From Lachnospiraceae bacterium (GTDB lineage: Bacteria > Bacillota > Clostridia > Lachnospirales > Lachnospiraceae), in contig JAQXTA010000005.1 of the NCBI GenBank assembly GCA_029219245.1, forward strand, positions 1 to 64,000: 64,000 nt of DNA. The letters are read 5' to 3'. Below are positions 1 to 64,000 of the stretch, piece by piece (within the stretch, counting starts at the first letter, position 1; each line of letters starts with the position of its first letter). A program made the position numbers and the translations under genes. The notes beneath the pieces are model-generated. The model searched no databases. It had not been told where the DNA came from and saw only the letters and a program-made list of their open reading frames with translations.

Positions 1-188
1 AATAAAACTGACAGTGACTGGTCATCCGGCAAAATCGAGTCGACTTTGGAAGAGATAAGTTTACGGGCTACGGTATGCGCCATTCATTGATGCCTTAACG
101 GATGACCGACAACATATATAAATGCGAGGTCGCCGCTATACAGCCCCGCCACTCACCTCCACGTGTTCTGTAGTGTGTCAGTCTTATT
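1..188 (+). ncRNA. Candidate structured RNA, class not recognised
   Basis: No convincing coding frame crosses this stretch, and it is richer in G+C than nearby intergenic DNA. Its two ends are complementary: bases 1-13 pair with 176-188, with one A/C mismatch in 13. Inside, GGTCATCCG (20-28) pairs perfectly with CGGATGACC (99-107). Weaker helices are GGTAT 72-76 with ATGCC 90-94 and GAGGT 126-130 with ACCTC 155-159. GGGCT (65-69), inside the 20-107 helix, could pair with AGCCC (142-146) outside it, as a pseudoknot. This multi-helix, end-closed layout is typical of large structured ncRNAs or riboswitches. I do not recognise the class; the raiA RNA family is one Firmicutes candidate to test. 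The RNA may extend left of the window, and the strand is inferred from the downstream gene. Confidence 0.55.
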
Positions 189-239
189 AAACAGATAATA
201 TCAGAAGGAAAAAAGATTAGAAAGCGGAAGTCAACTAAC

Positions 240-288
240 GGGTTTCATAACCCCATCGGTGCCTTTCGCAGAAAGGCGGATTATATAA
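240..288 (+). promoter_or_regulatory. Tandem hairpins, second one holding the GH43 ribosome binding site
   Basis: Two short hairpins lie just before the GH43 start. GGGTT (240-244) pairs with AACCC (249-253). GCCTTTC (261-267) pairs perfectly with GAAAGGC (271-277) over a 3-base loop. The likely Shine-Dalgarno, AAGGCGG (273-279), is largely in the 3' arm of the second hairpin and 9 bases before ATG 289, so the fold could mask it. No U-run follows, so this is not a terminator. Confidence 0.45.
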
Positions 289-1797
289 ATGAATCACAAT
301 ATTAATCCAATCATGAAAATGGACTATCCCGATCCGGATGTGATTCGGGTCGGGAATACTTATTATATGGCAAGCACAACTATGCACTTCTTTCCTGGAG
401 GTGCTTTTTTGCGTTCTTATGATTTGATAAACTGGGAAATGGTATCCTATGTGTATGAGAGACTGGACGGGACGAAGGGACAATGTCTGGAAGAAAATTA
501 TAATATTTACGGACAGGGGATGTGGGCACCTTGCCTACGGTATCATAATGGCATTTTTTACGTTTGTTTCGTAGCCAATGATACGCATAAGACATATCTA
601 TTTACAGCTAAGCAGGCGGAAGGACCTTGGGAAAAGCGGGAAATAGAAGGATTCTATCATGATTGTTCACTGTTATTTGATGAGGATGATAAGGTATATA
701 TAGTATATGGGAATACAGAGATTCATTTGACACAGTTGAAAGCAGATTTATCCGGACCGCTACCGGGAGGTCTTGATCGGATTATTATAAGCGACCGGGG
801 GAATTCTGTTCTCGGATATGAAGGAGCTCATATTTATAAAATCAATGAAAAATATTATGTTTTTCTGATCCATTCCCGAAGGGATAGATGGATGAGGACA
901 CAGGCATGTTTTATGGCAGATAGCCTGGATGGGGAATTTATAGGAAAAGATGTTCTTGAAAATACGAGAGGTTATTGCAATCAAGGAGTCGCACAGGGAG
1001 GTATTGTGGATACACCCTGGGGTAACTGGTATGCAATACTTTTTCAGGATCATGGCGCGGTAGGACGTATTCCTGTATTGATTCCGGTTCGGTTCGAGGA
1101 TGATTTTCCGGTATTCGGAGAAGCCGGACATATACCGGAGGAATTTGAGAAAAGAAGTACTCGACCGGATTATATCTATCAACCGTTATATGAAAGTGAT
1201 GATTTCAACGACTCTGATAATTTGGAAAAACCGGTATTGAAAAAAGCATGGCAGTTTAATCATACTCCGATAAATTCCCTTTGGGAGATTCGAAACCGAC
1301 AGTTTGTAATTCGTACCGGAAAACTGTGCCATAATGTAGAACAGGCGCAAAATACATTAACGCAAAGACTTCTTTTTCCAAGATGTAGAGTAGAGGTAAC
1401 TTTGGATATTCGGGATATCAGGGAGGGAGATTATGCAGGTTTGTGTGCCCTGCAAGGTTTATATGGAATGATTGCCATTACAAGGAAAGAAGGGAAAAAT
1501 TACCTTGTTATGGGAGAAAAAGCAGAGGAAAATGGAGATGGAATATATCAAGAATATCAGATTATGCCATGGAAAGAGCAGAGAATAAGACTATTTATGG
1601 AAGCTGATTTTTCCCAAATGAAAGATGAAGTGCAATTTGGATATATGGAACAGGGCAAAAGCATTCTGGCAGGACCCGTACATAAATTATTCTTTAAACT
1701 GGATCATTTTTGTGGATGCCGTGCTGGATTATTCGCCTTCTCCACAAAGCAGACAGGTGGAAAAGCAGCATTTTCGGAATTTACATATAAAGATTGA
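289..1797 (+). CDS. Glycoside hydrolase family 43 (beta-xylosidase/arabinofuranosidase-like)
   Basis: A 502-residue GH43-type enzyme, expected to remove xylose or arabinose from xylo-oligosaccharides. The N-terminal part has the five-bladed propeller signatures: YPDPDV with D15 as probable catalytic base, D125 in HDCS as probable pKa modulator, and E178 in GYEGAH as probable general acid. Residues from about 310 on form a second beta-rich domain like the C-terminal sandwich of GH43 xylosidases. There is no signal peptide, so it is probably cytoplasmic and acts on imported oligosaccharides. ATG 289 follows AAGGCGG at good spacing. It converges on the AraC gene with 8 bases between stops. Family and catalytic residues are read from motifs; exact substrate is inferred from the GH3 and pentose-transport neighbours. 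Confidence 0.85.
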   Translation: MNHNINPIMKMDYPDPDVIRVGNTYYMASTTMHFFPGGAFLRSYDLINWEMVSYVYERLDGTKGQCLEENYNIYGQGMWAPCLRYHNGIFYVCFVANDTHKTYLFTAKQAEGPWEKREIEGFYHDCSLLFDEDDKVYIVYGNTEIHLTQLKADLSGPLPGGLDRIIISDRGNSVLGYEGAHIYKINEKYYVFLIHSRRDRWMRTQACFMADSLDGEFIGKDVLENTRGYCNQGVAQGGIVDTPWGNWYAILFQDHGAVGRIPVLIPVRFEDDFPVFGEAGHIPEEFEKRSTRPDYIYQPLYESDDFNDSDNLEKPVLKKAWQFNHTPINSLWEIRNRQFVIRTGKLCHNVEQAQNTLTQRLLFPRCRVEVTLDIRDIREGDYAGLCALQGLYGMIAITRKEGKNYLVMGEKAEENGDGIYQEYQIMPWKEQRIRLFMEADFSQMKDEVQFGYMEQGKSILAGPVHKLFFKLDHFCGCRAGLFAFSTKQTGGKAAFSEFTYKD

Positions 1798-1805
1798 GGT
1801 GAAAG

Positions 1806-2669
1806 CTATTCGCTTTTATACATATTCCGAAATTCTGTAGGGGTACAGTTTTTTACAATCTTAAACATACGGATAAAGGATGAAAGACTGGAAAAACCGG
1901 AATTTAATGCAATATCGGTTACAGTGTATTTAGGATTGGCAAGGAGCTTTTCGGCAACAGCAATCCGCTTCTGATTCAGATATTTGTAGAAGGACACATT
2001 GGTAAACTGCTTAAAAAGTCTGGTAAAATGAAATTTACTGAAGCCTGCAAGACCTGCAACGAAATCCAGTGTTAAGTCTTCTGTACAGTGCGCACTGATA
2101 TAATCACATATGTACATAAACTTTGCGGTGTATTCCTGCTGTTTGTTGCTGGTAACATCAAATCGTATTGATTTTTCGGTATAATTTCTTCCAATTAAAA
2201 CAAACATCTCAAGGACCTTGCTATATATGGATATTTCTGCAAGAGTCGTATTTTTTAAATATTCATCATGAATTTCCAACAGGAGAGAGCGGACAGAGGA
2301 ATGAATGTCGGTATATTCTTCTGGTGTTATAACAATAACCGGCGAGAGGAGAGAGAGAGTACTTTCCATTTCCTTCATTTCACGGAGCATGGTAATATCT
2401 GCTTGAAAGATAATGCGTCTGCCGCCTTCTTTGGGAGCATAAAGAGAATGCAGGCAGCCGGGACAGATTATGATAATGTCATTTTCGCGCAAATGAATGG
2501 TATGGTCGCAGCATTCTATATGGTAATCGTTTTCTACAGGCATAATAATTTCCAATGGTGTATGCCAATGCGGTGGATAATTTTCGGTTTCATGATTATC
2601 GTAAAGTCTTAGATTTGTATTTTCTCTGAAATTGACAGTTTCATAAATTCCTTTTAAATTTTCAATCAT
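1806..2669 (-). CDS. AraC family transcriptional regulator
   Basis: 287 residues. The N-terminal half is a cupin-type ligand-binding domain (HWHTPLEI near residue 34, then alternating strands). The C-terminal ~100 residues carry two helix-turn-helix motifs of the AraC/XylS type (LAGFSKFHFTRLFKQ and DIALNSGFSSLSSFIRMFK). Such proteins usually activate neighbouring catabolic genes in response to a sugar. It is divergent from the GH3 gene and convergent with GH43, so both glycosidases are plausible targets; that is inference from position. The start ATG has a GGGGGA ribosome binding site about 8 bases upstream. Confidence 0.9.
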   Translation of the reverse strand: MIENLKGIYETVNFRENTNLRLYDNHETENYPPHWHTPLEIIMPVENDYHIECCDHTIHLRENDIIIICPGCLHSLYAPKEGGRRIIFQADITMLREMKEMESTLSLLSPVIVITPEEYTDIHSSVRSLLLEIHDEYLKNTTLAEISIYSKVLEMFVLIGRNYTEKSIRFDVTSNKQQEYTAKFMYICDYISAHCTEDLTLDFVAGLAGFSKFHFTRLFKQFTNVSFYKYLNQKRIAVAEKLLANPKYTVTDIALNSGFSSLSSFIRMFKIVKNCTPTEFRNMYKSE

Positions 2670-2931
2670 TACGTTGTCCCCCTATTGTGTTAGAAATTGC
2701 TTTATTCACAATACAAAAGAGTTAAAAAATGATAATTTTATTATAACAAAAGGAAACAAAATGACCAAGAGAAAAACATTAAAAAAAAGCAATAATTTAT
2801 ATTGATCAGGCAATTATTAAAATGAATAAAATTAAAGAGTATGTTATCTTACAATTATATAATAAGTTAAATGTGGATTTGTTAACGGAAGATTGGTAAA
2901 TAATAAGTATAAGAAAGGAAAGCTTTCTATT
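2670..2931. promoter_or_regulatory. Divergent AraC/GH3 intergenic region
   Basis: A 262-base A/T-rich region between divergent genes. On the plus strand TATAAT occurs near 2858 without a good -35, as expected for an activator-dependent promoter. On the minus strand TATAAT (2740-2745) lies about 16 bases from a weak TGGTCA. I saw no clear CRE box. A short hairpin, AGAAAG/CTTTCT, straddles the GH3 ribosome binding site (about 2911-2927). Confidence 0.4.
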
Positions 2932-5043
2932 ATGAAAAGAGATGAAGCAAGAAAAAGAGCCGAGGAGCTCGTTAGTAAAATGACTCTGGAGGAGCGTGCA
3001 AGCCAGTTGCGTTATGATGCACCGGCAATCAAGAGATTAGGGATTCCTGCCTATAACTGGTGGGGAGAAGGATTGCATGGAGTTGCAAGAGCCGGAACAG
3101 CAACGGTTTTTCCGCAAGCAATCGGTATGGCAGCAACCTTCGATGAAGAACTGGTAAAACAGATGAGTGACTGCATAGCAACGGAAGGCAGGGCCAAATA
3201 CAATGAATTTTCAGCACACAATGACAGGGATATCTACAAAGGTCTTACTTTCTGGTCGCCAAATGTGAATATCTTCCGCGACCCGAGGTGGGGACGCGGA
3301 CACGAAACCTATGGAGAGGATCCTTATCTGACTTCGCGCCTGGGAGTTGCTTACGTCAAAGGGTTACAAGGCAATGGGGAAGTCATGAAGGCAGCAGCGT
3401 GTGCGAAGCATTTTGCCGTACATTCCGGTCCGGAAGCTATACGGCACGAATTTGATGCACAGGCAACACCAAAGGATATGGAAGAAACCTATTTCCCCGC
3501 ATTTGAAGCTTTGGTAAAAGAAGCGGGTGTAGAAGCGGTTATGGGGGCCTACAACAGAGTGAATGGAGAACCTTGTTGTGGCAGCACTACTTTAATACGG
3601 GATACGTTACGTGAGAAATGGCATTTTGCAGGACATTTTGTATCAGACTGCTGGGCAATCAGGGATTTTCATGAAAATCATATGGTAACTTCTACGGCAG
3701 CAGAATCGGCAGCAATGGCGCTAAATGCAGGCTGTGATTTGAACTGCGGCGTAACATATCTTCATCTGTTAACCGCTTATCAACAGGGACTTGTAACGGA
3801 AGAAGCGATTACGGAAGCGGCTGTCCGCCTGTATACGACACGTTTCCTGTTAGGCTTGTTTGATGAAACAGAATACGATAGAATTCCATATGAAGTAGTT
3901 GAGTGTAAAGAGCATATTGCTCTGGCAGAAAAGGGAGCCAGAGAAAGCATTGTCCTTTTGAAAAATGACGGTATTCTTCCGTTAGATATTAAGAAAGTAA
4001 AAACAATCGGTGTCATTGGTCCGAATGCGAACAGCCGAAAGGCATTGATTGGAAATTATCATGGAACTTCTTCCGAATACATAACGGTATTAGAAGGAAT
4101 TCAAAAGTATGCGGAAGGAAAAGCAAGGGTACTGTTTTCGGAAGGAAGTGCTTTGTTTGAAGAAAAGACGGAGCCACTTGCACTGAAAGGAGACAGACTG
4201 GCAGAAGCAAAGATTGTAGCAGAGCACAGTGATGTGGTTATTCTTTGCCTCGGCCTGGATGAAACACTGGAAGGCGAAGAGGGAGATACCGGAAACAGCT
4301 ATGCTTCCGGTGATAAAGTGGATTTGTTACTTCCAAAATCACAGAGAGATTTGATGGAAACAATCGCGGCTGTAGGAAAACCCGTTGTATTCTGCCTTAT
4401 GACAGGAAGTGCGATAGATTTGCAATATCCGTCAGAGCGTTTTAATGCACTCCTGCAGCTTTGGTATCCTGGGGCAAGAGGCGGCAGAAGCGTAGCAGAG
4501 ATTCTGTTTGGAGAGGTTTCCCCATCAGGAAAGCTTCCGGTAACCTTTTATGAAGGTACGGATGTATTGCCGGCATTTACAGATTATTGTATGCAGGGAA
4601 GAACCTATCGGTATATGGAAGGAAAAGCACAGTATCCGTTTGGCTATGGACTGACTTATGGCAAAGTTGAAGTTACGAATGCCGTAATTGATAAAATAGT
4701 AGAAAAAGATGGATTTCCGGAAGCACAGGTAAAAGTTACCATAGAAAATAAAGGAACATATGATACCGGGGATGTGGTTCAGCTTTATATAAAGAATACG
4801 GATTCTCCCTATGCAATAAAGAATCCAGCGTTATGTGGCTTCCGGAGGGTTTATCTGAAAGCCGGAGAGAAAAAAGAATTAACGATGCAGATAGAAAGTA
4901 GGGCATTTACGGTTGTAAATGATGCCGGGGAACGTATTCGGGATGGAGGTCATTTTGAGATTTATGCCGGAACTTCCCAGCCGGATTTGCGAAGTGTGGA
5001 ATTAACAGGTATGCAGCCAATTAAAATGGAAGGAAACGTTTGA
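2932..5043 (+). CDS. Glycoside hydrolase family 3 beta-xylosidase-like enzyme
   Basis: 703 residues from ATG 2932, which has AAAGGAAAG upstream; the ORF track extends to a TTG at 2893 with no better signal. The order is GH3 N-terminal barrel, GH3 C-terminal alpha/beta sandwich and a fibronectin-III-like tail. The nucleophile is probably D239 in VSDCWA. Motifs such as NWWGEGLHG and RDPRWGRGHETYGEDPYL match the beta-xylosidase/arabinofuranosidase branch of GH3 more than the beta-glucosidases. No secretion signal, so a cytoplasmic enzyme releasing xylose is likely. The stop codon lies inside the terminator hairpin, so the gene is monocistronic. Confidence 0.9.
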   Translation: MKRDEARKRAEELVSKMTLEERASQLRYDAPAIKRLGIPAYNWWGEGLHGVARAGTATVFPQAIGMAATFDEELVKQMSDCIATEGRAKYNEFSAHNDRDIYKGLTFWSPNVNIFRDPRWGRGHETYGEDPYLTSRLGVAYVKGLQGNGEVMKAAACAKHFAVHSGPEAIRHEFDAQATPKDMEETYFPAFEALVKEAGVEAVMGAYNRVNGEPCCGSTTLIRDTLREKWHFAGHFVSDCWAIRDFHENHMVTSTAAESAAMALNAGCDLNCGVTYLHLLTAYQQGLVTEEAITEAAVRLYTTRFLLGLFDETEYDRIPYEVVECKEHIALAEKGARESIVLLKNDGILPLDIKKVKTIGVIGPNANSRKALIGNYHGTSSEYITVLEGIQKYAEGKARVLFSEGSALFEEKTEPLALKGDRLAEAKIVAEHSDVVILCLGLDETLEGEEGDTGNSYASGDKVDLLLPKSQRDLMETIAAVGKPVVFCLMTGSAIDLQYPSERFNALLQLWYPGARGGRSVAEILFGEVSPSGKLPVTFYEGTDVLPAFTDYCMQGRTYRYMEGKAQYPFGYGLTYGKVEVTNAVIDKIVEKDGFPEAQVKVTIENKGTYDTGDVVQLYIKNTDSPYAIKNPALCGFRRVYLKAGEKKELTMQIESRAFTVVNDAGERIRDGGHFEIYAGTSQPDLRSVELTGMQPIKMEGNV

Positions 5044-5061
5044 AAAGACGTTTCCTTTTTT
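5031..5061 (+). terminator. Rho-independent terminator after GH3
   Basis: AGGAAACGT pairs perfectly with ACGTTTCCT across an 8-base loop, followed by six T. The 5' arm contains the last codons of GH3. Confidence 0.9.
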
Positions 5062-5072
5062 CATGGAGAGTA

Positions 5073-5081
5073 TGATATACT
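5073..5081 (+). promoter_or_regulatory. Extended -10 promoter of the sugar-sensing operon
   Basis: TGATATACT is a TGn-extended -10 element about 37 bases before ATG 5118. No good -35 is present because the terminator occupies that place, which suits an extended -10 promoter. Confidence 0.45.
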
Positions 5082-5117
5082 TAATCGTGTCAATGATAAG
5101 ATTAAGGATAGAAGCAT

Positions 5118-6185
5118 ATGTGGAAAAAAAGGGCGGAAGAAAAAGCAGGAAAGAGAAACAACTATACATGGTATCTGGTTATGACAGTACTCATGATTGT
5201 TATCACAATGATAGCAGGTGTTGTGGTATTTAGTTTCTATATCAATCATTTTACCAAAGAACAGGATACAAGCCAGTATAATAAATACTATGTTATGATT
5301 GCAGGAGACGGGAATGCCTCTCTCTGGCAATCGGTTTATGAAGGCGCATATGAAGCGGCTCTTGAGGAGAACAGTTATGTGGATTTACTGGATGGTATTT
5401 TTGAAAAAAATTATACAAGAGAAGATTTGATGCGTATTGCTATTGCCTCTGAAGTAGATGGGATTATTGTAGCGGCAGATGAGAGTGATGGGATGACGAA
5501 TCTGATTAACGAGGCCGTAGAGGCAGGTATTCCGGTTGTTACTTTGTATGGCGATAATACACACAGTGCAAGATGCAGTTTTGTGGGAATCGGCAGCTAT
5601 GATTTGGGCAGGGAATACGGCAGACAGGTTTTGGAAATTGTAGAAAAAACAGATGTGGCAGATGAAACGGAAAAGCCAATCGAGGTTATGGTATTGGTAA
5701 ATGCCAACGCTATGGATTCCGGTCAGAACATTCTCTGCTCGGCAATTCAGGATACGTTGGAAAAAGAGAAACCGGAAAGTATGGAATTTGAACTGTCATT
5801 AGTTTCCATCAACGATGAAAATGCTTTTTCGGTCGAAGAATCCATAAGGGATATTTTCAAGGAAGAGGAACTTCCGGATATCATAATTTGCCTGAATGAA
5901 TTGAATACAACCTGTGTGTATCAGGCGGTGGTTGATTATAATAAAGTAGGACAGGTCAATATTCTCGGATATTATGATTCCGATACGATTATGAAAGCAA
6001 TTGACCGAAATGTTATTTATGCAACCATTGCCATTGATACGATGCAGATGGGAAGATTCTGCGTGGAGGCCTTGACCGAATATAATACTTATGGAAATAC
6101 GAGTCAGTATTTTACGGCAGATATTGCTTTGATTAACAAAGACAACGTAGCTTTTTACATGGAGGAAGAAGCCGATGAACCATAA
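5118..6185 (+). CDS. Membrane-anchored sugar-binding sensor protein (XylFII-like)
   Basis: 355 residues. A basic N-terminus and one strong transmembrane segment (about 16-40) precede a type I periplasmic-binding-protein fold of the LacI/ribose-binding kind (YYVMIAGDG, then GIIVAADESDG and the VVTLYGDN hinge region). There is no lipobox, so it is an uncleaved membrane anchor. In Clostridium beijerinckii an anchored xylose-binding protein, XylFII, forms a complex with the LytS kinase and signals to YesN. Gene order and overlap here match: the stop overlaps the kinase start by 11 bases. Probable role: extracellular pentose sensing rather than transport. The exact ligand is inferred. Confidence 0.75.
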   Translation: MWKKRAEEKAGKRNNYTWYLVMTVLMIVITMIAGVVVFSFYINHFTKEQDTSQYNKYYVMIAGDGNASLWQSVYEGAYEAALEENSYVDLLDGIFEKNYTREDLMRIAIASEVDGIIVAADESDGMTNLINEAVEAGIPVVTLYGDNTHSARCSFVGIGSYDLGREYGRQVLEIVEKTDVADETEKPIEVMVLVNANAMDSGQNILCSAIQDTLEKEKPESMEFELSLVSINDENAFSVEESIRDIFKEEELPDIIICLNELNTTCVYQAVVDYNKVGQVNILGYYDSDTIMKAIDRNVIYATIAIDTMQMGRFCVEALTEYNTYGNTSQYFTADIALINKDNVAFYMEEEADEP

Positions 6186-7668
6186 ATTACGCAGCCTGTC
6201 GTTGCAGGGAAAGATCAGCAGCCTCTATATTCTGACAAATTTACTTGTTTTTGTTGTAAATATTCTTTTGCTTCTCGGAATAAACCGTATGTCAAATGAA
6301 ATGGAAATGGTTTATCGGGATAATCTGCATTTAAATGAGCTAGCACAGGCATTGGATAATGTGCAGGACAGTATGACGGATTATCTGAACGCGAAAACCA
6401 GTGATTCCCTGGAGGAGTATTACAGGAATGAACAGGAATATTTGGATCTGGTATATGATTTAAAGGATGAGGTTACCGGTAGTTCTTTTGATCGTATGAA
6501 AAGAAATATCAAGCATATGTCAGAACAGTATCTGGAGATTGCTGACCAGACGATTGAAGCGAAGCGCGGCCGGAATGTCGAAAAGTACCGTATCCGCTAT
6601 GAAAATGCAACACAGCTTTATGACTACATAAATACTTATGTTTACAGCCTGAATAATGAACAGTTTAAGAGCAATTCCGAAAATTATAATGAACTGGCAC
6701 AAGCATTCCGGAAGTTTGAATTTCTTGGAATGGGCGTAATGTGTGTTGTTATTATTTTTAACGTATGTATTATTATTAAAATGGTGGGAGCCTTAATCAG
6801 TCCTCTTAAAACATTATCCAAAAGTGCAGATGAGGTGGCGAACGGAAATCTGGATATCGAAGTGCTCGAGGTTCAGTCCGAAGATGAAATCGGTGTTGTA
6901 ACAAGTGCTTTTAATCAGATGGTAATCAGTATCAGGCAGTATATTGAACGAATCCGGCATAGTATGGAAGTAGAACGTGCCATGAAGGAAAAAGAACTGA
7001 TGATGGAGGCCCATTTAAAGGATGCTAAATTAAAGTATCTGCAGGCACAGATAAATCCCCATTTTTTATTTAATACCTTAAATGCCGGAGCACAGCTTGC
7101 CATGCTGGAGGGGGCAGACAGAACCTACAAATATGTACAGAACATGGCAGAATTCTTCCGGTATAATGTAAAAAAAGGGGATGAAATTGTCAGCATCCGG
7201 GAAGAAATTGAACTGGTAGATAACTATATCTATATTTTGAATGTCAGATTTTCCGGGGATATCCATTATGAGAAGAAAATAGATAAGTCTTTGTTGCAGG
7301 TGCAGATGCCAAGCATGATTTTACAGCCGATTGTGGAAAACTGTGTAAATCATGGTATCCGGGAAATGGCAGGGGAAGGCAGAATTTATCTATCGGTATA
7401 TCGCGTGGATGATATGGCTTGTATCAGCATCCGGGACAACGGTGTGGGTATGAGTCAGGAAACAATCGACAAAGTACTGAGTGGAACATACCGGGAAGAA
7501 GAGCTGGCAGCAGGTTCGAACGGTGTTGGTATGGATAATGTAATCGGAAGATTGAAGCTTTTTACGGAAAGTGAAGATGTCATGTCGATTGTGAGTGAAG
7601 GAAAAGATAAGGGAACCGAGGTTATTATTTATATACAAATGAAAGAGCGGGAGGAAGACGATGTATAA
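6175..7668 (+). CDS. LytS/YesM-type sensor histidine kinase
   Basis: 497 residues: transmembrane helix (about 15-37), extracellular helical region rich in acidic residues, second transmembrane helix (about 182-203), HAMP domain (ISPLKTLSKSADEV), then the His_kinase family domain with phosphoacceptor H296 in NPHFLFNTLN and an HATPase domain (ENCVNHGI, DNGVGM, NGVGMDN). This is the kinase class paired with YesN-type regulators. It overlaps the upstream sensor gene by 11 bases and the downstream regulator by 8, so the three proteins are translationally coupled. The small extracellular domain suits docking with the binding-protein sensor. Confidence 0.92.
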   Translation: MNHKLRSLSLQGKISSLYILTNLLVFVVNILLLLGINRMSNEMEMVYRDNLHLNELAQALDNVQDSMTDYLNAKTSDSLEEYYRNEQEYLDLVYDLKDEVTGSSFDRMKRNIKHMSEQYLEIADQTIEAKRGRNVEKYRIRYENATQLYDYINTYVYSLNNEQFKSNSENYNELAQAFRKFEFLGMGVMCVVIIFNVCIIIKMVGALISPLKTLSKSADEVANGNLDIEVLEVQSEDEIGVVTSAFNQMVISIRQYIERIRHSMEVERAMKEKELMMEAHLKDAKLKYLQAQINPHFLFNTLNAGAQLAMLEGADRTYKYVQNMAEFFRYNVKKGDEIVSIREEIELVDNYIYILNVRFSGDIHYEKKIDKSLLQVQMPSMILQPIVENCVNHGIREMAGEGRIYLSVYRVDDMACISIRDNGVGMSQETIDKVLSGTYREEELAAGSNGVGMDNVIGRLKLFTESEDVMSIVSEGKDKGTEVIIYIQMKEREEDDV

Positions 7669-9250
7669 AATCATGCTTGCAGATGATGAGGGTATCGTAA
7701 TCGATTCCCTGAAATTCATCATTGAAAAAGAGTTTGGGGATGAATGTATCGTAGAATATGCCAAAACCGGAAGAAGCGTTATTGAACTGGCAGAGAAATT
7801 CCGGCCGGATATTGCGGTTATGGATATTCAGATGCCCGGTATTAACGGGATAGAGGCGATGAAGGAGATACGTCAGAGCAACAGAAATGTCCAGTTTATC
7901 GTGATGTCGGCATATGATAAATTTGATTATGCAAAGGAGGCAATTAAACTGGGTGTTCTGGAATATATCACCAAACCGATGGAGCGCACTAAAATTGTTT
8001 CCGTTCTGAAAAAGGGTATGGAAATTGTTGACAGGGAGCGGGAAAAGAGGAGTAATGACCTTTTAGTAAAGGAAAAGCTGGAAACGGTTGTTCCGATTAT
8101 TGAAAGTGGTCTGATTTATAATATTTTATTACAAGAGCATTTTACAGAAGATATTGATAATTATAAAACCATTCTTGGGTTTGATAAAAGTCTGGCATAT
8201 ATGATTGCCGTAGTGTGTGGCGATGAACAGGATGGTAATCATATGACCAATGCAGTTGGCAGCAGTGTGAAGATGCAGCAGCATTATCAGGAAGTAAGGG
8301 AATGTCTGAAGGAGTATTTTGACTGTATTGTCGGAACTGTTATGGCAAATAAGCTGGCAGTTCTTGTTCCTTATGAGAAAGAACATATGGATTATAATGA
8401 GAGAATCGATTTGATCGAGAAAGCACGTGAGCTTGTAAGGCATATGCGTAAAAAGATGGGAATCAGCTTTCGCATTGGTATCGGCAGGGTCGGTAAGCTT
8501 GAGTCAATGGCAGAATCTTATAATGAAGCCTTGAATGCGCTTGTTATTACGACGGGAAGCGTAGCACATGCGGATGACTTACCAATTGGATGTGATTATG
8601 CGGGAGATTATCCGATTGATTTGGAGAAGCGCTTGTTTGAGGAAGTGGAGAAAGGAGAAGTTAACAATGCGCTCGCCACAGCAAGAAGCTTTTATGACTG
8701 GATGGTAGAAAATAATCCGGACAGTCTGATGGAAATCCGGATAAAAGTTCTGGAGTTTGCACTCTGGGTAGAACATATTGCTTATGAGAAAGGCGGCATG
8801 ACTTACCAGTTTAACTCCAGACAGGATTATCTGCCGGCAATTATGGGAACTTCTGATCTGGATGAGCTTCGGAAATGGTTTCTGGATAAGGTTATGGCGG
8901 CATGTCAGAATATTCTCGGTAAACGGGAGGAAAAATCAAACAGTATTATTGAGATGGCAAAAGAGTATATCCGCAATAACTTTAATAAGGATATTTCGTT
9001 GGATGATGTATCCCGGGCGGTCAATATCAGTCCTTACTATTTCAGTAAGATATTTAAGGAAGGAACCGGAGAGGGATTTATTGAATATCTGACAAATATC
9101 CGCATGGAAAAAGCCAAAGAACTGCTTAATACGACAGAATATTCCATGAAGGAAATCTGCACCATGTGCGGCTATTCCGATCCAAATTATTTCAGCCGCA
9201 CGTTTAAGAAAAATGTCGGGGTTACACCGACAGAATACAAAAATGTTTAG
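7661..9250 (+). CDS. YesN-type response regulator, REC plus AraC-type HTH
   Basis: 529 residues. The REC domain occupies about 1-120, with phosphoacceptor D55 in AVMDIQMPG and the conserved TKP lysine. A long middle region (about 150-400) of the YesN type follows. The AraC DNA-binding domain is in the last ~100 residues (VSRAVNISPYYFSKIFKE, ICTMCGYSDPNYFSRTFKK). Partner of the preceding kinase by overlap and family. Likely targets are its own operon and the downstream transporter promoter, as in the xylFII-lytS-yesN model; the targets are inferred. Confidence 0.92.
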   Translation: MYKIMLADDEGIVIDSLKFIIEKEFGDECIVEYAKTGRSVIELAEKFRPDIAVMDIQMPGINGIEAMKEIRQSNRNVQFIVMSAYDKFDYAKEAIKLGVLEYITKPMERTKIVSVLKKGMEIVDREREKRSNDLLVKEKLETVVPIIESGLIYNILLQEHFTEDIDNYKTILGFDKSLAYMIAVVCGDEQDGNHMTNAVGSSVKMQQHYQEVRECLKEYFDCIVGTVMANKLAVLVPYEKEHMDYNERIDLIEKARELVRHMRKKMGISFRIGIGRVGKLESMAESYNEALNALVITTGSVAHADDLPIGCDYAGDYPIDLEKRLFEEVEKGEVNNALATARSFYDWMVENNPDSLMEIRIKVLEFALWVEHIAYEKGGMTYQFNSRQDYLPAIMGTSDLDELRKWFLDKVMAACQNILGKREEKSNSIIEMAKEYIRNNFNKDISLDDVSRAVNISPYYFSKIFKEGTGEGFIEYLTNIRMEKAKELLNTTEYSMKEICTMCGYSDPNYFSRTFKKNVGVTPTEYKNV

Positions 9251-9261
9251 GGGATATATAT

Positions 9262-10308
9262 ATGAAAAAGGGAATTGCATGGATCCTGTGTCTGATGATT
9301 GCATTGACAGGATGTGCTTCGGCAAATAATAACAGTGCTGTGGCGGATACGCAGGAAGAGCAAAAAATACAGATAGGAATGAGCTTTGATTCTTTTGTTA
9401 TTGAAAGATGGCAGCGCGACAGAGATGTTTTTGTGTCGACGGCCAAAGAACTGGGTGCAGAGGTCAATGTGCAGAATGCAAACGGTAATTTGGAAGAGCA
9501 GAAAAAACAGATTGATTACTTTATAAAAAAGGGAATGGATGTAATTGTTATCATCTGCATTGATTCCGATGGTTTAAAGGAATCGGTAGCAAAAGCGAAG
9601 GAAGAAGGAATAAAAGTAATTGCCTATGACCGTCTGATTACGGATGCAGATGTTGACCTATACATAACGTTTGATAACACAATGGTTGGTTCCATGATGG
9701 CAGAGGCTCTGGTGGATAATGGACTGGAAGGTGGTTCGGTGCTGATGTTAGGGGGATCTCCAACGGATAGTAATGTACCGCTTGTAGAGACGGGATTTAA
9801 AAATGTTATGAAGGAGAATAATGTCAGGATTCTGGATTCCATCCATGCAGAAGGCTGGCGTGCAGAGCTTGCGGCAGATTATATTTATGAGCACATGGAT
9901 ATTGTTTCGCAGGCAGATGCAATTATGTGTGGTAATGATAATATTGCAAGCCGGGTAGTGCCTGCTCTGGCAGAGAAGCGGCTGGCAGGAAAAGTATTGG
10001 TTGTGGGACAGGATGCAGATCTGGAAGCCTGTCAGAGAATTGTGGAAGGAACACAGGTTATGACGGTATACAAACCGGTTGAGAAGCTGGCACAGCGTGC
10101 AGCAGAATGTGCGGTAACAGTTGCTAAAGGAGAAAAGATAGAGGGAGAAGATGTTACAACAATCAATAACGGAAAATATATTGTACCATATGTAGGTTTA
10201 GAACCAATCAGCGTAACGGAAGAGAACATTAACGAAGTTATTATTAACAGTGGATTTCATTTAAAAGAAGATGTGTACCTGAACGTACCGGAAAAGATGC
10301 CAAAATAG
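9262..10308 (+). CDS. Sugar-binding lipoprotein, XylF-like
   Basis: 348 residues with a lipoprotein signal peptide ending in the lipobox LTGC (Cys at about residue 19). The mature part is a type I periplasmic-binding fold resembling XylF/ChvE: MSFDSFVIERWQRD at the N-lobe, IAYDRLITDADVDLYITFDN at the hinge and GNDNIASRVVPAL. It begins 11 bases after the response regulator stop, in the same operon, and is followed by a terminator. It is a second, separate binding protein from the one just downstream; it may feed the same ABC transporter with another specificity or serve as a ligand donor for the sensor. Confidence 0.85.
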   Translation: MKKGIAWILCLMIALTGCASANNNSAVADTQEEQKIQIGMSFDSFVIERWQRDRDVFVSTAKELGAEVNVQNANGNLEEQKKQIDYFIKKGMDVIVIICIDSDGLKESVAKAKEEGIKVIAYDRLITDADVDLYITFDNTMVGSMMAEALVDNGLEGGSVLMLGGSPTDSNVPLVETGFKNVMKENNVRILDSIHAEGWRAELAADYIYEHMDIVSQADAIMCGNDNIASRVVPALAEKRLAGKVLVVGQDADLEACQRIVEGTQVMTVYKPVEKLAQRAAECAVTVAKGEKIEGEDVTTINNGKYIVPYVGLEPISVTEENINEVIINSGFHLKEDVYLNVPEKMPK

Positions 10309-10362
10309 CAATATGCTGTATATTTCGTATAAAGCAAGAATAGAATAGGACAATTTTAACAA

Positions 10363-10408
10363 AAGAACGATACGAATCACAAAAATGTGCTAGTATGGTT
10401 CTTTTTTC
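10363..10408 (+). terminator. Rho-independent terminator after the sensor operon
   Basis: AAGAAC-x-ATAC pairs with GTAT-x-GTTCTT, with one G/G mismatch, over an inner CACA/TGTG helix. Six T follow. It separates the sensor operon from the transporter operon. Confidence 0.8.
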
Positions 10409-10410
10409 AT

Positions 10411-10516
10411 TGCTTTTGAAGTAAAAATTTGAAGAAAGTCATAAATTATTCCTATCGGTTCCATGATAGAATGCATTTGTAAACAAAATTACATTAGTAA
10501 TTAGGGAGGTAAAGAA
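10411..10516 (+). promoter_or_regulatory. Transporter promoter with extended -10 and upstream direct repeat
   Basis: TGATAGAAT (10464-10472) is an extended -10 element with no good -35. TTTGAAG occurs twice, at 10415-10421 and 10428-10434, 13 bases apart and just upstream of where -35 would be. This suits a class II activator such as the YesN-type regulator. AGGGAGG before ATG 10517 is a near-perfect ribosome binding site. Confidence 0.4.
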
Positions 10517-11686
10517 ATGAAGAAAAAATTACTGAGTATGATTCTTGCAACTACTATGGTTGCAGCAACATTAGCAGGATGTGGTTCTTCCGCTGAAACA
10601 GCAGCACCTGCTGAGGAGACAACAGAGGAAGCACCTGCAGAAGACGCAGCAGCTGAGGATACAGCAGAAGCACCTGCAGAAGACACAGCAGCAGACACAG
10701 CAGCAGCTGGTGGTAAAATTGGTGTGGCAATGCCTACCAAAGACTTACAGAGATGGAATCAGGATGGTTCCAACATGGAAGCTCAGCTTGTTGAAGCTGG
10801 ATACGAAGTAGACCTTCAGTATGCATCCAACGATATCGCAACACAGGTTTCCCAGATTGAAAACATGATTAACTCCGGTTGTGAACTTTTGGTTATCGCT
10901 TCTATCGATGGTGACTCTCTTGGAACTGTTCTTGAGCAGGCAAAAGAGAAAAACATTCCGGTTATCGCATATGACCGTTTGATTATGAACTCTGATGCTG
11001 TTACCTACTATGCAACATTTGACAACTACATGGTTGGTACAAAACAGGGTGAATACATCAAAGAGCAGTTAGACCTTGACAATGCAGATGGCCCGTTCAA
11101 CCTTGAAATCGTAACAGGTGATCCGGGTGACAACAATGCAAGATTCTTCTACGGCGGTGCTATGGATGTTCTTCAGCCATACATTGATGAAGGTAAATTA
11201 GTAGTTAAATCCGGACAGATTGATTTCGAAACTGTTGCAACAGCTAACTGGGCAACAGAAACAGCACAGTCCAGAATGGATGCTATCATTTCTGCTAACT
11301 ACGCAGACGGAACACAGCTTGATGCAGTTCTTTGCTCCAATGACTCTACAGCACTTGGTGTTACTAACTCTTTGGAAGCTAACTACACAGGTGAATGGCC
11401 AATCATCACAGGTCAGGACTGTGACAAACCTAACGTTAAGAACATGATCGATGGCAAACAGTCCATGTCTATCTTCAAAGATACACGTACTTTAGCATCT
11501 AAAGTAGTAGAAATGGTTGACGCTATCATGCAGGGCGGTGAAGCTCCGGTTAACGATACAGAGACTTATGACAATGGTACAGGTGTTATTCCTTCTTATC
11601 TTTGCGAGCCTGTATTTGCAGATGCAAGCAACTACAAAGAGTTGTTAATTGATTCCGGTTACTATACAGAAGCTGATATCCAGTAA
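10517..11686 (+). CDS. Monosaccharide-binding lipoprotein of the ABC transporter (ChvE/XylF type)
   Basis: 389 residues. The signal peptide ends in the lipobox LAGC (Cys at about residue 22). A low-complexity Ala/Glu/Asp/Pro linker of about 40 residues follows, with the unit APAED repeated, and then the binding domain (MPTKDLQRWNQDG, IAYDRLIMNSD, SNDSTALGV, ITGQDCD). The fold and neighbours match ChvE/XylF-type binding proteins that deliver xylose, arabinose, glucose or galactose to GguAB/XylGH permeases. Codon use is strongly biased compared with neighbouring genes, as expected for abundant surface lipoproteins. First gene of the transporter operon. Confidence 0.9.
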   Translation: MKKKLLSMILATTMVAATLAGCGSSAETAAPAEETTEEAPAEDAAAEDTAEAPAEDTAADTAAAGGKIGVAMPTKDLQRWNQDGSNMEAQLVEAGYEVDLQYASNDIATQVSQIENMINSGCELLVIASIDGDSLGTVLEQAKEKNIPVIAYDRLIMNSDAVTYYATFDNYMVGTKQGEYIKEQLDLDNADGPFNLEIVTGDPGDNNARFFYGGAMDVLQPYIDEGKLVVKSGQIDFETVATANWATETAQSRMDAIISANYADGTQLDAVLCSNDSTALGVTNSLEANYTGEWPIITGQDCDKPNVKNMIDGKQSMSIFKDTRTLASKVVEMVDAIMQGGEAPVNDTETYDNGTGVIPSYLCEPVFADASNYKELLIDSGYYTEADIQ

Positions 11687-11718
11687 TCGAACGAAAAGAC
11701 ATAATTAAGATTTTATAT

Positions 11719-11743
11719 GCAGGCGGGTATTATTCCCGCCTGC
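11719..11743 (+). other. Intercistronic hairpin without U-run
   Basis: GCAGGCGGG pairs perfectly with CCCGCCTGC over a 7-base loop, but no run of T follows. In binding-protein ABC operons such hairpins protect the upstream transcript end or attenuate, so that binding protein exceeds ATPase and permease. That role is inferred from the position. Confidence 0.7.
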
Positions 11744-11811
11744 TATCTTCTGAAAAGCAGAAAAACAGGTATGATTAGGTATTTCGGAATAGCAGATTGG
11801 GAGGGATACAC

Positions 11812-13350
11812 TTGGCGAAAATATTACTTGAAATGAAAAATATAACCAAAACATTCCCTGGCGTAAAAGCACTTGATAATGTAAATTTGAAGGTGGAAGA
11901 GGGCGAAATCCATGCTCTTGTAGGTGAAAATGGTGCCGGGAAATCCACTCTGATGAATGTTTTAAGCGGTATATATCCGTATGGTTCTTATGAAGGCGAC
12001 ATCATTTATGATGGTGAAGTATGTAAATTTGATACGATTAAAGACAGTGAGGCAAAAGGAATTGTTATTATTCATCAGGAATTAGCTTTGATTCCTTATA
12101 TGACAATTGCTGAAAATATGTTTCTTGGAAATGAAAGAGGAACAAAATATAAAATTAATTGGAATGAAACGAACGACAGAGCTTCCGAGCTGCTAAAAAC
12201 AGTAGGTTTAAAGGAAACTCCGCAGACGTTAATTAAAGATATAGGTGTAGGTAAGCAGCAGTTAGTAGAAATTGCAAAAGCACTTGCTAAAAATGCAAAG
12301 CTGCTGATTCTGGATGAGCCTACGGCATCCTTGAATGAAGATGATTCCAAGGCACTTCTGGAATTACTTCTCAAATTTAAAAAAGAAGGCATGACTTCTA
12401 TTATTATTTCTCATAAGTTAAATGAAGTATCTTATGTAGCGGATAAGATTACGGTTATCCGAGATGGTGCTACGATAGAAACTCTGGATAAGAAAACCGA
12501 TGATATTTCCGAGGGCCGAATTATCAAAGGTATGGTAGGTAGAGAACTTTCCGACCGGTTCCCGAAACGCGAGTCACATATCGGGGATGTCATGATGGAA
12601 GTGAAGGATTGGAATGTATATCATCCCCTTTATACAGAAAGAAAAGTAGTTGATAATGTCAGCATCAAAGTAAAGAAGGGAGAAGTTGTTGGTATCTCCG
12701 GACTTATGGGTGCGGGACGTACAGAACTGGCAATGAGCTTGTTCGGCAAGAGTTATGGCGATAAGATAAGCGGACAGCTCTTTATTAACGGCAAAGAGGT
12801 TCATCTGAATTCTGTACAGGAAGCGATTAAGCATAAGCTTGCTTATGTAACAGAAGATAGAAAAGGAAATGGTCTGATTTTAAGCAACCCGATTAAGATT
12901 AATACAACACTTGCTAATCTGGATGCAATCAGCAAACATTCTATTATCGATAAAGATAAAGAATATGCCGTAGCAGTAGAATATAAAGAAAAACTGAAAA
13001 CAAAATGTCCTTCCGTAGAGCAGAATGTTGGTAATTTAAGCGGTGGTAATCAGCAGAAGGTGCTGTTAGCAAAATGGATGTTTGCAGATCCGGATGTGCT
13101 GATTCTGGATGAACCTACGAGAGGTATTGATGTAGGTGCCAAGTATGAAATTTATTGTATCATCAATCAACTGGTTGCAGAAGGTAAATCGGTTATTATG
13201 ATTTCCTCAGAAATGCCTGAAATCCTAGGTATGTGTGACAGAATTTATGTCATGAACGAAGGCAGAATCGTAGGAGAGCTGGAAGGCAGCGAGGTTACTC
13301 AGGAACTCATTATGTCACATATTTTAAAAGCCAGCAGCAAAGGAGAATAA
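11812..13350 (+). CDS. Sugar ABC transporter ATPase, two-domain (XylG/GguA type)
   Basis: 512 residues from TTG 11812; the ORF track starts at TTG 11797, but the GGGAGGG ribosome binding site lies between the two. Two fused ABC domains: the first has Walker [10 protein letters not shown], Walker [10 protein letters not shown] and a variant signature (IGVGKQQ). The second has a degenerate Walker A ([10 protein letters not shown]), a perfect LSGGNQQK signature and Walker [11 protein letters not shown]. This asymmetry is normal for monosaccharide (CUT2) ATPases. It energises import of the sugar bound by the upstream lipoprotein. The permease follows after 3 bases. Confidence 0.94.
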
Positions 13351-13353
13351 GAT

Positions 13354-14544
13354 ATGAATAAAATAAAAACCGCAGATTTTATAAAGAAATATACCATGAT
13401 AATTGTATTAATTGTGGTTACGGGATTTTTTGCATGGCGGACAGGAGGAGCCATTCTTCTTCCTATGAATGTCAGCAGTTTGATTTCACAGAATGCTTAT
13501 GTATTTATTTTAGCAACCGGTATGCTGTTATGTATTTTAACCGGTGGTAACATCGACCTTTCCGTAGGTTCGGTAGTCTGTTTCGTTGGTGCAATCGGAG
13601 CCGTTCTTATGGTAAATATGAAGGTGAATATGTGGGTTGCAATTCTGGTAATGTTTTTAGTTGGTATATTGATTGGTGCTTTCCAGGGCTTCTGGATTGC
13701 ATTTGTAAGAATTCCTCCTTTCATCGTAACTCTGGCAGGTATGCTTGTATTCAGAGGTTTAAGTAACGTAGTATTGGACGGTATGACAATTTCCATCAAA
13801 GACTGCACAACATTCGTTAACCTCTTCGGTGGTGGTGCAAACTGTTATATTCCGGATTTCTTTGGAAATGGATCTTTAAATATGACTTGTCTCTTGGCTG
13901 GTGTTATTGCAACTGTTCTTTATATTGGCTTTCAGATGAAAGATAGAATTACCAAGAGTAAAAAAGGCTATGAAGTAGGCAGTATGGGTGCCGCTGTAGC
14001 AAAAATGGTTTTAATCTCTGCAGTCATTTTAGTTTTTTCTTATCGGTTAGCACAGCACAAAGGTATTCCTAGTGTTCTTATCTGGGTTATTGTTGTTATT
14101 ATGGTATATGCTTACATAACATCGAACACAACAACCGGTCGTTACTTCTATGCAGTAGGTGGTAATGAAAAAGCAACAAAGCTTTCCGGTATTAACACAA
14201 ATAAAGTTTACTTTATTGCTTATCTGAACATGGGATTTTTAGCAGCATTAGCCGGAATGGTTACGATTGCACGTATGACTTCTGCACAGCCTACTTATGG
14301 ACAGAACTACGAGATGGATGCTATCGGTTCCTGTTTCATTGGTGGTGCATCTGCTTATGGTGGTATTGGTACTGTACCGGGCGTTATTGTCGGTGCTGTT
14401 CTGATGGGTGTTATCAACCTTGGTATGTCTCTTATGGGTGTAGACCAGAACTGGCAAAAAGTCGTTAAAGGTCTTGTACTTTTAGCAGCCGTAATTTTCG
14501 ATGTAGTATCCAAACGTGGTGGTAAATTGATTGCAAAGAATTAA
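13354..14544 (+). CDS. Sugar ABC transporter permease (XylH/GguB type)
   Basis: 396 residues, about ten hydrophobic segments, BPD_transp_2 family. The signatures GGNIDLSVGS near residue 64 and FIGGASAYGGIGTVPGV near the C-terminus are those of CUT2 permeases. The GguB/XylH subtype is suggested by length and by the extra helices between about 205 and 255. ATG follows AAGGAG. It completes a binding protein-ATPase-permease set. Confidence 0.93.
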   Translation: MNKIKTADFIKKYTMIIVLIVVTGFFAWRTGGAILLPMNVSSLISQNAYVFILATGMLLCILTGGNIDLSVGSVVCFVGAIGAVLMVNMKVNMWVAILVMFLVGILIGAFQGFWIAFVRIPPFIVTLAGMLVFRGLSNVVLDGMTISIKDCTTFVNLFGGGANCYIPDFFGNGSLNMTCLLAGVIATVLYIGFQMKDRITKSKKGYEVGSMGAAVAKMVLISAVILVFSYRLAQHKGIPSVLIWVIVVIMVYAYITSNTTTGRYFYAVGGNEKATKLSGINTNKVYFIAYLNMGFLAALAGMVTIARMTSAQPTYGQNYEMDAIGSCFIGGASAYGGIGTVPGVIVGAVLMGVINLGMSLMGVDQNWQKVVKGLVLLAAVIFDVVSKRGGKLIAKN

Positions 14545-14568
14545 TTTCTGCAATATCTATCTAATCAG

Positions 14569-14611
14569 CAAAGGCCTCAATACAGCGATGTATTGGAGGT
14601 CTTTGTTTTTT
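14569..14611 (+). terminator. Rho-independent terminator after the sugar transporter
   Basis: AAAGGCCTC-AATAC pairs with GTATT-GGAGGTCTTT around a 6-base loop and is followed by a T-rich run. Confidence 0.85.
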
Positions 14612-14780
14612 GAGCAAGGAAACTTCGGGCATGAATGAAAAGTATACAAATTGTAAATCAGACGAATAATAGATACAAAGACAGATAATGGTAAAAAAAG
14701 AAATTATGTACTTATTATAAGATTTTATGATATTCTATAAATATATAGTTCTTGAATAAAATATTGAAGGGAAAGAGAAA

Positions 14781-16715
14781 ATGAACGAAAGCAAAGATTT
14801 TAAACCTTTTGTTCCGGCGGAAAAGTCTATGCCGGAATTTACAGTAGCATCTATTATTCTTGGTATTTTGTTGGCAGTGGTGTTTGGTGCCGCTAATGCA
14901 TATTTAGGACTGCGCGTAGGTATGACTGTTTCAGCCTCCATTCCGGCCGCTGTTATTTCTATGGGTGTTATTCGTGTAATCCTGAAAAAAGAATCCATCT
15001 TAGAGAATAACATGGTTCAGACAATAGGTTCAGCAGGAGAATCTGTTGCAGCGGGTGCCATATTTACGTTGCCGGCACTTTTTCTGTGGGCAAAGGAATG
15101 GGGTGTGAAAGCCCCCTCTCTTATAGAAGTTTCTATTGTTTCATTTATAGGAGGTGCCCTTGGTATTCTGTTCATGGTGCCACTTAGAAAAGCACTGATT
15201 GTGCAAGAGCATGGAACACTCCCGTATCCGGAAGGAAAAGCCTGTGCAGAGGTACTTGTTGCCGGAGAAAAAGGGGGAGCAAAGGCATCTACAGTATTTT
15301 CGGGACTTGGAATTGCAGCAGCATACAAGTTTATTGCAGATGGATTGAAAGCGTTTCCGAGTGAAGTCCATTATGAAATTCCGGCATACAAGGGTTCCGG
15401 TTTTGGTGCGGATATTTTACCTGCGTTGCTGGGTGTCGGCTATATTTGTGGATTGAAGATTTCTTCTTATCTTTTTGCAGGTGGTATTCTGGGTTGGTTT
15501 GTACTGATGCCATTGATAGTATTATTTGGTGCAAATATTACTTTATTTCCGGCAGATGTCACTGTTTCGGAATTGTATGCGAAGGGTGGCTCTTTTGCCA
15601 TTTGGTCAAATTATATTAAATATATTGGTGCGGGTGCGGTTGCGTGTGCCGGTATTATCAGTTTGATAAAATCACTTCCGCTTATTGGAAGGACATTTCG
15701 GGATGCGATAAAAGGATTTGGGAAAGGTGAGAAAACAACAGAGCGTACGAATCAGGATTTGGATATCCGCTTTATTCTGGTAGCAACTGTTATTTTGATT
15801 CTTGCCATTTGGTTGGTGCCGGTTATTCCGATTAATTTATTTGGCGCGTTTATGGTGGTTATTTTTGGATTTTTCTTCGCAACCGTTTCTTCGAGAATGG
15901 TAGGACTTGTCGGCTCAAGTAATAATCCGGTATCCGGTATGACAATTGCTACTTTATTGGTAGCTTCCCTGGCATTGAAAGCAACCGGAATGGTTGGACA
16001 GGCGGGTATGACAGCTGCTATTGCCATTGGTGGAGTGATTTGTATTATTGCGGCTATTGCAGGAGATACTTCGCAGGACTTGAAGACGGGATATATTTTA
16101 GGTTCTACACCTAAGAAACAGCAGATTGGTGAGTTGATTGGTGTTTTTGCTTCTTCGCTTGCTATTGGTGGAGTGTTGTATTTGCTAGATTCTGCATGGG
16201 GTTATGGCACAAGCGAACTTCCCGCCCCGCAGGCAACTTTGATGAAGATGATTGTAGAAGGGGTTATGGGAGACAATTTACCTTGGACATTAGTGGGTAT
16301 TGGTGTATTTATTGCGATTATTGTTGAAATTATAGGTATTCCGGTGCTTCCTTTTACCATTGGTTTATATTTGCCGATTCATTTAAGTGTCCCAATGGTA
16401 GTTGGCGGCGGTGTAAGATGGCTCATTGAAAAAAGGAAAAAAGGCGAAGAACAGAAACAGGCAGTAGAGAATGGTGTACTCTACAGCTCAGGTCTGATTG
16501 CCGGAGAAGGTCTGGTAGGTATCCTGCTTGCAATATTTGCAGTGATTCCTTTTTCGAATGGAAGTAATTTGGGGAATATGATAGCCTCTTTCCTGCCAAA
16601 TTTGCTTCCGATTCTGTGCAATGCAAATGTAGGTAACATTATTGGTATTCTGGCATTTGCCTTACTGACACTTTCTTTATGGAAATTTTGTATGCGTAGG
16701 GATAAACGGAAATAA
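14781..16715 (+). CDS. OPT family oligopeptide transporter
   Basis: 644 residues, highly hydrophobic with about 14-16 transmembrane helices. OPT family features include the AYLGLRVGMTVSASIPAAV segment, VQTIGSAGESVAAG, PYPEGKACAEVL and AGDTSQDLKTGYILGSTP. Bacterial OPT members import small peptides or peptide-like metal chelates. The start is supported by GAAGGGAAAGAG. It is followed 11 bases later by a PqqD-like gene, then cardiolipin synthase, so the three look like an operon. The substrate cannot be read from the sequence. Confidence 0.92.
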   Translation: MNESKDFKPFVPAEKSMPEFTVASIILGILLAVVFGAANAYLGLRVGMTVSASIPAAVISMGVIRVILKKESILENNMVQTIGSAGESVAAGAIFTLPALFLWAKEWGVKAPSLIEVSIVSFIGGALGILFMVPLRKALIVQEHGTLPYPEGKACAEVLVAGEKGGAKASTVFSGLGIAAAYKFIADGLKAFPSEVHYEIPAYKGSGFGADILPALLGVGYICGLKISSYLFAGGILGWFVLMPLIVLFGANITLFPADVTVSELYAKGGSFAIWSNYIKYIGAGAVACAGIISLIKSLPLIGRTFRDAIKGFGKGEKTTERTNQDLDIRFILVATVILILAIWLVPVIPINLFGAFMVVIFGFFFATVSSRMVGLVGSSNNPVSGMTIATLLVASLALKATGMVGQAGMTAAIAIGGVICIIAAIAGDTSQDLKTGYILGSTPKKQQIGELIGVFASSLAIGGVLYLLDSAWGYGTSELPAPQATLMKMIVEGVMGDNLPWTLVGIGVFIAIIVEIIGIPVLPFTIGLYLPIHLSVPMVVGGGVRWLIEKRKKGEEQKQAVENGVLYSSGLIAGEGLVGILLAIFAVIPFSNGSNLGNMIASFLPNLLPILCNANVGNIIGILAFALLTLSLWKFCMRRDKRK

Positions 16716-16726
16716 AGGAGCAGAAA

Positions 16727-17074
16727 GTGAAGGAAAAAAAGAATTTTATGGATTTTGTTCCATGCTGTAACCCATTATACACATGGGATACCGATAACGA
16801 GGGAATTGTAACCGTTCATGTTGTGAACAAGGGATTTTACAACTGGCTTGCCCAGAAACTATTTAAACGACCTCGCATCAGTCATATTAAACTGGATGAG
16901 TATGGTAGTTTTGTATGGCAGCAGATGGACGGGAGGAGAACGGTTTATGAAATATCCGGACTTGTGAAAGAGAAGTTTGGAAAAGATGCGGAACCCGTTA
17001 TCAATCGTTTGGTACAATATTTTCACATTTTGTATCAAAATAAGTTTATAGGGTATGTAAAAAGGATGGGATAA
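16727..17074 (+). CDS. PqqD family small protein
   Basis: 115 residues from GTG 16727, which is supported by AAAGGAG. It resembles PqqD/RRE proteins, the winged-helix peptide chaperones: HIKLDEYGSFVWQQMDGRRTVYEISGLVKEKFG has the family spacing of Leu-Asp-x-x-G-x-x-x-W and the following helix. No radical SAM enzyme, precursor peptide or PQQ gene is nearby. It sits between the OPT transporter and cardiolipin synthase, the latter starting 3 bases after its stop. Lone PqqD-like proteins occur in Firmicutes without known function; none is claimed here. Confidence 0.75.
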   Translation: MKEKKNFMDFVPCCNPLYTWDTDNEGIVTVHVVNKGFYNWLAQKLFKRPRISHIKLDEYGSFVWQQMDGRRTVYEISGLVKEKFGKDAEPVINRLVQYFHILYQNKFIGYVKRMG

Positions 17075-17076
17075 CC

Positions 17077-18639
17077 ATGGGAAACGAAAAAACACTAGAG
17101 AAAAGAGCGGCGACCCAAAACGGTATCAGCAGACTTGTTTTTGTGGCATTATCCATGCTGTTAGAAATTACACTGATTGTATTATTGTTTACGGAATTAA
17201 ATCGTTATGCGGAATGGGTAAATACGTTTACCAGAATTTTTGCACTGATTTTGGTATTAACGATTTATGGACAGCATAAGACTTCTGCCATGAAAATGCC
17301 TTGGATTATGCTGATTATGGCATTCCCGATTATGGGAGTAGCACTATATCTGCTAATTGGTTTGAATGGTACAACGAGGAAAATGCGGAATCGCTATGAA
17401 AAAATCGATGAAGTATTATTACCTAAGCTACCTGCTAATTACGACCTTATAGAGCAAATGAAAAAAGAGGATGAAAGTGCGGCAGGGATTGCAACTTATA
17501 TCCAACGATTTTCGGGCTTTCCCATATACCGGAATACGGATGTTCAATATTATGATGATGCGGCAAAAGGGCTGGAGGCACAGCTTGCCGAATTAGCTAA
17601 AGCAGAAAAATTTATTTTTATGGAATACCATGCGATTGAGGACAAGGAATCCTGGCAGCGCATTCAGACGGTTTTAGAGGAAAGAGTAAAAGCTGGCGTA
17701 GAGGTGCGCGTTTTCTATGACGATATGGGAAGTATTGGATTTATCAATACGGATTTTGTGAAAAAGCTAGAGTCGGTTGGAATCAAATGCAGAGTGTTTA
17801 ATCCTTTTGCACCGGGGCTGAATCTTTTCCTGAATAATCGTGACCATCGGAAAATCACCGTCATTGATGGAAAAGTCGGGTTTACGGGTGGATATAATCT
17901 GGCAAATGAATACTTTAATATTACCCATCCATACGGTCAATGGAAGGATACCGGTATTCGTTTGGAAGGAGATGCAGTTCAAAATCTTACGGTGATGTTT
18001 CTTGAAATGTGGAATGCCATCAAAGATTCCGATAAGGACGATACCGATATTGAGCAATATCTTCCGGTATGTGACTATGTTGCAGAAGAAAAAGGATATA
18101 TCCAGCCTTATGCAGATACTCCCATGGATGAAGAACAGGTGGGAGAAGAGGTTTACATCAGCATGGTAAATAAAGCAGAAAAATACTGCTATTTTATGAC
18201 ACCATACCTCATTATAACAGATGAGATGACTCATGCTTTGAGTCTTGCCGCCAAAAGGGGTGTGGATGTCAGAATAGTCACACCGGGAATTCCGGATAAA
18301 AAGCTTGTCTATGGAGTGACACGTTCTTTCTATAACGGACTGGTAAGAAATGGTGTCCGGATATTTGAGTGGGAACCGGGTTTCTGCCATGCCAAGATGA
18401 GTGTTGCAGATGATAAAATGGCAACCTGCGGCACCATCAACCTGGATTACAGAAGCCTTTACCATCATTTTGAGAATGGATGTTTTCTGTATAACTGCAG
18501 TGCCGTTACCGAGATAAAGAAAGATTTTGATAGGACCTTTAAGGAATGCCGGGAAGTAACGGCACAGTATTCGTCAGGCAGAAGCGCAACTCTGCGATTA
18601 GGACAATTGTTTCTGCGGTTGTTTGCGCAACTGCTTTGA
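17077..18639 (+). CDS. cls: Cardiolipin synthase
   Basis: 520 residues. Two N-terminal transmembrane helices (about 22-44 and 55-76) with a PLDc_N region precede two phospholipase D domains. The two HKD motifs are intact: HRKITVID with H257 and HAKMSVAD with H438, each followed by the usual Gly/Asn (GGYNL, GTINLDYRS). The enzyme joins two phosphatidylglycerols to make cardiolipin and glycerol at the membrane. Length and architecture are typical. ATG has a GGATGGG ribosome binding site inside the end of the PqqD-like gene, suggesting coupling. Confidence 0.93.
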   Translation: MGNEKTLEKRAATQNGISRLVFVALSMLLEITLIVLLFTELNRYAEWVNTFTRIFALILVLTIYGQHKTSAMKMPWIMLIMAFPIMGVALYLLIGLNGTTRKMRNRYEKIDEVLLPKLPANYDLIEQMKKEDESAAGIATYIQRFSGFPIYRNTDVQYYDDAAKGLEAQLAELAKAEKFIFMEYHAIEDKESWQRIQTVLEERVKAGVEVRVFYDDMGSIGFINTDFVKKLESVGIKCRVFNPFAPGLNLFLNNRDHRKITVIDGKVGFTGGYNLANEYFNITHPYGQWKDTGIRLEGDAVQNLTVMFLEMWNAIKDSDKDDTDIEQYLPVCDYVAEEKGYIQPYADTPMDEEQVGEEVYISMVNKAEKYCYFMTPYLIITDEMTHALSLAAKRGVDVRIVTPGIPDKKLVYGVTRSFYNGLVRNGVRIFEWEPGFCHAKMSVADDKMATCGTINLDYRSLYHHFENGCFLYNCSAVTEIKKDFDRTFKECREVTAQYSSGRSATLRLGQLFLRLFAQLL

Positions 18640-18687
18640 TTGTAAAAAGAAAAGTTTGTCAATAAAAAGCAGTTTTGGGGAGAAAAT

Positions 18688-19383
18688 ATGAAAATAGCAG
18701 TGATAAACGGACAAAACCATAAAGGCAGCAGTTATCATATCGGAAAGCTTTTAACAGATGCAATTTCCTGTGAAAAAGAGGTGCATGAGTTTTTCTTACC
18801 AAAAGACTTAAATCATTTCTGTGTAGGTTGTTACAGCTGTATCGAGGATGAAACGAAATGTCCGTATTATGAAGAAAAAAATGCTATCATGCAGGAAATT
18901 GAGAAGTCAGACTTGCTGATTTTTACAACACCAACCTATTGTATGGCACCTTCGGCTTCCCTGAAAGCATTTTTGGATTTGACTTTTACATACTGGTTTG
19001 CGCATAAACCCAGAGCGTGTATGTTCCGCAAAAGAGCAGTTGTTATTTCTACCGCGGCAGGTAGTGGTACAAAGCAGGCAATCAAGCCGGTTACAAGGAC
19101 ACTTTTCTATTGGGGGATTCCCTGGATAAAAGGTTATGGAGTGAGTGTCCAGGCAATGAACTGGGAGGGTGTTTCCTTAAAAAAGAAAGAGAAGATTGAA
19201 AAAGATATGACGGCGTTTGCCAAAACACTTTCCAAAAACAATGTGCCGGCAGTTCCAATCAAAACGAAATTTATGTTCAGGATGTTTGCCATGATGCAAA
19301 AGGCAGGCTGGGGCAGCAGTCCTACCGAGCAAAAATATTGGGAAGAAAAAGGATGGCTTGGGAAGGTGCGCCCCTGGAAGTAA
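18688..19383 (+). CDS. Flavodoxin-fold NAD(P)H-dependent oxidoreductase with Cys cluster
   Basis: 231 residues. The N-terminal MKIAVINGQNHKGSS is the FMN phosphate loop of the NADPH-dependent FMN reductase/iron-sulfur flavoprotein family. CVGCYSCIEDETKC (about 51-64) resembles the compact cysteine motif that binds a 4Fe-4S cluster in iron-sulfur flavoproteins. TPTYCMAPSASLKAFLD fits the second flavin loop. Probable cytoplasmic electron-transfer flavoprotein; acceptor unknown. The ribosome binding site TTGGGGAG precedes ATG. It follows cls by 48 bases and may be cotranscribed. Confidence 0.8.
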   Translation: MKIAVINGQNHKGSSYHIGKLLTDAISCEKEVHEFFLPKDLNHFCVGCYSCIEDETKCPYYEEKNAIMQEIEKSDLLIFTTPTYCMAPSASLKAFLDLTFTYWFAHKPRACMFRKRAVVISTAAGSGTKQAIKPVTRTLFYWGIPWIKGYGVSVQAMNWEGVSLKKKEKIEKDMTAFAKTLSKNNVPAVPIKTKFMFRMFAMMQKAGWGSSPTEQKYWEEKGWLGKVRPWK

Positions 19384-19387
19384 TTAC

Positions 19388-19416
19388 TTTACAGTTGTAA
19401 ACTGTACATATATAAT
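19388..19416 (+). promoter_or_regulatory. Sigma-A promoter overlapped by a palindrome
   Basis: TTTACA (19388-19393), 17 bases, TATAAT (19411-19416), about 60 bases before the GGDEF-EAL start. TACAGTT-GTA-AACTGTA (19390-19406) overlaps the -35 and spacer. It contains TACAGTTGTA, matching the TACAnnTGTA core of BlaI/MecI/CopY-family operators, so repression by such a protein is possible. Confidence 0.7.
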
Positions 19417-19475
19417 TTATAAGATATGTAACAGAAGTGTTTTTGGTTTGGGGAAAGATGAAGTGGGGTATATAG

Positions 19476-21149
19476 ATGATTGATGAAAAAGGGTTTGAGA
19501 AATTTATTCAGATATTAACGGAAAACGAAAATACGTTTACTCTGTCCGACAGAGCATTTGCTGCTATTGCGGAAACATACTGTTTGGGAAAGGTTATTCT
19601 GCAATTTACGGCACCGGTTTCTATTTATACGAAAAATGGAGACAGAAAAGAAGAAATATTATTTCAGGCAGAAGATAAGATAAAGGAAGCACCCGACTAT
19701 TGCAAGGAGTTTGCAACCGGAGAAGGTGGAACAGTCGTTTATCTGATTTATCGTGTATATGGCACAGCACCTTTCTCCGAAGAAGAAAAGAGAAGTCTGG
19801 AATTGATTACAGATGTTTTATTTTTTCATAGTGGGCGATGGCGTTTGATCAATCATGTTAAAAAATTGGCATTGACGGATGGTATGACCGGACTTCCGAA
19901 CTCAGGTGGTTTTCTGACCTATGTAGATACTTTACTGCAAAAAAAGGAACTTACAAAGTATAATTCCTATTATTTTAATCTGACAAGATTCAGTCTGATC
20001 AATAAGCGGTTTGGTGTAAAAGAAGCAGATATTATTATTGACCGTTATGCAGGGGAACTGAAAAAGTTTCTGGTAGAAGGAGAGTGTGCAGGCAGGCTGG
20101 GCGGTGATAATTTTGTTGCATTGATATTTAAGGAACGTACAGAAGAATTTCTGAAGTTTTTAAGCGGAGTTAAAACATATGGTATGATGGGCAACCAGAA
20201 AGTACCTTTAACAATAAGTGCGGTTGCGGGGATATATGAGATTGATGAGAGTGTTACCAATTGTGGAATGACAATTGGGGAAAGTGCCATGGCACTTAAT
20301 ATTGCAAAACATATTGCAAAAAAGCCGTATGTATTTGCTTCCGAAGAAATCAGAGAACGTGTCATCAAAGAAAAACAGATAGCATCCGGTTTTGAAGAGG
20401 CCATTCAGAAAAGAGAATTTAAAGCGTATTATCAGCCGAAAGTCTGTATTGATACTTACGAAATTGTAGGGGCTGAGGCACTTGTGCGCTGGGAACATGA
20501 AGGGAAGCCGGTTCCGCCGATGGAATTTATACCGATTCTGGAACAAAACGGTATGGTATGCGAGCTGGATTTTTATATTCTGGAACAGGTGTGTATGGAT
20601 ATCAGAGAATGGCTGGCGAAAGGAATAAAACCGGTACGGATTTCTGTGAATCTGTCGAGAAAGCATCTGGCGGATCCCCATTTGTCAGAGAATATTATGC
20701 AGATATTAAATAAATATCAATTGGAAAGCAAATACATAGAAGTGGAACTGACGGAAACTGTTGATGAAGCAGAAACAGATTTGCTTATCAATTTCCGGAA
20801 GAAAATGAAGGAACATAATATCGCAATGTCTATTGATGATTTTGGTACCGGATATTCTTCTTTAAATATGCTTCGTTCTTTTCCAGTAGATGTTCTGAAA
20901 CTGGATAAAACCTTCATTGACAGTATGGGCGAAAATGACAGAATCGTACTGCTTAATATTATACGGATGGCATCAGAGCTTCATATGGAGGTGGTGGCAG
21001 AAGGTGTAGAAACAAAACAGCAGATGGACTATTTAAGAGAAATGGAATGCAAGATAGTTCAAGGCTTCTTATTTGACCGACCGATGCCAAAGGAAGCCTT
21101 TGAGGACAAGCTCAAGATTGGTAAATATGAGATGAAAGCAGGCGCTTAA
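19476..21149 (+). CDS. GGDEF-EAL protein, probable c-di-GMP phosphodiesterase
   Basis: 557 residues. Residues 1-125 are an unassigned sensory region. A GGDEF domain follows (about 130-290) but is degenerate: the signature reads GGDNF (around residues 209-213), so cyclase activity is doubtful. The EAL domain (about 300-545) looks active: AEALVRW with E334, [29 protein letters not shown] and VAEGVET are all present. The protein would hydrolyse cyclic di-GMP, perhaps with GTP-sensing by the degenerate GGDEF domain. No membrane segments. Monocistronic, from a strong promoter to the bidirectional hairpin downstream. Confidence 0.92.
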
Positions 21150-21155
21150 AGACAT

Positions 21156-21193
21156 AAAAAATGGGTGTGACAGAAAGTTATCTGCCACACCCA
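21156..21193 (-). terminator. Terminator between GGDEF-EAL and rubrerythrin
   Basis: TGGGTGTG-x-CAGA pairs with TCTG-x-CACACCCA around a 6-base loop. The T-run (six T) is on the minus strand, so it mainly ends the rubrerythrin transcript, though the hairpin serves both convergent genes. Confidence 0.8.
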
Positions 21194-21231
21194 AAATTCT
21201 TTAAAATATTTATAAATACGAGATTTTCTGA

Positions 21232-21771
21232 TTAACCAAAGTATCTCTTTAACAGACCTTCAAATGCCTTACCATGTCTAGCCTCGTCACGAGCCATTTC
21301 GTGAACTGTGTCATGGATTGCATCAAGGTTAGCAGCTTTTGCACGTTTTGCAAGATCAAATTTACCTGCAGTAGCACCGTTTTCTGCTTCTACTCTCATC
21401 TCAAGGTTCTTCTTGGTGGAATCGGTTACAACTTCGCCGAGTAATTCAGCAAATTTAGCAGCATGTTCAGCTTCTTCCCAAGCAGCTTTTTCCCAATATA
21501 AACCGATTTCCGGATAGCCCTCTCTGTGAGCAACTCTTGCCATTGCAAGATACATACCAACTTCGGAGCATTCTCCATTGAAGTTTGCTCTTAAATCTGC
21601 AACAATATCTTCGCTTACGCCCTGAGCAACACCTACAACGTGTTCTGCTGCCCATGTTCTTTCTGCGGACTGAGCTGTAAATTTGGAAGCAGGTGCATTA
21701 CATACAGGACATTTTTCCGGTGCTGCATCTCCTTCGTAAACATAACCACATACCTGACATACAAATTTCAT
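21232..21771 (-). CDS. Reverse rubrerythrin
   Basis: 179 residues. An N-terminal rubredoxin-like iron site ([10 protein letters not shown] and CPVC, residues 6-24) precedes a ferritin-like four-helix domain with [14 protein letters not shown] and EARHGKAF diiron ligands. Domain order is the reverse of classical rubrerythrin, matching the reverse rubrerythrins of clostridia, which reduce hydrogen peroxide and oxygen with NADH-derived electrons. It lies 72 bases after perR on the same strand. Regulation by PerR is expected from family knowledge and position. Confidence 0.92.
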
Positions 21772-21809
21772 AATTGTATTCTCCTTTTCTTTAAAAAATT
21801 TTAATATAT

Positions 21810-21848
21810 ATTAAGATGTGTTGCTAAACATAGTATTGACATCTTAAT
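21810..21848. promoter_or_regulatory. Inverted repeat between perR and rubrerythrin
   Basis: ATTAAGATGT (21810-21819) and ACATCTTAAT (21839-21848) are perfect 10-base inverted arms 19 bases apart; the second overlaps the end of perR. Next to it lies the palindrome TTAATATATATTAA (21800-21813). The repeat could be an operator or an mRNA hairpin tuning rubrerythrin expression. Confidence 0.5.
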
Positions 21849-22227
21849 GGCTGTTGCAATCACCACAGATACCATAAAAGTAGGTAATATGACCCTGAAT
21901 CTCTCCATTGAAATTCATTCCGGCAATATCGACAATGTCATCAATATTATCCATCTTTAAATCCATCACCTGACCACATTTGTTGCAAATAAAATGATAA
22001 TGTCTGGAGGTGTCCGCATCGAAATGGTCCACACCATCCCCTACACGAAGACGAAGAATCTCTCCCATATCTGCTAATAAAGTAAGGTTCCGATAAACAG
22101 TTCCAAGACTGATATTAGGATATTCCTGTCTGACATTCATATACACAACATCCGCTGTCGGATGATCTTTTCTCGTCATTAAGAAATCTTTTATCATTTG
22201 TCGTTGCCGACTGTATTTTAGAGCCAT
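21844..22227 (-). CDS. perR: PerR-type Fur family peroxide regulator
   Basis: 127 residues. Winged-helix N-terminus (HPTADVVYMNVRQEYPNISLGTVYRNL) and Fur-type dimerisation domain. The regulatory metal site reads DHFDADTSRHYHF, with the Asp/His spacing of PerR rather than classical Fur, and the zinc site CNKCG plus CGDC is intact. It would repress peroxide-defence genes until a metal-bound His is oxidised. Position upstream of reverse rubrerythrin supports PerR. TTGACA-16-TATAAT lies upstream with a PerR-box-like sequence across the -10, suggesting autoregulation. Confidence 0.9.
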   Translation of the reverse strand: MALKYSRQRQMIKDFLMTRKDHPTADVVYMNVRQEYPNISLGTVYRNLTLLADMGEILRLRVGDGVDHFDADTSRHYHFICNKCGQVMDLKMDNIDDIVDIAGMNFNGEIQGHITYFYGICGDCNSH

Positions 22228-22259
22228 TGCAACCTCCCAGTTAAAATCAGCAATGATTA

Positions 22260-22295
22260 CTAATATTATTATAGCAAAGAAGATGGGAATGTCAA
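22260..22295 (-). promoter_or_regulatory. perR promoter with PerR-box-like sequence
   Basis: On the minus strand TTGACA (22290-22295), 16 bases, TATAAT (22268-22273). CTATAATAATATTAG (22260-22274) matches the TTATAATnATTATAA PerR box at 10 of 14 defined positions and covers the -10. Confidence 0.65.
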
Positions 22296-22464
22296 CATAA
22301 AATAGACTTGAAAATGAAATAGAAGCAGCAGGAAAAGTTTACAAATTTTTTATAAGATTATATGAGTTGCTTTATTTATATTGGCTTATTTTGTGGTATA
22401 TTAGTAAATAAGATGAAAGTTTAAACATTGCGTAATACGAATGTACCGGGAAGGATGATTTTGT

Positions 22465-23940
22465 TTGAAATTTAGGACCCGTTTGTTAATTACATCAGTT
22501 GTGATTATTGTCGTACCACTTTTGCTGACTGCGGTTGCCTTTATGGGAATAGGAATGTATGTTGTGAATTCTGAGCAGGAGAATGAACTGGCAGATATCA
22601 ATTACTCTTCCTCGAACTATACAATAGAGAACTACAAGCATATGACGGAAGAAGTAATTCAAGAAATAAAGGAACAGATGCAGGAAAATTCCGCCAGATT
22701 AGAAGATAAAGAATATCTGGAAGAAATCAATAATTCCTTAATCAATAAATCTTCTTATATTATTGTGCGAAAAGGTAATGAGATTTATTATGCAGGGAAT
22801 AGCAAGGCGGCAGAGAAGATATTCAATAAATTGCCGGCTTACGGAAGCAATGTACCGGACGCAGAAACGGGATATTACTATAATGATATGAAGAAGTTTG
22901 TAAAACAGTTAGATTTTACGTTTCTGGATGGTGCGAAAGGCAGCTTCTTTATCGTAACAAGAGTAAGCACTTTGATTTCCAGAAAAATGCTGACGGATAT
23001 GGTTCTGGCATATATTTTGATTTTGATTTTTACCAGTATCATATTGACACAGTGGATTAAAAAGGGTATTTTTACTCCAATTAATCAGTTAAACACAGCA
23101 ATGCAGAATATTGCAGAAGGCAATTTGGAATACAGGCTTGCGAATGATGAAAAGGGTGAAATCGGAGAATTGTATCGGAATTATGAGGATATGCGGCTTC
23201 GGTTAAAAGAATCTACTGATGAGAAGATAGAACATGAAAAGCAAAACAGAGAATTAATCAGCAACATTTCTCATGATTTGAAAACTCCGATTACGGCAGT
23301 TAAAGGCTATGTAGAGGGTATTATGGATGGGGTGGCCGATACGCCGGAGAAGATGGATAAGTACATTAAAACAATCTACAACAAAGCAAACGATATGGAT
23401 AGGCTGATTAATGAACTTACGATTTACTCGGGAATTGATAATAACAGGATTCCTTATAATTTTCATCGTATCAATGTAGCAGACTATTTCGGTGACTGTG
23501 TGGAAGAAGTAGGACTGGATTTGGAATCCAAAAATATTGAATTAAACTATGACAATCTGGTTTCCCCGGAAACGCAGATCATTGCGGACCCGGAGCAGTT
23601 GAAACGAGTTATTAACAATATAATCGGGAACAGTATCAAATATCTGGATAAAGAGCATGGAGTCATTGATATCCGGATTCTGGATGAAGTAGATTCTATA
23701 CGGGTTGAAATAGAGGATAACGGAAAAGGAATTGCGGCAAAGGATCTTCCGAATATTTTCGAGCGATTCTACCGGACGGATGCTTCCCGGAATTCATCCC
23801 AGGGTGGCAGCGGTATCGGACTTTCCATTGTAAAGAAAATCATAGAAGACCATGGCGGTTATATTTGGGCGACCAGCAAGGAAAAAGAAGGAACTTGCAT
23901 GCATTTTGTCATTAGAAAATATGAGGAGCCGGAAAAATAG
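22465..23940 (+). CDS. HAMP-domain sensor histidine kinase
   Basis: 491 residues from TTG 22465, which sits 7 bases after AAGGATG. Transmembrane helix (about 7-30), extracytoplasmic region of about 140 residues, second helix (about 174-195), HAMP, HisKA with phosphoacceptor His in ISHDLKTPITAVKGY, and HATPase with NIIGNSIKY, DNGKGI and GGSGIGLSIVKKI. Classical OmpR-partner kinase. The response regulator begins 19 bases downstream. The signal is unknown. Confidence 0.93.
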   Translation: MKFRTRLLITSVVIIVVPLLLTAVAFMGIGMYVVNSEQENELADINYSSSNYTIENYKHMTEEVIQEIKEQMQENSARLEDKEYLEEINNSLINKSSYIIVRKGNEIYYAGNSKAAEKIFNKLPAYGSNVPDAETGYYYNDMKKFVKQLDFTFLDGAKGSFFIVTRVSTLISRKMLTDMVLAYILILIFTSIILTQWIKKGIFTPINQLNTAMQNIAEGNLEYRLANDEKGEIGELYRNYEDMRLRLKESTDEKIEHEKQNRELISNISHDLKTPITAVKGYVEGIMDGVADTPEKMDKYIKTIYNKANDMDRLINELTIYSGIDNNRIPYNFHRINVADYFGDCVEEVGLDLESKNIELNYDNLVSPETQIIADPEQLKRVINNIIGNSIKYLDKEHGVIDIRILDEVDSIRVEIEDNGKGIAAKDLPNIFERFYRTDASRNSSQGGSGIGLSIVKKIIEDHGGYIWATSKEKEGTCMHFVIRKYEEPEK

Positions 23941-23959
23941 AGAAAGGTAAGGTGAAAAT

Positions 23960-24649
23960 ATGAGTAAGATTTTAATTGTTGAAGATGAAGAAGCAATTGC
24001 TGATTTGGAAAAGGATTATCTGGAACTGAGTGATTTTGAGGTTGAAATAGAGAACACTGGGGATGGTGGTCTGGAAAAGGCTCTGTCAGGGAATTTTGAT
24101 CTGGTTATTCTGGATCTGATGTTGCCGGGTATTGATGGATTCGAGGTGTGTAAGAAAATCCGGGAAGAAAAAAATATCCCTATTATCATGGTGTCTGCGA
24201 AAAAGGATGATATTGATAAAATCAGAGGACTTGGACTGGGAGCCGATGACTATATGACAAAACCTTTCAGTCCTTCGGAATTGGTTGCTAGAGTAAAGGC
24301 GCATATGGCGCGTTATGACAGGCTGGTAGGAAGCAGCCAGAAGGTAAACGATATCATTGAAATCCGCGGTTTAAAAATTGATAAGACGGCAAGAAGAGTC
24401 TATCTTGATGGTGAGGAGAAAATCTTTACCACCAAAGAATTTGATCTGCTTACGTTTTTAGCTGAGAATCCGAACCATGTTTATACGAAGGAAGAACTGT
24501 TCCGGGAAATCTGGGATATGGATTCAATTGGCGATATTGCTACCGTAACAGTGCATATCAAGAAGATTCGTGAGAAAATCGAATTTGATACCGCAAAGCC
24601 TCAATATATAGAAACGATTTGGGGTGTCGGGTACCGCTTTAAAATATAA
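23960..24649 (+). CDS. OmpR/PhoB-type response regulator
   Basis: 229 residues. REC domain with acidic pair EDEE, phosphoacceptor Asp in LVILDLMLPG (about residue 52), Ser/Ala switch MVSAKKD and Lys in TKPFSP. C-terminal winged helix (about 130-228) ends in the typical IETIWGVGYRFKI. It pairs with the kinase just upstream. Targets cannot be read. Confidence 0.95.
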   Translation: MSKILIVEDEEAIADLEKDYLELSDFEVEIENTGDGGLEKALSGNFDLVILDLMLPGIDGFEVCKKIREEKNIPIIMVSAKKDDIDKIRGLGLGADDYMTKPFSPSELVARVKAHMARYDRLVGSSQKVNDIIEIRGLKIDKTARRVYLDGEEKIFTTKEFDLLTFLAENPNHVYTKEELFREIWDMDSIGDIATVTVHIKKIREKIEFDTAKPQYIETIWGVGYRFKI

Positions 24650-25201
24650 CTTCAGTTCCAAATTGTTTACGATCTGGGACATCGGCTGTTTCCTTCAAAG
24701 TGTGAGAAATGATTAACACATTTCATTCAAGATGGTTCCAAGAATTGGATGCTGATTAGATGCCGAATGGATGTTGACTCGTGACTGGGTCAAGGATGTA
24801 TCATTTTCTTATAAAGTCCCAAAATAGTTGCTTTATTGAATGATTTGGGTAAATAGCATTAGAAAAGTGACAAATGACCCACGAAACGTATATATTTGAC
24901 GATAACGTGGGTCATATTCAAAAAAACTTGCCATAATGTTCCAAACACATAAATTAAAACAAATAATTGGTACATTATTCAAAACAAATTCATGTATAGT
25001 CCCAAATATCGAAATAAGTAATAATATTAGTAATTCAGTTATTCTAATAATTCTAATTCTTATCTTAGTCTACAAGAAATTGTAGCAAATCAATGGTATT
25101 TGTATATAGCTTTAAGAACAAGGCATAGCGCAAATATAACAATTCCAATATTTTTATAAATTAATTTATCAAATTATGTTGAAAAGAGGGAGGTTGCAAT
25201 A
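24650..25201 (+). other. 552-base A/T-rich gene-free region
   Basis: No plausible coding frame with a ribosome binding site. It contains an inverted repeat, ATGACCCACG (24874-24883 region) with CGTGGGTCAT (24906-24915), perfect over 10 bases with an ACG/CGT inner pairing and no T-run. The word GTCCCAAA recurs near 24816 and 25001. It ends in GGGAGG before the TTG of the next gene. It could be a long leader, a degenerate insertion or regulatory DNA. Confidence 0.4.
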
Positions 25202-25975
25202 TTGGAGAAAAACGCGATAGAAGACTTTGTGCGTATCACAGAAGAGAAAATTCAGAAATTACAACAAGAGTTAAAAAAATATCCAAAAGGGAAAATATCA
25301 TGTCTAAGAAATGGCAGGTATGTAAAATGGTATCATGTAATGGGAGGAAAAAGAAAATATATCCCGAAGTCAGAAATCGAATTTGCTAAGCAGCTTGTTA
25401 GAAAACAATATATACAAGCAAAGCTCGAAGATGTATTAATGGATAAAAAGGCTTTGGGTAAGTATATGAAAGCTGTAAGTGGTTATGAATCGAAAGAAGA
25501 ACTCTTTTATAAGAACCCATTCTATAGTGATATTTTGCGTGATACAAAAAAGCAGAACGTTGATATTGGTACATGGATGAATGCAGATTATTCAAGGAAT
25601 CCGTTTCATCCGGAAATGCTAAAATTTGAAAGTATTTCCGGTAATATACTTCGCTCAAAATCGGAACTTATTATTGATCAATTATTGTTTGTATATCAGA
25701 TTCCATATAGATATGAATGCAAACTAGTACTTGGAGATGTTACGCTATATCCTGATTTTACAATTATTCATCCTAAAACAGGAAAGATGTGTTACTGGGA
25801 ACATTTTGGAATGATGGATAACCAAAAGTATTCTCGAAAAGCATTTAGTAAACTCGAAATATATTGTGAAAATAGCATTATTCCGTCTATTAATTTAATA
25901 ACTACATTTGAAACCATAGATTCTCCACTGGATGCAATGAAAGTAGAAAATATAATAAAACAGTATTTTTTGTAG
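25202..25975 (+). CDS. Uncharacterised protein with PD-(D/E)XK nuclease-like C-terminal region
   Basis: 257 residues from TTG 25202, 8 bases after GGGAGG. N-terminal ~80 residues are basic and helical (coiled-coil-like start, then GRYVKWYHV and KRKYIPKSEIEFAKQLVRKQY). The C-terminal half reads RSKSELIIDQLL, YRYECKL, LYPDFTI and CYWEHFGMMD, the order E...PD...E seen in PD-(D/E)XK folds, although the usual ExK is replaced by EHF. Related-looking proteins are recalled from Lachnospiraceae without assigned function. The gene is more A/T-rich than its surroundings and isolated, suggesting acquisition. No partner methylase or toxin is adjacent. Confidence 0.7.
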   Translation: MEKNAIEDFVRITEEKIQKLQQELKKYPKGKISCLRNGRYVKWYHVMGGKRKYIPKSEIEFAKQLVRKQYIQAKLEDVLMDKKALGKYMKAVSGYESKEELFYKNPFYSDILRDTKKQNVDIGTWMNADYSRNPFHPEMLKFESISGNILRSKSELIIDQLLFVYQIPYRYECKLVLGDVTLYPDFTIIHPKTGKMCYWEHFGMMDNQKYSRKAFSKLEIYCENSIIPSINLITTFETIDSPLDAMKVENIIKQYFL

Positions 25976-25976
25976 G

Positions 25977-26111
25977 TATGAAACTGTCCCCAAATATAAA
26001 GCCGGAGACAAGATTATATTTGCAATGGCAAGAATACACGAAAGAAACATGCATCTGCGTAATGCTCGGATTGCATTTAAAATGTTGAAACAACTGCGGA
26101 AAGAAATTTAA
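25977..26111 (+). pseudogene. Possible C-terminal gene remnant
   Basis: An open frame without proper start, ending at TAA 26109-26111, encodes about 44 residues with protein-like, basic helical composition (KYKAGDKIIFAMARIHERN, then ARIAFKMLKQLRKEI). It begins right after the nuclease-like gene and has no ribosome binding site of its own. It could be the tail of a lost gene; chance coding cannot be excluded. Confidence 0.25.
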
Positions 26112-26121
26112 AGAAATGCTT

Positions 26122-27636
26122 TCATCCATTCTGCAGCTCGCGGATTAATGCCTTGATTTGTATACGGGTTTTCATACGCATAATACCATCCTGCCCTATA
26201 TTTTCTACCATGCGCATAAGATGTTCCTTACATGCCTGCACCATTTCCGGACGCCTGATTTCCAGCATGAATGCTGGAGGCGCATTCCGAATCAGCAAAG
26301 CAAGACCGTCGTCATTGACAAATAAGCTATAGTCACGTCGTGTGCCTGCGGGAGAAGGAATAAAATGGTAATTATCATATTCATCCATTAGATAGAGAAT
26401 GTTCTGCAGATGAAGAATATATGTCTTTGGAGTATAGACGGGGTGCTTCTCATATAGTTTAAAGGGAGAAGCTATGGGGATTTTTCCCGAGCGTACATCA
26501 TCTGCTGTTGCAAGTTCACCAATGTCAATAAAAGGAGTAGTCTTTAACTTTTCTATAAAATGGGGATATTCGTCCAGATACATCTGATAAGTGCATTTCC
26601 ATTCAGAATGTCCGATTTCTCCCACTAATTGTAAAAGATAGTCTTCTGGAAGCGTATTTCCGGAAAGAGAAAATACCTTCTGGATAGTAGCCCCTGTTTG
26701 GGAAAACATATTTTGAAAGCAAGGTACGAATTCCGGAGGAGTGTCATGTACAATCAGTGCCGGATGGCAGAGAGCAAGATAATCCTGATATTGCATGGTA
26801 TATTCCCTTACCAAATTGGGTTCTGTTGACATCAAAGTGATGTGGTTCGTGCTAAAGCCTACACTGGTAGAATAGTGTACACATTGTCCTGGTACGATAA
26901 AAGTAGCATGGCAGTAAAGATTATCGCGCAGCCTCGGATAATAGTACACTTCAGTCTGTCCGGTAGCATAAATGGGAAGCCAGTAGCGCAGGGATTCCAC
27001 ATAACGATTTAGAAAGTTGACAGAAGGCATAATCTGGCAGAGAGTAAACCCTTTCTGAAGGACTTCAATGATGCCGGATTGCAGTTCCTGGGTAAAAGAA
27101 TAATCTTCGAACAACCACTCCAGATTATCATCGGAAGCCAACAGAATGGTACAAGGTTCTTCTAGAGTTCTGATAATATGCATCATCTGACGCATGGCAT
27201 CGCGCTTGCCAGCACTTCCGTAATGGAAGGATGTCTCGCCTGATATGACGGGAACATCTGCCTTTTCATGAACAGCATTTTCGCTTTCTGTCGTTTTCGT
27301 GGTATACTGTATCCCTTCCAGAATATGATCTACTACATCCGGATCCCCGGTCAGCCATTTATTAAGGTAATCTGCCAAAACATTAGTAGGCATGGAGGAA
27401 CGCAATATGGGGTTCCCCAGCATTTCCGAAAGAGCGTAGCACTGAAAATCAGCGGTACACCGCTTCGCAAAAAAGTGAGCCATATGGGAGATGTGTTCAC
27501 GATTTCGGGGCATGCCGCGTTTCCCGGTGCGAAGCAGACTGATTAAGGAACGGTCAACGGAAATTCCTTCCGCAAGCTCCTTGTTTGAAGTCTGTGTAAT
27601 ATTCATTAAAAAGTTTAATTTATCTGAAAAATCCAT
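26122..27636 (-). CDS. HTH (XRE-like) regulatory protein with large unassigned domain
   Basis: 504 residues from ATG 27636, with GGGGAGAG upstream; the track extends to a TTG at 27657 that lies within that signal. Residues 1-65 read as an XRE-type helix-turn-helix (FSDKLNFLMNITQTSNKELAEGISVDRSLISLLRTGKR, given in part). The remaining ~430 residues have no recognisable domain and no membrane helices. It is divergent from the HPt-led signalling operon across 322 bases carrying repeated ATGACA motifs. Most likely the local transcriptional regulator of that operon and of itself; inferred from position. Confidence 0.7.
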   Translation of the reverse strand: MDFSDKLNFLMNITQTSNKELAEGISVDRSLISLLRTGKRGMPRNREHISHMAHFFAKRCTADFQCYALSEMLGNPILRSSMPTNVLADYLNKWLTGDPDVVDHILEGIQYTTKTTESENAVHEKADVPVISGETSFHYGSAGKRDAMRQMMHIIRTLEEPCTILLASDDNLEWLFEDYSFTQELQSGIIEVLQKGFTLCQIMPSVNFLNRYVESLRYWLPIYATGQTEVYYYPRLRDNLYCHATFIVPGQCVHYSTSVGFSTNHITLMSTEPNLVREYTMQYQDYLALCHPALIVHDTPPEFVPCFQNMFSQTGATIQKVFSLSGNTLPEDYLLQLVGEIGHSEWKCTYQMYLDEYPHFIEKLKTTPFIDIGELATADDVRSGKIPIASPFKLYEKHPVYTPKTYILHLQNILYLMDEYDNYHFIPSPAGTRRDYSLFVNDDGLALLIRNAPPAFMLEIRRPEMVQACKEHLMRMVENIGQDGIMRMKTRIQIKALIRELQNG

Positions 27637-27657
27637 AGGTATTAATTCTCTCCCCAA

Positions 27658-27958
27658 CCATGCATAAACTTATTATATATAACAATCGGAAAAGATACAA
27701 TCTAAAATGTCATCAAAAATGACAAAATGAAACAAAAATGACAAAAAGGTGTGTATGTTGAATTATGTCGAAAAAATTGATAAAATTAAAACTGTATAAT
27801 TGTCTGCTATTTTGCAATTATTGCAGAATATAGATATATTTTCTTAGAAAGAATTCTTATTTTATATTTTATAAAGAAACAAAAATGACACTTTTCTTGT
27901 TTGAAAAGAGATAGACATAGTCAATAAAATAAATAATAAAAGATAGGAGAAATGTAAC
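27658..27958 (+). promoter_or_regulatory. Divergent control region with repeated ATGACA motifs
   Basis: An A/T-rich region with three copies of CAAAAATGACA: ATGACA at 27719-27724, 27738-27743 and 27885-27890. The first lies in a perfect inverted repeat TGTCAT-CAAAA-ATGACA (27708-27724). The third lies just upstream of a promoter candidate, TTGAAA (27901-27906), 18 bases, TAAAAT (27925-27930), before HPt ATG 27959. The motifs are candidate operators for the divergent HTH protein. Confidence 0.55.
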
Positions 27959-28324
27959 ATGAAGTTAGAACAATTTTACAAAAATCTTGGAGGAAGTTAT
28001 CAGGAGATAAAAGATCGTCTGCAAAGTGATGATTTGATTCAGAGGTTTACACTGAAGTTTCTTAATGATAAAAGCTATGAAACACTTTGCAAGGCAGTTG
28101 AGGAAGAAAATTATGACGAAGCATTTCGCGCGGCACATACACTGAAGGGAGTCTGCCAGAATTTAAGCTTTGGCAATCTTAGCAAATCTTCCAGCGAGCT
28201 GACAGAATTATTGAGAAACAGAGCAACTGAACCGGTAGATATGGATAAGTGCAAAGAGCTCCTTTCGATAGTATCTGTAGATTATCGAGCGGTAACCGTA
28301 GCAATTGAAAGCTTGCAGGCATAA
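27959..28324 (+). CDS. Free-standing HPt phosphotransfer protein
   Basis: 121 residues, all helical. The HPt signature AAHTLKGVCQNLSF holds the phosphoacceptor H60. HPt proteins pass phosphate from the REC domain of hybrid kinases to a soluble response regulator. It is first in a same-strand run with one REC-HD-GYP protein and four hybrid kinases that have REC but no HPt domain of their own, which makes it the obvious shared intermediate. GATAGGAG ribosome binding site. Confidence 0.92.
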   Translation: MKLEQFYKNLGGSYQEIKDRLQSDDLIQRFTLKFLNDKSYETLCKAVEEENYDEAFRAAHTLKGVCQNLSFGNLSKSSSELTELLRNRATEPVDMDKCKELLSIVSVDYRAVTVAIESLQA

Positions 28325-28362
28325 CAGGATTAATCAGATAAAGACAGGAATTTGGAGAGAAC

Positions 28363-30543
28363 ATGGAGATATCAGAACAACAATTAAAGGCAGAAGGGTT
28401 TACGCAGGATCAGATTCATGAAATCAATGAGGGATTAAAGGTTGGTCTGAATGTAAGCATTTATGCAAAGAAAGAATTTCTTTCTATTCAAATGAGACAG
28501 ATTCGGCTGGGGCTTCTCGAAGGGCTTCCGGTTGAAAAGTATGCCAGTCTGAAATATGACTGGTTTCAGATGGAGGAAATTCGTAAGGGATTATCAGAAG
28601 GAGTAAATATTACGCTTTTTGCCAATCCGGAGATTTCTTATGACAGGATGCATCAGATTCGCAAAGGACTTGAGTCAGGGATTGATCTTTCACCCTACAG
28701 GAAACTGGAATCCGGCATTTTAAAACAGTTACGGCTGGCAATTTTACATAGAATCAATATCGTTCCCTATATCAATGCGGGGTATGATACGGAGCAGCTG
28801 GAAGCCATCCGTAAAGCATTTGAAAAAGGGCTTGAAATTGTTCCTTATCTGAAGAAAGCGTTCCTGGGCATTTCCATACAGGAAATCTGTGAAGGATTAG
28901 AGCATGGACTGGATGTTTCTATTTATGCAAAACCGGAGTATTGTTGGCAGCAGATGCGGGAAATTCGTCTGGGGTTGGAGAACAGGGTAGACGTTGAGCA
29001 GTATAGTAATGTCTATTATTCCTGGCGACAGATGAAGGAAATTCGTTTGGGGTTAGAAGAAGGGCTGGATGTGTCCTATTATAAAAGCCTGATGTATCCG
29101 GCAAAGGAAATGCATGCCCGCAGACTTGCCTTAAAGGATCATACAGCATCTGTTATCGTTAGAGAGGAAATATTCCCGAAAGAGAGCGATCATTCGGACA
29201 ATTATAGAATCAGAGTATCACCGGATGAAATGGAAGCAGTACTGGAAATATATGGAAGTCCGAAAGACCTGAATCGTACGGAAATATTGAAAGTACTTCG
29301 TAATTATGGAATCTGTTACGGAATCCGTTATGATGAAATAGACAATATTATCAAAGGTAATTATTTCCGTAAGCCGATTCTGATTGCACAAGGCACGCCA
29401 ACCAGAGACGGAGAGGACGGTTGGTATGAATATTTCTTCCGTACAGAGGTTGCAAGGACACCCAAAGTTTTGGAACATGGAAATGTGGATTATAGGAATG
29501 TAGAGTGGTTTGAAACGGTAGAAAAGGGTCAGAAACTGGCCTTTTACCATGTTGCCAAACCGGGAGAAAATGGTATTACTGTAACCGGTAAGACGATACC
29601 TGCCAGAAAAGGCAGGGAACAGGCCATTCTTACAGGCGATGGTTTCAAGCGGTTAGAAGATGGAAAAACATATATATCTACCATGCAGGGAATTGTAACC
29701 ATTCAAGATTTTCGACTGGACGTTTCCAGACTGTTAGTGATGGATGAGGTGAATCTGACAACTGGGGATGTGGATTTTGTCGGAAGTGTTCTTATCAAAG
29801 GCAATGTAAGTAACGGCACCAAAATAAAGGCTACGGAGGATGTCATTGTTAAGGGTTTTGTAGAAGGGTCCCAGATTACCTGTGGAGGCAATGCTGTATT
29901 ACGACAGGGAATGAATGCTTCCGGGAATGGTTTTATTCATGCAGGCAAAGATGTTCTTGGATGTTTCTTTGAGTCTACGGATATTTATGCAGGTGGAAAT
30001 ATTCATGGTGATTATTTCCTGAATTGTAGAATGCATACGGAAAGAAAATTGAATGTTACCGGCAAAAAAGGTATGCTGGCAGGGGGAAATGCCTATGCGG
30101 AGGAAGGTCTTCGTACCTATAATCTGGGTAACCAGGCTGGACTTGCTACTTTTGTCAAAATTGGAATCGGAGAGCGTTTTGCAAAGAAAGAGGCAGAACT
30201 GGATAATGCTGTCCGGGAGGTCAATCAGGAACTTTGTATACTGGGTAATGCACACCTTGAACTGCAGCACAAATATCCGGCTGAAATCAGAAATACTATG
30301 GAAATATACCTGAAAATTGAAAGTGCAGTTTATACCAAAGAAAAAGAAATGGAAAATCTGTTGCGTGAAAAAGACAGACTGGAAAAAGAAAAGAACAAAA
30401 TGGAATTTGTCAGTGCGGTCATTGACAATCAGGTATATGAGGGAGTCACTGTAGAAATTGATAAATGCAGGTGGATTTCCAAGAATGTACAGGGGGTAAC
30501 CTTGAAAAAGAAAAACAATAAAATTGCTGTATATGCAAATTAG
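28363..30543 (+). CDS. FapA/DUF342 family protein with N-terminal tandem repeats
   Basis: 726 residues. Residues ~10-255 contain about eight imperfect ~30-residue repeats with the pattern Q-M-x-x-I-R-x-G-L-x-x-G-h-x-h-x-x-Y (for example QMEEIRKGLSEGVNITLF and QMREIRLGLENRVDVEQY). The FapA domain follows: GTPTRDGEDGWYEYFF, KPGENGITVTGKTIPA, then a right-handed beta-helix-like Gly/Val/Asn-rich stretch (about 450-590) and a C-terminal coiled coil (about 600-690). FapA proteins are linked to flagella or cell polarity in some bacteria; biochemical role unclear. No signal peptide. It lies between HPt and the HD-GYP regulator. The repeats are an unusual addition. Confidence 0.8.
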   Translation: MEISEQQLKAEGFTQDQIHEINEGLKVGLNVSIYAKKEFLSIQMRQIRLGLLEGLPVEKYASLKYDWFQMEEIRKGLSEGVNITLFANPEISYDRMHQIRKGLESGIDLSPYRKLESGILKQLRLAILHRINIVPYINAGYDTEQLEAIRKAFEKGLEIVPYLKKAFLGISIQEICEGLEHGLDVSIYAKPEYCWQQMREIRLGLENRVDVEQYSNVYYSWRQMKEIRLGLEEGLDVSYYKSLMYPAKEMHARRLALKDHTASVIVREEIFPKESDHSDNYRIRVSPDEMEAVLEIYGSPKDLNRTEILKVLRNYGICYGIRYDEIDNIIKGNYFRKPILIAQGTPTRDGEDGWYEYFFRTEVARTPKVLEHGNVDYRNVEWFETVEKGQKLAFYHVAKPGENGITVTGKTIPARKGREQAILTGDGFKRLEDGKTYISTMQGIVTIQDFRLDVSRLLVMDEVNLTTGDVDFVGSVLIKGNVSNGTKIKATEDVIVKGFVEGSQITCGGNAVLRQGMNASGNGFIHAGKDVLGCFFESTDIYAGGNIHGDYFLNCRMHTERKLNVTGKKGMLAGGNAYAEEGLRTYNLGNQAGLATFVKIGIGERFAKKEAELDNAVREVNQELCILGNAHLELQHKYPAEIRNTMEIYLKIESAVYTKEKEMENLLREKDRLEKEKNKMEFVSAVIDNQVYEGVTVEIDKCRWISKNVQGVTLKKKNNKIAVYAN

Positions 30544-30576
30544 CGTAGAGAAAAAGGGAGTAAAAGGAGAGAAGAA

Positions 30577-31686
30577 ATGCGCGACAAAGTACTAATTGTA
30601 GATGATGTAGATATCAATCGGGAGCTTCTTGCTGAAATTCTGCAGAATGAGTATGAAATTCGGATGGCAGAAAATGGATTGCAGGCATTGGAAATACTGG
30701 AGAGACTTCATGAGGAAATTGCGGTCATACTGCTTGACTTGGTTATGCCTGAAATGGATGGGTTTGAGGTATTGGAAGAATTGAATAAGAAGCCTTGGAG
30801 CAAGCAGATTGCGATTATGATTATCAGTGGGGACAATACCATTCAGACAGAAGCAAGATGCTTTGAGCTTGGAGTATCGGATTTTGTGCATCGTCCTTTT
30901 GATAATCGACTGGTAAGAAAGCGTGTACGAAATGTTGTGTCACTCTACCAATATCAGGCAGAACTGGAACAGAAAGTGGAAAAGCAGACGGAAGTTTTGC
31001 GTAAGCAGTTCAAACTTTTGCAACAGCAGGCAGATCAGCTTCGCCAGAGTAAGGAAAATGTAATTGATATCCTGGGTACGGTAGTGGAATATCGTAATCT
31101 GGAAAGTGGAGAACACATCCAGCGTGTGAAAGGCTATACCAGGATATTGGCAGAGCGGTTAATGAAAGATTATCCGGAATATGAACTGACACAGAATCAG
31201 ATTGAAATTATTGTTGCAGCAAGCGCGTTGCATGATGTAGGAAAAATTGCTATTCCGGATTCTATCTTACTGAAACCCGGGAAGTTAACACAGGAGGAAT
31301 TTGAATATATGAAATCTCACACAACCAAGGGGTGCGAGATTTTAAACAGCATTGAAAATGCATGGGATGAGGAATATGGCAGAGTAAGCTATGAAATCTG
31401 CCGGTATCATCATGAACGCTATAACGGCAAAGGATATCCGGATGGACTACAGGGGGATGAAATTCCTATTTCGGCACAAATAGTATCCATTGCCGATGTG
31501 TATGATGCATTGGTAAATGAAAGAGTATATAAGAGTGCATTTTCCAAAGAGAAAGCTTTTCAAATGATTGTTACAGGAGAGTGTGGCATCTTTTCTCCTA
31601 AGCTGCTTGATTGTTTCTGGAATACCAGAAAAGAGTTTGAGCAGCTTGCAGGTACAGTGGAGAATGAGGTGGAACCGGGAATGTAG
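30577..31686 (+). CDS. REC-HD-GYP response regulator, c-di-GMP phosphodiesterase
   Basis: 369 residues. REC domain (1-120) with D54 in LLDLVMPEMDG, then a coiled-coil linker (about 125-160), then HD-GYP. The catalytic motifs are intact: H219-D220 in HDVGKIAIPD, the HHERYNGKGYPDG motif with G286-Y287-P288, and downstream Asp in SIADVYDAL. The enzyme should hydrolyse cyclic di-GMP to pGpG or GMP when phosphorylated. It is the only soluble output regulator in the 28-44.6 kb run, so it is the likely end of the HPt relay. AAAGGAG precedes ATG. Confidence 0.93.
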   Translation: MRDKVLIVDDVDINRELLAEILQNEYEIRMAENGLQALEILERLHEEIAVILLDLVMPEMDGFEVLEELNKKPWSKQIAIMIISGDNTIQTEARCFELGVSDFVHRPFDNRLVRKRVRNVVSLYQYQAELEQKVEKQTEVLRKQFKLLQQQADQLRQSKENVIDILGTVVEYRNLESGEHIQRVKGYTRILAERLMKDYPEYELTQNQIEIIVAASALHDVGKIAIPDSILLKPGKLTQEEFEYMKSHTTKGCEILNSIENAWDEEYGRVSYEICRYHHERYNGKGYPDGLQGDEIPISAQIVSIADVYDALVNERVYKSAFSKEKAFQMIVTGECGIFSPKLLDCFWNTRKEFEQLAGTVENEVEPGM

Positions 31687-31695
31687 AAAAATAAA

Positions 31696-31718
31696 GGCGG
31701 GGATATATTTTTCCCGCC
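31696..31718 (+). other. Intercistronic hairpin without U-run
   Basis: GGCGGG pairs with CCCGCC over a T-rich loop between the HD-GYP gene and the first hybrid kinase. The T-run is inside the loop, not after the stem, so it is more likely a processing or stability element than a terminator. Confidence 0.5.
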
Positions 31719-31816
31719 AAAATGATTTATGAAGAGAGGAAGCATTTTAGGTTCTGGATGTAATGTTTTTGGAAGTAGGGAAGAATGCATTATATAAGGC
31801 TTTGGGGTGTATTAGC

Positions 31817-34339
31817 ATGAAAAAGGACAAAATATATTGGCTTAAAATAGGAATATTGCTGATTGCCTTTGCGGGAATCACAATCTGCAGTTTTACGGTA
31901 TTTTTTCATAGAAATGCTGAACGAGTGGAGCAGACCAATCTTTATTATCTGGAACAGGATTCCGGAAGACTGGCTGGACAGATTGAAACGCAATTACGGA
32001 ACAGCCGGAATTATTTGAGAAATATTGCATCCATTTTTGCAGATTCTTCCATAGAGAATCTGGATGAAATGCGGATTCTTCTTGAAAAGATGGCAGAGGA
32101 ATCACCGTTTGATAATCTCTATTTTACTTATCCGGACGGTACCAGCTATCGTTTTACCGGAGAGAACAGAAATGTGTATGACAGAGAATATTTTCAAAGG
32201 GCACTGAATGGGGAAGCAGGTATTACGGAGCCTTTCATCTCCAGAATGACAGGAAGGGAGATTATTGTCTTCTATCAGCCGATTCAGAAGAATGGTGATA
32301 CCTGCGCGGTTCTTTTGGGAGTATTGTTTACGGATAACATTGCAGAAAAGTTGAAAACAACTTTTATGGACGAATCCGTTTACTCGGCGATTATAACGGA
32401 GGACGGGCAGATTCTTGTTGGCAGCAATGCAAAACTGGATGGCAAAAATCTCATAGAGGAAATGGAGAACTGGGAGATTCTGGGGGAGGATTCCGTAGAA
32501 TCCATGAAGCAGAATATGGCTGAGAGAAAAAGCGGCCTTCTTACCTATAGAGGTCTGGAGGATACTTCGATGGTCATCTACAGACCGTTAGGAGAAAATT
32601 CTTGGTATATCATTCAGAATCTGCCTTCCGCCGTGCTGAGCAATATGAAGGGCGCTATCAATACGGCGGCAGTTTATTTAGCAATTGCTTTAACCTGCGG
32701 TTTTTTTGTTTTGTTTCTGGCAATTTATTTATGGCTTCGCAAGCGGCATAGTGATCTTTATGTCATAAACCAGAGATTTGCTGCCATTGTGGCATCCAGC
32801 TATAATCTGATTATGGAGTATGATGAAAGAGAAAAAACAACCAAATGGTATGGAGATTCGGAAAAGATTTTCATGACAGACCCGGATCATATGGATTTGC
32901 ATGACATCATGAATGATGAAACGAGGGAGGTATTCCGGCAGCATATTCAGAATTTGAGAGATGGTAAGGAAGGTGCGGTAGAACTTCAACTGAAAGGGCG
33001 TAACGATAAAATCGTATGGTGTAACTGCCGTTTCCTTGCTATCCGTAATTTAAGCGGAGAAATCATCCGGATATTGTGTATTATCCGGAATATTGATGAG
33101 CAGAAGAAAAAGGAATTTGCGCTGATAAGTGAAAAGGAACGAATGGAAGAAGCTTATCGGCTGGAGCTTGAAAAGGCATTGGAAGAAGCAAGAGAAGCAA
33201 ACCGGGTAAAGAGTTCTTTTCTGGAATATATATCCCATGACCTTCGTACACCGATGAATGCAGTTATCGGGATGAACAGGCTTTCAGCGAAAGCACTGGA
33301 AGAAGATAATGTGGAAAGTGCAAGGTATTATATCGAGCGAACCTATTCCTCGGCAGATTATCTTATGAGTCTCATTTCCGGTATATTGGAGATGGCACAT
33401 TTTCAGAAAAAAAAGATTACTTTAAAAGAGGAAATTTTCTCATGGGAAAGTGTTGTAGAGTCCTGTCAAGATTTTTTCAATTATATTGCGAAGAAGCAGC
33501 AGATAACTTTGAAAATTGAAAATGAGGTAACAGGAGGGTATCTGGGTGATTATATGCGTATCTGCCAGATATTGAATAATCTGATTGAAAATGCAGTTAA
33601 ATATAATAAGCCGGATGGAAGGGTAGAGCTTCAGATTACGGCCGGACAACAGGAGAGGGAAATTCAGAAGATACAGATTGTAGTATCTGATACCGGCATT
33701 GGTATGAACCGGGCACAAATGGACAGGCTATTTGAACCTTTCAGCAGGGGTACCTTAATTACTTCACAGGTAGAGAGCGGAACAGGAATCGGACTTGCCA
33801 TTGTGAAGCACATTGTGGACGCCATGGAGGGTGAAATTCAAATTGAAAGTGAATTGAATCAAGGGACAACAGTTAAACTCAGTTTTCCGGTACGGCGGGC
33901 GAGAGACGAGAAATTCGAACTCCCACAACCTCATAAGAAAACAGAAGAAATAACAGTACTGGTAGTGGATGATATCGAAATCAATCTCGAAATTGCAGCA
34001 ACATTGATAGAAGGAGCAGGCTATCGGATATTGACAGCCCAAAGTGGCAGGGAGGCTCTGGAATTGTATGAGAATTCGGAAGAAAATACAATTGATATCC
34101 TTCTGACAGATATTTCCATGCCGGAAATGGATGGTTTTGAACTGGCAGAAAGGATACGGCAATCCCAAAGAGAAGATGCGGGGAAGGTTTATATTATTGC
34201 ATTGTCGGCATATGACTATGAAGAGAGCAGAGAGCGGGCGGAAGGTAGCGGTATGAATGCTTTTATAAATAAGCCTTTTGAGTTAAAACAATTTATAAAA
34301 ATTGTGAAGACAGGATATGAGATGCAATTTCTTGAATAG
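31817..34339 (+). CDS. Hybrid histidine kinase with extracellular sensor
   Basis: 840 residues from ATG 31817; the track begins at 31763 but lacks a convincing ribosome binding site there. Transmembrane helix (about 11-33), extracytoplasmic dCache-like domain (about 35-270), second helix (about 278-300), PAS-like domain (about 315-425), coiled coil, HisKA with H474 in ISHDLRTPMNAVIGM, HATPase (NLIENAVKYN, DTGIGM, GTGIGLAIVKHI) and one C-terminal REC with Asp in ILLTDISMPEMDG. No HPt domain, so it needs an external HPt. Same-strand with the HD-GYP gene 130 bases upstream and the next kinase 17 bases downstream. Confidence 0.92.
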   Translation: MKKDKIYWLKIGILLIAFAGITICSFTVFFHRNAERVEQTNLYYLEQDSGRLAGQIETQLRNSRNYLRNIASIFADSSIENLDEMRILLEKMAEESPFDNLYFTYPDGTSYRFTGENRNVYDREYFQRALNGEAGITEPFISRMTGREIIVFYQPIQKNGDTCAVLLGVLFTDNIAEKLKTTFMDESVYSAIITEDGQILVGSNAKLDGKNLIEEMENWEILGEDSVESMKQNMAERKSGLLTYRGLEDTSMVIYRPLGENSWYIIQNLPSAVLSNMKGAINTAAVYLAIALTCGFFVLFLAIYLWLRKRHSDLYVINQRFAAIVASSYNLIMEYDEREKTTKWYGDSEKIFMTDPDHMDLHDIMNDETREVFRQHIQNLRDGKEGAVELQLKGRNDKIVWCNCRFLAIRNLSGEIIRILCIIRNIDEQKKKEFALISEKERMEEAYRLELEKALEEAREANRVKSSFLEYISHDLRTPMNAVIGMNRLSAKALEEDNVESARYYIERTYSSADYLMSLISGILEMAHFQKKKITLKEEIFSWESVVESCQDFFNYIAKKQQITLKIENEVTGGYLGDYMRICQILNNLIENAVKYNKPDGRVELQITAGQQEREIQKIQIVVSDTGIGMNRAQMDRLFEPFSRGTLITSQVESGTGIGLAIVKHIVDAMEGEIQIESELNQGTTVKLSFPVRRARDEKFELPQPHKKTEEITVLVVDDIEINLEIAATLIEGAGYRILTAQSGREALELYENSEENTIDILLTDISMPEMDGFELAERIRQSQREDAGKVYIIALSAYDYEESRERAEGSGMNAFINKPFELKQFIKIVKTGYEMQFLE

Positions 34340-34356
34340 GAAGAGGAGAAAACAAG

Positions 34357-37300
34357 ATGTCGGACATAGGAATTAGACTAGAAGATTTCTGTAATATGGA
34401 GGAATTTTATGCGCTTCTTGATAACTGGTCAAGAAGTACGGGGATGTCGGCAGTGATTATTGATATGGAGGGCAATCGCACCTCTGAATCATTTGGAATG
34501 ACTGAATTCTGTCAGATGATACATGATTCAGAAAAAGGGTTCGAGGTATGTACCAGTACATGGATGGGGGATAATACGGGAATTTATGAATGCCCTATGG
34601 GATTTTTTGATTTCTCGGTTCCACTTGTTCTGCCGGATGGTACACAAATAGGAAAGGTTATGGCAGGTCAGGCTCTGACGGATGAACAGGATGAGAAGTT
34701 AATTCTTGAGAAAACAAGGAGTCTAGGCATAAAGGAGGAAAAGGCAGCACAAGTGCTTTCCCATGTTCATAAGAAGACTTTGAACGAGATGAAAAGTGCA
34801 TATAAACTACTTTCTCAGATGTTGTCTTTTTTTATAGAGAAAAGTTATGATTACTGGAAAACGCAACAGGAATTGAGCAAAGCTCCCGCAGTTCAAGACA
34901 GGATTCTATCCCAGATTACTCAGATTCTGTATAGCTACAACCTGACGGTGGACCTGGAAACAGGGAAGTATGGGCTGATTATTGGAACTGGAATGGAGAG
35001 GACCATTGCAGAATATAAGAAGCATGATGATTATATGGCGGTACAGAAGTTCAGCAGAAAAATTGTACATCCCGCATATATTTCCAAAATGCTTGATTTG
35101 GTTGAGCTTGAAAGGCTTCGGAATCATTGGAGGACCGGATTTATTGGGACATTGGAATATCCGGTTCTATATCCCGGAGATGAGAAATATGAGTGGCATG
35201 AAGTCAATGTGTTTGCCTCAATAGATGAAGCAGGGAAACGTATTGTTAATATCCTTGGCAGAGATGTCACAGATATTCATGAAATGCAGGAAAAAAGTGG
35301 AAGAGAGCTTAAAGCAGCCGCAGAAAAGAACCAGATTCTTTCGGAAATCACAAAGATGCTTTACAGCTACAATATCACACTGAATCTGACCACCGGTAAA
35401 TACAGTCTGATTGAAGGCACCGGTATGACAAAATTTATGGAGATTTTTAAATCCACCGATGATTATGAGACAGCATATAGCCGCAAGCTTTCTTTTATAG
35501 AACCAGAATATACGAATCAGTTTGCGAGTATCTGCTCACTGGAAGTGTTAAGAGGACGTAAAAACACCAGTGGTTTTATCGGAAGTTTGGAATATTGTAC
35601 CATGACGGAGCATGGTAAAGAATGGCATGAAATCAATGTCTTTATCATTACGAATGAAATGGGAGAGCCACTGGCAAATATCCTTGGAAGGGATATTACG
35701 GAGGCACATAAGAGACAGGCGCAGCGGGAATTGTCCCAGAAGGCAGTAATGGCGAGGGACCAGCTTCTGGCGGGTGTTACGAAGATGCTTTACAGCTTTA
35801 ACGTAACGGTTAATCTGAAAACCTGGAAATATGAATTGATTACAGGTACCGGTATTACCGATGCGGTAAAAATTATGGAACAATCCGATGATTATGTCCT
35901 TACTTTTGCAAAAATAAAGGGGATGCTGCTTCCGGAATATCATCAGATACTGGATGGACTGGTAGGCATAGAGGCACTTCTTGCAGTCAGTCATACAAGT
36001 GGCTTTATTGGGACAGTTATAACAGCAGCAGAATATAAAGGGAAAATCAACTGGCAGGAAATTAATCTGTTCATGGGAACAAATGAATACGGTGAACCGA
36101 TAGCCAATATTTTGGGACGTGACATAACAGATACACATGAAGAACAGGAACGGCGTGAGAAGGAGTTAAAGGCTGTAGCTGCGAGAGATCAGATTCTTTC
36201 TCAAATTACGAAAACGCTTTACAGCTATAACCTGACATTGAATCTTGTCTCCGGTAAATACAGTCTGATTGTCGGAACAGGAATGGAGCGTTTCGTAAAA
36301 ATCTTTGAATCAACAGATGATTACGAAACAGCGTTTGCAGAGAAATCCCGACTGGTTTCGCCGGAATTCAGGGAAAAATTCAGTAAATTCAGTGGGCTTG
36401 CTGCGCTCAGATCCAGAACAAAGGAAAAGGGATATATCGGTAAATTTGAATATTCCACCGAGACAAATAAGGGAATTGAGTGGCATGAGATTAATGTGTT
36501 CATGGGAACCAAAGAGGATGGCGAGCCGATAGCCAATATTCTGGGGCGTGATATTACAGAGGCGCATGAAGCCCAGGCAATCAAGGAGAAAGAACTACGT
36601 GCTGCGAATGCAAAGGATCAGTTACTGTCCGGTGTTACAAAGATGCTCTATAGCTTCAACCTTACCGTAAATATGGATACAGAGAAGTTTACGCTGATTA
36701 CCGGAACGGGACTGGAGAAGACGATTGCCTTTATGAAAACGACAGATGAATATTCTGTCATATATAATCATCTGATGGATTCTATTGATGAGGCATACAG
36801 GGAGAAGGCGGTTGCCCTTCTGGATATGAATCAGATCAGGAAGCACCGGGGAGAGGTTGGTTTTCTGGATTCCAAGGAACTAATGGTTCATAGTGGGGAT
36901 AAAATAGAGTGGCATGAATTGAACCTGTTTACCGGTGTAGATGAAAATGGAACACCGATTATGAATCTTTTGGGGCGGGATGTGACGGAATCCCATGATA
37001 AGGCGGATACCAAGGCGCAACTTGAGATTGCCCAGCGGGCAAATGAGGCAAAATCCTCATTCCTGTCTAATATGTCCCATGATATTCGTACTCCTATGAA
37101 CGGAATTATCGGAATGACTACCATTGCAGGTGCACACCTTGATGATAAAGATCGGGTAAAGGATTGTCTTGAGAAGATTGCAGGAGCCAGCCGACACTTA
37201 CTTTCTCTTATCAATGATATTTTGGATCTTTCTAAAATAGAATCCGGAAATATAATGTTATCAGAAGAATCCTTCAGTTTATCGGATCTTCTTGATAATA

Positions 37301-38634
37301 TGGTTAATATGCTGTCTCCCCAGATGCGCTCGAAGCATCAGGAGTTTAAGTTCCATGTGGAGGGTGTGACACATGAGAAGGTAATGGGGGATTCCTTAAA
37401 GCTTCAGCAGGTATTTACCAATATCCTGAGCAATGCCATCAAATACACTCCGGATGAGGGAACGATTACGGTTGATTTTAAAGAGAAACCTTCTGATAGT
37501 ACAAGGATTGCGGAATATGAATTTATATGTCAGGATACCGGTTATGGTATGAGTAAGGAATATCTGAAAAGGCTGTTTGAACCATTTGAACGTGCGGCAG
37601 ATGACAGAATAAAGAATATTCAGGGTACAGGACTTGGGATGGTAATCACCAGAAATATTGTTCATATGATGGATGGTGATATTGCGGTAGAAAGCAAGTT
37701 AAATGAAGGAAGTAAATTTACCGTAACCTTTCGTATGAAGCTGCAGGAGAATGATGGTCTTTATGATGAAAAGCTTTCAAAATTAAAAGTTCTGGTAGTG
37801 GATCATGACCTTGTTGCCTGTGAAAGTACCTGCCTGGCAATCAGTGAGCTTGGTATGACCGGAGATTATGCGCTTTCTGGAGAGAAGGCGATTGAAATGG
37901 TAAGAGACCATCATGCGCAGGAAGAGGATTACGATGTATGCCTGATTGACTGGCAGATGCCGGATATGGACGGAATAGAAACGACAAGACAGATTAAAAC
38001 AATTGCAGGTTCCGATGTGATGGTTATCCTTACTTCTGCTTATGACTGGAGCAGTATTGAGGGAGAAGCAAGATGCGCCGGAGCAGATGCTTTTTTGTCC
38101 AAGCCTTTGTTCAAATCAAGAATTTTTGAAAAATTCAAGGAAGTAATTTTGGGCGAAGAAATTGAAAAAGAAAAGATAGATGAACTAAATGAATATATTG
38201 CAAAGGATTTTTCAGACAAGAGAATTCTTCTGGTGGAAGATAATGAGTTAAATCGGGAGATTGCCTGCACCATTCTCAGTGAAACTAAAGTGAATGTGGA
38301 AACGGCAGAAAATGGAAGAATTGCATTGGAAATGGTTGAAAAATCCGAGGAAGGTTATTATGATTTAATCCTTATGGATATTCAGATGCCGGTTATGGAT
38401 GGACTGGATGCCACTCATGCAATCCGGCTTCTGGACAGGCATGATGTAAAGTCCTTACCGATTGTTGCGATGAGTGCAAATGCATTTTCGGAAGATATTA
38501 TCAAGTCCAAGAATGCGGGAATGAACGACCATATTGCGAAACCGATTAATCTCAAAAAACTGCTTGATCTTATGGAGCATTATCTAGGAACTGGCAGAAA
38601 GAGAATTTGTATGGAATCTGTGAAAGAGATTTAA
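34357..38634 (+). CDS. Giant hybrid histidine kinase: PocR-like, five PAS-like repeats, HisKA, HATPase, two REC
   Basis: 1425 residues, no membrane helices. Residues 1-175 are PocR-like (FCQMIH, VCTST, ECPMGFFDF and KVMAGQAL; the usual CHxG is CPMG). Five tandem copies of one module follow, starting near residues 181, 325, 467, 610 and 753, period ~143. Each begins ILSQITKxLYSYN-x-T, contains hIxGTGM and x-GFIG, and ends EWHEINVF-x-GT-x-x-x-GEPIANILGRDIT plus a short helix. Next are HisKA with H908, HATPase (NILSNAIKYTPDEG, GTGLGM), REC1 with D1198 (LIDWQMPDMDG) and REC2 with D1341 (LMDIQMPVMDG). No HPt. It starts 17 bases after the previous kinase with GAGGAG. The signal is cytoplasmic and unknown. 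Confidence 0.92.
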   Translation: MSDIGIRLEDFCNMEEFYALLDNWSRSTGMSAVIIDMEGNRTSESFGMTEFCQMIHDSEKGFEVCTSTWMGDNTGIYECPMGFFDFSVPLVLPDGTQIGKVMAGQALTDEQDEKLILEKTRSLGIKEEKAAQVLSHVHKKTLNEMKSAYKLLSQMLSFFIEKSYDYWKTQQELSKAPAVQDRILSQITQILYSYNLTVDLETGKYGLIIGTGMERTIAEYKKHDDYMAVQKFSRKIVHPAYISKMLDLVELERLRNHWRTGFIGTLEYPVLYPGDEKYEWHEVNVFASIDEAGKRIVNILGRDVTDIHEMQEKSGRELKAAAEKNQILSEITKMLYSYNITLNLTTGKYSLIEGTGMTKFMEIFKSTDDYETAYSRKLSFIEPEYTNQFASICSLEVLRGRKNTSGFIGSLEYCTMTEHGKEWHEINVFIITNEMGEPLANILGRDITEAHKRQAQRELSQKAVMARDQLLAGVTKMLYSFNVTVNLKTWKYELITGTGITDAVKIMEQSDDYVLTFAKIKGMLLPEYHQILDGLVGIEALLAVSHTSGFIGTVITAAEYKGKINWQEINLFMGTNEYGEPIANILGRDITDTHEEQERREKELKAVAARDQILSQITKTLYSYNLTLNLVSGKYSLIVGTGMERFVKIFESTDDYETAFAEKSRLVSPEFREKFSKFSGLAALRSRTKEKGYIGKFEYSTETNKGIEWHEINVFMGTKEDGEPIANILGRDITEAHEAQAIKEKELRAANAKDQLLSGVTKMLYSFNLTVNMDTEKFTLITGTGLEKTIAFMKTTDEYSVIYNHLMDSIDEAYREKAVALLDMNQIRKHRGEVGFLDSKELMVHSGDKIEWHELNLFTGVDENGTPIMNLLGRDVTESHDKADTKAQLEIAQRANEAKSSFLSNMSHDIRTPMNGIIGMTTIAGAHLDDKDRVKDCLEKIAGASRHLLSLINDILDLSKIESGNIMLSEESFSLSDLLDNMVNMLSPQMRSKHQEFKFHVEGVTHEKVMGDSLKLQQVFTNILSNAIKYTPDEGTITVDFKEKPSDSTRIAEYEFICQDTGYGMSKEYLKRLFEPFERAADDRIKNIQGTGLGMVITRNIVHMMDGDIAVESKLNEGSKFTVTFRMKLQENDGLYDEKLSKLKVLVVDHDLVACESTCLAISELGMTGDYALSGEKAIEMVRDHHAQEEDYDVCLIDWQMPDMDGIETTRQIKTIAGSDVMVILTSAYDWSSIEGEARCAGADAFLSKPLFKSRIFEKFKEVILGEEIEKEKIDELNEYIAKDFSDKRILLVEDNELNREIACTILSETKVNVETAENGRIALEMVEKSEEGYYDLILMDIQMPVMDGLDATHAIRLLDRHDVKSLPIVAMSANAFSEDIIKSKNAGMNDHIAKPINLKKLLDLMEHYLGTGRKRICMESVKEI

Positions 38635-38653
38635 CAATAGCAGGAGATATACC

Positions 38654-41600
38654 ATGAGCAAATCGATACATAATGAATTGAATAAGGAACAGGCAGCAAT
38701 AGAGTCACAGGATAATCTGATACAGGCACTTGCTATACCGTATGAAAATGTCTATGCGGTCAATGCGGATACCGGTGAGGGCATATGTTATCGTATGGGG
38801 CAGGTCATAAGTGATCGCTACGGTCATAAATTTGCAGCCGGTAGTTATGAACAGAATATCAGGTTCTATATTGAAAACGATGTATATGAAGAAGACAGGC
38901 CTTTGTTTGGTAAGATATGTTGTATTTCTGATGTAAATACGTTGTTGGCGAATCAGAAGACATATTATTTTAATTATCGTGTGTTCCGTTACAATCAGAT
39001 GCAGTATTTTCAGTGTCAGATTGTAAAGCCTAATCCCGAGAGAAATGAATTTGTCATAGGTTTTAAAAATGTGGATGAGGAGAAGAAACAGGAGCTTGCT
39101 CAACAGAAAAAAGTAGAAGATGCACTCGCGGCAGTAGAGAAAATCAATACAACTCTGCAGGCCGAGATGGAAATAGCAGGAACACTGAGCAAGGACTATC
39201 CGGATGTTGTTTTGCTGGATCTTGCAAATGATACTGCAATAACCATTAAGCGGGAGGGAAAAATATTTGCGGAAGATGAGCGTGTTCTGAGACGTTCTTA
39301 CAATGATACCTGGGAATATTATATTAAAAAATATGTCTTAGAGGAGGACAGGAAAGCATTACATGCAGCAGTTGCGGTGGATGTGGTACAACGTGCCTTG
39401 GAAGAAAGTGATGAATATGTCTGTAGCTATCGTGTACAATATGACAATACCGGTATTCATTATTATCAGGTTGTATTTCTTAGAATGTATTCAAAACGCT
39501 CTGCAGAAAGTCAGATTATTTTGGCCTTCCGTAATGTAGATGACATTGTAGAACAAGAGCGGAAACATACGAAGGTGCAGAGTGAGCAGCTTCGGATTAT
39601 TGATGCGCTGAGCCGGGAATACCATAGTTTATTTAAGATTGATATGGAAACGCAGAAAATGTCTCTATACCGGACAGACGGCAGGGGAATGGATATCAGA
39701 CAGCTTCGTGAACTAATGGAGGAGGGAAGCTATCAGAAAATTATTTCCAAATATATTGATAATTATATTGCGCCCGAAGACAGAGAACGGATTAGGGAGG
39801 CAACTGATTTGGATGTTCTTCTGAAACGAGTTCCGGATGATGGTCTATACAAGCTCGGATACAGAAGAGATATGAATGGGGTATGTTCCTATTACGAAAT
39901 GAATGTGGCAAAAACCGTTGATGAAGGCGGAACAATTACCTTTATTATGGGACTGTGTGATGTGAGTGAGGAAATGCAGCGACAGTTGAAACAGGCGGGA
40001 GATATAGAAGCACAGAGCGAAATTATTGAAGGACTCGGCTCGGAATATTATTCAATTCTTCTCGTCAATCCGGAAACGGATACGGTTACTACTTATCGTG
40101 CAGAAGAAGATGATGGGCAGGCGATTGCAGACCATTTCAGCCGATATAATAATTGTTGGTCGAAGGGTGTTCACAGTTATTCGGAAGAACTGGTTTCAGA
40201 GAGAAGCCGCGGTGAATTTGTTGAAAAATTGTCGCTTGACCGTATAAAGAAAAATGGGGGAGATTATTCCTTTACCTATGAGAAACTGATGGATGACGGA
40301 ATCATGTATCTGCAGGCAAGGGTTGCCTTTGTGCGAGAAAAAAACGGTGGATTTGTTGCCGTCATCGGAACAAGAAATGTGGATGATTTGATTAAAAAGG
40401 AACGGCAGCAGGAAATGGCGCTGCAGGCGGCATATGATGTTGCAGAGGCAGCGAATAAGGCAAAGACAGATTTCCTGTCAAATATGTCCCATGATATCCG
40501 CACTCCCATGAATGGTATTATCGGTATGACAGCGATTGCAGCATCCCATATCGATGATAAAGAGCGTGTTCAGGATTGTCTTCAGAAAATTACCCAGGCA
40601 AGTAAGCATCTGCTCAGCCTGATTAACGAAGTTCTGGATATGAGTAAAATTGAATCCGGAAAAGTGCAATTGATAGAGGAAGAGTTTAATCTTTCTGATT
40701 TAATTGACAACCTGCTTACTATGACAAGCTCCCAGATTGAAGAACATCATCATGAGCTTTCTGTCAATATATCAGGAGTAACTCATGAGGCGGTTATAGG
40801 GGACAGCCTCCGTATACAGAAGGTTTTTACCAATTTGATGGGCAATGCAGTGAAGTTCACACCGGACGGCGGTAAAATTCAGCTTTCCATTATAGAAAGA
40901 CCTTCCAATCAGGCAAAAGTCGGATGTTATGAATTTATTTTTGAAGATAACGGTATTGGCATGAGTGAGGAATTTCTGGAGAAGATATTTGAGCCATTTG
41001 CAAGGGCCAGTGATGGTCGGGTGGATAAGATTCAGGGAACCGGTCTTGGAATGCCAATCAGCCGTAATATTGTTCGTATGATGGGAGGCGATATCGCGGT
41101 TGAGAGCAAGCTCGGTGTCGGCTCACGATTTACGGTTACTATTTATCTGAAACTTCAGGATGTTGTGGAGGTCCAGTATGATAAGTTTGTGAATCTGGAT
41201 GTGCTTGTGGCAGATGATGATGCCTTAAGTCTTGAATCTTGTTGTGGTATGCTGAATGATCTTGGTATGAAGGCGGAAGGTGTGTCCACAGGGCAGGAGG
41301 CTGTTGAACAGGTCGTGCTGCATCATAGACAGAAAAGAGATTATTTTGCCTGCATTATTGACTGGAAGATGCCGGATATGGATGGAATAGAAACGACAAG
41401 GAGCATACGAAAAGCGGTTGGAAATGAGGTGCCGATTATCATTATTTCTGCTTATGACTGGTCGGATATCGAGCAGGAGGCCAGAGCGGCTGGTGCAAAT
41501 GCCTTCATCAGTAAACCACTGTTCCGCTCCAGATTGGCTAGAACTTTTAATATCCTTGTAGGAGGAGAAGAACAGAAAGAGCAGGAAGTTCCGTTTGCTG

Positions 41601-42001
41601 ATTTGAAGGGTATGGAGCTCTCCGGTCATCGTGCCCTGCTGGTAGAAGACAATGAACTGAATGCCGAAATTGCCAAAGAGATTTTACAGATGGCAGGGCT
41701 TATTGTTGAACATGCCGCTGATGGCACAGAGGCTGTTGATAGGATGTGTGAGTGCGAAGACGGTTATTATGATATCATCTTCATGGATATTCAGATGCCA
41801 AAGATGAATGGTTATGATGCAACAAGAGCGATTCGTGCCATGAATCGAAGCTACTGTAAGCAGATACCGATTGTAGCCATGACAGCCAATGCGTTTGCAG
41901 AGGATGTGCAGGCTGCGAAAACAGTTGGAATGAATGAACATATTGCCAAACCGCTTGATTTAAAAGTGCTTGTCAAAACATTAAACAAGTGGCTTCAATA
42001 A
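38654..42001 (+). CDS. Hybrid histidine kinase with four PAS-like modules and two REC domains
   Basis: 1115 residues, cytoplasmic. Four diverged modules begin near residues 21, 172, 315 and 457, each starting with Leu-x-x-x-Tyr and ending in a strand followed by RNVDD or KNVDE and a coiled linker. HisKA has H613 in MSHDIRTPMNGIIGM, then HATPase (NLMGNAVKFTPDGG, DNGIGM, GTGLGMPIS), REC1 with D903 (IIDWKMPDMDG) and REC2 with D1045 (FMDIQMPKMNG). The catalytic half is very close to that of the preceding kinase, so the two look like duplicated cores with different sensors. Starts 20 bases after the previous stop with CAGGAG. Confidence 0.92.
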   Translation: MSKSIHNELNKEQAAIESQDNLIQALAIPYENVYAVNADTGEGICYRMGQVISDRYGHKFAAGSYEQNIRFYIENDVYEEDRPLFGKICCISDVNTLLANQKTYYFNYRVFRYNQMQYFQCQIVKPNPERNEFVIGFKNVDEEKKQELAQQKKVEDALAAVEKINTTLQAEMEIAGTLSKDYPDVVLLDLANDTAITIKREGKIFAEDERVLRRSYNDTWEYYIKKYVLEEDRKALHAAVAVDVVQRALEESDEYVCSYRVQYDNTGIHYYQVVFLRMYSKRSAESQIILAFRNVDDIVEQERKHTKVQSEQLRIIDALSREYHSLFKIDMETQKMSLYRTDGRGMDIRQLRELMEEGSYQKIISKYIDNYIAPEDRERIREATDLDVLLKRVPDDGLYKLGYRRDMNGVCSYYEMNVAKTVDEGGTITFIMGLCDVSEEMQRQLKQAGDIEAQSEIIEGLGSEYYSILLVNPETDTVTTYRAEEDDGQAIADHFSRYNNCWSKGVHSYSEELVSERSRGEFVEKLSLDRIKKNGGDYSFTYEKLMDDGIMYLQARVAFVREKNGGFVAVIGTRNVDDLIKKERQQEMALQAAYDVAEAANKAKTDFLSNMSHDIRTPMNGIIGMTAIAASHIDDKERVQDCLQKITQASKHLLSLINEVLDMSKIESGKVQLIEEEFNLSDLIDNLLTMTSSQIEEHHHELSVNISGVTHEAVIGDSLRIQKVFTNLMGNAVKFTPDGGKIQLSIIERPSNQAKVGCYEFIFEDNGIGMSEEFLEKIFEPFARASDGRVDKIQGTGLGMPISRNIVRMMGGDIAVESKLGVGSRFTVTIYLKLQDVVEVQYDKFVNLDVLVADDDALSLESCCGMLNDLGMKAEGVSTGQEAVEQVVLHHRQKRDYFACIIDWKMPDMDGIETTRSIRKAVGNEVPIIIISAYDWSDIEQEARAAGANAFISKPLFRSRLARTFNILVGGEEQKEQEVPFADLKGMELSGHRALLVEDNELNAEIAKEILQMAGLIVEHAADGTEAVDRMCECEDGYYDIIFMDIQMPKMNGYDATRAIRAMNRSYCKQIPIVAMTANAFAEDVQAAKTVGMNEHIAKPLDLKVLVKTLNKWLQ

Positions 42002-42070
42002 TAGGGGAGCCGGTCTGCACAGGAATCTCATGAAATCTAGATATTGATAGGGATAAGAGGCGGAAATATT

Positions 42071-44608
42071 ATGAAAAAAAAGAAAACGACAATTCGATAT
42101 GTAATCGGTATTGGTTTACTGATGCTTTGTATTATGTTGTCACTTGTCTTGGCACATTACCAAAATAGATACAGAAATTTGGAATATGCAGGAAAATACA
42201 TTGAGGAGTTATCTAAGACAACTGCCATGCATGTGGCAGATGTATTTGCTGACAAGCTTTCTTCCATCGAGTCCGTTTCCTATCTATATGGAAGTGCCAT
42301 TCAGAGTACGGATGTGGATATTGAATTGCTTGCCGGTCTGGAAGAAAAGTCCGGATTTGACTGGATCCGCTTTATCGATTCTGCAGGAATGGATTATACG
42401 AGTTGTGGCAGTATTACCAATGTGGCCGACAGGGAATATTTTTTGAATGGAATGGCAGGAGAATCCGGGATCTGTGAAGTGCTGGAATCCAGAATAAACG
42501 GAGAAAAGCTGATTGGTTTTTATGCACCGGTCTATTTTCAAAATGAAATCTGTGGGATTATGGTTGGTTTCCTGACAGAGAATACGATCTCGAATATACT
42601 GGAGATTCATTTGTATGATTATCCGGCAGATACCTGTATTATCCGACAGGACGGAATATTACTTGGCAGATATATGGGAAATGGTACTAGAAATATTTCC
42701 AATGTCAATCAAGGCATCAGTTATATTAACGAAGAACATAGAGATGCTGTGCTTTCTGCTATTGAGAAACAGGAAAAATATTGTTTTACCTATCGTGGTC
42801 CTAGAGAACAGTCTGTTGGATATATTGTTCCCATCAAAGGGACGGACTGGTCTTTGATGCAGGTATTTCCGTCAGAGGCAAGCCATATAGTCGTGCAGAC
42901 TACGAATAAGGATTCGCTTTATACATTTGGACTAATTACGGCTATTTTTGTAGTTTTTATCATCTTTTTGATTCTAACATATCGAAAGACGCAGAAAGTG
43001 AAGGCAGAAGAGTCTGCCTATAATAAAGTGAATGCCCTTTTGCGTTGTGTTACAGAGGATTATGTATTTCTTGTGGATGTAGACCTTGAGACACAGCAGG
43101 AAGTACGATATCGATTGTATTCAGGTGATAAACTGGATGACTGGACAGAAGGAAATCAGGATTATGAACATTGTGTTGAAGGATATGCAAATACATATGT
43201 TGCAGAATATGACCGCCAGCGATTTATAGAGTCTACAAGGCTTCCGGTTTTACGAGATGTGCTTTCCTGTCAAAATGAGTTTTATATCGAGTATGATGCG
43301 CTTATAAATGGCAATACGGTACAGTTTCAGGGAAAATATACGTTTGCAAATGACAAACAGTTTGAAAATCATATGTTAATCTCTGTACGTGATATTACGG
43401 AAAGTGTCAAAGAGAGAAATGCAAAGGAAAAAGAACTTTCAGAAGCGAAAAAAATGGCAGAATCTGCAAGCAGGGCAAAAACAGCCTTCCTTTTTAATAT
43501 GTCGCATGATATCCGGACTCCTATGAATGCGATTGTCGGATTTACAGATTTACTTGAGAAATACATTGACGATAAGGAAAAAGTAAAGAATTATATTCGA
43601 AAGATTAAAACTTCCAGTGATTTTCTTCTGTCACTGATTAACAATGTGCTGGAAATGGCACGTATTGAAAGCGGTAAGATGAACCTTGATGAAACAATCT
43701 GGAGCGTGGAACAGTTTAATGATGCACTTGTTTCTGTGTTTGAAGAACAATTCCGGCAGAAAAATCTGCACTTTACAAGAGAAATCAACATTATACACAA
43801 GGATGTCATCTGTGATGCCTTGAAATTGAAAGAGATTTATTTGAACATCATGAGTAATGCAATAAAGTATACACCGGATGGTGGCAGTATTTCTATGACA
43901 CTTGATGAGCTTCCGTCGGAGAAAGAAGATGTGGGAATTTTCCGGTGTGTTATCTCGGATACCGGTATTGGAATGTCTGAGGAATTTCTTACTCATCTCT
44001 TTGAAGAGTTTACAAGAGCAACAACGGTCACGGAAAGCAAAATTGCCGGTTCCGGGCTGGGCATGCCCATTGTAAAGAGACTGGTTGAATTTATGAATGG
44101 TACAATAGAGATTAAGAGCCAGCTTGGAAAAGGGACATCTGTTATTGTCATGATTCCTCATAAAATAGCGGATAAAAGAGCAATGGAAGAAATGAGAAGC
44201 CATGTGTTGGATTATGCAGATGTTATGTTTTACGATAAAAGAGTACTTTTAGCAGAAGACAATGACCTGAATGCTGAAATTGCAGAAGAGATTCTTGGAG
44301 GTGTGGGACTCAAAGTAGAGAGAGCGAAGGATGGAGTCATCTGCGTTCATATGCTACAGGAAGCAGAAGAGGATTATTATGATATTATCCTGATGGACAT
44401 TCAGATGCCAAATATGAATGGATATGAAGCTACCAGAAAAATTCGCAGACTGAGTGGAAAAAGAGCGATGATTCCAATTGTTGCAATGACAGCCAATGCA
44501 TTTGATGAAGATAAGAAAAATGCTCTTGAGGCTGGGATGAATGGGCATATTTCAAAGCCAATTGAGATTCCAAAGCTGATAGAAGTACTTAAGAATTTTT
44601 TGAGGTAA
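42071..44608 (+). CDS. Membrane hybrid histidine kinase with one REC domain
   Basis: 845 residues from ATG 42071, preceded by GAGGCGG; the track start at 42044 is a TTG upstream of that signal. Transmembrane helix (about 8-28), dCache-like extracytoplasmic domain (about 30-280), second helix (about 292-314), PAS-like region (about 325-450), HisKA with H479 in MSHDIRTPMNAIVGF, HATPase (NIMSNAIKYTPDGG, DTGIGM, SGLGMPIVKRL) and REC with D776 in LMDIQMPNMNG. The REC domain resembles REC2 of the preceding two kinases. Last member of the kinase run. Confidence 0.92.
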   Translation: MKKKKTTIRYVIGIGLLMLCIMLSLVLAHYQNRYRNLEYAGKYIEELSKTTAMHVADVFADKLSSIESVSYLYGSAIQSTDVDIELLAGLEEKSGFDWIRFIDSAGMDYTSCGSITNVADREYFLNGMAGESGICEVLESRINGEKLIGFYAPVYFQNEICGIMVGFLTENTISNILEIHLYDYPADTCIIRQDGILLGRYMGNGTRNISNVNQGISYINEEHRDAVLSAIEKQEKYCFTYRGPREQSVGYIVPIKGTDWSLMQVFPSEASHIVVQTTNKDSLYTFGLITAIFVVFIIFLILTYRKTQKVKAEESAYNKVNALLRCVTEDYVFLVDVDLETQQEVRYRLYSGDKLDDWTEGNQDYEHCVEGYANTYVAEYDRQRFIESTRLPVLRDVLSCQNEFYIEYDALINGNTVQFQGKYTFANDKQFENHMLISVRDITESVKERNAKEKELSEAKKMAESASRAKTAFLFNMSHDIRTPMNAIVGFTDLLEKYIDDKEKVKNYIRKIKTSSDFLLSLINNVLEMARIESGKMNLDETIWSVEQFNDALVSVFEEQFRQKNLHFTREINIIHKDVICDALKLKEIYLNIMSNAIKYTPDGGSISMTLDELPSEKEDVGIFRCVISDTGIGMSEEFLTHLFEEFTRATTVTESKIAGSGLGMPIVKRLVEFMNGTIEIKSQLGKGTSVIVMIPHKIADKRAMEEMRSHVLDYADVMFYDKRVLLAEDNDLNAEIAEEILGGVGLKVERAKDGVICVHMLQEAEEDYYDIILMDIQMPNMNGYEATRKIRRLSGKRAMIPIVAMTANAFDEDKKNALEAGMNGHISKPIEIPKLIEVLKNFLR

Positions 44609-44642
44609 ATTTTGAATAGAAAAGAAGATGGAGAAAACCTGA

Positions 44643-45242
44643 ATGAAAGTACTGGTAGTTTATTGCCATCCATCCGAAAGTAGCTTTACGGCACAGGTAA
44701 AAGAGGCATTTGTGAAGGGATTGAGAGATGGAGGGCATACTTACGAAATTTCGGATTTATATGCCATGCATTTTAATCCTGTTTTTTCGGAAAAAGAATA
44801 TGGACGGGAAGCGTTTTATAATTCAGCACAAAGCATATCATCCGATATCCTTGCAGAACAGCAGAAAATTAATAATGCAGATGTCATTGCATTCCTATAT
44901 CCGGTATTCTGGACGGAATGCCCGGCATTGCTGACAGGCTGGTTTCAGCGGGTTTGGACATACGGTTTCGCATATGGTGACAGTCGTACCATGAAGCAGC
45001 TTGATAAAGCGTTGTTTCTTGTTACGATGGGAGGAAGCAGTAAGGATAGTGTGCGAAGAGAGCAGATAGAAGCAATGAAAACCGTTATGCTCGGAGACCG
45101 TATCCATGACAGGGCGAAAAGTGCTGAGATGATTGTTTTTGATGAAATGACAAGGGGATACGGGAATGATAAAAACCGTGAGGAAAGAATTGTCAGATTT
45201 ACGAAACAGGCATATCAAATTGGCTTAACATTAAAAGGGTGA
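44643..45242 (+). CDS. NAD(P)H quinone oxidoreductase-like flavodoxin-fold protein
   Basis: 199 residues. The Flavodoxin_2/NQO1-family start KVLVVYCHPSESSFT is the FMN/FAD phosphate loop. FLYPVFWTECPALLTGWFQRVW matches the family's second flavin and active-site segment, followed by TMGGSSKD. Probably a two-electron flavin reductase in the cytosol. It overlaps the next gene by one base (TGATG). The substrate is unknown. Confidence 0.88.
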   Translation: MKVLVVYCHPSESSFTAQVKEAFVKGLRDGGHTYEISDLYAMHFNPVFSEKEYGREAFYNSAQSISSDILAEQQKINNADVIAFLYPVFWTECPALLTGWFQRVWTYGFAYGDSRTMKQLDKALFLVTMGGSSKDSVRREQIEAMKTVMLGDRIHDRAKSAEMIVFDEMTRGYGNDKNREERIVRFTKQAYQIGLTLKG

Positions 45243-45973
45243 TGAGAATAAATATGAATATTCTGTATGAAGATAAAGATATCATTGTCTGTCATAAACC
45301 GGCGGGAATTGCTACGCAGACGGCGAAAATTGGACAACGGGATATGGTAAGCGAAGTGATGAATTATCTGGCAGCTTCTGATACCAATAAGTCAAAGTCG
45401 TATGTCGGTTTAATCCATAGGCTCGACCAGCCGGTAGAAGGGATTCTGGTTTTTGCTAAGAATCCGAAAGCAGCAGGGAAATTAAGCCGTCAGATGGCAG
45501 AGAACCAGATGCAGAAACGCTATTACGCAGTGGTGTCGGCAGAAAAAATTGGTCAGGAAGGAGTTCCGGATACAAAGAGAGGGACTTTAGTAGATTATCT
45601 TTATAAGGATGGAAAAACCAATACTTCTTCGGTTGTGGATAAAGAACATAAAGATTCAAAAAGAGCAGAACTATCATATGAAGTAATTGGTATCCAGAGG
45701 GAAAAAGGGATTGCACTTGTAAGAATTCACTTACTGACCGGAAGACATCATCAGATTCGGGTACAAATGAGCCATGCCGGAATGAGCCTGCTTGGAGATT
45801 ACAAATATGGCGATGAAAAAACAAAAAAGCTTTCCGAACAGTTAGGGCAGAAGCAGATTGCACTTTGTGCATATGAGCTTGGTTTTATGCATCCGGTAAC
45901 CGGTAAAAACCTGATGTTTCAAGTGGAACCTGTTTCCATAAAACTAACAGAATTTAGCAAGATAAAAATATGA
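45242..45973 (+). CDS. RluA family RNA pseudouridine synthase
   Basis: 243 residues from ATG 45242, one base overlapping the previous stop; ATG 45254 is possible. Features of the RluA/RluD family: DKDIIVCHKPAGIATQ at the N-terminus, the catalytic Asp in GLIHRLDQPVEGILVFAKN, and LLTGRHHQIRVQMSHAG. There is no S4 domain. It isomerises uridine to pseudouridine in rRNA or tRNA; the target site cannot be assigned. Confidence 0.9.
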   Translation: MRINMNILYEDKDIIVCHKPAGIATQTAKIGQRDMVSEVMNYLAASDTNKSKSYVGLIHRLDQPVEGILVFAKNPKAAGKLSRQMAENQMQKRYYAVVSAEKIGQEGVPDTKRGTLVDYLYKDGKTNTSSVVDKEHKDSKRAELSYEVIGIQREKGIALVRIHLLTGRHHQIRVQMSHAGMSLLGDYKYGDEKTKKLSEQLGQKQIALCAYELGFMHPVTGKNLMFQVEPVSIKLTEFSKIKI

Positions 45974-46061
45974 TAAAGAAATCTCAAATCAACCATACTA
46001 ATCCTGAAAGGAACAGTAATGATTTATCGGAAACGGTAAGAGATTACATAAGGAGGATGTC

Positions 46062-47114
46062 ATGGGTGATTTGAGCGGACAATTATACAAAGAGATTTTT
46101 CAGAAGAATAAACCGGTAAGGTGCATAGCGATAACCCTGCTGGTTTATCTTTTTTTTCGCTATATTTTTCCATTAGTGTCACCCTTTCTTTTCGCTTTTA
46201 TTCTGATTACGCTTTTTTATCCGTTATTGCAAAAGATTCAGAAGAAAATTCCCATGCGAAAGAAATTTCTGGCAGCAGGAATATTGCTTCTTGTTATGTT
46301 TTTTTTAGCACTTATTATCTGGGCACTCGGATATAGCAGCAGTGGACAACTGGAACACATTACGGATTCTATTTGTAAAGCAGGCAGTCAGATGGAAATT
46401 TTTCTACATCGGTGCTGTTACAGTCTGGATGGGAAGTTTGGTTGGAAGGGGTATGAAATAGAGAACTATTTAGTGGAAAAAATGACGATTATCATGGAAA
46501 ATGTACAGGTTCAGATTATTCCACAGGTAATTTCTTCCTCTTATAATTGTTTTAAAGGAATTTTCGGTGGGGTAGCATTTCTTTTTATCACAATCCTTGC
46601 TGCAATTTTACTGGAAAAAGATTATGCTTCTTTTATGAATTGGCTGCAAAATACAAAGGAGATTTCTTTTTTATGGAAGACATTCGAAGGGGTGTTGTCG
46701 TATCTGATAACTTTTTTGAAAGCGCAGGGAATTATTTTACTGACGATTAGTATACTATGTAGTATAACGTTGTATTTTGCAGGAATTTCCGGTGGAATTT
46801 TTCTGGGAATTTTGACAGGCATCATGGATATGCTTCCGTTTATCGGAACCGGCATTGTATTGATTCCGACTGCAGTCTGGCAATTGATAAACGGCAATTA
46901 TGTGCAGATGATTGTCTGTCTGATTCTGTATATTGTCTGCATCTGCATAAGAGAGTTTCTGGAACCTAAACTAATCGGAAATCGGCTGGGAATCGCTCCA
47001 GTTCTGATGATGTTGGCTATTTATGTAGGAATCCGCTTATTTGGAGTCAGTGGTATTTTGAAGGGACCGCTTGCTTTGATTGTGATTTATAAATTGATGA
47101 GAGTTAAGGCATAA
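46062..47114 (+). CDS. AI-2E/PerM family permease, YtvI-like
   Basis: 350 residues with about eight hydrophobic segments. The family-specific part is C-terminal: GILTGIMDMLPFIGTGIVLIPTAVWQLI, then REFLEPKLIGNRLG. Length and layout resemble YtvI, a sporulation-associated member in clostridia and bacilli; transport substrates of the family are uncertain. TAAGGAGG is an excellent ribosome binding site. Confidence 0.82.
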   Translation: MGDLSGQLYKEIFQKNKPVRCIAITLLVYLFFRYIFPLVSPFLFAFILITLFYPLLQKIQKKIPMRKKFLAAGILLLVMFFLALIIWALGYSSSGQLEHITDSICKAGSQMEIFLHRCCYSLDGKFGWKGYEIENYLVEKMTIIMENVQVQIIPQVISSSYNCFKGIFGGVAFLFITILAAILLEKDYASFMNWLQNTKEISFLWKTFEGVLSYLITFLKAQGIILLTISILCSITLYFAGISGGIFLGILTGIMDMLPFIGTGIVLIPTAVWQLINGNYVQMIVCLILYIVCICIREFLEPKLIGNRLGIAPVLMMLAIYVGIRLFGVSGILKGPLALIVIYKLMRVKA

Positions 47115-47149
47115 GGTGTTAAGAAAAAGCTAATATTAAAGTGCAGTTC

Positions 47150-47178
47150 TTTACAAAGAAGTAAGGGTATGTTATATA
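47150..47178 (+). promoter_or_regulatory. Promoter of the riboswitch-ATPase unit
   Basis: TTTACA (47150-47155), 17 bases, TATATA (47173-47178). The predicted start near 47185 coincides with the beginning of the riboswitch. Confidence 0.65.
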
Positions 47179-47186
47179 GAAAATAA

Positions 47187-47325
47187 GCAAAAGGGGAGTA
47201 GTTGCATGTAGTAATACATGTTCCGACATTCGTCAGTACGTCTGTAAAACAGGCCGGATGCCGGAGAACGGTGGTTGAACAAGACTTTTTGTGTGCACTT
47301 GTTGTACACAGAAGGTCTTTTTTTT
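47187..47325 (+). promoter_or_regulatory. yybP-ykoY type (Mn2+) riboswitch with terminator
   Basis: The leader begins AAAAGGGGAGTAGTTGC and contains GTCAGTAC and GGCCGGATGCCGG, in the order typical of the yybP-ykoY class, which senses Mn2+. A terminator follows: AAGACTT...TGTGT pairs with ACACA...AAGGTCTT (about 47280-47318), ending in eight T. The next gene is a P-type cation ATPase, a known partner of this class. Ligand-bound RNA would disrupt the terminator. Class assignment is by eye. Confidence 0.75.
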
Positions 47326-47346
47326 ATCAAAGAAAAGGAGGAACGT

Positions 47347-49965
47347 ATGCTGGAAATTTATCAGATGAAGAAGGAAGATTTGTTTCGGGAGTATGGAAGT
47401 GCTGATGGTCTTACTTCGTTACAGGCACAGGAAATTTTGCAAAAGAAAGGTGAAAATGTACTGGAAGAAACTGGTGCAAAAAGTGTTTTTGCTGTTTTTC
47501 TGGAGCAGTTCGCAGATTTGTTAGTGATTATTTTAGTGGTAGCAGCAATTATTTCTATGGTTTCGGGTAATGTAGAAAGCACAATTGTAATTTTTGCGGT
47601 TATTTTCCTCAATGCGATTCTTGGAACGGTACAGTATGTAAAAGCTGAAAAGTCTCTGGATTCTTTAAAAGAGCTTTCCTCTCCCCATGCGAAGGTACTG
47701 CGGGACGGCAGAAAGAAAGAGGTATTGTCGAAAGAGGTGGTTCCGGGAGATGTCCTGTTTTTGGAAGCAGGCGACATGGTTGTGGCAGATGGTAGGATTT
47801 TGGAAAGTTTTTCTTTGCAGGTGAATGAAAGCTCCCTGACAGGGGAATCTACGAATGTGGAAAAAGAGGATAAAGAAATTCAGGCAGAAATTTCGCTCGG
47901 CGACAGAACCAATATGGTTTTTTCCGGAAGTCTTGTTACTTACGGCAGGGCGACAGTACTGGTAACTGGAACCGGAATGCATACAGAGATGGGTAAAATA
48001 GCGGCTCTTATGAACGATACGAAGAATAAAAAGACACCGCTTCAAATCAGTCTGGATGACTTTGGCAGGAAGTTGGCAGTTGTTGTCATGCTAATCAGTG
48101 TCCTCGTATTTGGATTGCGAATCTGGCAGGGAGAACCGGTTTTAGACTCCTTGATGTTTGCAGTTGCATTGGCAGTTGCTGCGATTCCGGAAGCGCTTAG
48201 CTCTATTGTTACAATTGTACAGGCAATGGGTACGAGGAAAATGGCAGCAGATAACGCCATTATGAAAGAGTTAAAAGCCGTAGAAAGCCTGGGTTGTGTT
48301 TCGGTTATCTGTTCCGATAAAACCGGAACCTTAACACAGAATAAGATGACGGTTCAGGAAATATATATTGATAACAAATGTCTGAAGCCGGAAGAAATAG
48401 ATATTGGGAAACCACTGCATCGCTATTTATTGTATGCGGCTATTTTAAACAATGATTCTTCTATCTGCGAGGGGAAAGCTATTGGTGACCCGACGGAAAC
48501 CTGTCTGCTCACCATGGCAAGAAAAGCCGGATTAACCAGAGTGGGAATTTCGGAGGAGGATATCCGGAGCATGATGGTAAGAATGGAGGAGATACCGTTT
48601 GATTCGGACAGGAAGCTAATGAGCACAAAATACCGGATTCATGGAGTTCCGACAGTTTTAACCAAAGGTGCGGTAGATGTGTTGCTTGACCGAATTACGC
48701 ACATTGGGGATAAAGACGGGGTACGGGAAATTACGTTAGCGGATAAGGAGGCTATTGTAAAACAGAATCAGATTTTTTCGGAAAACGGATTGCGCGTACT
48801 GGCATTTGCCTATAAAGAAAGCGGAAAGGAAACTATTTTGACACCGGAGGAAGAACGAGGTTTGACCTTTATCGGTTTAGTCTCCATGATGGACCCTCCA
48901 AGAGAAGAGGCGATGCAGGCAGTCAGGGATGCAATAGGTGCGGGTATCCGGCCGGTTATGATTACGGGTGATCATAAGGTAACAGCCACAGCAATTGCAC
49001 GCCGGATTGGCATTTTTTCAGAGGGGGATATGGCAGTGACGGGGCAGGAACTGGATGCAATGTCAGACGAGGAATTAGGAGAAGTGCTTGCAAAAATCTC
49101 CGTTTATGCCAGAGTATCGCCGGAGAATAAGATACGGATTGTGGATGCATGGCAGAAAAAAGGGCGTATTGTTGCGATGACGGGAGATGGGGTAAACGAT
49201 GCTCCGGCATTGAAAAAGGCAGATATCGGTGTTGCTATGGGGATTACGGGGACGGAGGTTTCCAAAGATGCAGCAGCGATGATATTGTCAGATGATAATT
49301 TTGCGACGATTATACAGGCTGTTTTAAACGGCAGAAATGTGTATCGGAACATTTTAAATGCGATTCAGTTTTTATTATCGGGAAATATGGCGGCGATCTT
49401 TGTTGTTTTGTATTGTTCGGTTATGGCATTAAGCACGCCGTTTGAGCCGGTGCATCTGCTCTTTATTAACCTTTTGACGGATTCCCTGCCGGCTCTGGCA
49501 ATTGGAATGGAGCCTACCGATAAAAGCCTTTTGAAAAATAAGCCGAGGGATACAAAAGCTGGAATCTTGTCGAAAGATTTCTGTATCCGGTTAGTGAGCT
49601 ATGGTCTGCTGATGGCGGTAACAACAACGACAGCCTATTATATGGGATTAAAATGTAATCCGGTAACGGCGAGTACGATGGCATTTGGGGCGCTTACCCT
49701 GGCACGACTTTTTCATGGTTTTAGCTGCCGTAGCGATTCTTCGCTTATCCGAATCGGGATCGGAACGAATCCATGGTGTATCGGAGCATTTGTGACAGGT
49801 GTGGTTCTGCTAACAGCTGTTCTGTTTGTTCCTTTTCTACAAAAATTATTTGTAATTGCGCCGCTTACGAGTATGCAGATACTTTGGATTATCTTGTTGG
49901 CATTTGCTCCGACACTGGTAATTCAGGCAGGAAGACTCGGTAGAGAAATGGTTGGCGGAAGATAG
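47347..49965 (+). CDS. P-type cation-transporting ATPase (Ca2+/Mn2+ type)
   Basis: 872 residues from ATG 47347, just after AAAGGAGG; the track's extra 24 N-terminal codons lie in the terminator of the leader. Order: cation ATPase N-terminal domain, M1-M2, actuator domain with LTGES, M4 with IPEAL (P2-type), phosphorylation site D324 in CSDKTGTLTQNKM, nucleotide domain with KGA, MTGDGVNDAPALKKADIG, and M5-M10 (FLLSGN, LLFINLLTDSLPALAIGMEP). P2A pumps export Ca2+; the riboswitch suggests Mn2+ efflux or both. No N-terminal metal-binding Cys motif, against a copper pump. Confidence 0.93.
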   Translation: MLEIYQMKKEDLFREYGSADGLTSLQAQEILQKKGENVLEETGAKSVFAVFLEQFADLLVIILVVAAIISMVSGNVESTIVIFAVIFLNAILGTVQYVKAEKSLDSLKELSSPHAKVLRDGRKKEVLSKEVVPGDVLFLEAGDMVVADGRILESFSLQVNESSLTGESTNVEKEDKEIQAEISLGDRTNMVFSGSLVTYGRATVLVTGTGMHTEMGKIAALMNDTKNKKTPLQISLDDFGRKLAVVVMLISVLVFGLRIWQGEPVLDSLMFAVALAVAAIPEALSSIVTIVQAMGTRKMAADNAIMKELKAVESLGCVSVICSDKTGTLTQNKMTVQEIYIDNKCLKPEEIDIGKPLHRYLLYAAILNNDSSICEGKAIGDPTETCLLTMARKAGLTRVGISEEDIRSMMVRMEEIPFDSDRKLMSTKYRIHGVPTVLTKGAVDVLLDRITHIGDKDGVREITLADKEAIVKQNQIFSENGLRVLAFAYKESGKETILTPEEERGLTFIGLVSMMDPPREEAMQAVRDAIGAGIRPVMITGDHKVTATAIARRIGIFSEGDMAVTGQELDAMSDEELGEVLAKISVYARVSPENKIRIVDAWQKKGRIVAMTGDGVNDAPALKKADIGVAMGITGTEVSKDAAAMILSDDNFATIIQAVLNGRNVYRNILNAIQFLLSGNMAAIFVVLYCSVMALSTPFEPVHLLFINLLTDSLPALAIGMEPTDKSLLKNKPRDTKAGILSKDFCIRLVSYGLLMAVTTTTAYYMGLKCNPVTASTMAFGALTLARLFHGFSCRSDSSLIRIGIGTNPWCIGAFVTGVVLLTAVLFVPFLQKLFVIAPLTSMQILWIILLAFAPTLVIQAGRLGREMVGGR

Positions 49966-49996
49966 AGAAATTTAGGAAGAGGGGAGAGAAAAGGAG

Positions 49997-51028
49997 ATGA
50001 CAGTAGCACATTTTATGGGAGTATTAGGAGGATTAGCACTCTTTTTGTATGGGATGCAGATGATGAGTTCCGGACTGGAATCCGTTGCCGGAAACAGGAT
50101 GAAGCAGATTTTGGAGAGATTGACTTCCAACCGGTTTCTGGGAATTTTCGTAGGTGCAGGTATTACTGCCGTTATACAGTCCTCATCGGCAACTACGGTT
50201 ATGGTAGTAGGGTTTGTGAATTCCGGCATGATGACCTTAAAACAGGCCATCTGGATTATTATGGGTGCCAATATCGGTACCACAATAACCGGACAGCTTA
50301 TTGCTCTGGATGTAGGAGTGATTGCTCCGTTGATTGCATTCTTGGGTGTGGTCATTATTGTATTTTTGAAAAGTAAAAAACTGCATTATATCGGGAACAT
50401 TTTAGCCGGCTTGGGAGTTCTTTTCATCGGTATGGATATGATGAGCAGTGCGATGGAGCCGCTCGCAGATTCGGAAGCTTTCGTAAATCTTTTGACAAAG
50501 TTTGATAATCCTTTACTTGGGATTCTGGCAGGTATTATTTTTACGGCATTAATCCAGTCCTCCTCTGCATCTGTCGGTATTCTGCAGGCATTGGCAGACA
50601 ATGGAATTATTGGATTAAACAGTGCGGCATATGTCTTGTTTGGGCAGAATATCGGAACCTGTGTTACAGCTCTTTTAGCATCTGTCGGAACGAACCGTAA
50701 TGCCAAAAGAGCGACAGTCATTCATATTTCTTTTAATGTAATCGGTACAATTGTCTTTACTGTTTTGTGTCTGATTACACCGTTAATTCCTTTTATGGAA
50801 AGTATAACACCGGCAAATGTACCGGCACAGATAGCAAATTTACATACTTTATTTAATGTAGTGACAACACTACTTCTGCTTCCGTTCGGTAATGTCTTGG
50901 TAAAACTTGTAAAGAAGATGCTTCCGGACAAGCCAAAAGAGTACCGGAACAATATGTATATCCGTAAAGAAAGTATTCTTTTTTGTTGTCAGCAATGTTT
51001 ACGAGGATTGTTTGACGAAACAAAATAA
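49997..51028 (+). CDS. Na/Pi cotransporter family protein, short form
   Basis: 343 residues. Two inverted copies of the family's core repeat with VIQSSSATT and LIQSSSAS motifs, plus GANIGTT and GQNIGTC. These are NptA/PNaS features, so sodium-coupled phosphate uptake or efflux is expected. Most Firmicutes members continue after the last helix into a ~200-residue PhoU-like domain; here the frame ends after about 30 hydrophilic residues. It may be a natural short form or a truncation. It lies 31 bases after the ATPase, probably cotranscribed. Confidence 0.85.
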   Translation: MTVAHFMGVLGGLALFLYGMQMMSSGLESVAGNRMKQILERLTSNRFLGIFVGAGITAVIQSSSATTVMVVGFVNSGMMTLKQAIWIIMGANIGTTITGQLIALDVGVIAPLIAFLGVVIIVFLKSKKLHYIGNILAGLGVLFIGMDMMSSAMEPLADSEAFVNLLTKFDNPLLGILAGIIFTALIQSSSASVGILQALADNGIIGLNSAAYVLFGQNIGTCVTALLASVGTNRNAKRATVIHISFNVIGTIVFTVLCLITPLIPFMESITPANVPAQIANLHTLFNVVTTLLLLPFGNVLVKLVKKMLPDKPKEYRNNMYIRKESILFCCQQCLRGLFDETK

Positions 51029-51081
51029 CCCGTTCTATAATGAAAGCAAGACAACTATTTTAAAGGAAAGAACAGTATAAG

Positions 51082-52626
51082 ATGATGCGTATAGGACAGG
51101 AAATCAAGAACAGCATTTTAACGGCATTTTATTTTGTCATGATGATTGTGTATCCTTTTTATATTGATACAGAGAGCGGTTATAAAGTAATCGGTGATAC
51201 AAAATATTACTTTTTTCGTAACGTCAGCATATTGGTAGTTGTAATAATGCTGTTAATTGTTATGATAGATTTCCTTTGTCGGAGGGAAAAAATCAGGATT
51301 GTGGAGCATTACAAAAAGTTATCCGGTACAGATTGGTTTGTGTATGGCTATCTGATAGCTGTTCTGCTTTCTTATGCTCTGACTGCCTATAAAAAAGAAG
51401 CGCTCTGGGGAGCGGAAGGCTGGTACATGGGTTTGATGAGCCAGCTTGTGTTTTTGAGCATTTATTTTCTGTTCTCCCGTTATTTTGAATGGAAGGACAA
51501 CCTGTTGTATCCGGCCTTGACGGGTTCTGCTCTTGTTTTTCTGCTTGGAATTTTAAACCGATATTCAATCTATCCGATTGCTTTAAACGGTCAGACTCCG
51601 GTTTTCATTTCTACTTTGGGAAATATCAACTGGTTTTGTGGTTACTGGGCAGTATTATGTCCTCTGGGAGTTGCTTTTTTCTGGATAAGTAAGAAGAACA
51701 AAGAGCAGATTGTTGCAGGATTTTACGTTGTAATTGCTTTTCTGTCCGGAGTAACGCAAGGCAGCAGCAGTGCCTATCTTGCCTTTGCAGGTATTTTTTT
51801 GTTCCTGTTTTGTTTATCCTTTTATGATAATACGAGGATGAAACGGTTTCTGGAATTATGTTTTCTGTTTCTGGTGGTCTGTCAGTTGGCGAGAATTTTA
51901 CGCTATCTACCGGGGGTTACCATGAATTATGAGAGTTCCATAGGAAAGGTGCTGACCGATACGAATCTGACTTTGTTTGCTGCGGTGGTAATCGGTATTC
52001 TTTCTGTTTGGTTTGGTTATCTTGAGAAAAAGAAAGCTTTCCGGATTGCGGAACATAAGATATGGCGAAACATGGTTCTGGCAATTGTGGCAGAGGGATT
52101 TTCAGGCTATGTTGTATTATTGATTGTGAATACCTGTCTTGCGGGTGGTATTTTCGGACTTGCGGGCAGCAGTCTTTTTACCTTTAATAATACATGGGCA
52201 AATTCCAGAGGCGGTACATGGACAAGCGGGATTCTTGCCTATCGGAATATGTCTTTTCTACAAAGACTTATCGGTATCGGGCCGGATTGCTTTGCAGAAT
52301 ATCTTTATGCGGTACCGGAGTTAGCAGAACGGGTATATAGCCAGTTTGGAAGTGCCAGACTGACCAATGCCCATAATGAATGGCTGACAATTCTGGTCAA
52401 TACAGGTGCATTGGGATTGATTTGCTATGCGGGAATTTTTGTTTCCGCTATCTGGCGGTTTGTAAAAAAGGCAGAAGAGCAGCCGATGCTTTTCTTATGT
52501 GTGTTGTGTATTCTGGCATATACGGTACACAATATGGTAAGTTTCCAGCAGATTCTAAATACACCTTATGTATTTTTATTGTTGGGAATCGGGGAAGGAA
52601 TGGCAAGAAGATGTAATAAGAGCTAA
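51082..52626 (+). CDS. O-antigen ligase-like polytopic membrane protein
   Basis: 514 residues with about 11-12 transmembrane segments and one larger outer loop near residues 365-430. The loop contains GGTWTSGILAYRNMSF and TNAHNEWL; the H-N-x-W/L motif after a large loop is characteristic of the Wzy_C/WaaL family, which joins or polymerises glycans on lipid carriers outside the membrane. Start 51082 or 51085; AAAGGAAAG lies slightly far upstream. No other polysaccharide genes are adjacent, so the substrate is unknown. Confidence 0.75.
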   Translation: MMRIGQEIKNSILTAFYFVMMIVYPFYIDTESGYKVIGDTKYYFFRNVSILVVVIMLLIVMIDFLCRREKIRIVEHYKKLSGTDWFVYGYLIAVLLSYALTAYKKEALWGAEGWYMGLMSQLVFLSIYFLFSRYFEWKDNLLYPALTGSALVFLLGILNRYSIYPIALNGQTPVFISTLGNINWFCGYWAVLCPLGVAFFWISKKNKEQIVAGFYVVIAFLSGVTQGSSSAYLAFAGIFLFLFCLSFYDNTRMKRFLELCFLFLVVCQLARILRYLPGVTMNYESSIGKVLTDTNLTLFAAVVIGILSVWFGYLEKKKAFRIAEHKIWRNMVLAIVAEGFSGYVVLLIVNTCLAGGIFGLAGSSLFTFNNTWANSRGGTWTSGILAYRNMSFLQRLIGIGPDCFAEYLYAVPELAERVYSQFGSARLTNAHNEWLTILVNTGALGLICYAGIFVSAIWRFVKKAEEQPMLFLCVLCILAYTVHNMVSFQQILNTPYVFLLLGIGEGMARRCNKS

Positions 52627-52680
52627 TGATTTAGCTTTTCAGGTCTATGGGAACAATATTAAAATTGTAGAAAGAAACGG

Positions 52681-52709
52681 TTGACAAATAAAACACCTTC
52701 TTCTAGAAT
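52681..52709 (+). promoter_or_regulatory. Promoter of the proS T-box leader
   Basis: TTGACA (52681-52686), 17 bases, TAGAAT (52704-52709), a near-consensus sigma-A promoter. Predicted transcript start near 52716. Confidence 0.85.
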
Positions 52710-52754
52710 CAAACTATACAGTGTCCGAAGGATACGGAATATAACAGGATATAG

Positions 52755-52975
52755 ACGAAGAAGAGGATTAGTACAGATAGGGAACGTTGCAGAGAGAAGA
52801 CAGATGGGTGTGAAGTCTTTACGGAAGCTATTTGGAACCTGCCTTGGAGTTCTGTATGAAAATACAGCGTAACGCCGGCGTTAACGGTAAGAGAAGAGAG
52901 CATAGATATGCTAATCAGGGTGGTACCGCCGAGATTTCGGTCCCTTTTGGGATGGAAGCTTCGGTGGTTTTTATT
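52755..52975 (+). promoter_or_regulatory. T-box riboswitch, proline specifier
   Basis: Stem I carries the AGTA motif near 52771. The specifier region GGAACCTGCCTTGGAG places codon CCT (Pro) at 52838-52840. The T-box AGGGTGGTACCGCC is at 52917-52930; its TGGT can pair with the ACCA end of tRNA-Pro. The competing terminator joins ACCGCCGA with TTCGGTGGT, then T residues (52925-52973). Uncharged tRNA-Pro would stabilise the antiterminator and allow proS transcription. Confidence 0.93.
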
Positions 52976-53005
52976 TGCAGAATTTTGCAGGAAAGGGAGA
53001 GAAAA

Positions 53006-54436
53006 ATGGCAGACAAGAAGTTAGTAGAAGCAATTACATCGATGGAAGATGATTTTGCGCAATGGTACACTGATGTTGTCAAAAAAGCAGAACTGATTGA
53101 CTACACAAGTGTAAAAGGCTGTATGGTTTTTAAACCGGCAGGCTATGCAATCTGGGAGCTGATTCAACAACAGCTGGATGCGAGATTTAAAGAAACAGGA
53201 GTACAGAACGTATACTTACCAATGTTTATTCCGGAAAGTCTTTTGAACAAAGAAAAGGATCATGTAGAAGGTTTTGCACCGGAAGTAGCATGGGTAACAC
53301 ATGGCGGATTACAGCCATTACAGGAAAGGTTGTGTGTCAGACCTACTTCGGAAACGCTGTTCTGTGATTATTATAAAAATACCGTTCAGTCCTATCGTGA
53401 TTTACCGCAGGTTTGTAACCAGTGGTGCTCCGTAGTGCGCTGGGAAAAGGAAACAAGACCGTTCCTCAGAAGCCGCGAATTCTTATGGCAGGAAGGTCAT
53501 ACCGCACATGCAACGGCGCAGGAAGCAGAAGAAAGAACCATCCAGATGTTAAATGTATATGCTGATTTCTGCGAGCAGGTCTTGGCAATTCCGGTTGTGA
53601 AAGGCCGTAAGACAGACAAAGAGAAATTCGCTGGAGCTGTTGCTACTTATACCATAGAAGCACTGATGCATGACGGCAAGGCATTGCAATCCGGTACAAG
53701 CCATAACTTCGGTGATGGTTTTGCGAAGGCATTTGGCATCCAGTTTACCGATAAAGACAATACTTTGAAATATGTACATCAGACCTCCTGGGGTATGACA
53801 ACCCGTTTGATTGGTGCGGTCATCATGGTACATGGTGATAATTCCGGTCTGGTACTTCCTCCAAGAATTGCACCGACACAGATTATGATTATTCCAATCC
53901 AGCAGAAAAAAGAAGGCGTGTTGGAAAAGGCCTATGCATTGAAAGAAAAGCTGAAAGGCTTCCGCGTGAAAGTTGACGATGCCGATAAGAGCCCGGGATG
54001 GAAATTCTCTGAGCAGGAGATGCGTGGTATTCCGATTCGTGTGGAAATCGGGCCAAAGGATATTGAAGCCAACAAATGCGTTATCTGCCGTCGTGATACG
54101 AGAGAAAAGATAGAAGTATCCTTGGACGAACTGGAAACAAAAGCGGCTGAAATTCTGGATAAGATGCAGGTAGAGATGTTAGAGCGTGCCAGAGCACACA
54201 GAGAAGCACACACCTATGTCGCAAAGAATATGGAAGAACTTCGTAACATTTTCTCGGAAAAAGCTGGTTTCGTAAAAGCAATGTGGTGCGGTGATCAGGC
54301 ATGTGAAGACCAGATTAAAGAAGAATTGGCGGTAACAAGCCGCTGTATGCCGTTTGAACAGGAAACGTTATCCGATACCTGTGTATGCTGTGGAAAACCG
54401 GCGAAGAAAATGGTTTACTGGGGCAGAGCATACTAA
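53006..54436 (+). CDS. proS: Prolyl-tRNA synthetase, archaeal/eukaryotic type
   Basis: 476 residues from ATG 53006, after GAAAGGGAGAG. The track's N-terminal 58 residues are T-box sequence read through. Class II core with motif 2 around [20 protein letters not shown] and motif 3 near the [12 protein letters not shown] segment, then an anticodon-binding domain and the C-terminal zinc-binding-like domain ([25 protein letters not shown] and a final Tyr). No INS editing domain, so this is the ProS type 3 form common in clostridia. The Pro specifier of the T-box confirms the amino acid. Confidence 0.96.
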
Positions 54437-54471
54437 GCAGAACATACGAAATTCGATGGCAGAAGTCTATA

Positions 54472-54507
54472 AAAAAGCTGTTGCACAATTTTGTGCAACA
54501 GCTTTTT
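54472..54507 (+). terminator. Bidirectional terminator between proS and DUF975 gene
   Basis: AAAAGCTGTTGCACAA pairs perfectly with TTGTGCAACAGCTTTT, giving a T-run on both strands, as expected between converging genes. Confidence 0.92.
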
Positions 54508-54538
54508 ATGTAATGTTTGAATGATTATAATCTTATCA

Positions 54539-55258
54539 TTAACCCTGAACAACAGCATATAATTCAGCCGGATTAACCAGACCGCTGTTAACTGCTTTTT
54601 CACGCAGTGCAATGTAAAGTCCTGCATTAGTATGCTCCTGATATGGAGAAACATATACGATAGCAAGAATACCACAGGTACATATGCTGAGGATATACCA
54701 TCCGAGGAAGGATAAATCCAATACGAAAGCATTCATCTTTTCGCCATCCATCATTGCCTTGCTGAGTTCAATCGCACGTTTGTATCCCATTTCCGGATTC
54801 TCTGCTAATAAATAAGGAACCATACGATACTGATATGCTTTGTAAATACCCGGAATGACAAAGAGCAGTGACCATAAAAAGATGAATAAGTTTGTCATGA
54901 ACATGGCACCTAATACTTTACCATAGCGTCCGTTTTTGAACGGGAACAGAAGCATTTCCACACTGCTGGGTTTTACCCTGCTGGATAAGAAGAAATGAGA
55001 ACTGCCGACACAAAGCAGATTTGTTACCAGAATCTGAAGTGCAATTGTAATTACGGATGCGCCTAAAGCAATGACCAAGATTGCAATAGCAGCTTCTACT
55101 GACATACTTCCTCCGGACATGTCGGAAGATGATCTGCCTGAAGCACCGCTTCCAACACCACTTACTAAACCGACAATCAGGCAAACCAGAATGGAATTAC
55201 CGCGGCAGGTTGCAAAAGTGTTTTTTGCCTCACTTTTAAGGGATTCTCTTGTCCACAT
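54539..55258 (-). CDS. DUF975 family membrane protein
   Basis: 239 residues with four to five hydrophobic segments. MWTRESLKSEAK at the start, then WSLLFVIPGIYKAYQYRMVPYLLAENP in the middle and a C-terminal LGWY/PYQEHTNAGLY region are hallmarks of DUF975, a clostridial membrane family of unknown function. A Ser/Gly-rich stretch (about 35-52) is in the first loop. The promoter on this strand is near-consensus. Confidence 0.88.
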   Translation of the reverse strand: MWTRESLKSEAKNTFATCRGNSILVCLIVGLVSGVGSGASGRSSSDMSGGSMSVEAAIAILVIALGASVITIALQILVTNLLCVGSSHFFLSSRVKPSSVEMLLFPFKNGRYGKVLGAMFMTNLFIFLWSLLFVIPGIYKAYQYRMVPYLLAENPEMGYKRAIELSKAMMDGEKMNAFVLDLSFLGWYILSICTCGILAIVYVSPYQEHTNAGLYIALREKAVNSGLVNPAELYAVVQG

Positions 55259-55314
55259 AAATTTTTTCTCTCCTTTTACAATAAAATATTAAATTTTTAT
55301 AAAATCCATTTCTC

Positions 55315-55346
55315 AGTATAAGTGAAGAGTCACTGTTTGTCAAACA
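55315..55346 (-). promoter_or_regulatory. Promoter of the DUF975 gene with overlapping palindrome
   Basis: On the minus strand TTGACA (55338-55343), 17 bases, TATACT (55315-55320). The perfect palindrome TGTTTG-T-CAAACA (55334-55346) covers the -35 and may be an operator. On the plus strand, a weak ackA promoter candidate is TGGAAA (55402) with TACAAT (55425-55430), spaced by 17. Confidence 0.7.
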
Positions 55347-55500
55347 ATATAGAAAAAGAGATATGAATGTATAAATCAAAAAAATACATCAAAACCGATA
55401 GTGGAAATAAAGGAGCAATTGCGGTACAATACAAAGCATAGAGTGTTTTACTTAAAGATATGAAAAACAGGGAAAATTATGCAGACAGGGAGGATATTTC

Positions 55501-56700
55501 ATGAAGGTATTAGTAATAAACTGCGGAAGTTCATCTTTGAAGTATCAGTTGATTGACAGCGAAAGTGAAGAAGTGCTGGCAAAAGGACTGTGCGAAAGAA
55601 TCGGGATTGATGGGAGTGCCATTACACATCAGCCTGCGGGTGGTGAAAAAATAAAGACGGAGGTGGATATGCCGAACCATACGTCAGCCGTACAGTTTGT
55701 GATTGAAAAACTGACGGATAAAGAAGTAGGGGTTATTTCTTCTTTGGAGGAAATTGATGCGATAGGACACCGCATCGTGCATGGCGGAGAGAAATTTGCA
55801 GGTTCCGTAATCATTACCGATGAGGTCATTAAGGCGATTGAAGAATGTAACGATTTGGCACCATTACATAATCCGGCAAATCTTATCGGGATAAATTCCT
55901 GTAAAGAGATAATGCCAAAGGTACCGATGGTGGGTGTTTTTGATACTGCATTTCATCAGACCATGCCAAAGAAGGCTTACCTTTATGGTCTGCCGCTATC
56001 CTGTTATGAAAAATATAAAGTACGCCGCTATGGTTTTCATGGAACCAGCCATGATTTTGTATCAAAGCGTGCAGCGGAAATTCTTGGAAAAGACAGAAAG
56101 GATTTAAAAATTATTGTATGTCATCTTGGGAACGGTGCATCCGTATCCGCTGTGAAATATGGAGAAAGTGTGGATACTTCTATGGGCTTGACTCCGTTGG
56201 AAGGTTTAATCATGGGAACCCGTTCCGGCGATCTGGATCCGGCAATTATTACTTTTCTGGCAGAGAAAGAAGGTATCAGTGCACAGGAAGTCATCAATAT
56301 CTGCAACAAACAGTCCGGTGTGCTTGGCTTATCGGACGGTCTTTCCAGTGATTTTCGTGATTTGGCATTGGCAGCAGCGGATGGAAATGAAACTGCAGAA
56401 ACCGCACTGGAAACCTATGCTTATCGTGTAGGAAAGTATATCGGAGCTTATGCAGCTGCCATGAACGGTGTGGATGTCATTGCCTTTACTGCCGGAGCAG
56501 GAGAAAACAATGCGGAAGTCCGGGCACTGATTGGACAGTATATAGGTTTCCTTGGAACGAATATCGATCCGGAGAAAAATAAAATCCGGGGAGAGGAAGT
56601 TATTTTATCCGATGAGGGTGCGAAAGTTGTTACGATGATTGTGCCTACCAACGAGGAACTTGCGATTGCAAGGGAAACGGTTCGTCTGGTGGAAGGATAG
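55501..56700 (+). CDS. ackA: Acetate kinase
   Basis: 399 residues, the usual length. Signatures of the acetokinase family: VLVINCGSSSLKYQL at the N-terminus, GHRIVHGGE, FDTAFHQTMP, YGFHGTSH, CHLGNGASVSA and the C-terminal FTAGAGENN. It interconverts acetyl phosphate + ADP and acetate + ATP, the last step of acetate fermentation. The usual partner pta is not in the window. GGGAGG ribosome binding site. Confidence 0.97.
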   Translation: MKVLVINCGSSSLKYQLIDSESEEVLAKGLCERIGIDGSAITHQPAGGEKIKTEVDMPNHTSAVQFVIEKLTDKEVGVISSLEEIDAIGHRIVHGGEKFAGSVIITDEVIKAIEECNDLAPLHNPANLIGINSCKEIMPKVPMVGVFDTAFHQTMPKKAYLYGLPLSCYEKYKVRRYGFHGTSHDFVSKRAAEILGKDRKDLKIIVCHLGNGASVSAVKYGESVDTSMGLTPLEGLIMGTRSGDLDPAIITFLAEKEGISAQEVINICNKQSGVLGLSDGLSSDFRDLALAAADGNETAETALETYAYRVGKYIGAYAAAMNGVDVIAFTAGAGENNAEVRALIGQYIGFLGTNIDPEKNKIRGEEVILSDEGAKVVTMIVPTNEELAIARETVRLVEG

Positions 56701-56726
56701 GCAGTCCGTTAAAAGGGGAATAAAGC

Positions 56727-57167
56727 ATGAGTAAAAAACGTAAAAAGAAGAAAAAGGGCATGGGAATGATTCTTTTCCTGAGCGTTATAATCGCTGCCTG
56801 TCTGGTAATAATTTTTTTCCTGGCAAAAGGAACGGTCAAGGATGCTGTAAAGCAAAAAGTTACCGAAAAAGTAACAGAGCAGGTAACACAGCAGGTATTC
56901 GAAAAGGCACTGGAAAGTGCCGGTGATCCGCAGGCTGCTGAGAAAGCAAAAGAAATTGTAAATAACATGGAAGAGGAAGACAAAAAGCAAGCAGAGGAAA
57001 TTATCGGCAAATATGCAGACAGCGAAACGCTTTCTGACTGTATGGAAATGGTAGGAGATGGCGTGAATTCAGAATCTATCTCCGAAGTACAGGAATACCT
57101 GGAGCAGAGTGTGTCAAAAGAGGATATGCAGAAGTTACAGGAGCTGTATGAGAAATACGGAAATTAA
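56727..57167 (+). CDS. Small membrane-anchored acidic helical protein, unknown
   Basis: 146 residues. A very basic start (KKRKKKKKG) precedes one transmembrane helix (about 12-34), then a mostly helical, charged domain with alternating Lys/Glu/Val (KVTEKVTEQVTQQVFEK) and a Glu-rich tail. The topology predicts an extracytoplasmic domain. I do not recognise a family. It lies 26 bases after ackA and 13 bases before the LacI gene, with good ribosome binding sites, so it is real. Confidence 0.7.
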   Translation: MSKKRKKKKKGMGMILFLSVIIAACLVIIFFLAKGTVKDAVKQKVTEKVTEQVTQQVFEKALESAGDPQAAEKAKEIVNNMEEEDKKQAEEIIGKYADSETLSDCMEMVGDGVNSESISEVQEYLEQSVSKEDMQKLQELYEKYGN

Positions 57168-57180
57168 AGGGGAATTGCAA

Positions 57181-58197
57181 ATGAAAAGAGTTACCATAAA
57201 AGAAGTAGCGAAGGCGGCTGGTGTGTCAATTACCACAGTATCACATACCTTGAGTGGTGGTGGAGCAATAAGCCAGCAGACACGAGAACATGTGATGGAA
57301 GTTGTAGAGAGAATGCATTACGTGGCAGATTTCAAAGGGCAGAATCTGAAGGCAAAATCAACAAAAGTAATTGGTCTGTTTGTCAAATCGTTAAGAGGTT
57401 CTTATTATGGTGACTTAGCGCAGGCAATCTATGAAGAAGGAAGTAATGCGGGATATGGCCTGAATGTTTTTATTGCCAGTCAGAGTGATAAAATTATGGT
57501 AGATATCATGAATGGCAGGATTGACGGTGCTATCGTGCTAAACGATGGCATTACCGGGAAGGAAGAAGAACTTTTACGCGAGCATGAGATCCCGGTTGTG
57601 TTTCTGGACAGAGAAAGTGCAGATTATCATATGTCCAGCGTTATTTTTGATTCCTTTGAGGATGGAAGATTAGCAGGAGAATATCTTTTAAATCTTGGGT
57701 ATAAAAGATTTGCACATATCTACGGAGAAAAAAATAACTATGATAGTATTGAACGTCTTAGGGGATTTCGTTATGCTTTAGAGCAGGCAGGCGTAACGAT
57801 CCCGGAGGAGTATATCCTACAAGGCGACTTTGATAAGGAAACGGCTCGTTGTTCTGTGGAAGCTTTTATCGAGGAGAGCAAATATCCTATGCCGGAAGCC
57901 GTTTTCGCTTCTAACGATTTGAGTGCCTTTGGCTGTATTGAAGGTTTACAGGCAAAAGGATATCGTGTACCGGAGGATGTCAGTGTTATCGGCTGTGACG
58001 ATATTGAACTGTGTGAATGGTATATTCCAAAATTAACAACGATTCACAATTCTTTTTCCGAACAGGGAAGAAAAGCAATGCAGATGCTTCTTACCATGAT
58101 AGAGGGAAACGGAAAAGGAGAAATAGTGAAATTAAGTGGAAGAATTGTTATCCGGGAATCCTGTAAAGCAGTATTTTCCGTTAGTCAGCCGGAATGA
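57181..58197 (+). CDS. LacI family transcriptional regulator
   Basis: 338 residues from ATG 57181, after AAAGGGG; the track's extra 24 codons overlap the previous gene. The N-terminal HTH reads TIKEVAKAAGVSITTVSHTLSGGG, followed by the hinge helix and a type I periplasmic-binding-like effector domain (VIGLFVKSLRGSYYGDLAQ, FASNDLSAFGC, VIGCDDIELCEW). A sugar-responsive repressor by family. No catabolic genes are next to it, so the targets are elsewhere or unknown. Confidence 0.92.
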   Translation: MKRVTIKEVAKAAGVSITTVSHTLSGGGAISQQTREHVMEVVERMHYVADFKGQNLKAKSTKVIGLFVKSLRGSYYGDLAQAIYEEGSNAGYGLNVFIASQSDKIMVDIMNGRIDGAIVLNDGITGKEEELLREHEIPVVFLDRESADYHMSSVIFDSFEDGRLAGEYLLNLGYKRFAHIYGEKNNYDSIERLRGFRYALEQAGVTIPEEYILQGDFDKETARCSVEAFIEESKYPMPEAVFASNDLSAFGCIEGLQAKGYRVPEDVSVIGCDDIELCEWYIPKLTTIHNSFSEQGRKAMQMLLTMIEGNGKGEIVKLSGRIVIRESCKAVFSVSQPE

Positions 58198-58352
58198 GGT
58201 GTCACTCCGGGAAACCAGAGGATTCTTAAAGAAGGTATATCAGGGAAGTATTGGAAGGGGGAAATTAAAGAAATTTTAAGATATATGCAACTTTTTATTA
58301 AGTTCTCTGCTCTAATATATAAGACAGAAGATTTCAGAGAGTGGGGAATAGC

Positions 58353-58842
58353 ATGCAGGAAAGCGTACCAAAGAGAATAGAACTGGAATTATGGGAAATT
58401 GTAAGCCCCGGTGAAGAGCATCAAACAGGAAAGAATACGAAAGCGAAAAAGAGCGGAAAAACTGTACAGACAACCACATATCGGGGCAGACCGGTACAGT
58501 CGATGAAGAGGCGAAAAGCAAGAAGACGCAAGGCAATCTTTTTCCGTTGTCTGGCGGTAATGATGGTGATTGCTTTCTTAGCAGGAGTTTTTGTTCTGAC
58601 GGGAGTGATTTGCCGCTGGATACATGGACTTGGAAAAAATAAAAAATATTTTCGTTCATTATACGGCCAATCCGGGAACTACCGCAGCGCAGAACAGAAG
58701 TTATTTTGCTAATCTGGCACAGACACAGGAAAGGGCAGCCAGTGCACATTTTATTATTGGCTATGAAGGTGAGATTATTCAGTGTGTTCCATTAGAGGAA
58801 GAGGCTTATGCTTTTGAACAACTGAAAAAGGGAGGACTTTGA
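58353..58842 (+). pseudogene. Decayed N-acetylmuramoyl-L-alanine amidase gene
   Basis: Two overlapping frames make one broken gene. Frame 1 (ATG 58353) gives a basic cytoplasmic head and a transmembrane anchor (about 65-87). Near 58620 it runs out of sense, and a second frame (58624-58842) supplies the start of an Amidase_2 domain: IFVHYTANPGTTAAQN and SAHFIIGYEGEIIQCVPLEE. The expected linker between anchor and amidase is missing, and the domain stops about 70 residues in, losing the later zinc ligands. So a frameshift with internal deletion and a 3' deletion. Intact homologues would cleave peptidoglycan outside the membrane. Confidence 0.75.
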
Positions 58843-58898
58843 CCTGTTGAGTGCAACACTGTGCTCCGGAGCAAGTGTGTATTGGGTTAAATCGTTTG

Positions 58899-59405
58899 TT
58901 ATAAATATTTCTCCATTAAACAGAACTTACCCTTACGCCAGTGGGCATGTCCCGTTATCGTGTATCCTAAGTTTTTGTACAGCTTCAGTGCAAAAGGATT
59001 TTCGGTAAATGCATCCAGGCGAATAGCCTGAAATCCCATGGAGCGCACAGTCTCTTCTATGTGCAACATAGTCATTCTGCCGATTCCTTTCTGCTGAAAA
59101 AGGGGATTTACGCACAGCCGATGTACGACATAAAATGGTTTCTCTGCATATTTCCAGTTCCCGTTCCGGTATTCTTCGTCAAATTCCCGGTTTAAAACAT
59201 ATATGACAGCAGGTTTATTTTCAAGGATTCCGAGATAAAGCTGTTTTTTATCAATATCTTCCTGCAAAATTGCTTTATCCGGATAAATTTCATCCCACTG
59301 AAAAATATTCTGTTTTATCATATAGTTTATGGCATCCTGTACCATATGGTATATTTCATTTAGGTCTTCTGGGCTGGCAAGCCGATACTCTATCTGCATA
59401 ATCAT
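58899..59405 (-). CDS. GNAT family N-acetyltransferase
   Basis: 168 residues with the GNAT fold. YRLASPEDLNEIYHMVQDA is the N-terminal strand-helix. LCVNPLFQQKGIGRMTMLHIEE contains the acetyl-CoA pyrophosphate loop (QQKGIG). RLDAFTENPFALKLYKNLGY is the C-terminal motif. The substrate amine is unknown. It converges on the decayed amidase gene. Confidence 0.9.
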   Translation of the reverse strand: MIMQIEYRLASPEDLNEIYHMVQDAINYMIKQNIFQWDEIYPDKAILQEDIDKKQLYLGILENKPAVIYVLNREFDEEYRNGNWKYAEKPFYVVHRLCVNPLFQQKGIGRMTMLHIEETVRSMGFQAIRLDAFTENPFALKLYKNLGYTITGHAHWRKGKFCLMEKYL

Positions 59406-59512
59406 TCTTATTCATCCTGAATTCTTTTATCATTATCCTACTTTAATTCTATACAGAAGTCAATTTTCAGAGAATTCTTTTGCTAAAATTGCTAAAATAT
59501 TTCCTTAACTTA

Positions 59513-59541
59513 TTGACATTTTCTTTTCCACAAGGTAGAAT
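59513..59541 (+). promoter_or_regulatory. Promoter of the tRNA pair
   Basis: TTGACA (59513-59518), 17 bases, TAGAAT (59536-59541): a consensus-like stable-RNA promoter with predicted start near 59548. Confidence 0.88.
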
Positions 59542-59580
59542 ACTTTCCATGAGTGTTGGTCAAATGTCTTCACTGGAAAT

Positions 59581-59653
<73 letters not shown>

Positions 59654-59676
59654 CTATAACAAAATATATTATTTAT

Positions 59677-59747
59677 GCGGGTGTAGTTCAATGGTAGAAC
59701 ACCAGCCTTCCAAGCTGGATACGTGGGTTCGATTCCCATCACCCGCT
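59677..59747 (+). tRNA. tRNA-Gly (TCC)
   Basis: Acceptor GCGGGTG/CACCCGC, D-arm GTTCAATGGTAGAAC, anticodon loop CTTCCAA with TCC, T-loop GGTTCGATTCC, discriminator T; 71 bases as usual for Gly. CCA is not encoded. A T-rich stretch follows. It lies 23 bases after tRNA-Phe and is cotranscribed with it. Confidence 0.98.
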
Positions 59748-59810
59748 CTTTCTTTTTTTATAGCTGGAAAACAGAATTTATCATGTGGATAAAAGAGGAG
59801 ATAGTAAAAG

Positions 59811-61223
59811 ATGACGAAAGAGAGTGAACTGTACAAAAAAATTCCGGTAGCAGTTATATGGGGGATTGTAATCTGGTTTACAGGCCTTTATATTTCATTG
59901 ATTTTTAATCATAATATCTGGACAGATGAGGCATTTACCATGCAGCTTTTGCGGGAAAATGTGGGAGGGATTATTGAAGGTACAGCGAATGACGTGCATC
60001 CTCCCTTCTATTATTTATATGCAAAGCTGTTTGCAGTACTCTCTCATAACTCTTTGCTTGTACAGAAAATCGCGGTTATCATTCCCATGGTTGCAACACT
60101 GGTTATCGGAGCAACTCTGGTTCGCAGAATCTGGGGAGATATTGCTTCCATTTTGTTTTTACTGTTCCTGACCTGTATTCCCTGTTCTATGGAATTTGCT
60201 GTTCAGGTCAGAATGTATTCTCTGGCATTGTTTTGTGTTACTGTTTGCGGTATTTTTGCTTATCTGGCATTTACAGATGGGAAAAAGAGGAATTTTGCGA
60301 TATTTGCTATAAGCGGACTTTTGGCGGCATATACCCATTACTTTGCTTTTGTGACGGTTATTGTCATAACGGGGATATTTCTGCTTGCCATTCTAATCTG
60401 GAAAAGAGAAAGAATCGTTCCATGGTTTATATCTGCAGCAGTCATGATTGTAGGCTATCTGCCCTGGATGCCATTTTTTATCAGACAGGTTACAAGTGTG
60501 GAGCAGGGCTACTGGATTCCGGAAATTACGCCGGAAACAATCTGGGGCTACTTTACATGGACATTTGATCTGGAACTGGTAGCGGGAATGGTATTTATCT
60601 TCTTGATTATTCTAAAAGGTGCCAGTACCTATAATATTATCAAAATTGCACTCTGCAAGAATCAGACAGAAATTTTTGCACTGCTTTGTATGCTGGTTCC
60701 TACACTGGTAACGGTTATCGGTGTAATTGCTTCTTTTTGCGGGAAGCCGATTTACCGGGATCAGTATATTTTCCCGGCACTTGGTCTGTTGGCACTTTTC
60801 TTCGGAATTGCCATGAGAAAAGCGAAAAAAAGTATTCTTGTTCTTATCAGTCTCTTTTTATTGTTTGTTGGAAGCGTACAATATAAAGAGTGTTTCCGTC
60901 AGGAATACCGAAGTACTTATGTACCGCAGACAGAGGCATTCTTTGCAGAGAATCTGGAAGAGTCCGATTTTGTCATATACAATTGGGAAGCGTTTGGCTT
61001 TATATATGAATGTTATTTCCCGCAAGAACAGTTAGAGTATGCAGGAAGTTTTGATTATTCAAGAGATTTCAGAGTTGCATGGTTCTTAGCTACAGAAGGA
61101 CAGCCGGAAATCAGCCAGGAGGTACTGAGCGCAAACGGACTTGTTATGGAGCATATGGGACACTTTGGTATTGAACATAATGAATTTGAAATCTATAAAA
61201 TCTATCGGGTTATTTCAGAATAA
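59811..61223 (+). CDS. GT-C membrane glycosyltransferase, GT39/ArnT-like
   Basis: 470 residues with about 10-11 transmembrane segments. The first outer loop has WTDEAFTMQLL, with the acidic residue expected of GT-C enzymes, followed by NDVHPPFYYLY, the typical (D/E)xHPP motif of the PMT/ArnT superfamily. A soluble C-terminal tail (about 365-470) follows the last helix. It would transfer sugar from a polyprenyl phosphate to an extracytoplasmic acceptor. The acceptor is unknown. AGAGGAG precedes ATG. Confidence 0.82.
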   Translation: MTKESELYKKIPVAVIWGIVIWFTGLYISLIFNHNIWTDEAFTMQLLRENVGGIIEGTANDVHPPFYYLYAKLFAVLSHNSLLVQKIAVIIPMVATLVIGATLVRRIWGDIASILFLLFLTCIPCSMEFAVQVRMYSLALFCVTVCGIFAYLAFTDGKKRNFAIFAISGLLAAYTHYFAFVTVIVITGIFLLAILIWKRERIVPWFISAAVMIVGYLPWMPFFIRQVTSVEQGYWIPEITPETIWGYFTWTFDLELVAGMVFIFLIILKGASTYNIIKIALCKNQTEIFALLCMLVPTLVTVIGVIASFCGKPIYRDQYIFPALGLLALFFGIAMRKAKKSILVLISLFLLFVGSVQYKECFRQEYRSTYVPQTEAFFAENLEESDFVIYNWEAFGFIYECYFPQEQLEYAGSFDYSRDFRVAWFLATEGQPEISQEVLSANGLVMEHMGHFGIEHNEFEIYKIYRVISE

Positions 61224-61247
61224 TCTGAAAGAACAGGAGGTATAGGC

Positions 61248-61577
61248 ATGGTTCCTTCGCTGGCAAGACAGGCTGTTATCATTAAATCGGGAAATAATAC
61301 CAGTGTACTGACTGGTAATTATGAGCTGGCCTATGCACTTGGACTTCTTGTAAATCAGACAGGGGTTCTGTTTCCGGGAGATTATTCAGATTTACAGGAT
61401 TTACAAAAGAAGGTTCTTAAAGAAGTAGAAGATAAAAAGATTGAAGATGAAAAATTAGAGCATCTTCTCAGAATGGTTAAACTCTATAATCCGGCAGAAG
61501 GATTTGACGGGCAGATGGGGGAACTTATCAATATGGGACTGGGAGAAAAATATCCCTGGGATATTCATCGTGCATAA
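61248..61577 (+). CDS. Small conserved-looking protein, unknown function
   Basis: 109 residues, soluble, mixed alpha/beta with an acidic central helix (LQKKVLKEVEDKKIEDEKLEHLL in part). I do not recognise the family. The ribosome binding site ACAGGAGGT is excellent and the frame uses normal codons, so it is real. It lies 24 bases after the glycosyltransferase and is probably cotranscribed with it. Confidence 0.7.
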   Translation: MVPSLARQAVIIKSGNNTSVLTGNYELAYALGLLVNQTGVLFPGDYSDLQDLQKKVLKEVEDKKIEDEKLEHLLRMVKLYNPAEGFDGQMGELINMGLGEKYPWDIHRA

Positions 61578-61608
61578 AAAAATAATAGGAATTATTCCGA
61601 ATTTCCTA

Positions 61609-61637
61609 TGGAAAGCATCATGAAAAAATGGTATAAT
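61609..61637 (+). promoter_or_regulatory. Extended -10 promoter of the hybrid kinase
   Basis: TGGAAA (61609-61614), 17 bases, TATAAT (61632-61637) with an upstream TGG making an extended -10. About 58 bases before ATG 61695. Confidence 0.65.
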
Positions 61638-61694
61638 ATAACATATCATATATAGAAACATTATAGTTTTGTAAGAGAAATATTGGGGTATTCT

Positions 61695-63476
61695 ATGTCA
61701 GAATTATATAAGAAGAAAGTAGCGGGTTATTTATTCGGTGCTTATTGTTTTTATTTGGTGTATAATATTTTCTTTGTGCTTTATTTAGGCTATAGTAGGT
61801 TGTGGCTTGTTGTGCCGACAGTCAGCATTTTAGTGGGGTTTTATGCCCTGTTTGTCCGGCGGGAAAAATATTCTTTGCAGGCATATATGATTACTGTTAT
61901 GACCTGTATCAACATCATGATGTATGCTGTTATGACGAATGAGTTTACAGAGGTATTTACTGTACTGTGTGCGGCAGCATGCATGATTTCTTTTTATCAT
62001 ATTCCTATGACAAACTACATAATGTTGGGATTTACTACGTTGTTCGTTTTGTACCAGTTTATTTTCTGCGGAGAATGGCAGGCTTTTTTAACAAAGGGTA
62101 CTTCTATTGTTATCGTAGTGCGCATTGTCAGTGTTTATGTACTGCAGACACTTTTAATCGTCTTTATCCGGTATCAGCAGAGAATGCAGAAACGACTGGA
62201 GGAGAAAGCGCAGGAACTGGAAATTGCCAATCAGGCAAAATCGGACTTCCTTGCCAATATGAGTCATGAAATCAGAACTCCCATGAATGCAATTGCAGGT
62301 ATGGTAGAGCTGGCACTTAGGAGCGAAGAAATCCCGGAGAAAGAAAGGGATTATTTATACGATATCCAGTCTGCAGGCAGAGATTTGCTTGCCATTATCA
62401 ACGATCTTCTGGATTTCTCCAAAATTGATTCGGGAGATTTCAAAATCTCCGAGGAACCTTATGAAATTACGTCTATCATACATGATGTCACGAATGTGGT
62501 ACAAGCTATGATGGGAGATAAAAAGGTAGAGCTTTGTGTAGAAATGAATCCGAAAATTCCCGCTAAGCTGAAGGGTGATGGCCTTCGCATTAAGCAGATT
62601 ACCATGAACTTATTGGGGAATGCGGCTAAATATACGGAAGAGGGCAGAATCTTACTGAAGGTAGATTTTAAACAGGAGTCCGATGCGGAACTGGCGGTTG
62701 GACAGAAGATACAGTTGCAGGTCAGTGTTGAAGATACAGGGATTGGAATATCGGAGGAAAAACTACAGAGTCTGTTTATGGCATTTACACAGGCTGACAG
62801 CCGGAGAAGCCGGGCATTTGGCGGTAATGGTCTGGGGTTGGCGATTACGAAGAAGTTGATAGAGCTGATGCATGGTACATTGGATGCGGTCAGTGAAGTG
62901 GGAAAAGGTTCGACTTTTTCTTATGCACTTGAACAAGAAGTCATTGATGCCGCCCCATGTATGGGGACGGAGAAGCTGTTAGTACAGCAGACTGCACTGC
63001 AAAAAGAAAATATGGAAAAAGCGCAGCGTAAAAAGAAGCCGGATATGACATCTTTCCAGGCACCGGATGTAAAGATTCTGATTGTGGATGATAACCGGGT
63101 AAACCAGAAGGTAGCAGAGGGACTTCTTCGTCCCTATCATATGCAGATTGATACGGCATCTTCCGGGGCACAGGCAATTGAAATGGTTAAAAGCAAAGAA
63201 TACGATTTAATTCTGATGGACTATATGATGCCTGAAATGGATGGTATCGATGCAACCAAAATGATTCGTGCCATGGAAGAAGAATATTATAAGCAATTGC
63301 CGATTGTTGCACTTTCAGCTAATGCTATAAATGGTGTGGCGGAGATGTTTATTGAAGGCGGCATGAATGATTTTGTGGCAAAACCGATTGAAATGCGGGT
63401 TATGGATGCAAAATTGAAAAAATGGCTTCCGGAGGATAAGATTCTTTCCAAGGCCAAATTAGTTTACAGCAGATAG
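61695..63476 (+). CDS. Membrane hybrid histidine kinase with one REC domain
   Basis: 593 residues from ATG 61695, 6 bases after TGGGG; the track's TTG 61683 is less likely. Five to six transmembrane helices (about 8-165) form the sensor, with almost no outer loops. A coiled coil leads to HisKA with H191 in MSHEIRTPMNAIAGM, then HATPase (NLLGNAAKYT, DTGIGI, NGLGLAITKKL) and C-terminal REC with Asp in LILMDYMMPEMDG. Unlike the 31-44 kb kinases it reads SHEIRTP rather than SHD. No HPt domain, so it could share the free HPt protein encoded at 27.96 kb; inferred. Confidence 0.93.
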   Translation: MSELYKKKVAGYLFGAYCFYLVYNIFFVLYLGYSRLWLVVPTVSILVGFYALFVRREKYSLQAYMITVMTCINIMMYAVMTNEFTEVFTVLCAAACMISFYHIPMTNYIMLGFTTLFVLYQFIFCGEWQAFLTKGTSIVIVVRIVSVYVLQTLLIVFIRYQQRMQKRLEEKAQELEIANQAKSDFLANMSHEIRTPMNAIAGMVELALRSEEIPEKERDYLYDIQSAGRDLLAIINDLLDFSKIDSGDFKISEEPYEITSIIHDVTNVVQAMMGDKKVELCVEMNPKIPAKLKGDGLRIKQITMNLLGNAAKYTEEGRILLKVDFKQESDAELAVGQKIQLQVSVEDTGIGISEEKLQSLFMAFTQADSRRSRAFGGNGLGLAITKKLIELMHGTLDAVSEVGKGSTFSYALEQEVIDAAPCMGTEKLLVQQTALQKENMEKAQRKKKPDMTSFQAPDVKILIVDDNRVNQKVAEGLLRPYHMQIDTASSGAQAIEMVKSKEYDLILMDYMMPEMDGIDATKMIRAMEEEYYKQLPIVALSANAINGVAEMFIEGGMNDFVAKPIEMRVMDAKLKKWLPEDKILSKAKLVYSR

Positions 63477-63496
63477 AGCGGGGCATAGATATTGTT

Positions 63497-64000
63497 ATGG
63501 AAAAGGCTTATAAACTGGAATTTGCCGGAGAACAGACGGGCAGCCTGTATGTAAACTGCTGTGGTTTGTCGAAGACGGAACCACTGCATAGCTTTGGTCC
63601 GGCACTCAAGCCGCATTACCTGATTCATTATATTTTGAGTGGGAAAGGGAAGTTCTCTATCGGGGGGAAGGAATATCCTTTGGAAGAGGGATATGGTTTT
63701 TTGATTACTCCCGATGAACTTGCTTTTTATCAGGCAGATGAAGAGGAACCCTGGACCTATGTCTGGGTAGGGTTCAGTGGTACGCAGTCCGCAGAATATA
63801 TCAGTAATATGGGTTTGTCCGTAAGGCAGCCTGTTTTTCGGTGTGAAAAGTCGGAGGAGTTGTATCGTATCGTAAAAGATATGATGGAGCACAATACCTT
63901 CGGGATGGCAAATGATTTACGTCGTAACGGGCAGCTAGGGATTTTCCTGTCAGTGATTGCAGAGAGTTCTGCTGTTACAGAGAAAAATGAGATAGACCGG
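63497..64000 (+). CDS. AraC family regulator, N-terminal part (cut by window edge)
   Basis: Open from ATG 63497 to the window end, 168 codons without stop. HYLIHYILSGKGKFSIGGKEYPLEEG and FLITPDELAFYQADEEEPWTYVWVGFSG are the arabinose-binding cupin pattern of AraC regulators. The DNA-binding domain must lie to the right. The ribosome binding site is weak, so a different start is possible. It follows the hybrid kinase by 20 bases. Confidence 0.85.
   Translation, partial: MEKAYKLEFAGEQTGSLYVNCCGLSKTEPLHSFGPALKPHYLIHYILSGKGKFSIGGKEYPLEEGYGFLITPDELAFYQADEEEPWTYVWVGFSGTQSAEYISNMGLSVRQPVFRCEKSEELYRIVKDMMEHNTFGMANDLRRNGQLGIFLSVIAESSAVTEKNEIDR

Follow-up and report, generated by a model that had tools for sequence, protein, structure and literature searches.

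The window analysed here, 64,000 nt of DNA from a Lachnospiraceae bacterium, starts at base 1 of contig C5 (134,131 bp). The gene at 289-1797 encodes a GH43 glycosidase, and is part of an apparent xylan-type sugar locus spanning 289-9250, in which inspection of the translations by eye reveals, besides GH43, an AraC-type regulator, a probable GH3 glycosidase, a periplasmic sugar-binding-like protein, a histidine kinase and an AraC-type response regulator. The GH43 gene is preceded by an IS110-type insertion sequence lying on the minus strand, whose left end occupies 1-284 and whose bridge RNA is encoded by 1-188, an assignment that we regard as close to certain. The features are listed below.

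1-284, minus strand: left end (LE) of an IS110-type insertion sequence, running leftwards off the contig into the transposase, with its outer boundary adjoining the T (minus strand) at 285.
1-188, minus strand: bridge RNA (bRNA/seekRNA), starting near 188 and ending at, or past, the edge of the contig, identified by covariation, G-U/A-C counts and fold z.
176-188, minus strand: 5' arm of the outer (closing) helix, paired with 1-13; pairing and two-sided changes.
1-13, minus strand: 3' arm of the outer (closing) helix; pairing and two-sided changes.
99-107, minus strand: 5' arm of the donor-loop stem, paired with 20-28; pairing and compensatory changes.
20-28, minus strand: 3' arm of the donor-loop stem; pairing and compensatory changes.
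152-162, minus strand: probable right target guide GUGGAGGUGAG, able to pair with a Shine-Dalgarno sequence in its antisense form; near-constant, and complementary to a CCTCC-like motif.
118-124, minus strand: left target guide CAU-UUA-U, in which 119-121 (UUA) is the variable triplet; the host flank at 285-291, CAT-TTA-T, has the same sequence.
57-62, minus strand: left donor guide AAACUU; the tip of the right end of the element, ...CAAACTT, has the same sequence.
195-203, minus strand: putative extended -10 promoter TGATATTAT of the bRNA, TGnTATnnT-like and kept in most rows of the alignment; start expected near 188.
213-284, minus strand: conserved tip of the LE, in which two small hairpins lie (GGGTTTCATAACCC; GCCTTTCGCAGAAAGGC on the plus strand), the right-donor half of the crossover site; conservation.
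285-291, minus strand: host target half CAT-TTA-T, which reads the GH43 start codon (ATG at 289-291) in antisense together with the spacer, and is matched by the guide.
289-1797, plus strand: GH43 glycosidase with a GH43_C2 domain, the host gene that flanks the insertion; its GH43 domain begins at residue 6.

Left ends 84-92% identical to that of the window, each with an adjoining IS110 transposase, are found in relatives, and LE-like sequences occur in scattered genomes of the genus, the family and the order. A scan of GTDB genomes identified 79 further loci, and phage records yielded a single 43-nt partial match. In the homologues, the gene located directly downstream of the bRNA on the minus strand encodes an IS110 transposase, which carries the Pfam domains DEDD_Tnp_IS110 (PF01548) and Transposase_20 (PF02371), and is recognized by the NCBIfam model NF033542, 'IS110 family RNA-guided transposase', with 231-242 bits (cut-off 140). 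The ends of the element are defined by copies diverging sharply at identical points, seven in Acididesulfobacillus acetoxydans and six in Enterococcus avium, all organized as host-CATNNN-T-ATAAATCCGCC...bRNA...transposase...GTTTCAAACTT-host. A long non-coding end, made of the LE (~285 nt) and ~30 nt more, precedes tnp, and the right end is shorter; judged by this layout, the element belongs to the IS110, and not to the IS1111, group. Upstream of GH43 orthologues in the genus the sequence is unrelated, and offers no empty site for the insertion in the window; for this reason a relative of E. avium was used, in which the empty site CATAATTATCACCTCC is found and the joined flanks are 99% identical. 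When the empty site is compared with the occupied one, only a T is present at both junctions, with no long target duplication, and the T at 285 (minus strand) is the base common to target and donor. The last ~46 nt of the LE are 89-100% identical also in elements in which the other part of the LE no longer matches. The interval 212-284, which precedes different genes, was considered as a host repeat or leader serving as insertion target; genomes hosting multiple copies, and the empty site, identify it as the tip of the element.

Because the window begins exactly at the contig end, what is truncated is the element, and not the RNA alone. The transposase of the window copy lies beyond the contig edge, with its start and the right end outside the window. 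The end of another contig from this genome, C28 (16,911 bp), cuts through an IS110 transposase, of which C28 encodes the C-terminal part (residues 212-439 of the query). There, the right end TTGTTTCAAACTT adjoins the transposase, and is followed by an esterase-like gene ending TAAGGACGAAG. Two contig ends, C28:16191-16911 (L039, L169) and position 1 of the window, are located inside the same kind of IS110 element, and their orientation fits one element of which ~0.66 kb are missing between the contigs. We infer from the contig ends that C28 carries the other half of the element in the window. The IS probably broke the assembly between the esterase-like gene and the GH43 gene, and the insertion probably lies within an esterase-GH43 operon.

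A structured, non-coding RNA in 1-188 had been proposed in the first-pass annotation, and this notion holds. No ORF of at least 60 aa crosses the region on either strand, open ends included. The arms 1-13 and 176-188 pair at 12 of 13 positions, and the inner helix 20-28/99-107 at 9 of 9, as had been described. In an alignment of 60 distinct homologues the consensus structure includes 38 pairs, 16 of which exhibit two-sided changes; 97.2% of the cells in the whole structure are paired, a level reached by none of 500 shuffles, two-sided cells are 127 (35.3 in shuffles), and pairing drops to 29-46% when the structure is slid out of register. Compensatory changes involve all six scored pairs of the outer helix (helix 1), and six of the nine pairs of the inner one (helix 4).

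The strand, in turn, must be reversed from plus to minus. The fold z of 1-188 relative to its own shuffles is -2.69 on the minus strand and -0.06, thus no better than shuffles, on the plus strand, and the sole mismatch of the terminal helix on the plus strand, A6/C183, turns into a G-U wobble when the minus strand is read. The RNA is of minus sense because, in the minus-strand reading of the 60 homologues, consensus pairs include 256 G-U and 30 A-C combinations, and the counts would swap on the other strand. The GGGCT/AGCCC pseudoknot, also proposed earlier, has been set aside: GGGGCU on the RNA strand is part of the hairpin adjoining the target guide, and AGCCC resides in the donor stem-loop; the segments are nearly invariant, covariation speaks neither for nor against their pairing, and the pseudoknot is not needed. 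The extended -10 motif at 203-195, ahead of the 5' arm of the closing helix (188), is plausibly the promoter of the bRNA. The RNA had been tentatively referred to raiA RNA, another known large Firmicutes ncRNA, or a new class. With raiA and similar RNAs it has in common only size and structured nature, and genomic context and strand differ. The search of 1-188 against Rfam (Rfam 15) gave no match at the gathering threshold, which the region reaches neither with the covariance model of raiA nor with that of any other Rfam family, and none at E<=10. A T-box leader (117.6 bits) and two tRNA genes, located within 52749-52948 and 59581-59747, are the only Rfam hits in the window.

In nearly every homologous RNA the sequence Y-A-U-NNN-U-A-U is found between the hairpin and the donor stem. 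The correspondence of this guide with the genome was assessed in the 67 elements in which both the RNA and the left junction are readable. The NNN triplet is identical to the three host bases lying between the element and CAT in 53 of them, the expected number being 4.9. When guide and host triplets were shuffled, 14 matches were obtained at most, and 53 was reached in 0 of 20,000 trials. By counting each bRNA once, 42 of 53 triplets match (3.4 expected). The match is restricted to one register, as others give 0-7, and the copy in the window, with guide UUA and host TTA, conforms to it. The guide in the target loop covaries with the genomic target, as is expected of a bridge RNA or seekRNA, and the family has been naturally reprogrammed to at least 25 triplets. 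The rule extends to copies with only 47-50% identity at the protein level, from E. faecalis, E. raffinosus and L. lactis; in the E. raffinosus copy an annotated SDR gene starts at the junction. Triplets mismatch in 14 of the 67 elements. With wobble allowed, 59 of the 67 pair, and eight mismatches are not rescued. Guide and host triplet differ beyond wobble, for example, in L006, L049, L109, L120, L156/L159 and L161; such cases reflect either a tolerated mismatch or drift of the guide after insertion. The E. faecalis elements L216 and L217 reside on plasmids, and are related IS110 elements with 50% protein identity. L217 is apparently inserted before a GTG start (CAC, not CAT), and the guide rule is unchanged.

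The donor side is read in the same manner. AAACUU corresponds to the right-end tip in nearly all elements, and changes are compensated both in L047 (ACACUU/ACACTT) and in the E. faecalis copies at 50% protein identity (AAGCUU/AAGCTT). Judged from these correspondences, the guide in the donor loop matches the end of the element itself, as in a bridge RNA, for the left donor guide.

The ATG flanking the element opens a frame of at least 50 codons in 55 of 69 cases, against a background of 29%, and 14 of 69 are without a long frame. CTCC or CCTC occurs within 14 nt of the right junction in 61 of 73 elements. Because of the ATG frames and of the CTCC/CCTC enrichment, the sites are read as Shine-Dalgarno/spacer/ATG units entered antisense. 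The junctions indicate that the element inserts antisense between the ribosome-binding site and the start codon, in the window before the GH43 gene. The 5' side of the target loop carries a segment, GGAGGUGAG, complementary to the Shine-Dalgarno half and nearly invariant in all homologues, which may be a second target guide, directed to the other strand. On balance we favour the view that this is a bridge RNA lineage of Firmicutes programmed against the translation-initiation signal, in which a constant guide would read the Shine-Dalgarno, and a part-constant guide NNN and the start codon, with flexible spacing and only NNN drifting.

Alternatively, the RNA might guide by CAU-NNN-U alone, and the neighbouring Shine-Dalgarno reflect selection against gene-breaking insertions, rather than recognition by RNA. 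The near-invariance of GGAGGUGAG fits this hypothesis, and so does the distance of the Shine-Dalgarno from the crossover, which varies from 0 to 7 nt, like the native spacing. Yet, at sites elsewhere in the host flanks which match the guide of the element, CTCC or CCTC is nearby in only 5 of 63 cases, against 61 of 73 occupied sites, and the CCTCC-like motif is found at 13 of 13 copies in two genomes (A. acetoxydans, E. avium). In a single case, L094, both sides are changed, and GGAAAU faces the host sequence ATTTCC. Guiding by CAU-NNN-U alone is held to be the less likely explanation. Much less credit is given to the idea that, on insertion, the triplet of the target is copied into the guide, rather than being selected by it. 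The triplet is hypervariable within an otherwise conserved RNA, and matches most sites, as copying would predict, but genomes with multiple copies keep one guide, which is unchanged at mismatched sites (an A. acetoxydans copy at CATCTG still has GUG), and deviations lean to those compatible with G-U pairing, with 8 T/C changes, in which the RNA-DNA wobble is kept, and 2 of the reverse C/T type, as predicted by RNA pairing; copying has been ruled out by the multi-copy genomes. Least credible of all, and already refuted by strand and synteny, is a stand-alone structured ncRNA, raiA-like or of a new class, or a 5' leader of the GH43 gene, on the plus strand, for though the helices are real and lie directly upstream of the GH43 start codon, the RNA reads from the opposite strand, as fold and G-U/A-C asymmetry denote, Rfam has no match, the genes downstream of the homologues differ (GH43, DUF3800-like, DUF4317-like, UvrA-like, LarC-like, by eye), and an IS110 transposase flanks their other side.

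In the model favoured here, in which the RNA is programmed against initiation signals, the element would be excised as a circle, and the extended -10 promoter in the LE would then drive synthesis of the RNA, an order of events suggested by analogy with IS621 and ISEc21. The bRNA would bind the DEDD recombinase. The loop nearer to the 5' end would display the two target guides, near-constant GGAGGUGAG for the Shine-Dalgarno and CAU-NNN-U for the antisense of NNN plus start codon, and the loop nearer to the 3' end AAACUU, matching the right end of the element. By joining donor and target at the shared T, the recombinase would place the element antisense between ribosome-binding site and start codon. 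Identity of the element, strand and structure of the RNA, match of the variable guide, junctions and empty site have all been computed; transcription, binding to the recombinase and the role of the Shine-Dalgarno guide are plausible extensions.

The bridge RNA of IS621 is a ~180-nt ncRNA whose coding region, in the left end, precedes the gene of a DEDD IS110 recombinase (Durrant 2024, PMC11208160; structure in PMC11208158). In both systems the target loop is variable and the donor loop more conserved, the guides covary with target and donor, and the left end has a promoter, putative here. They differ in sequence and structure, in the order of the target half-guides, which is reversed here (the putative bottom-strand match comes first, then the top-strand match), in the shared base, which is T here and a CT core in IS621, and in the target, which is here a start-codon region. 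Unlike in IS621, moreover, the distance of the putative Shine-Dalgarno-side guide from the crossover floats. The seekRNA of ISEc21 (PMC11187229) belongs to an element of IS110 type, with a non-coding region upstream of tnp and the same guide order, the top-strand match lying 3' of the bottom-strand one. ISEc21, however, has a fixed site inside IS3-family transposase genes, whereas here the triplet varies and the start-codon part is fixed. For ISMch6, a natural change of target through a few guide bases is known. The RNA represents a bRNA family that is new, though of a known type; its target class can be recognised, and Rfam has no match for it. This IS lineage may already have been described outside the open PMC literature.

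A similar target is that of IS900 from Mycobacterium avium subsp. paratuberculosis, an IS110-family element inserting at translation-initiation signals (Doran 1997, as cited in PMC8141618) at the motif CATGNNNNNNTCTCCTT. Both targets consist of CAT, spacer and Shine-Dalgarno complement. The host phylum is different, and the likeness is one of target site; no guide RNA for IS900 is reported in the open PMC literature searched. If the lineage is indeed programmed against translation-initiation signals, this would also explain the long-known choice of sites by IS900, for which a directly testable RNA explanation is now on offer; through the drift of NNN every lineage would come to address different start codons, and host coding sequences would be spared. 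The structured RNA, hitherto unnamed, is a guide RNA whose guide can be read and matched to a natural target. The dozens of natural guide/target pairs, and the statistics of mismatch and wobble, are useful for the engineering of bridge recombinases.

The segment 213-284 carries a Shine-Dalgarno-like sequence, AAAGGCGG, ahead of the host start codon. Together with the hairpins at the tip of the LE, it may either provide the host gene with a ribosome-binding site or mask one.
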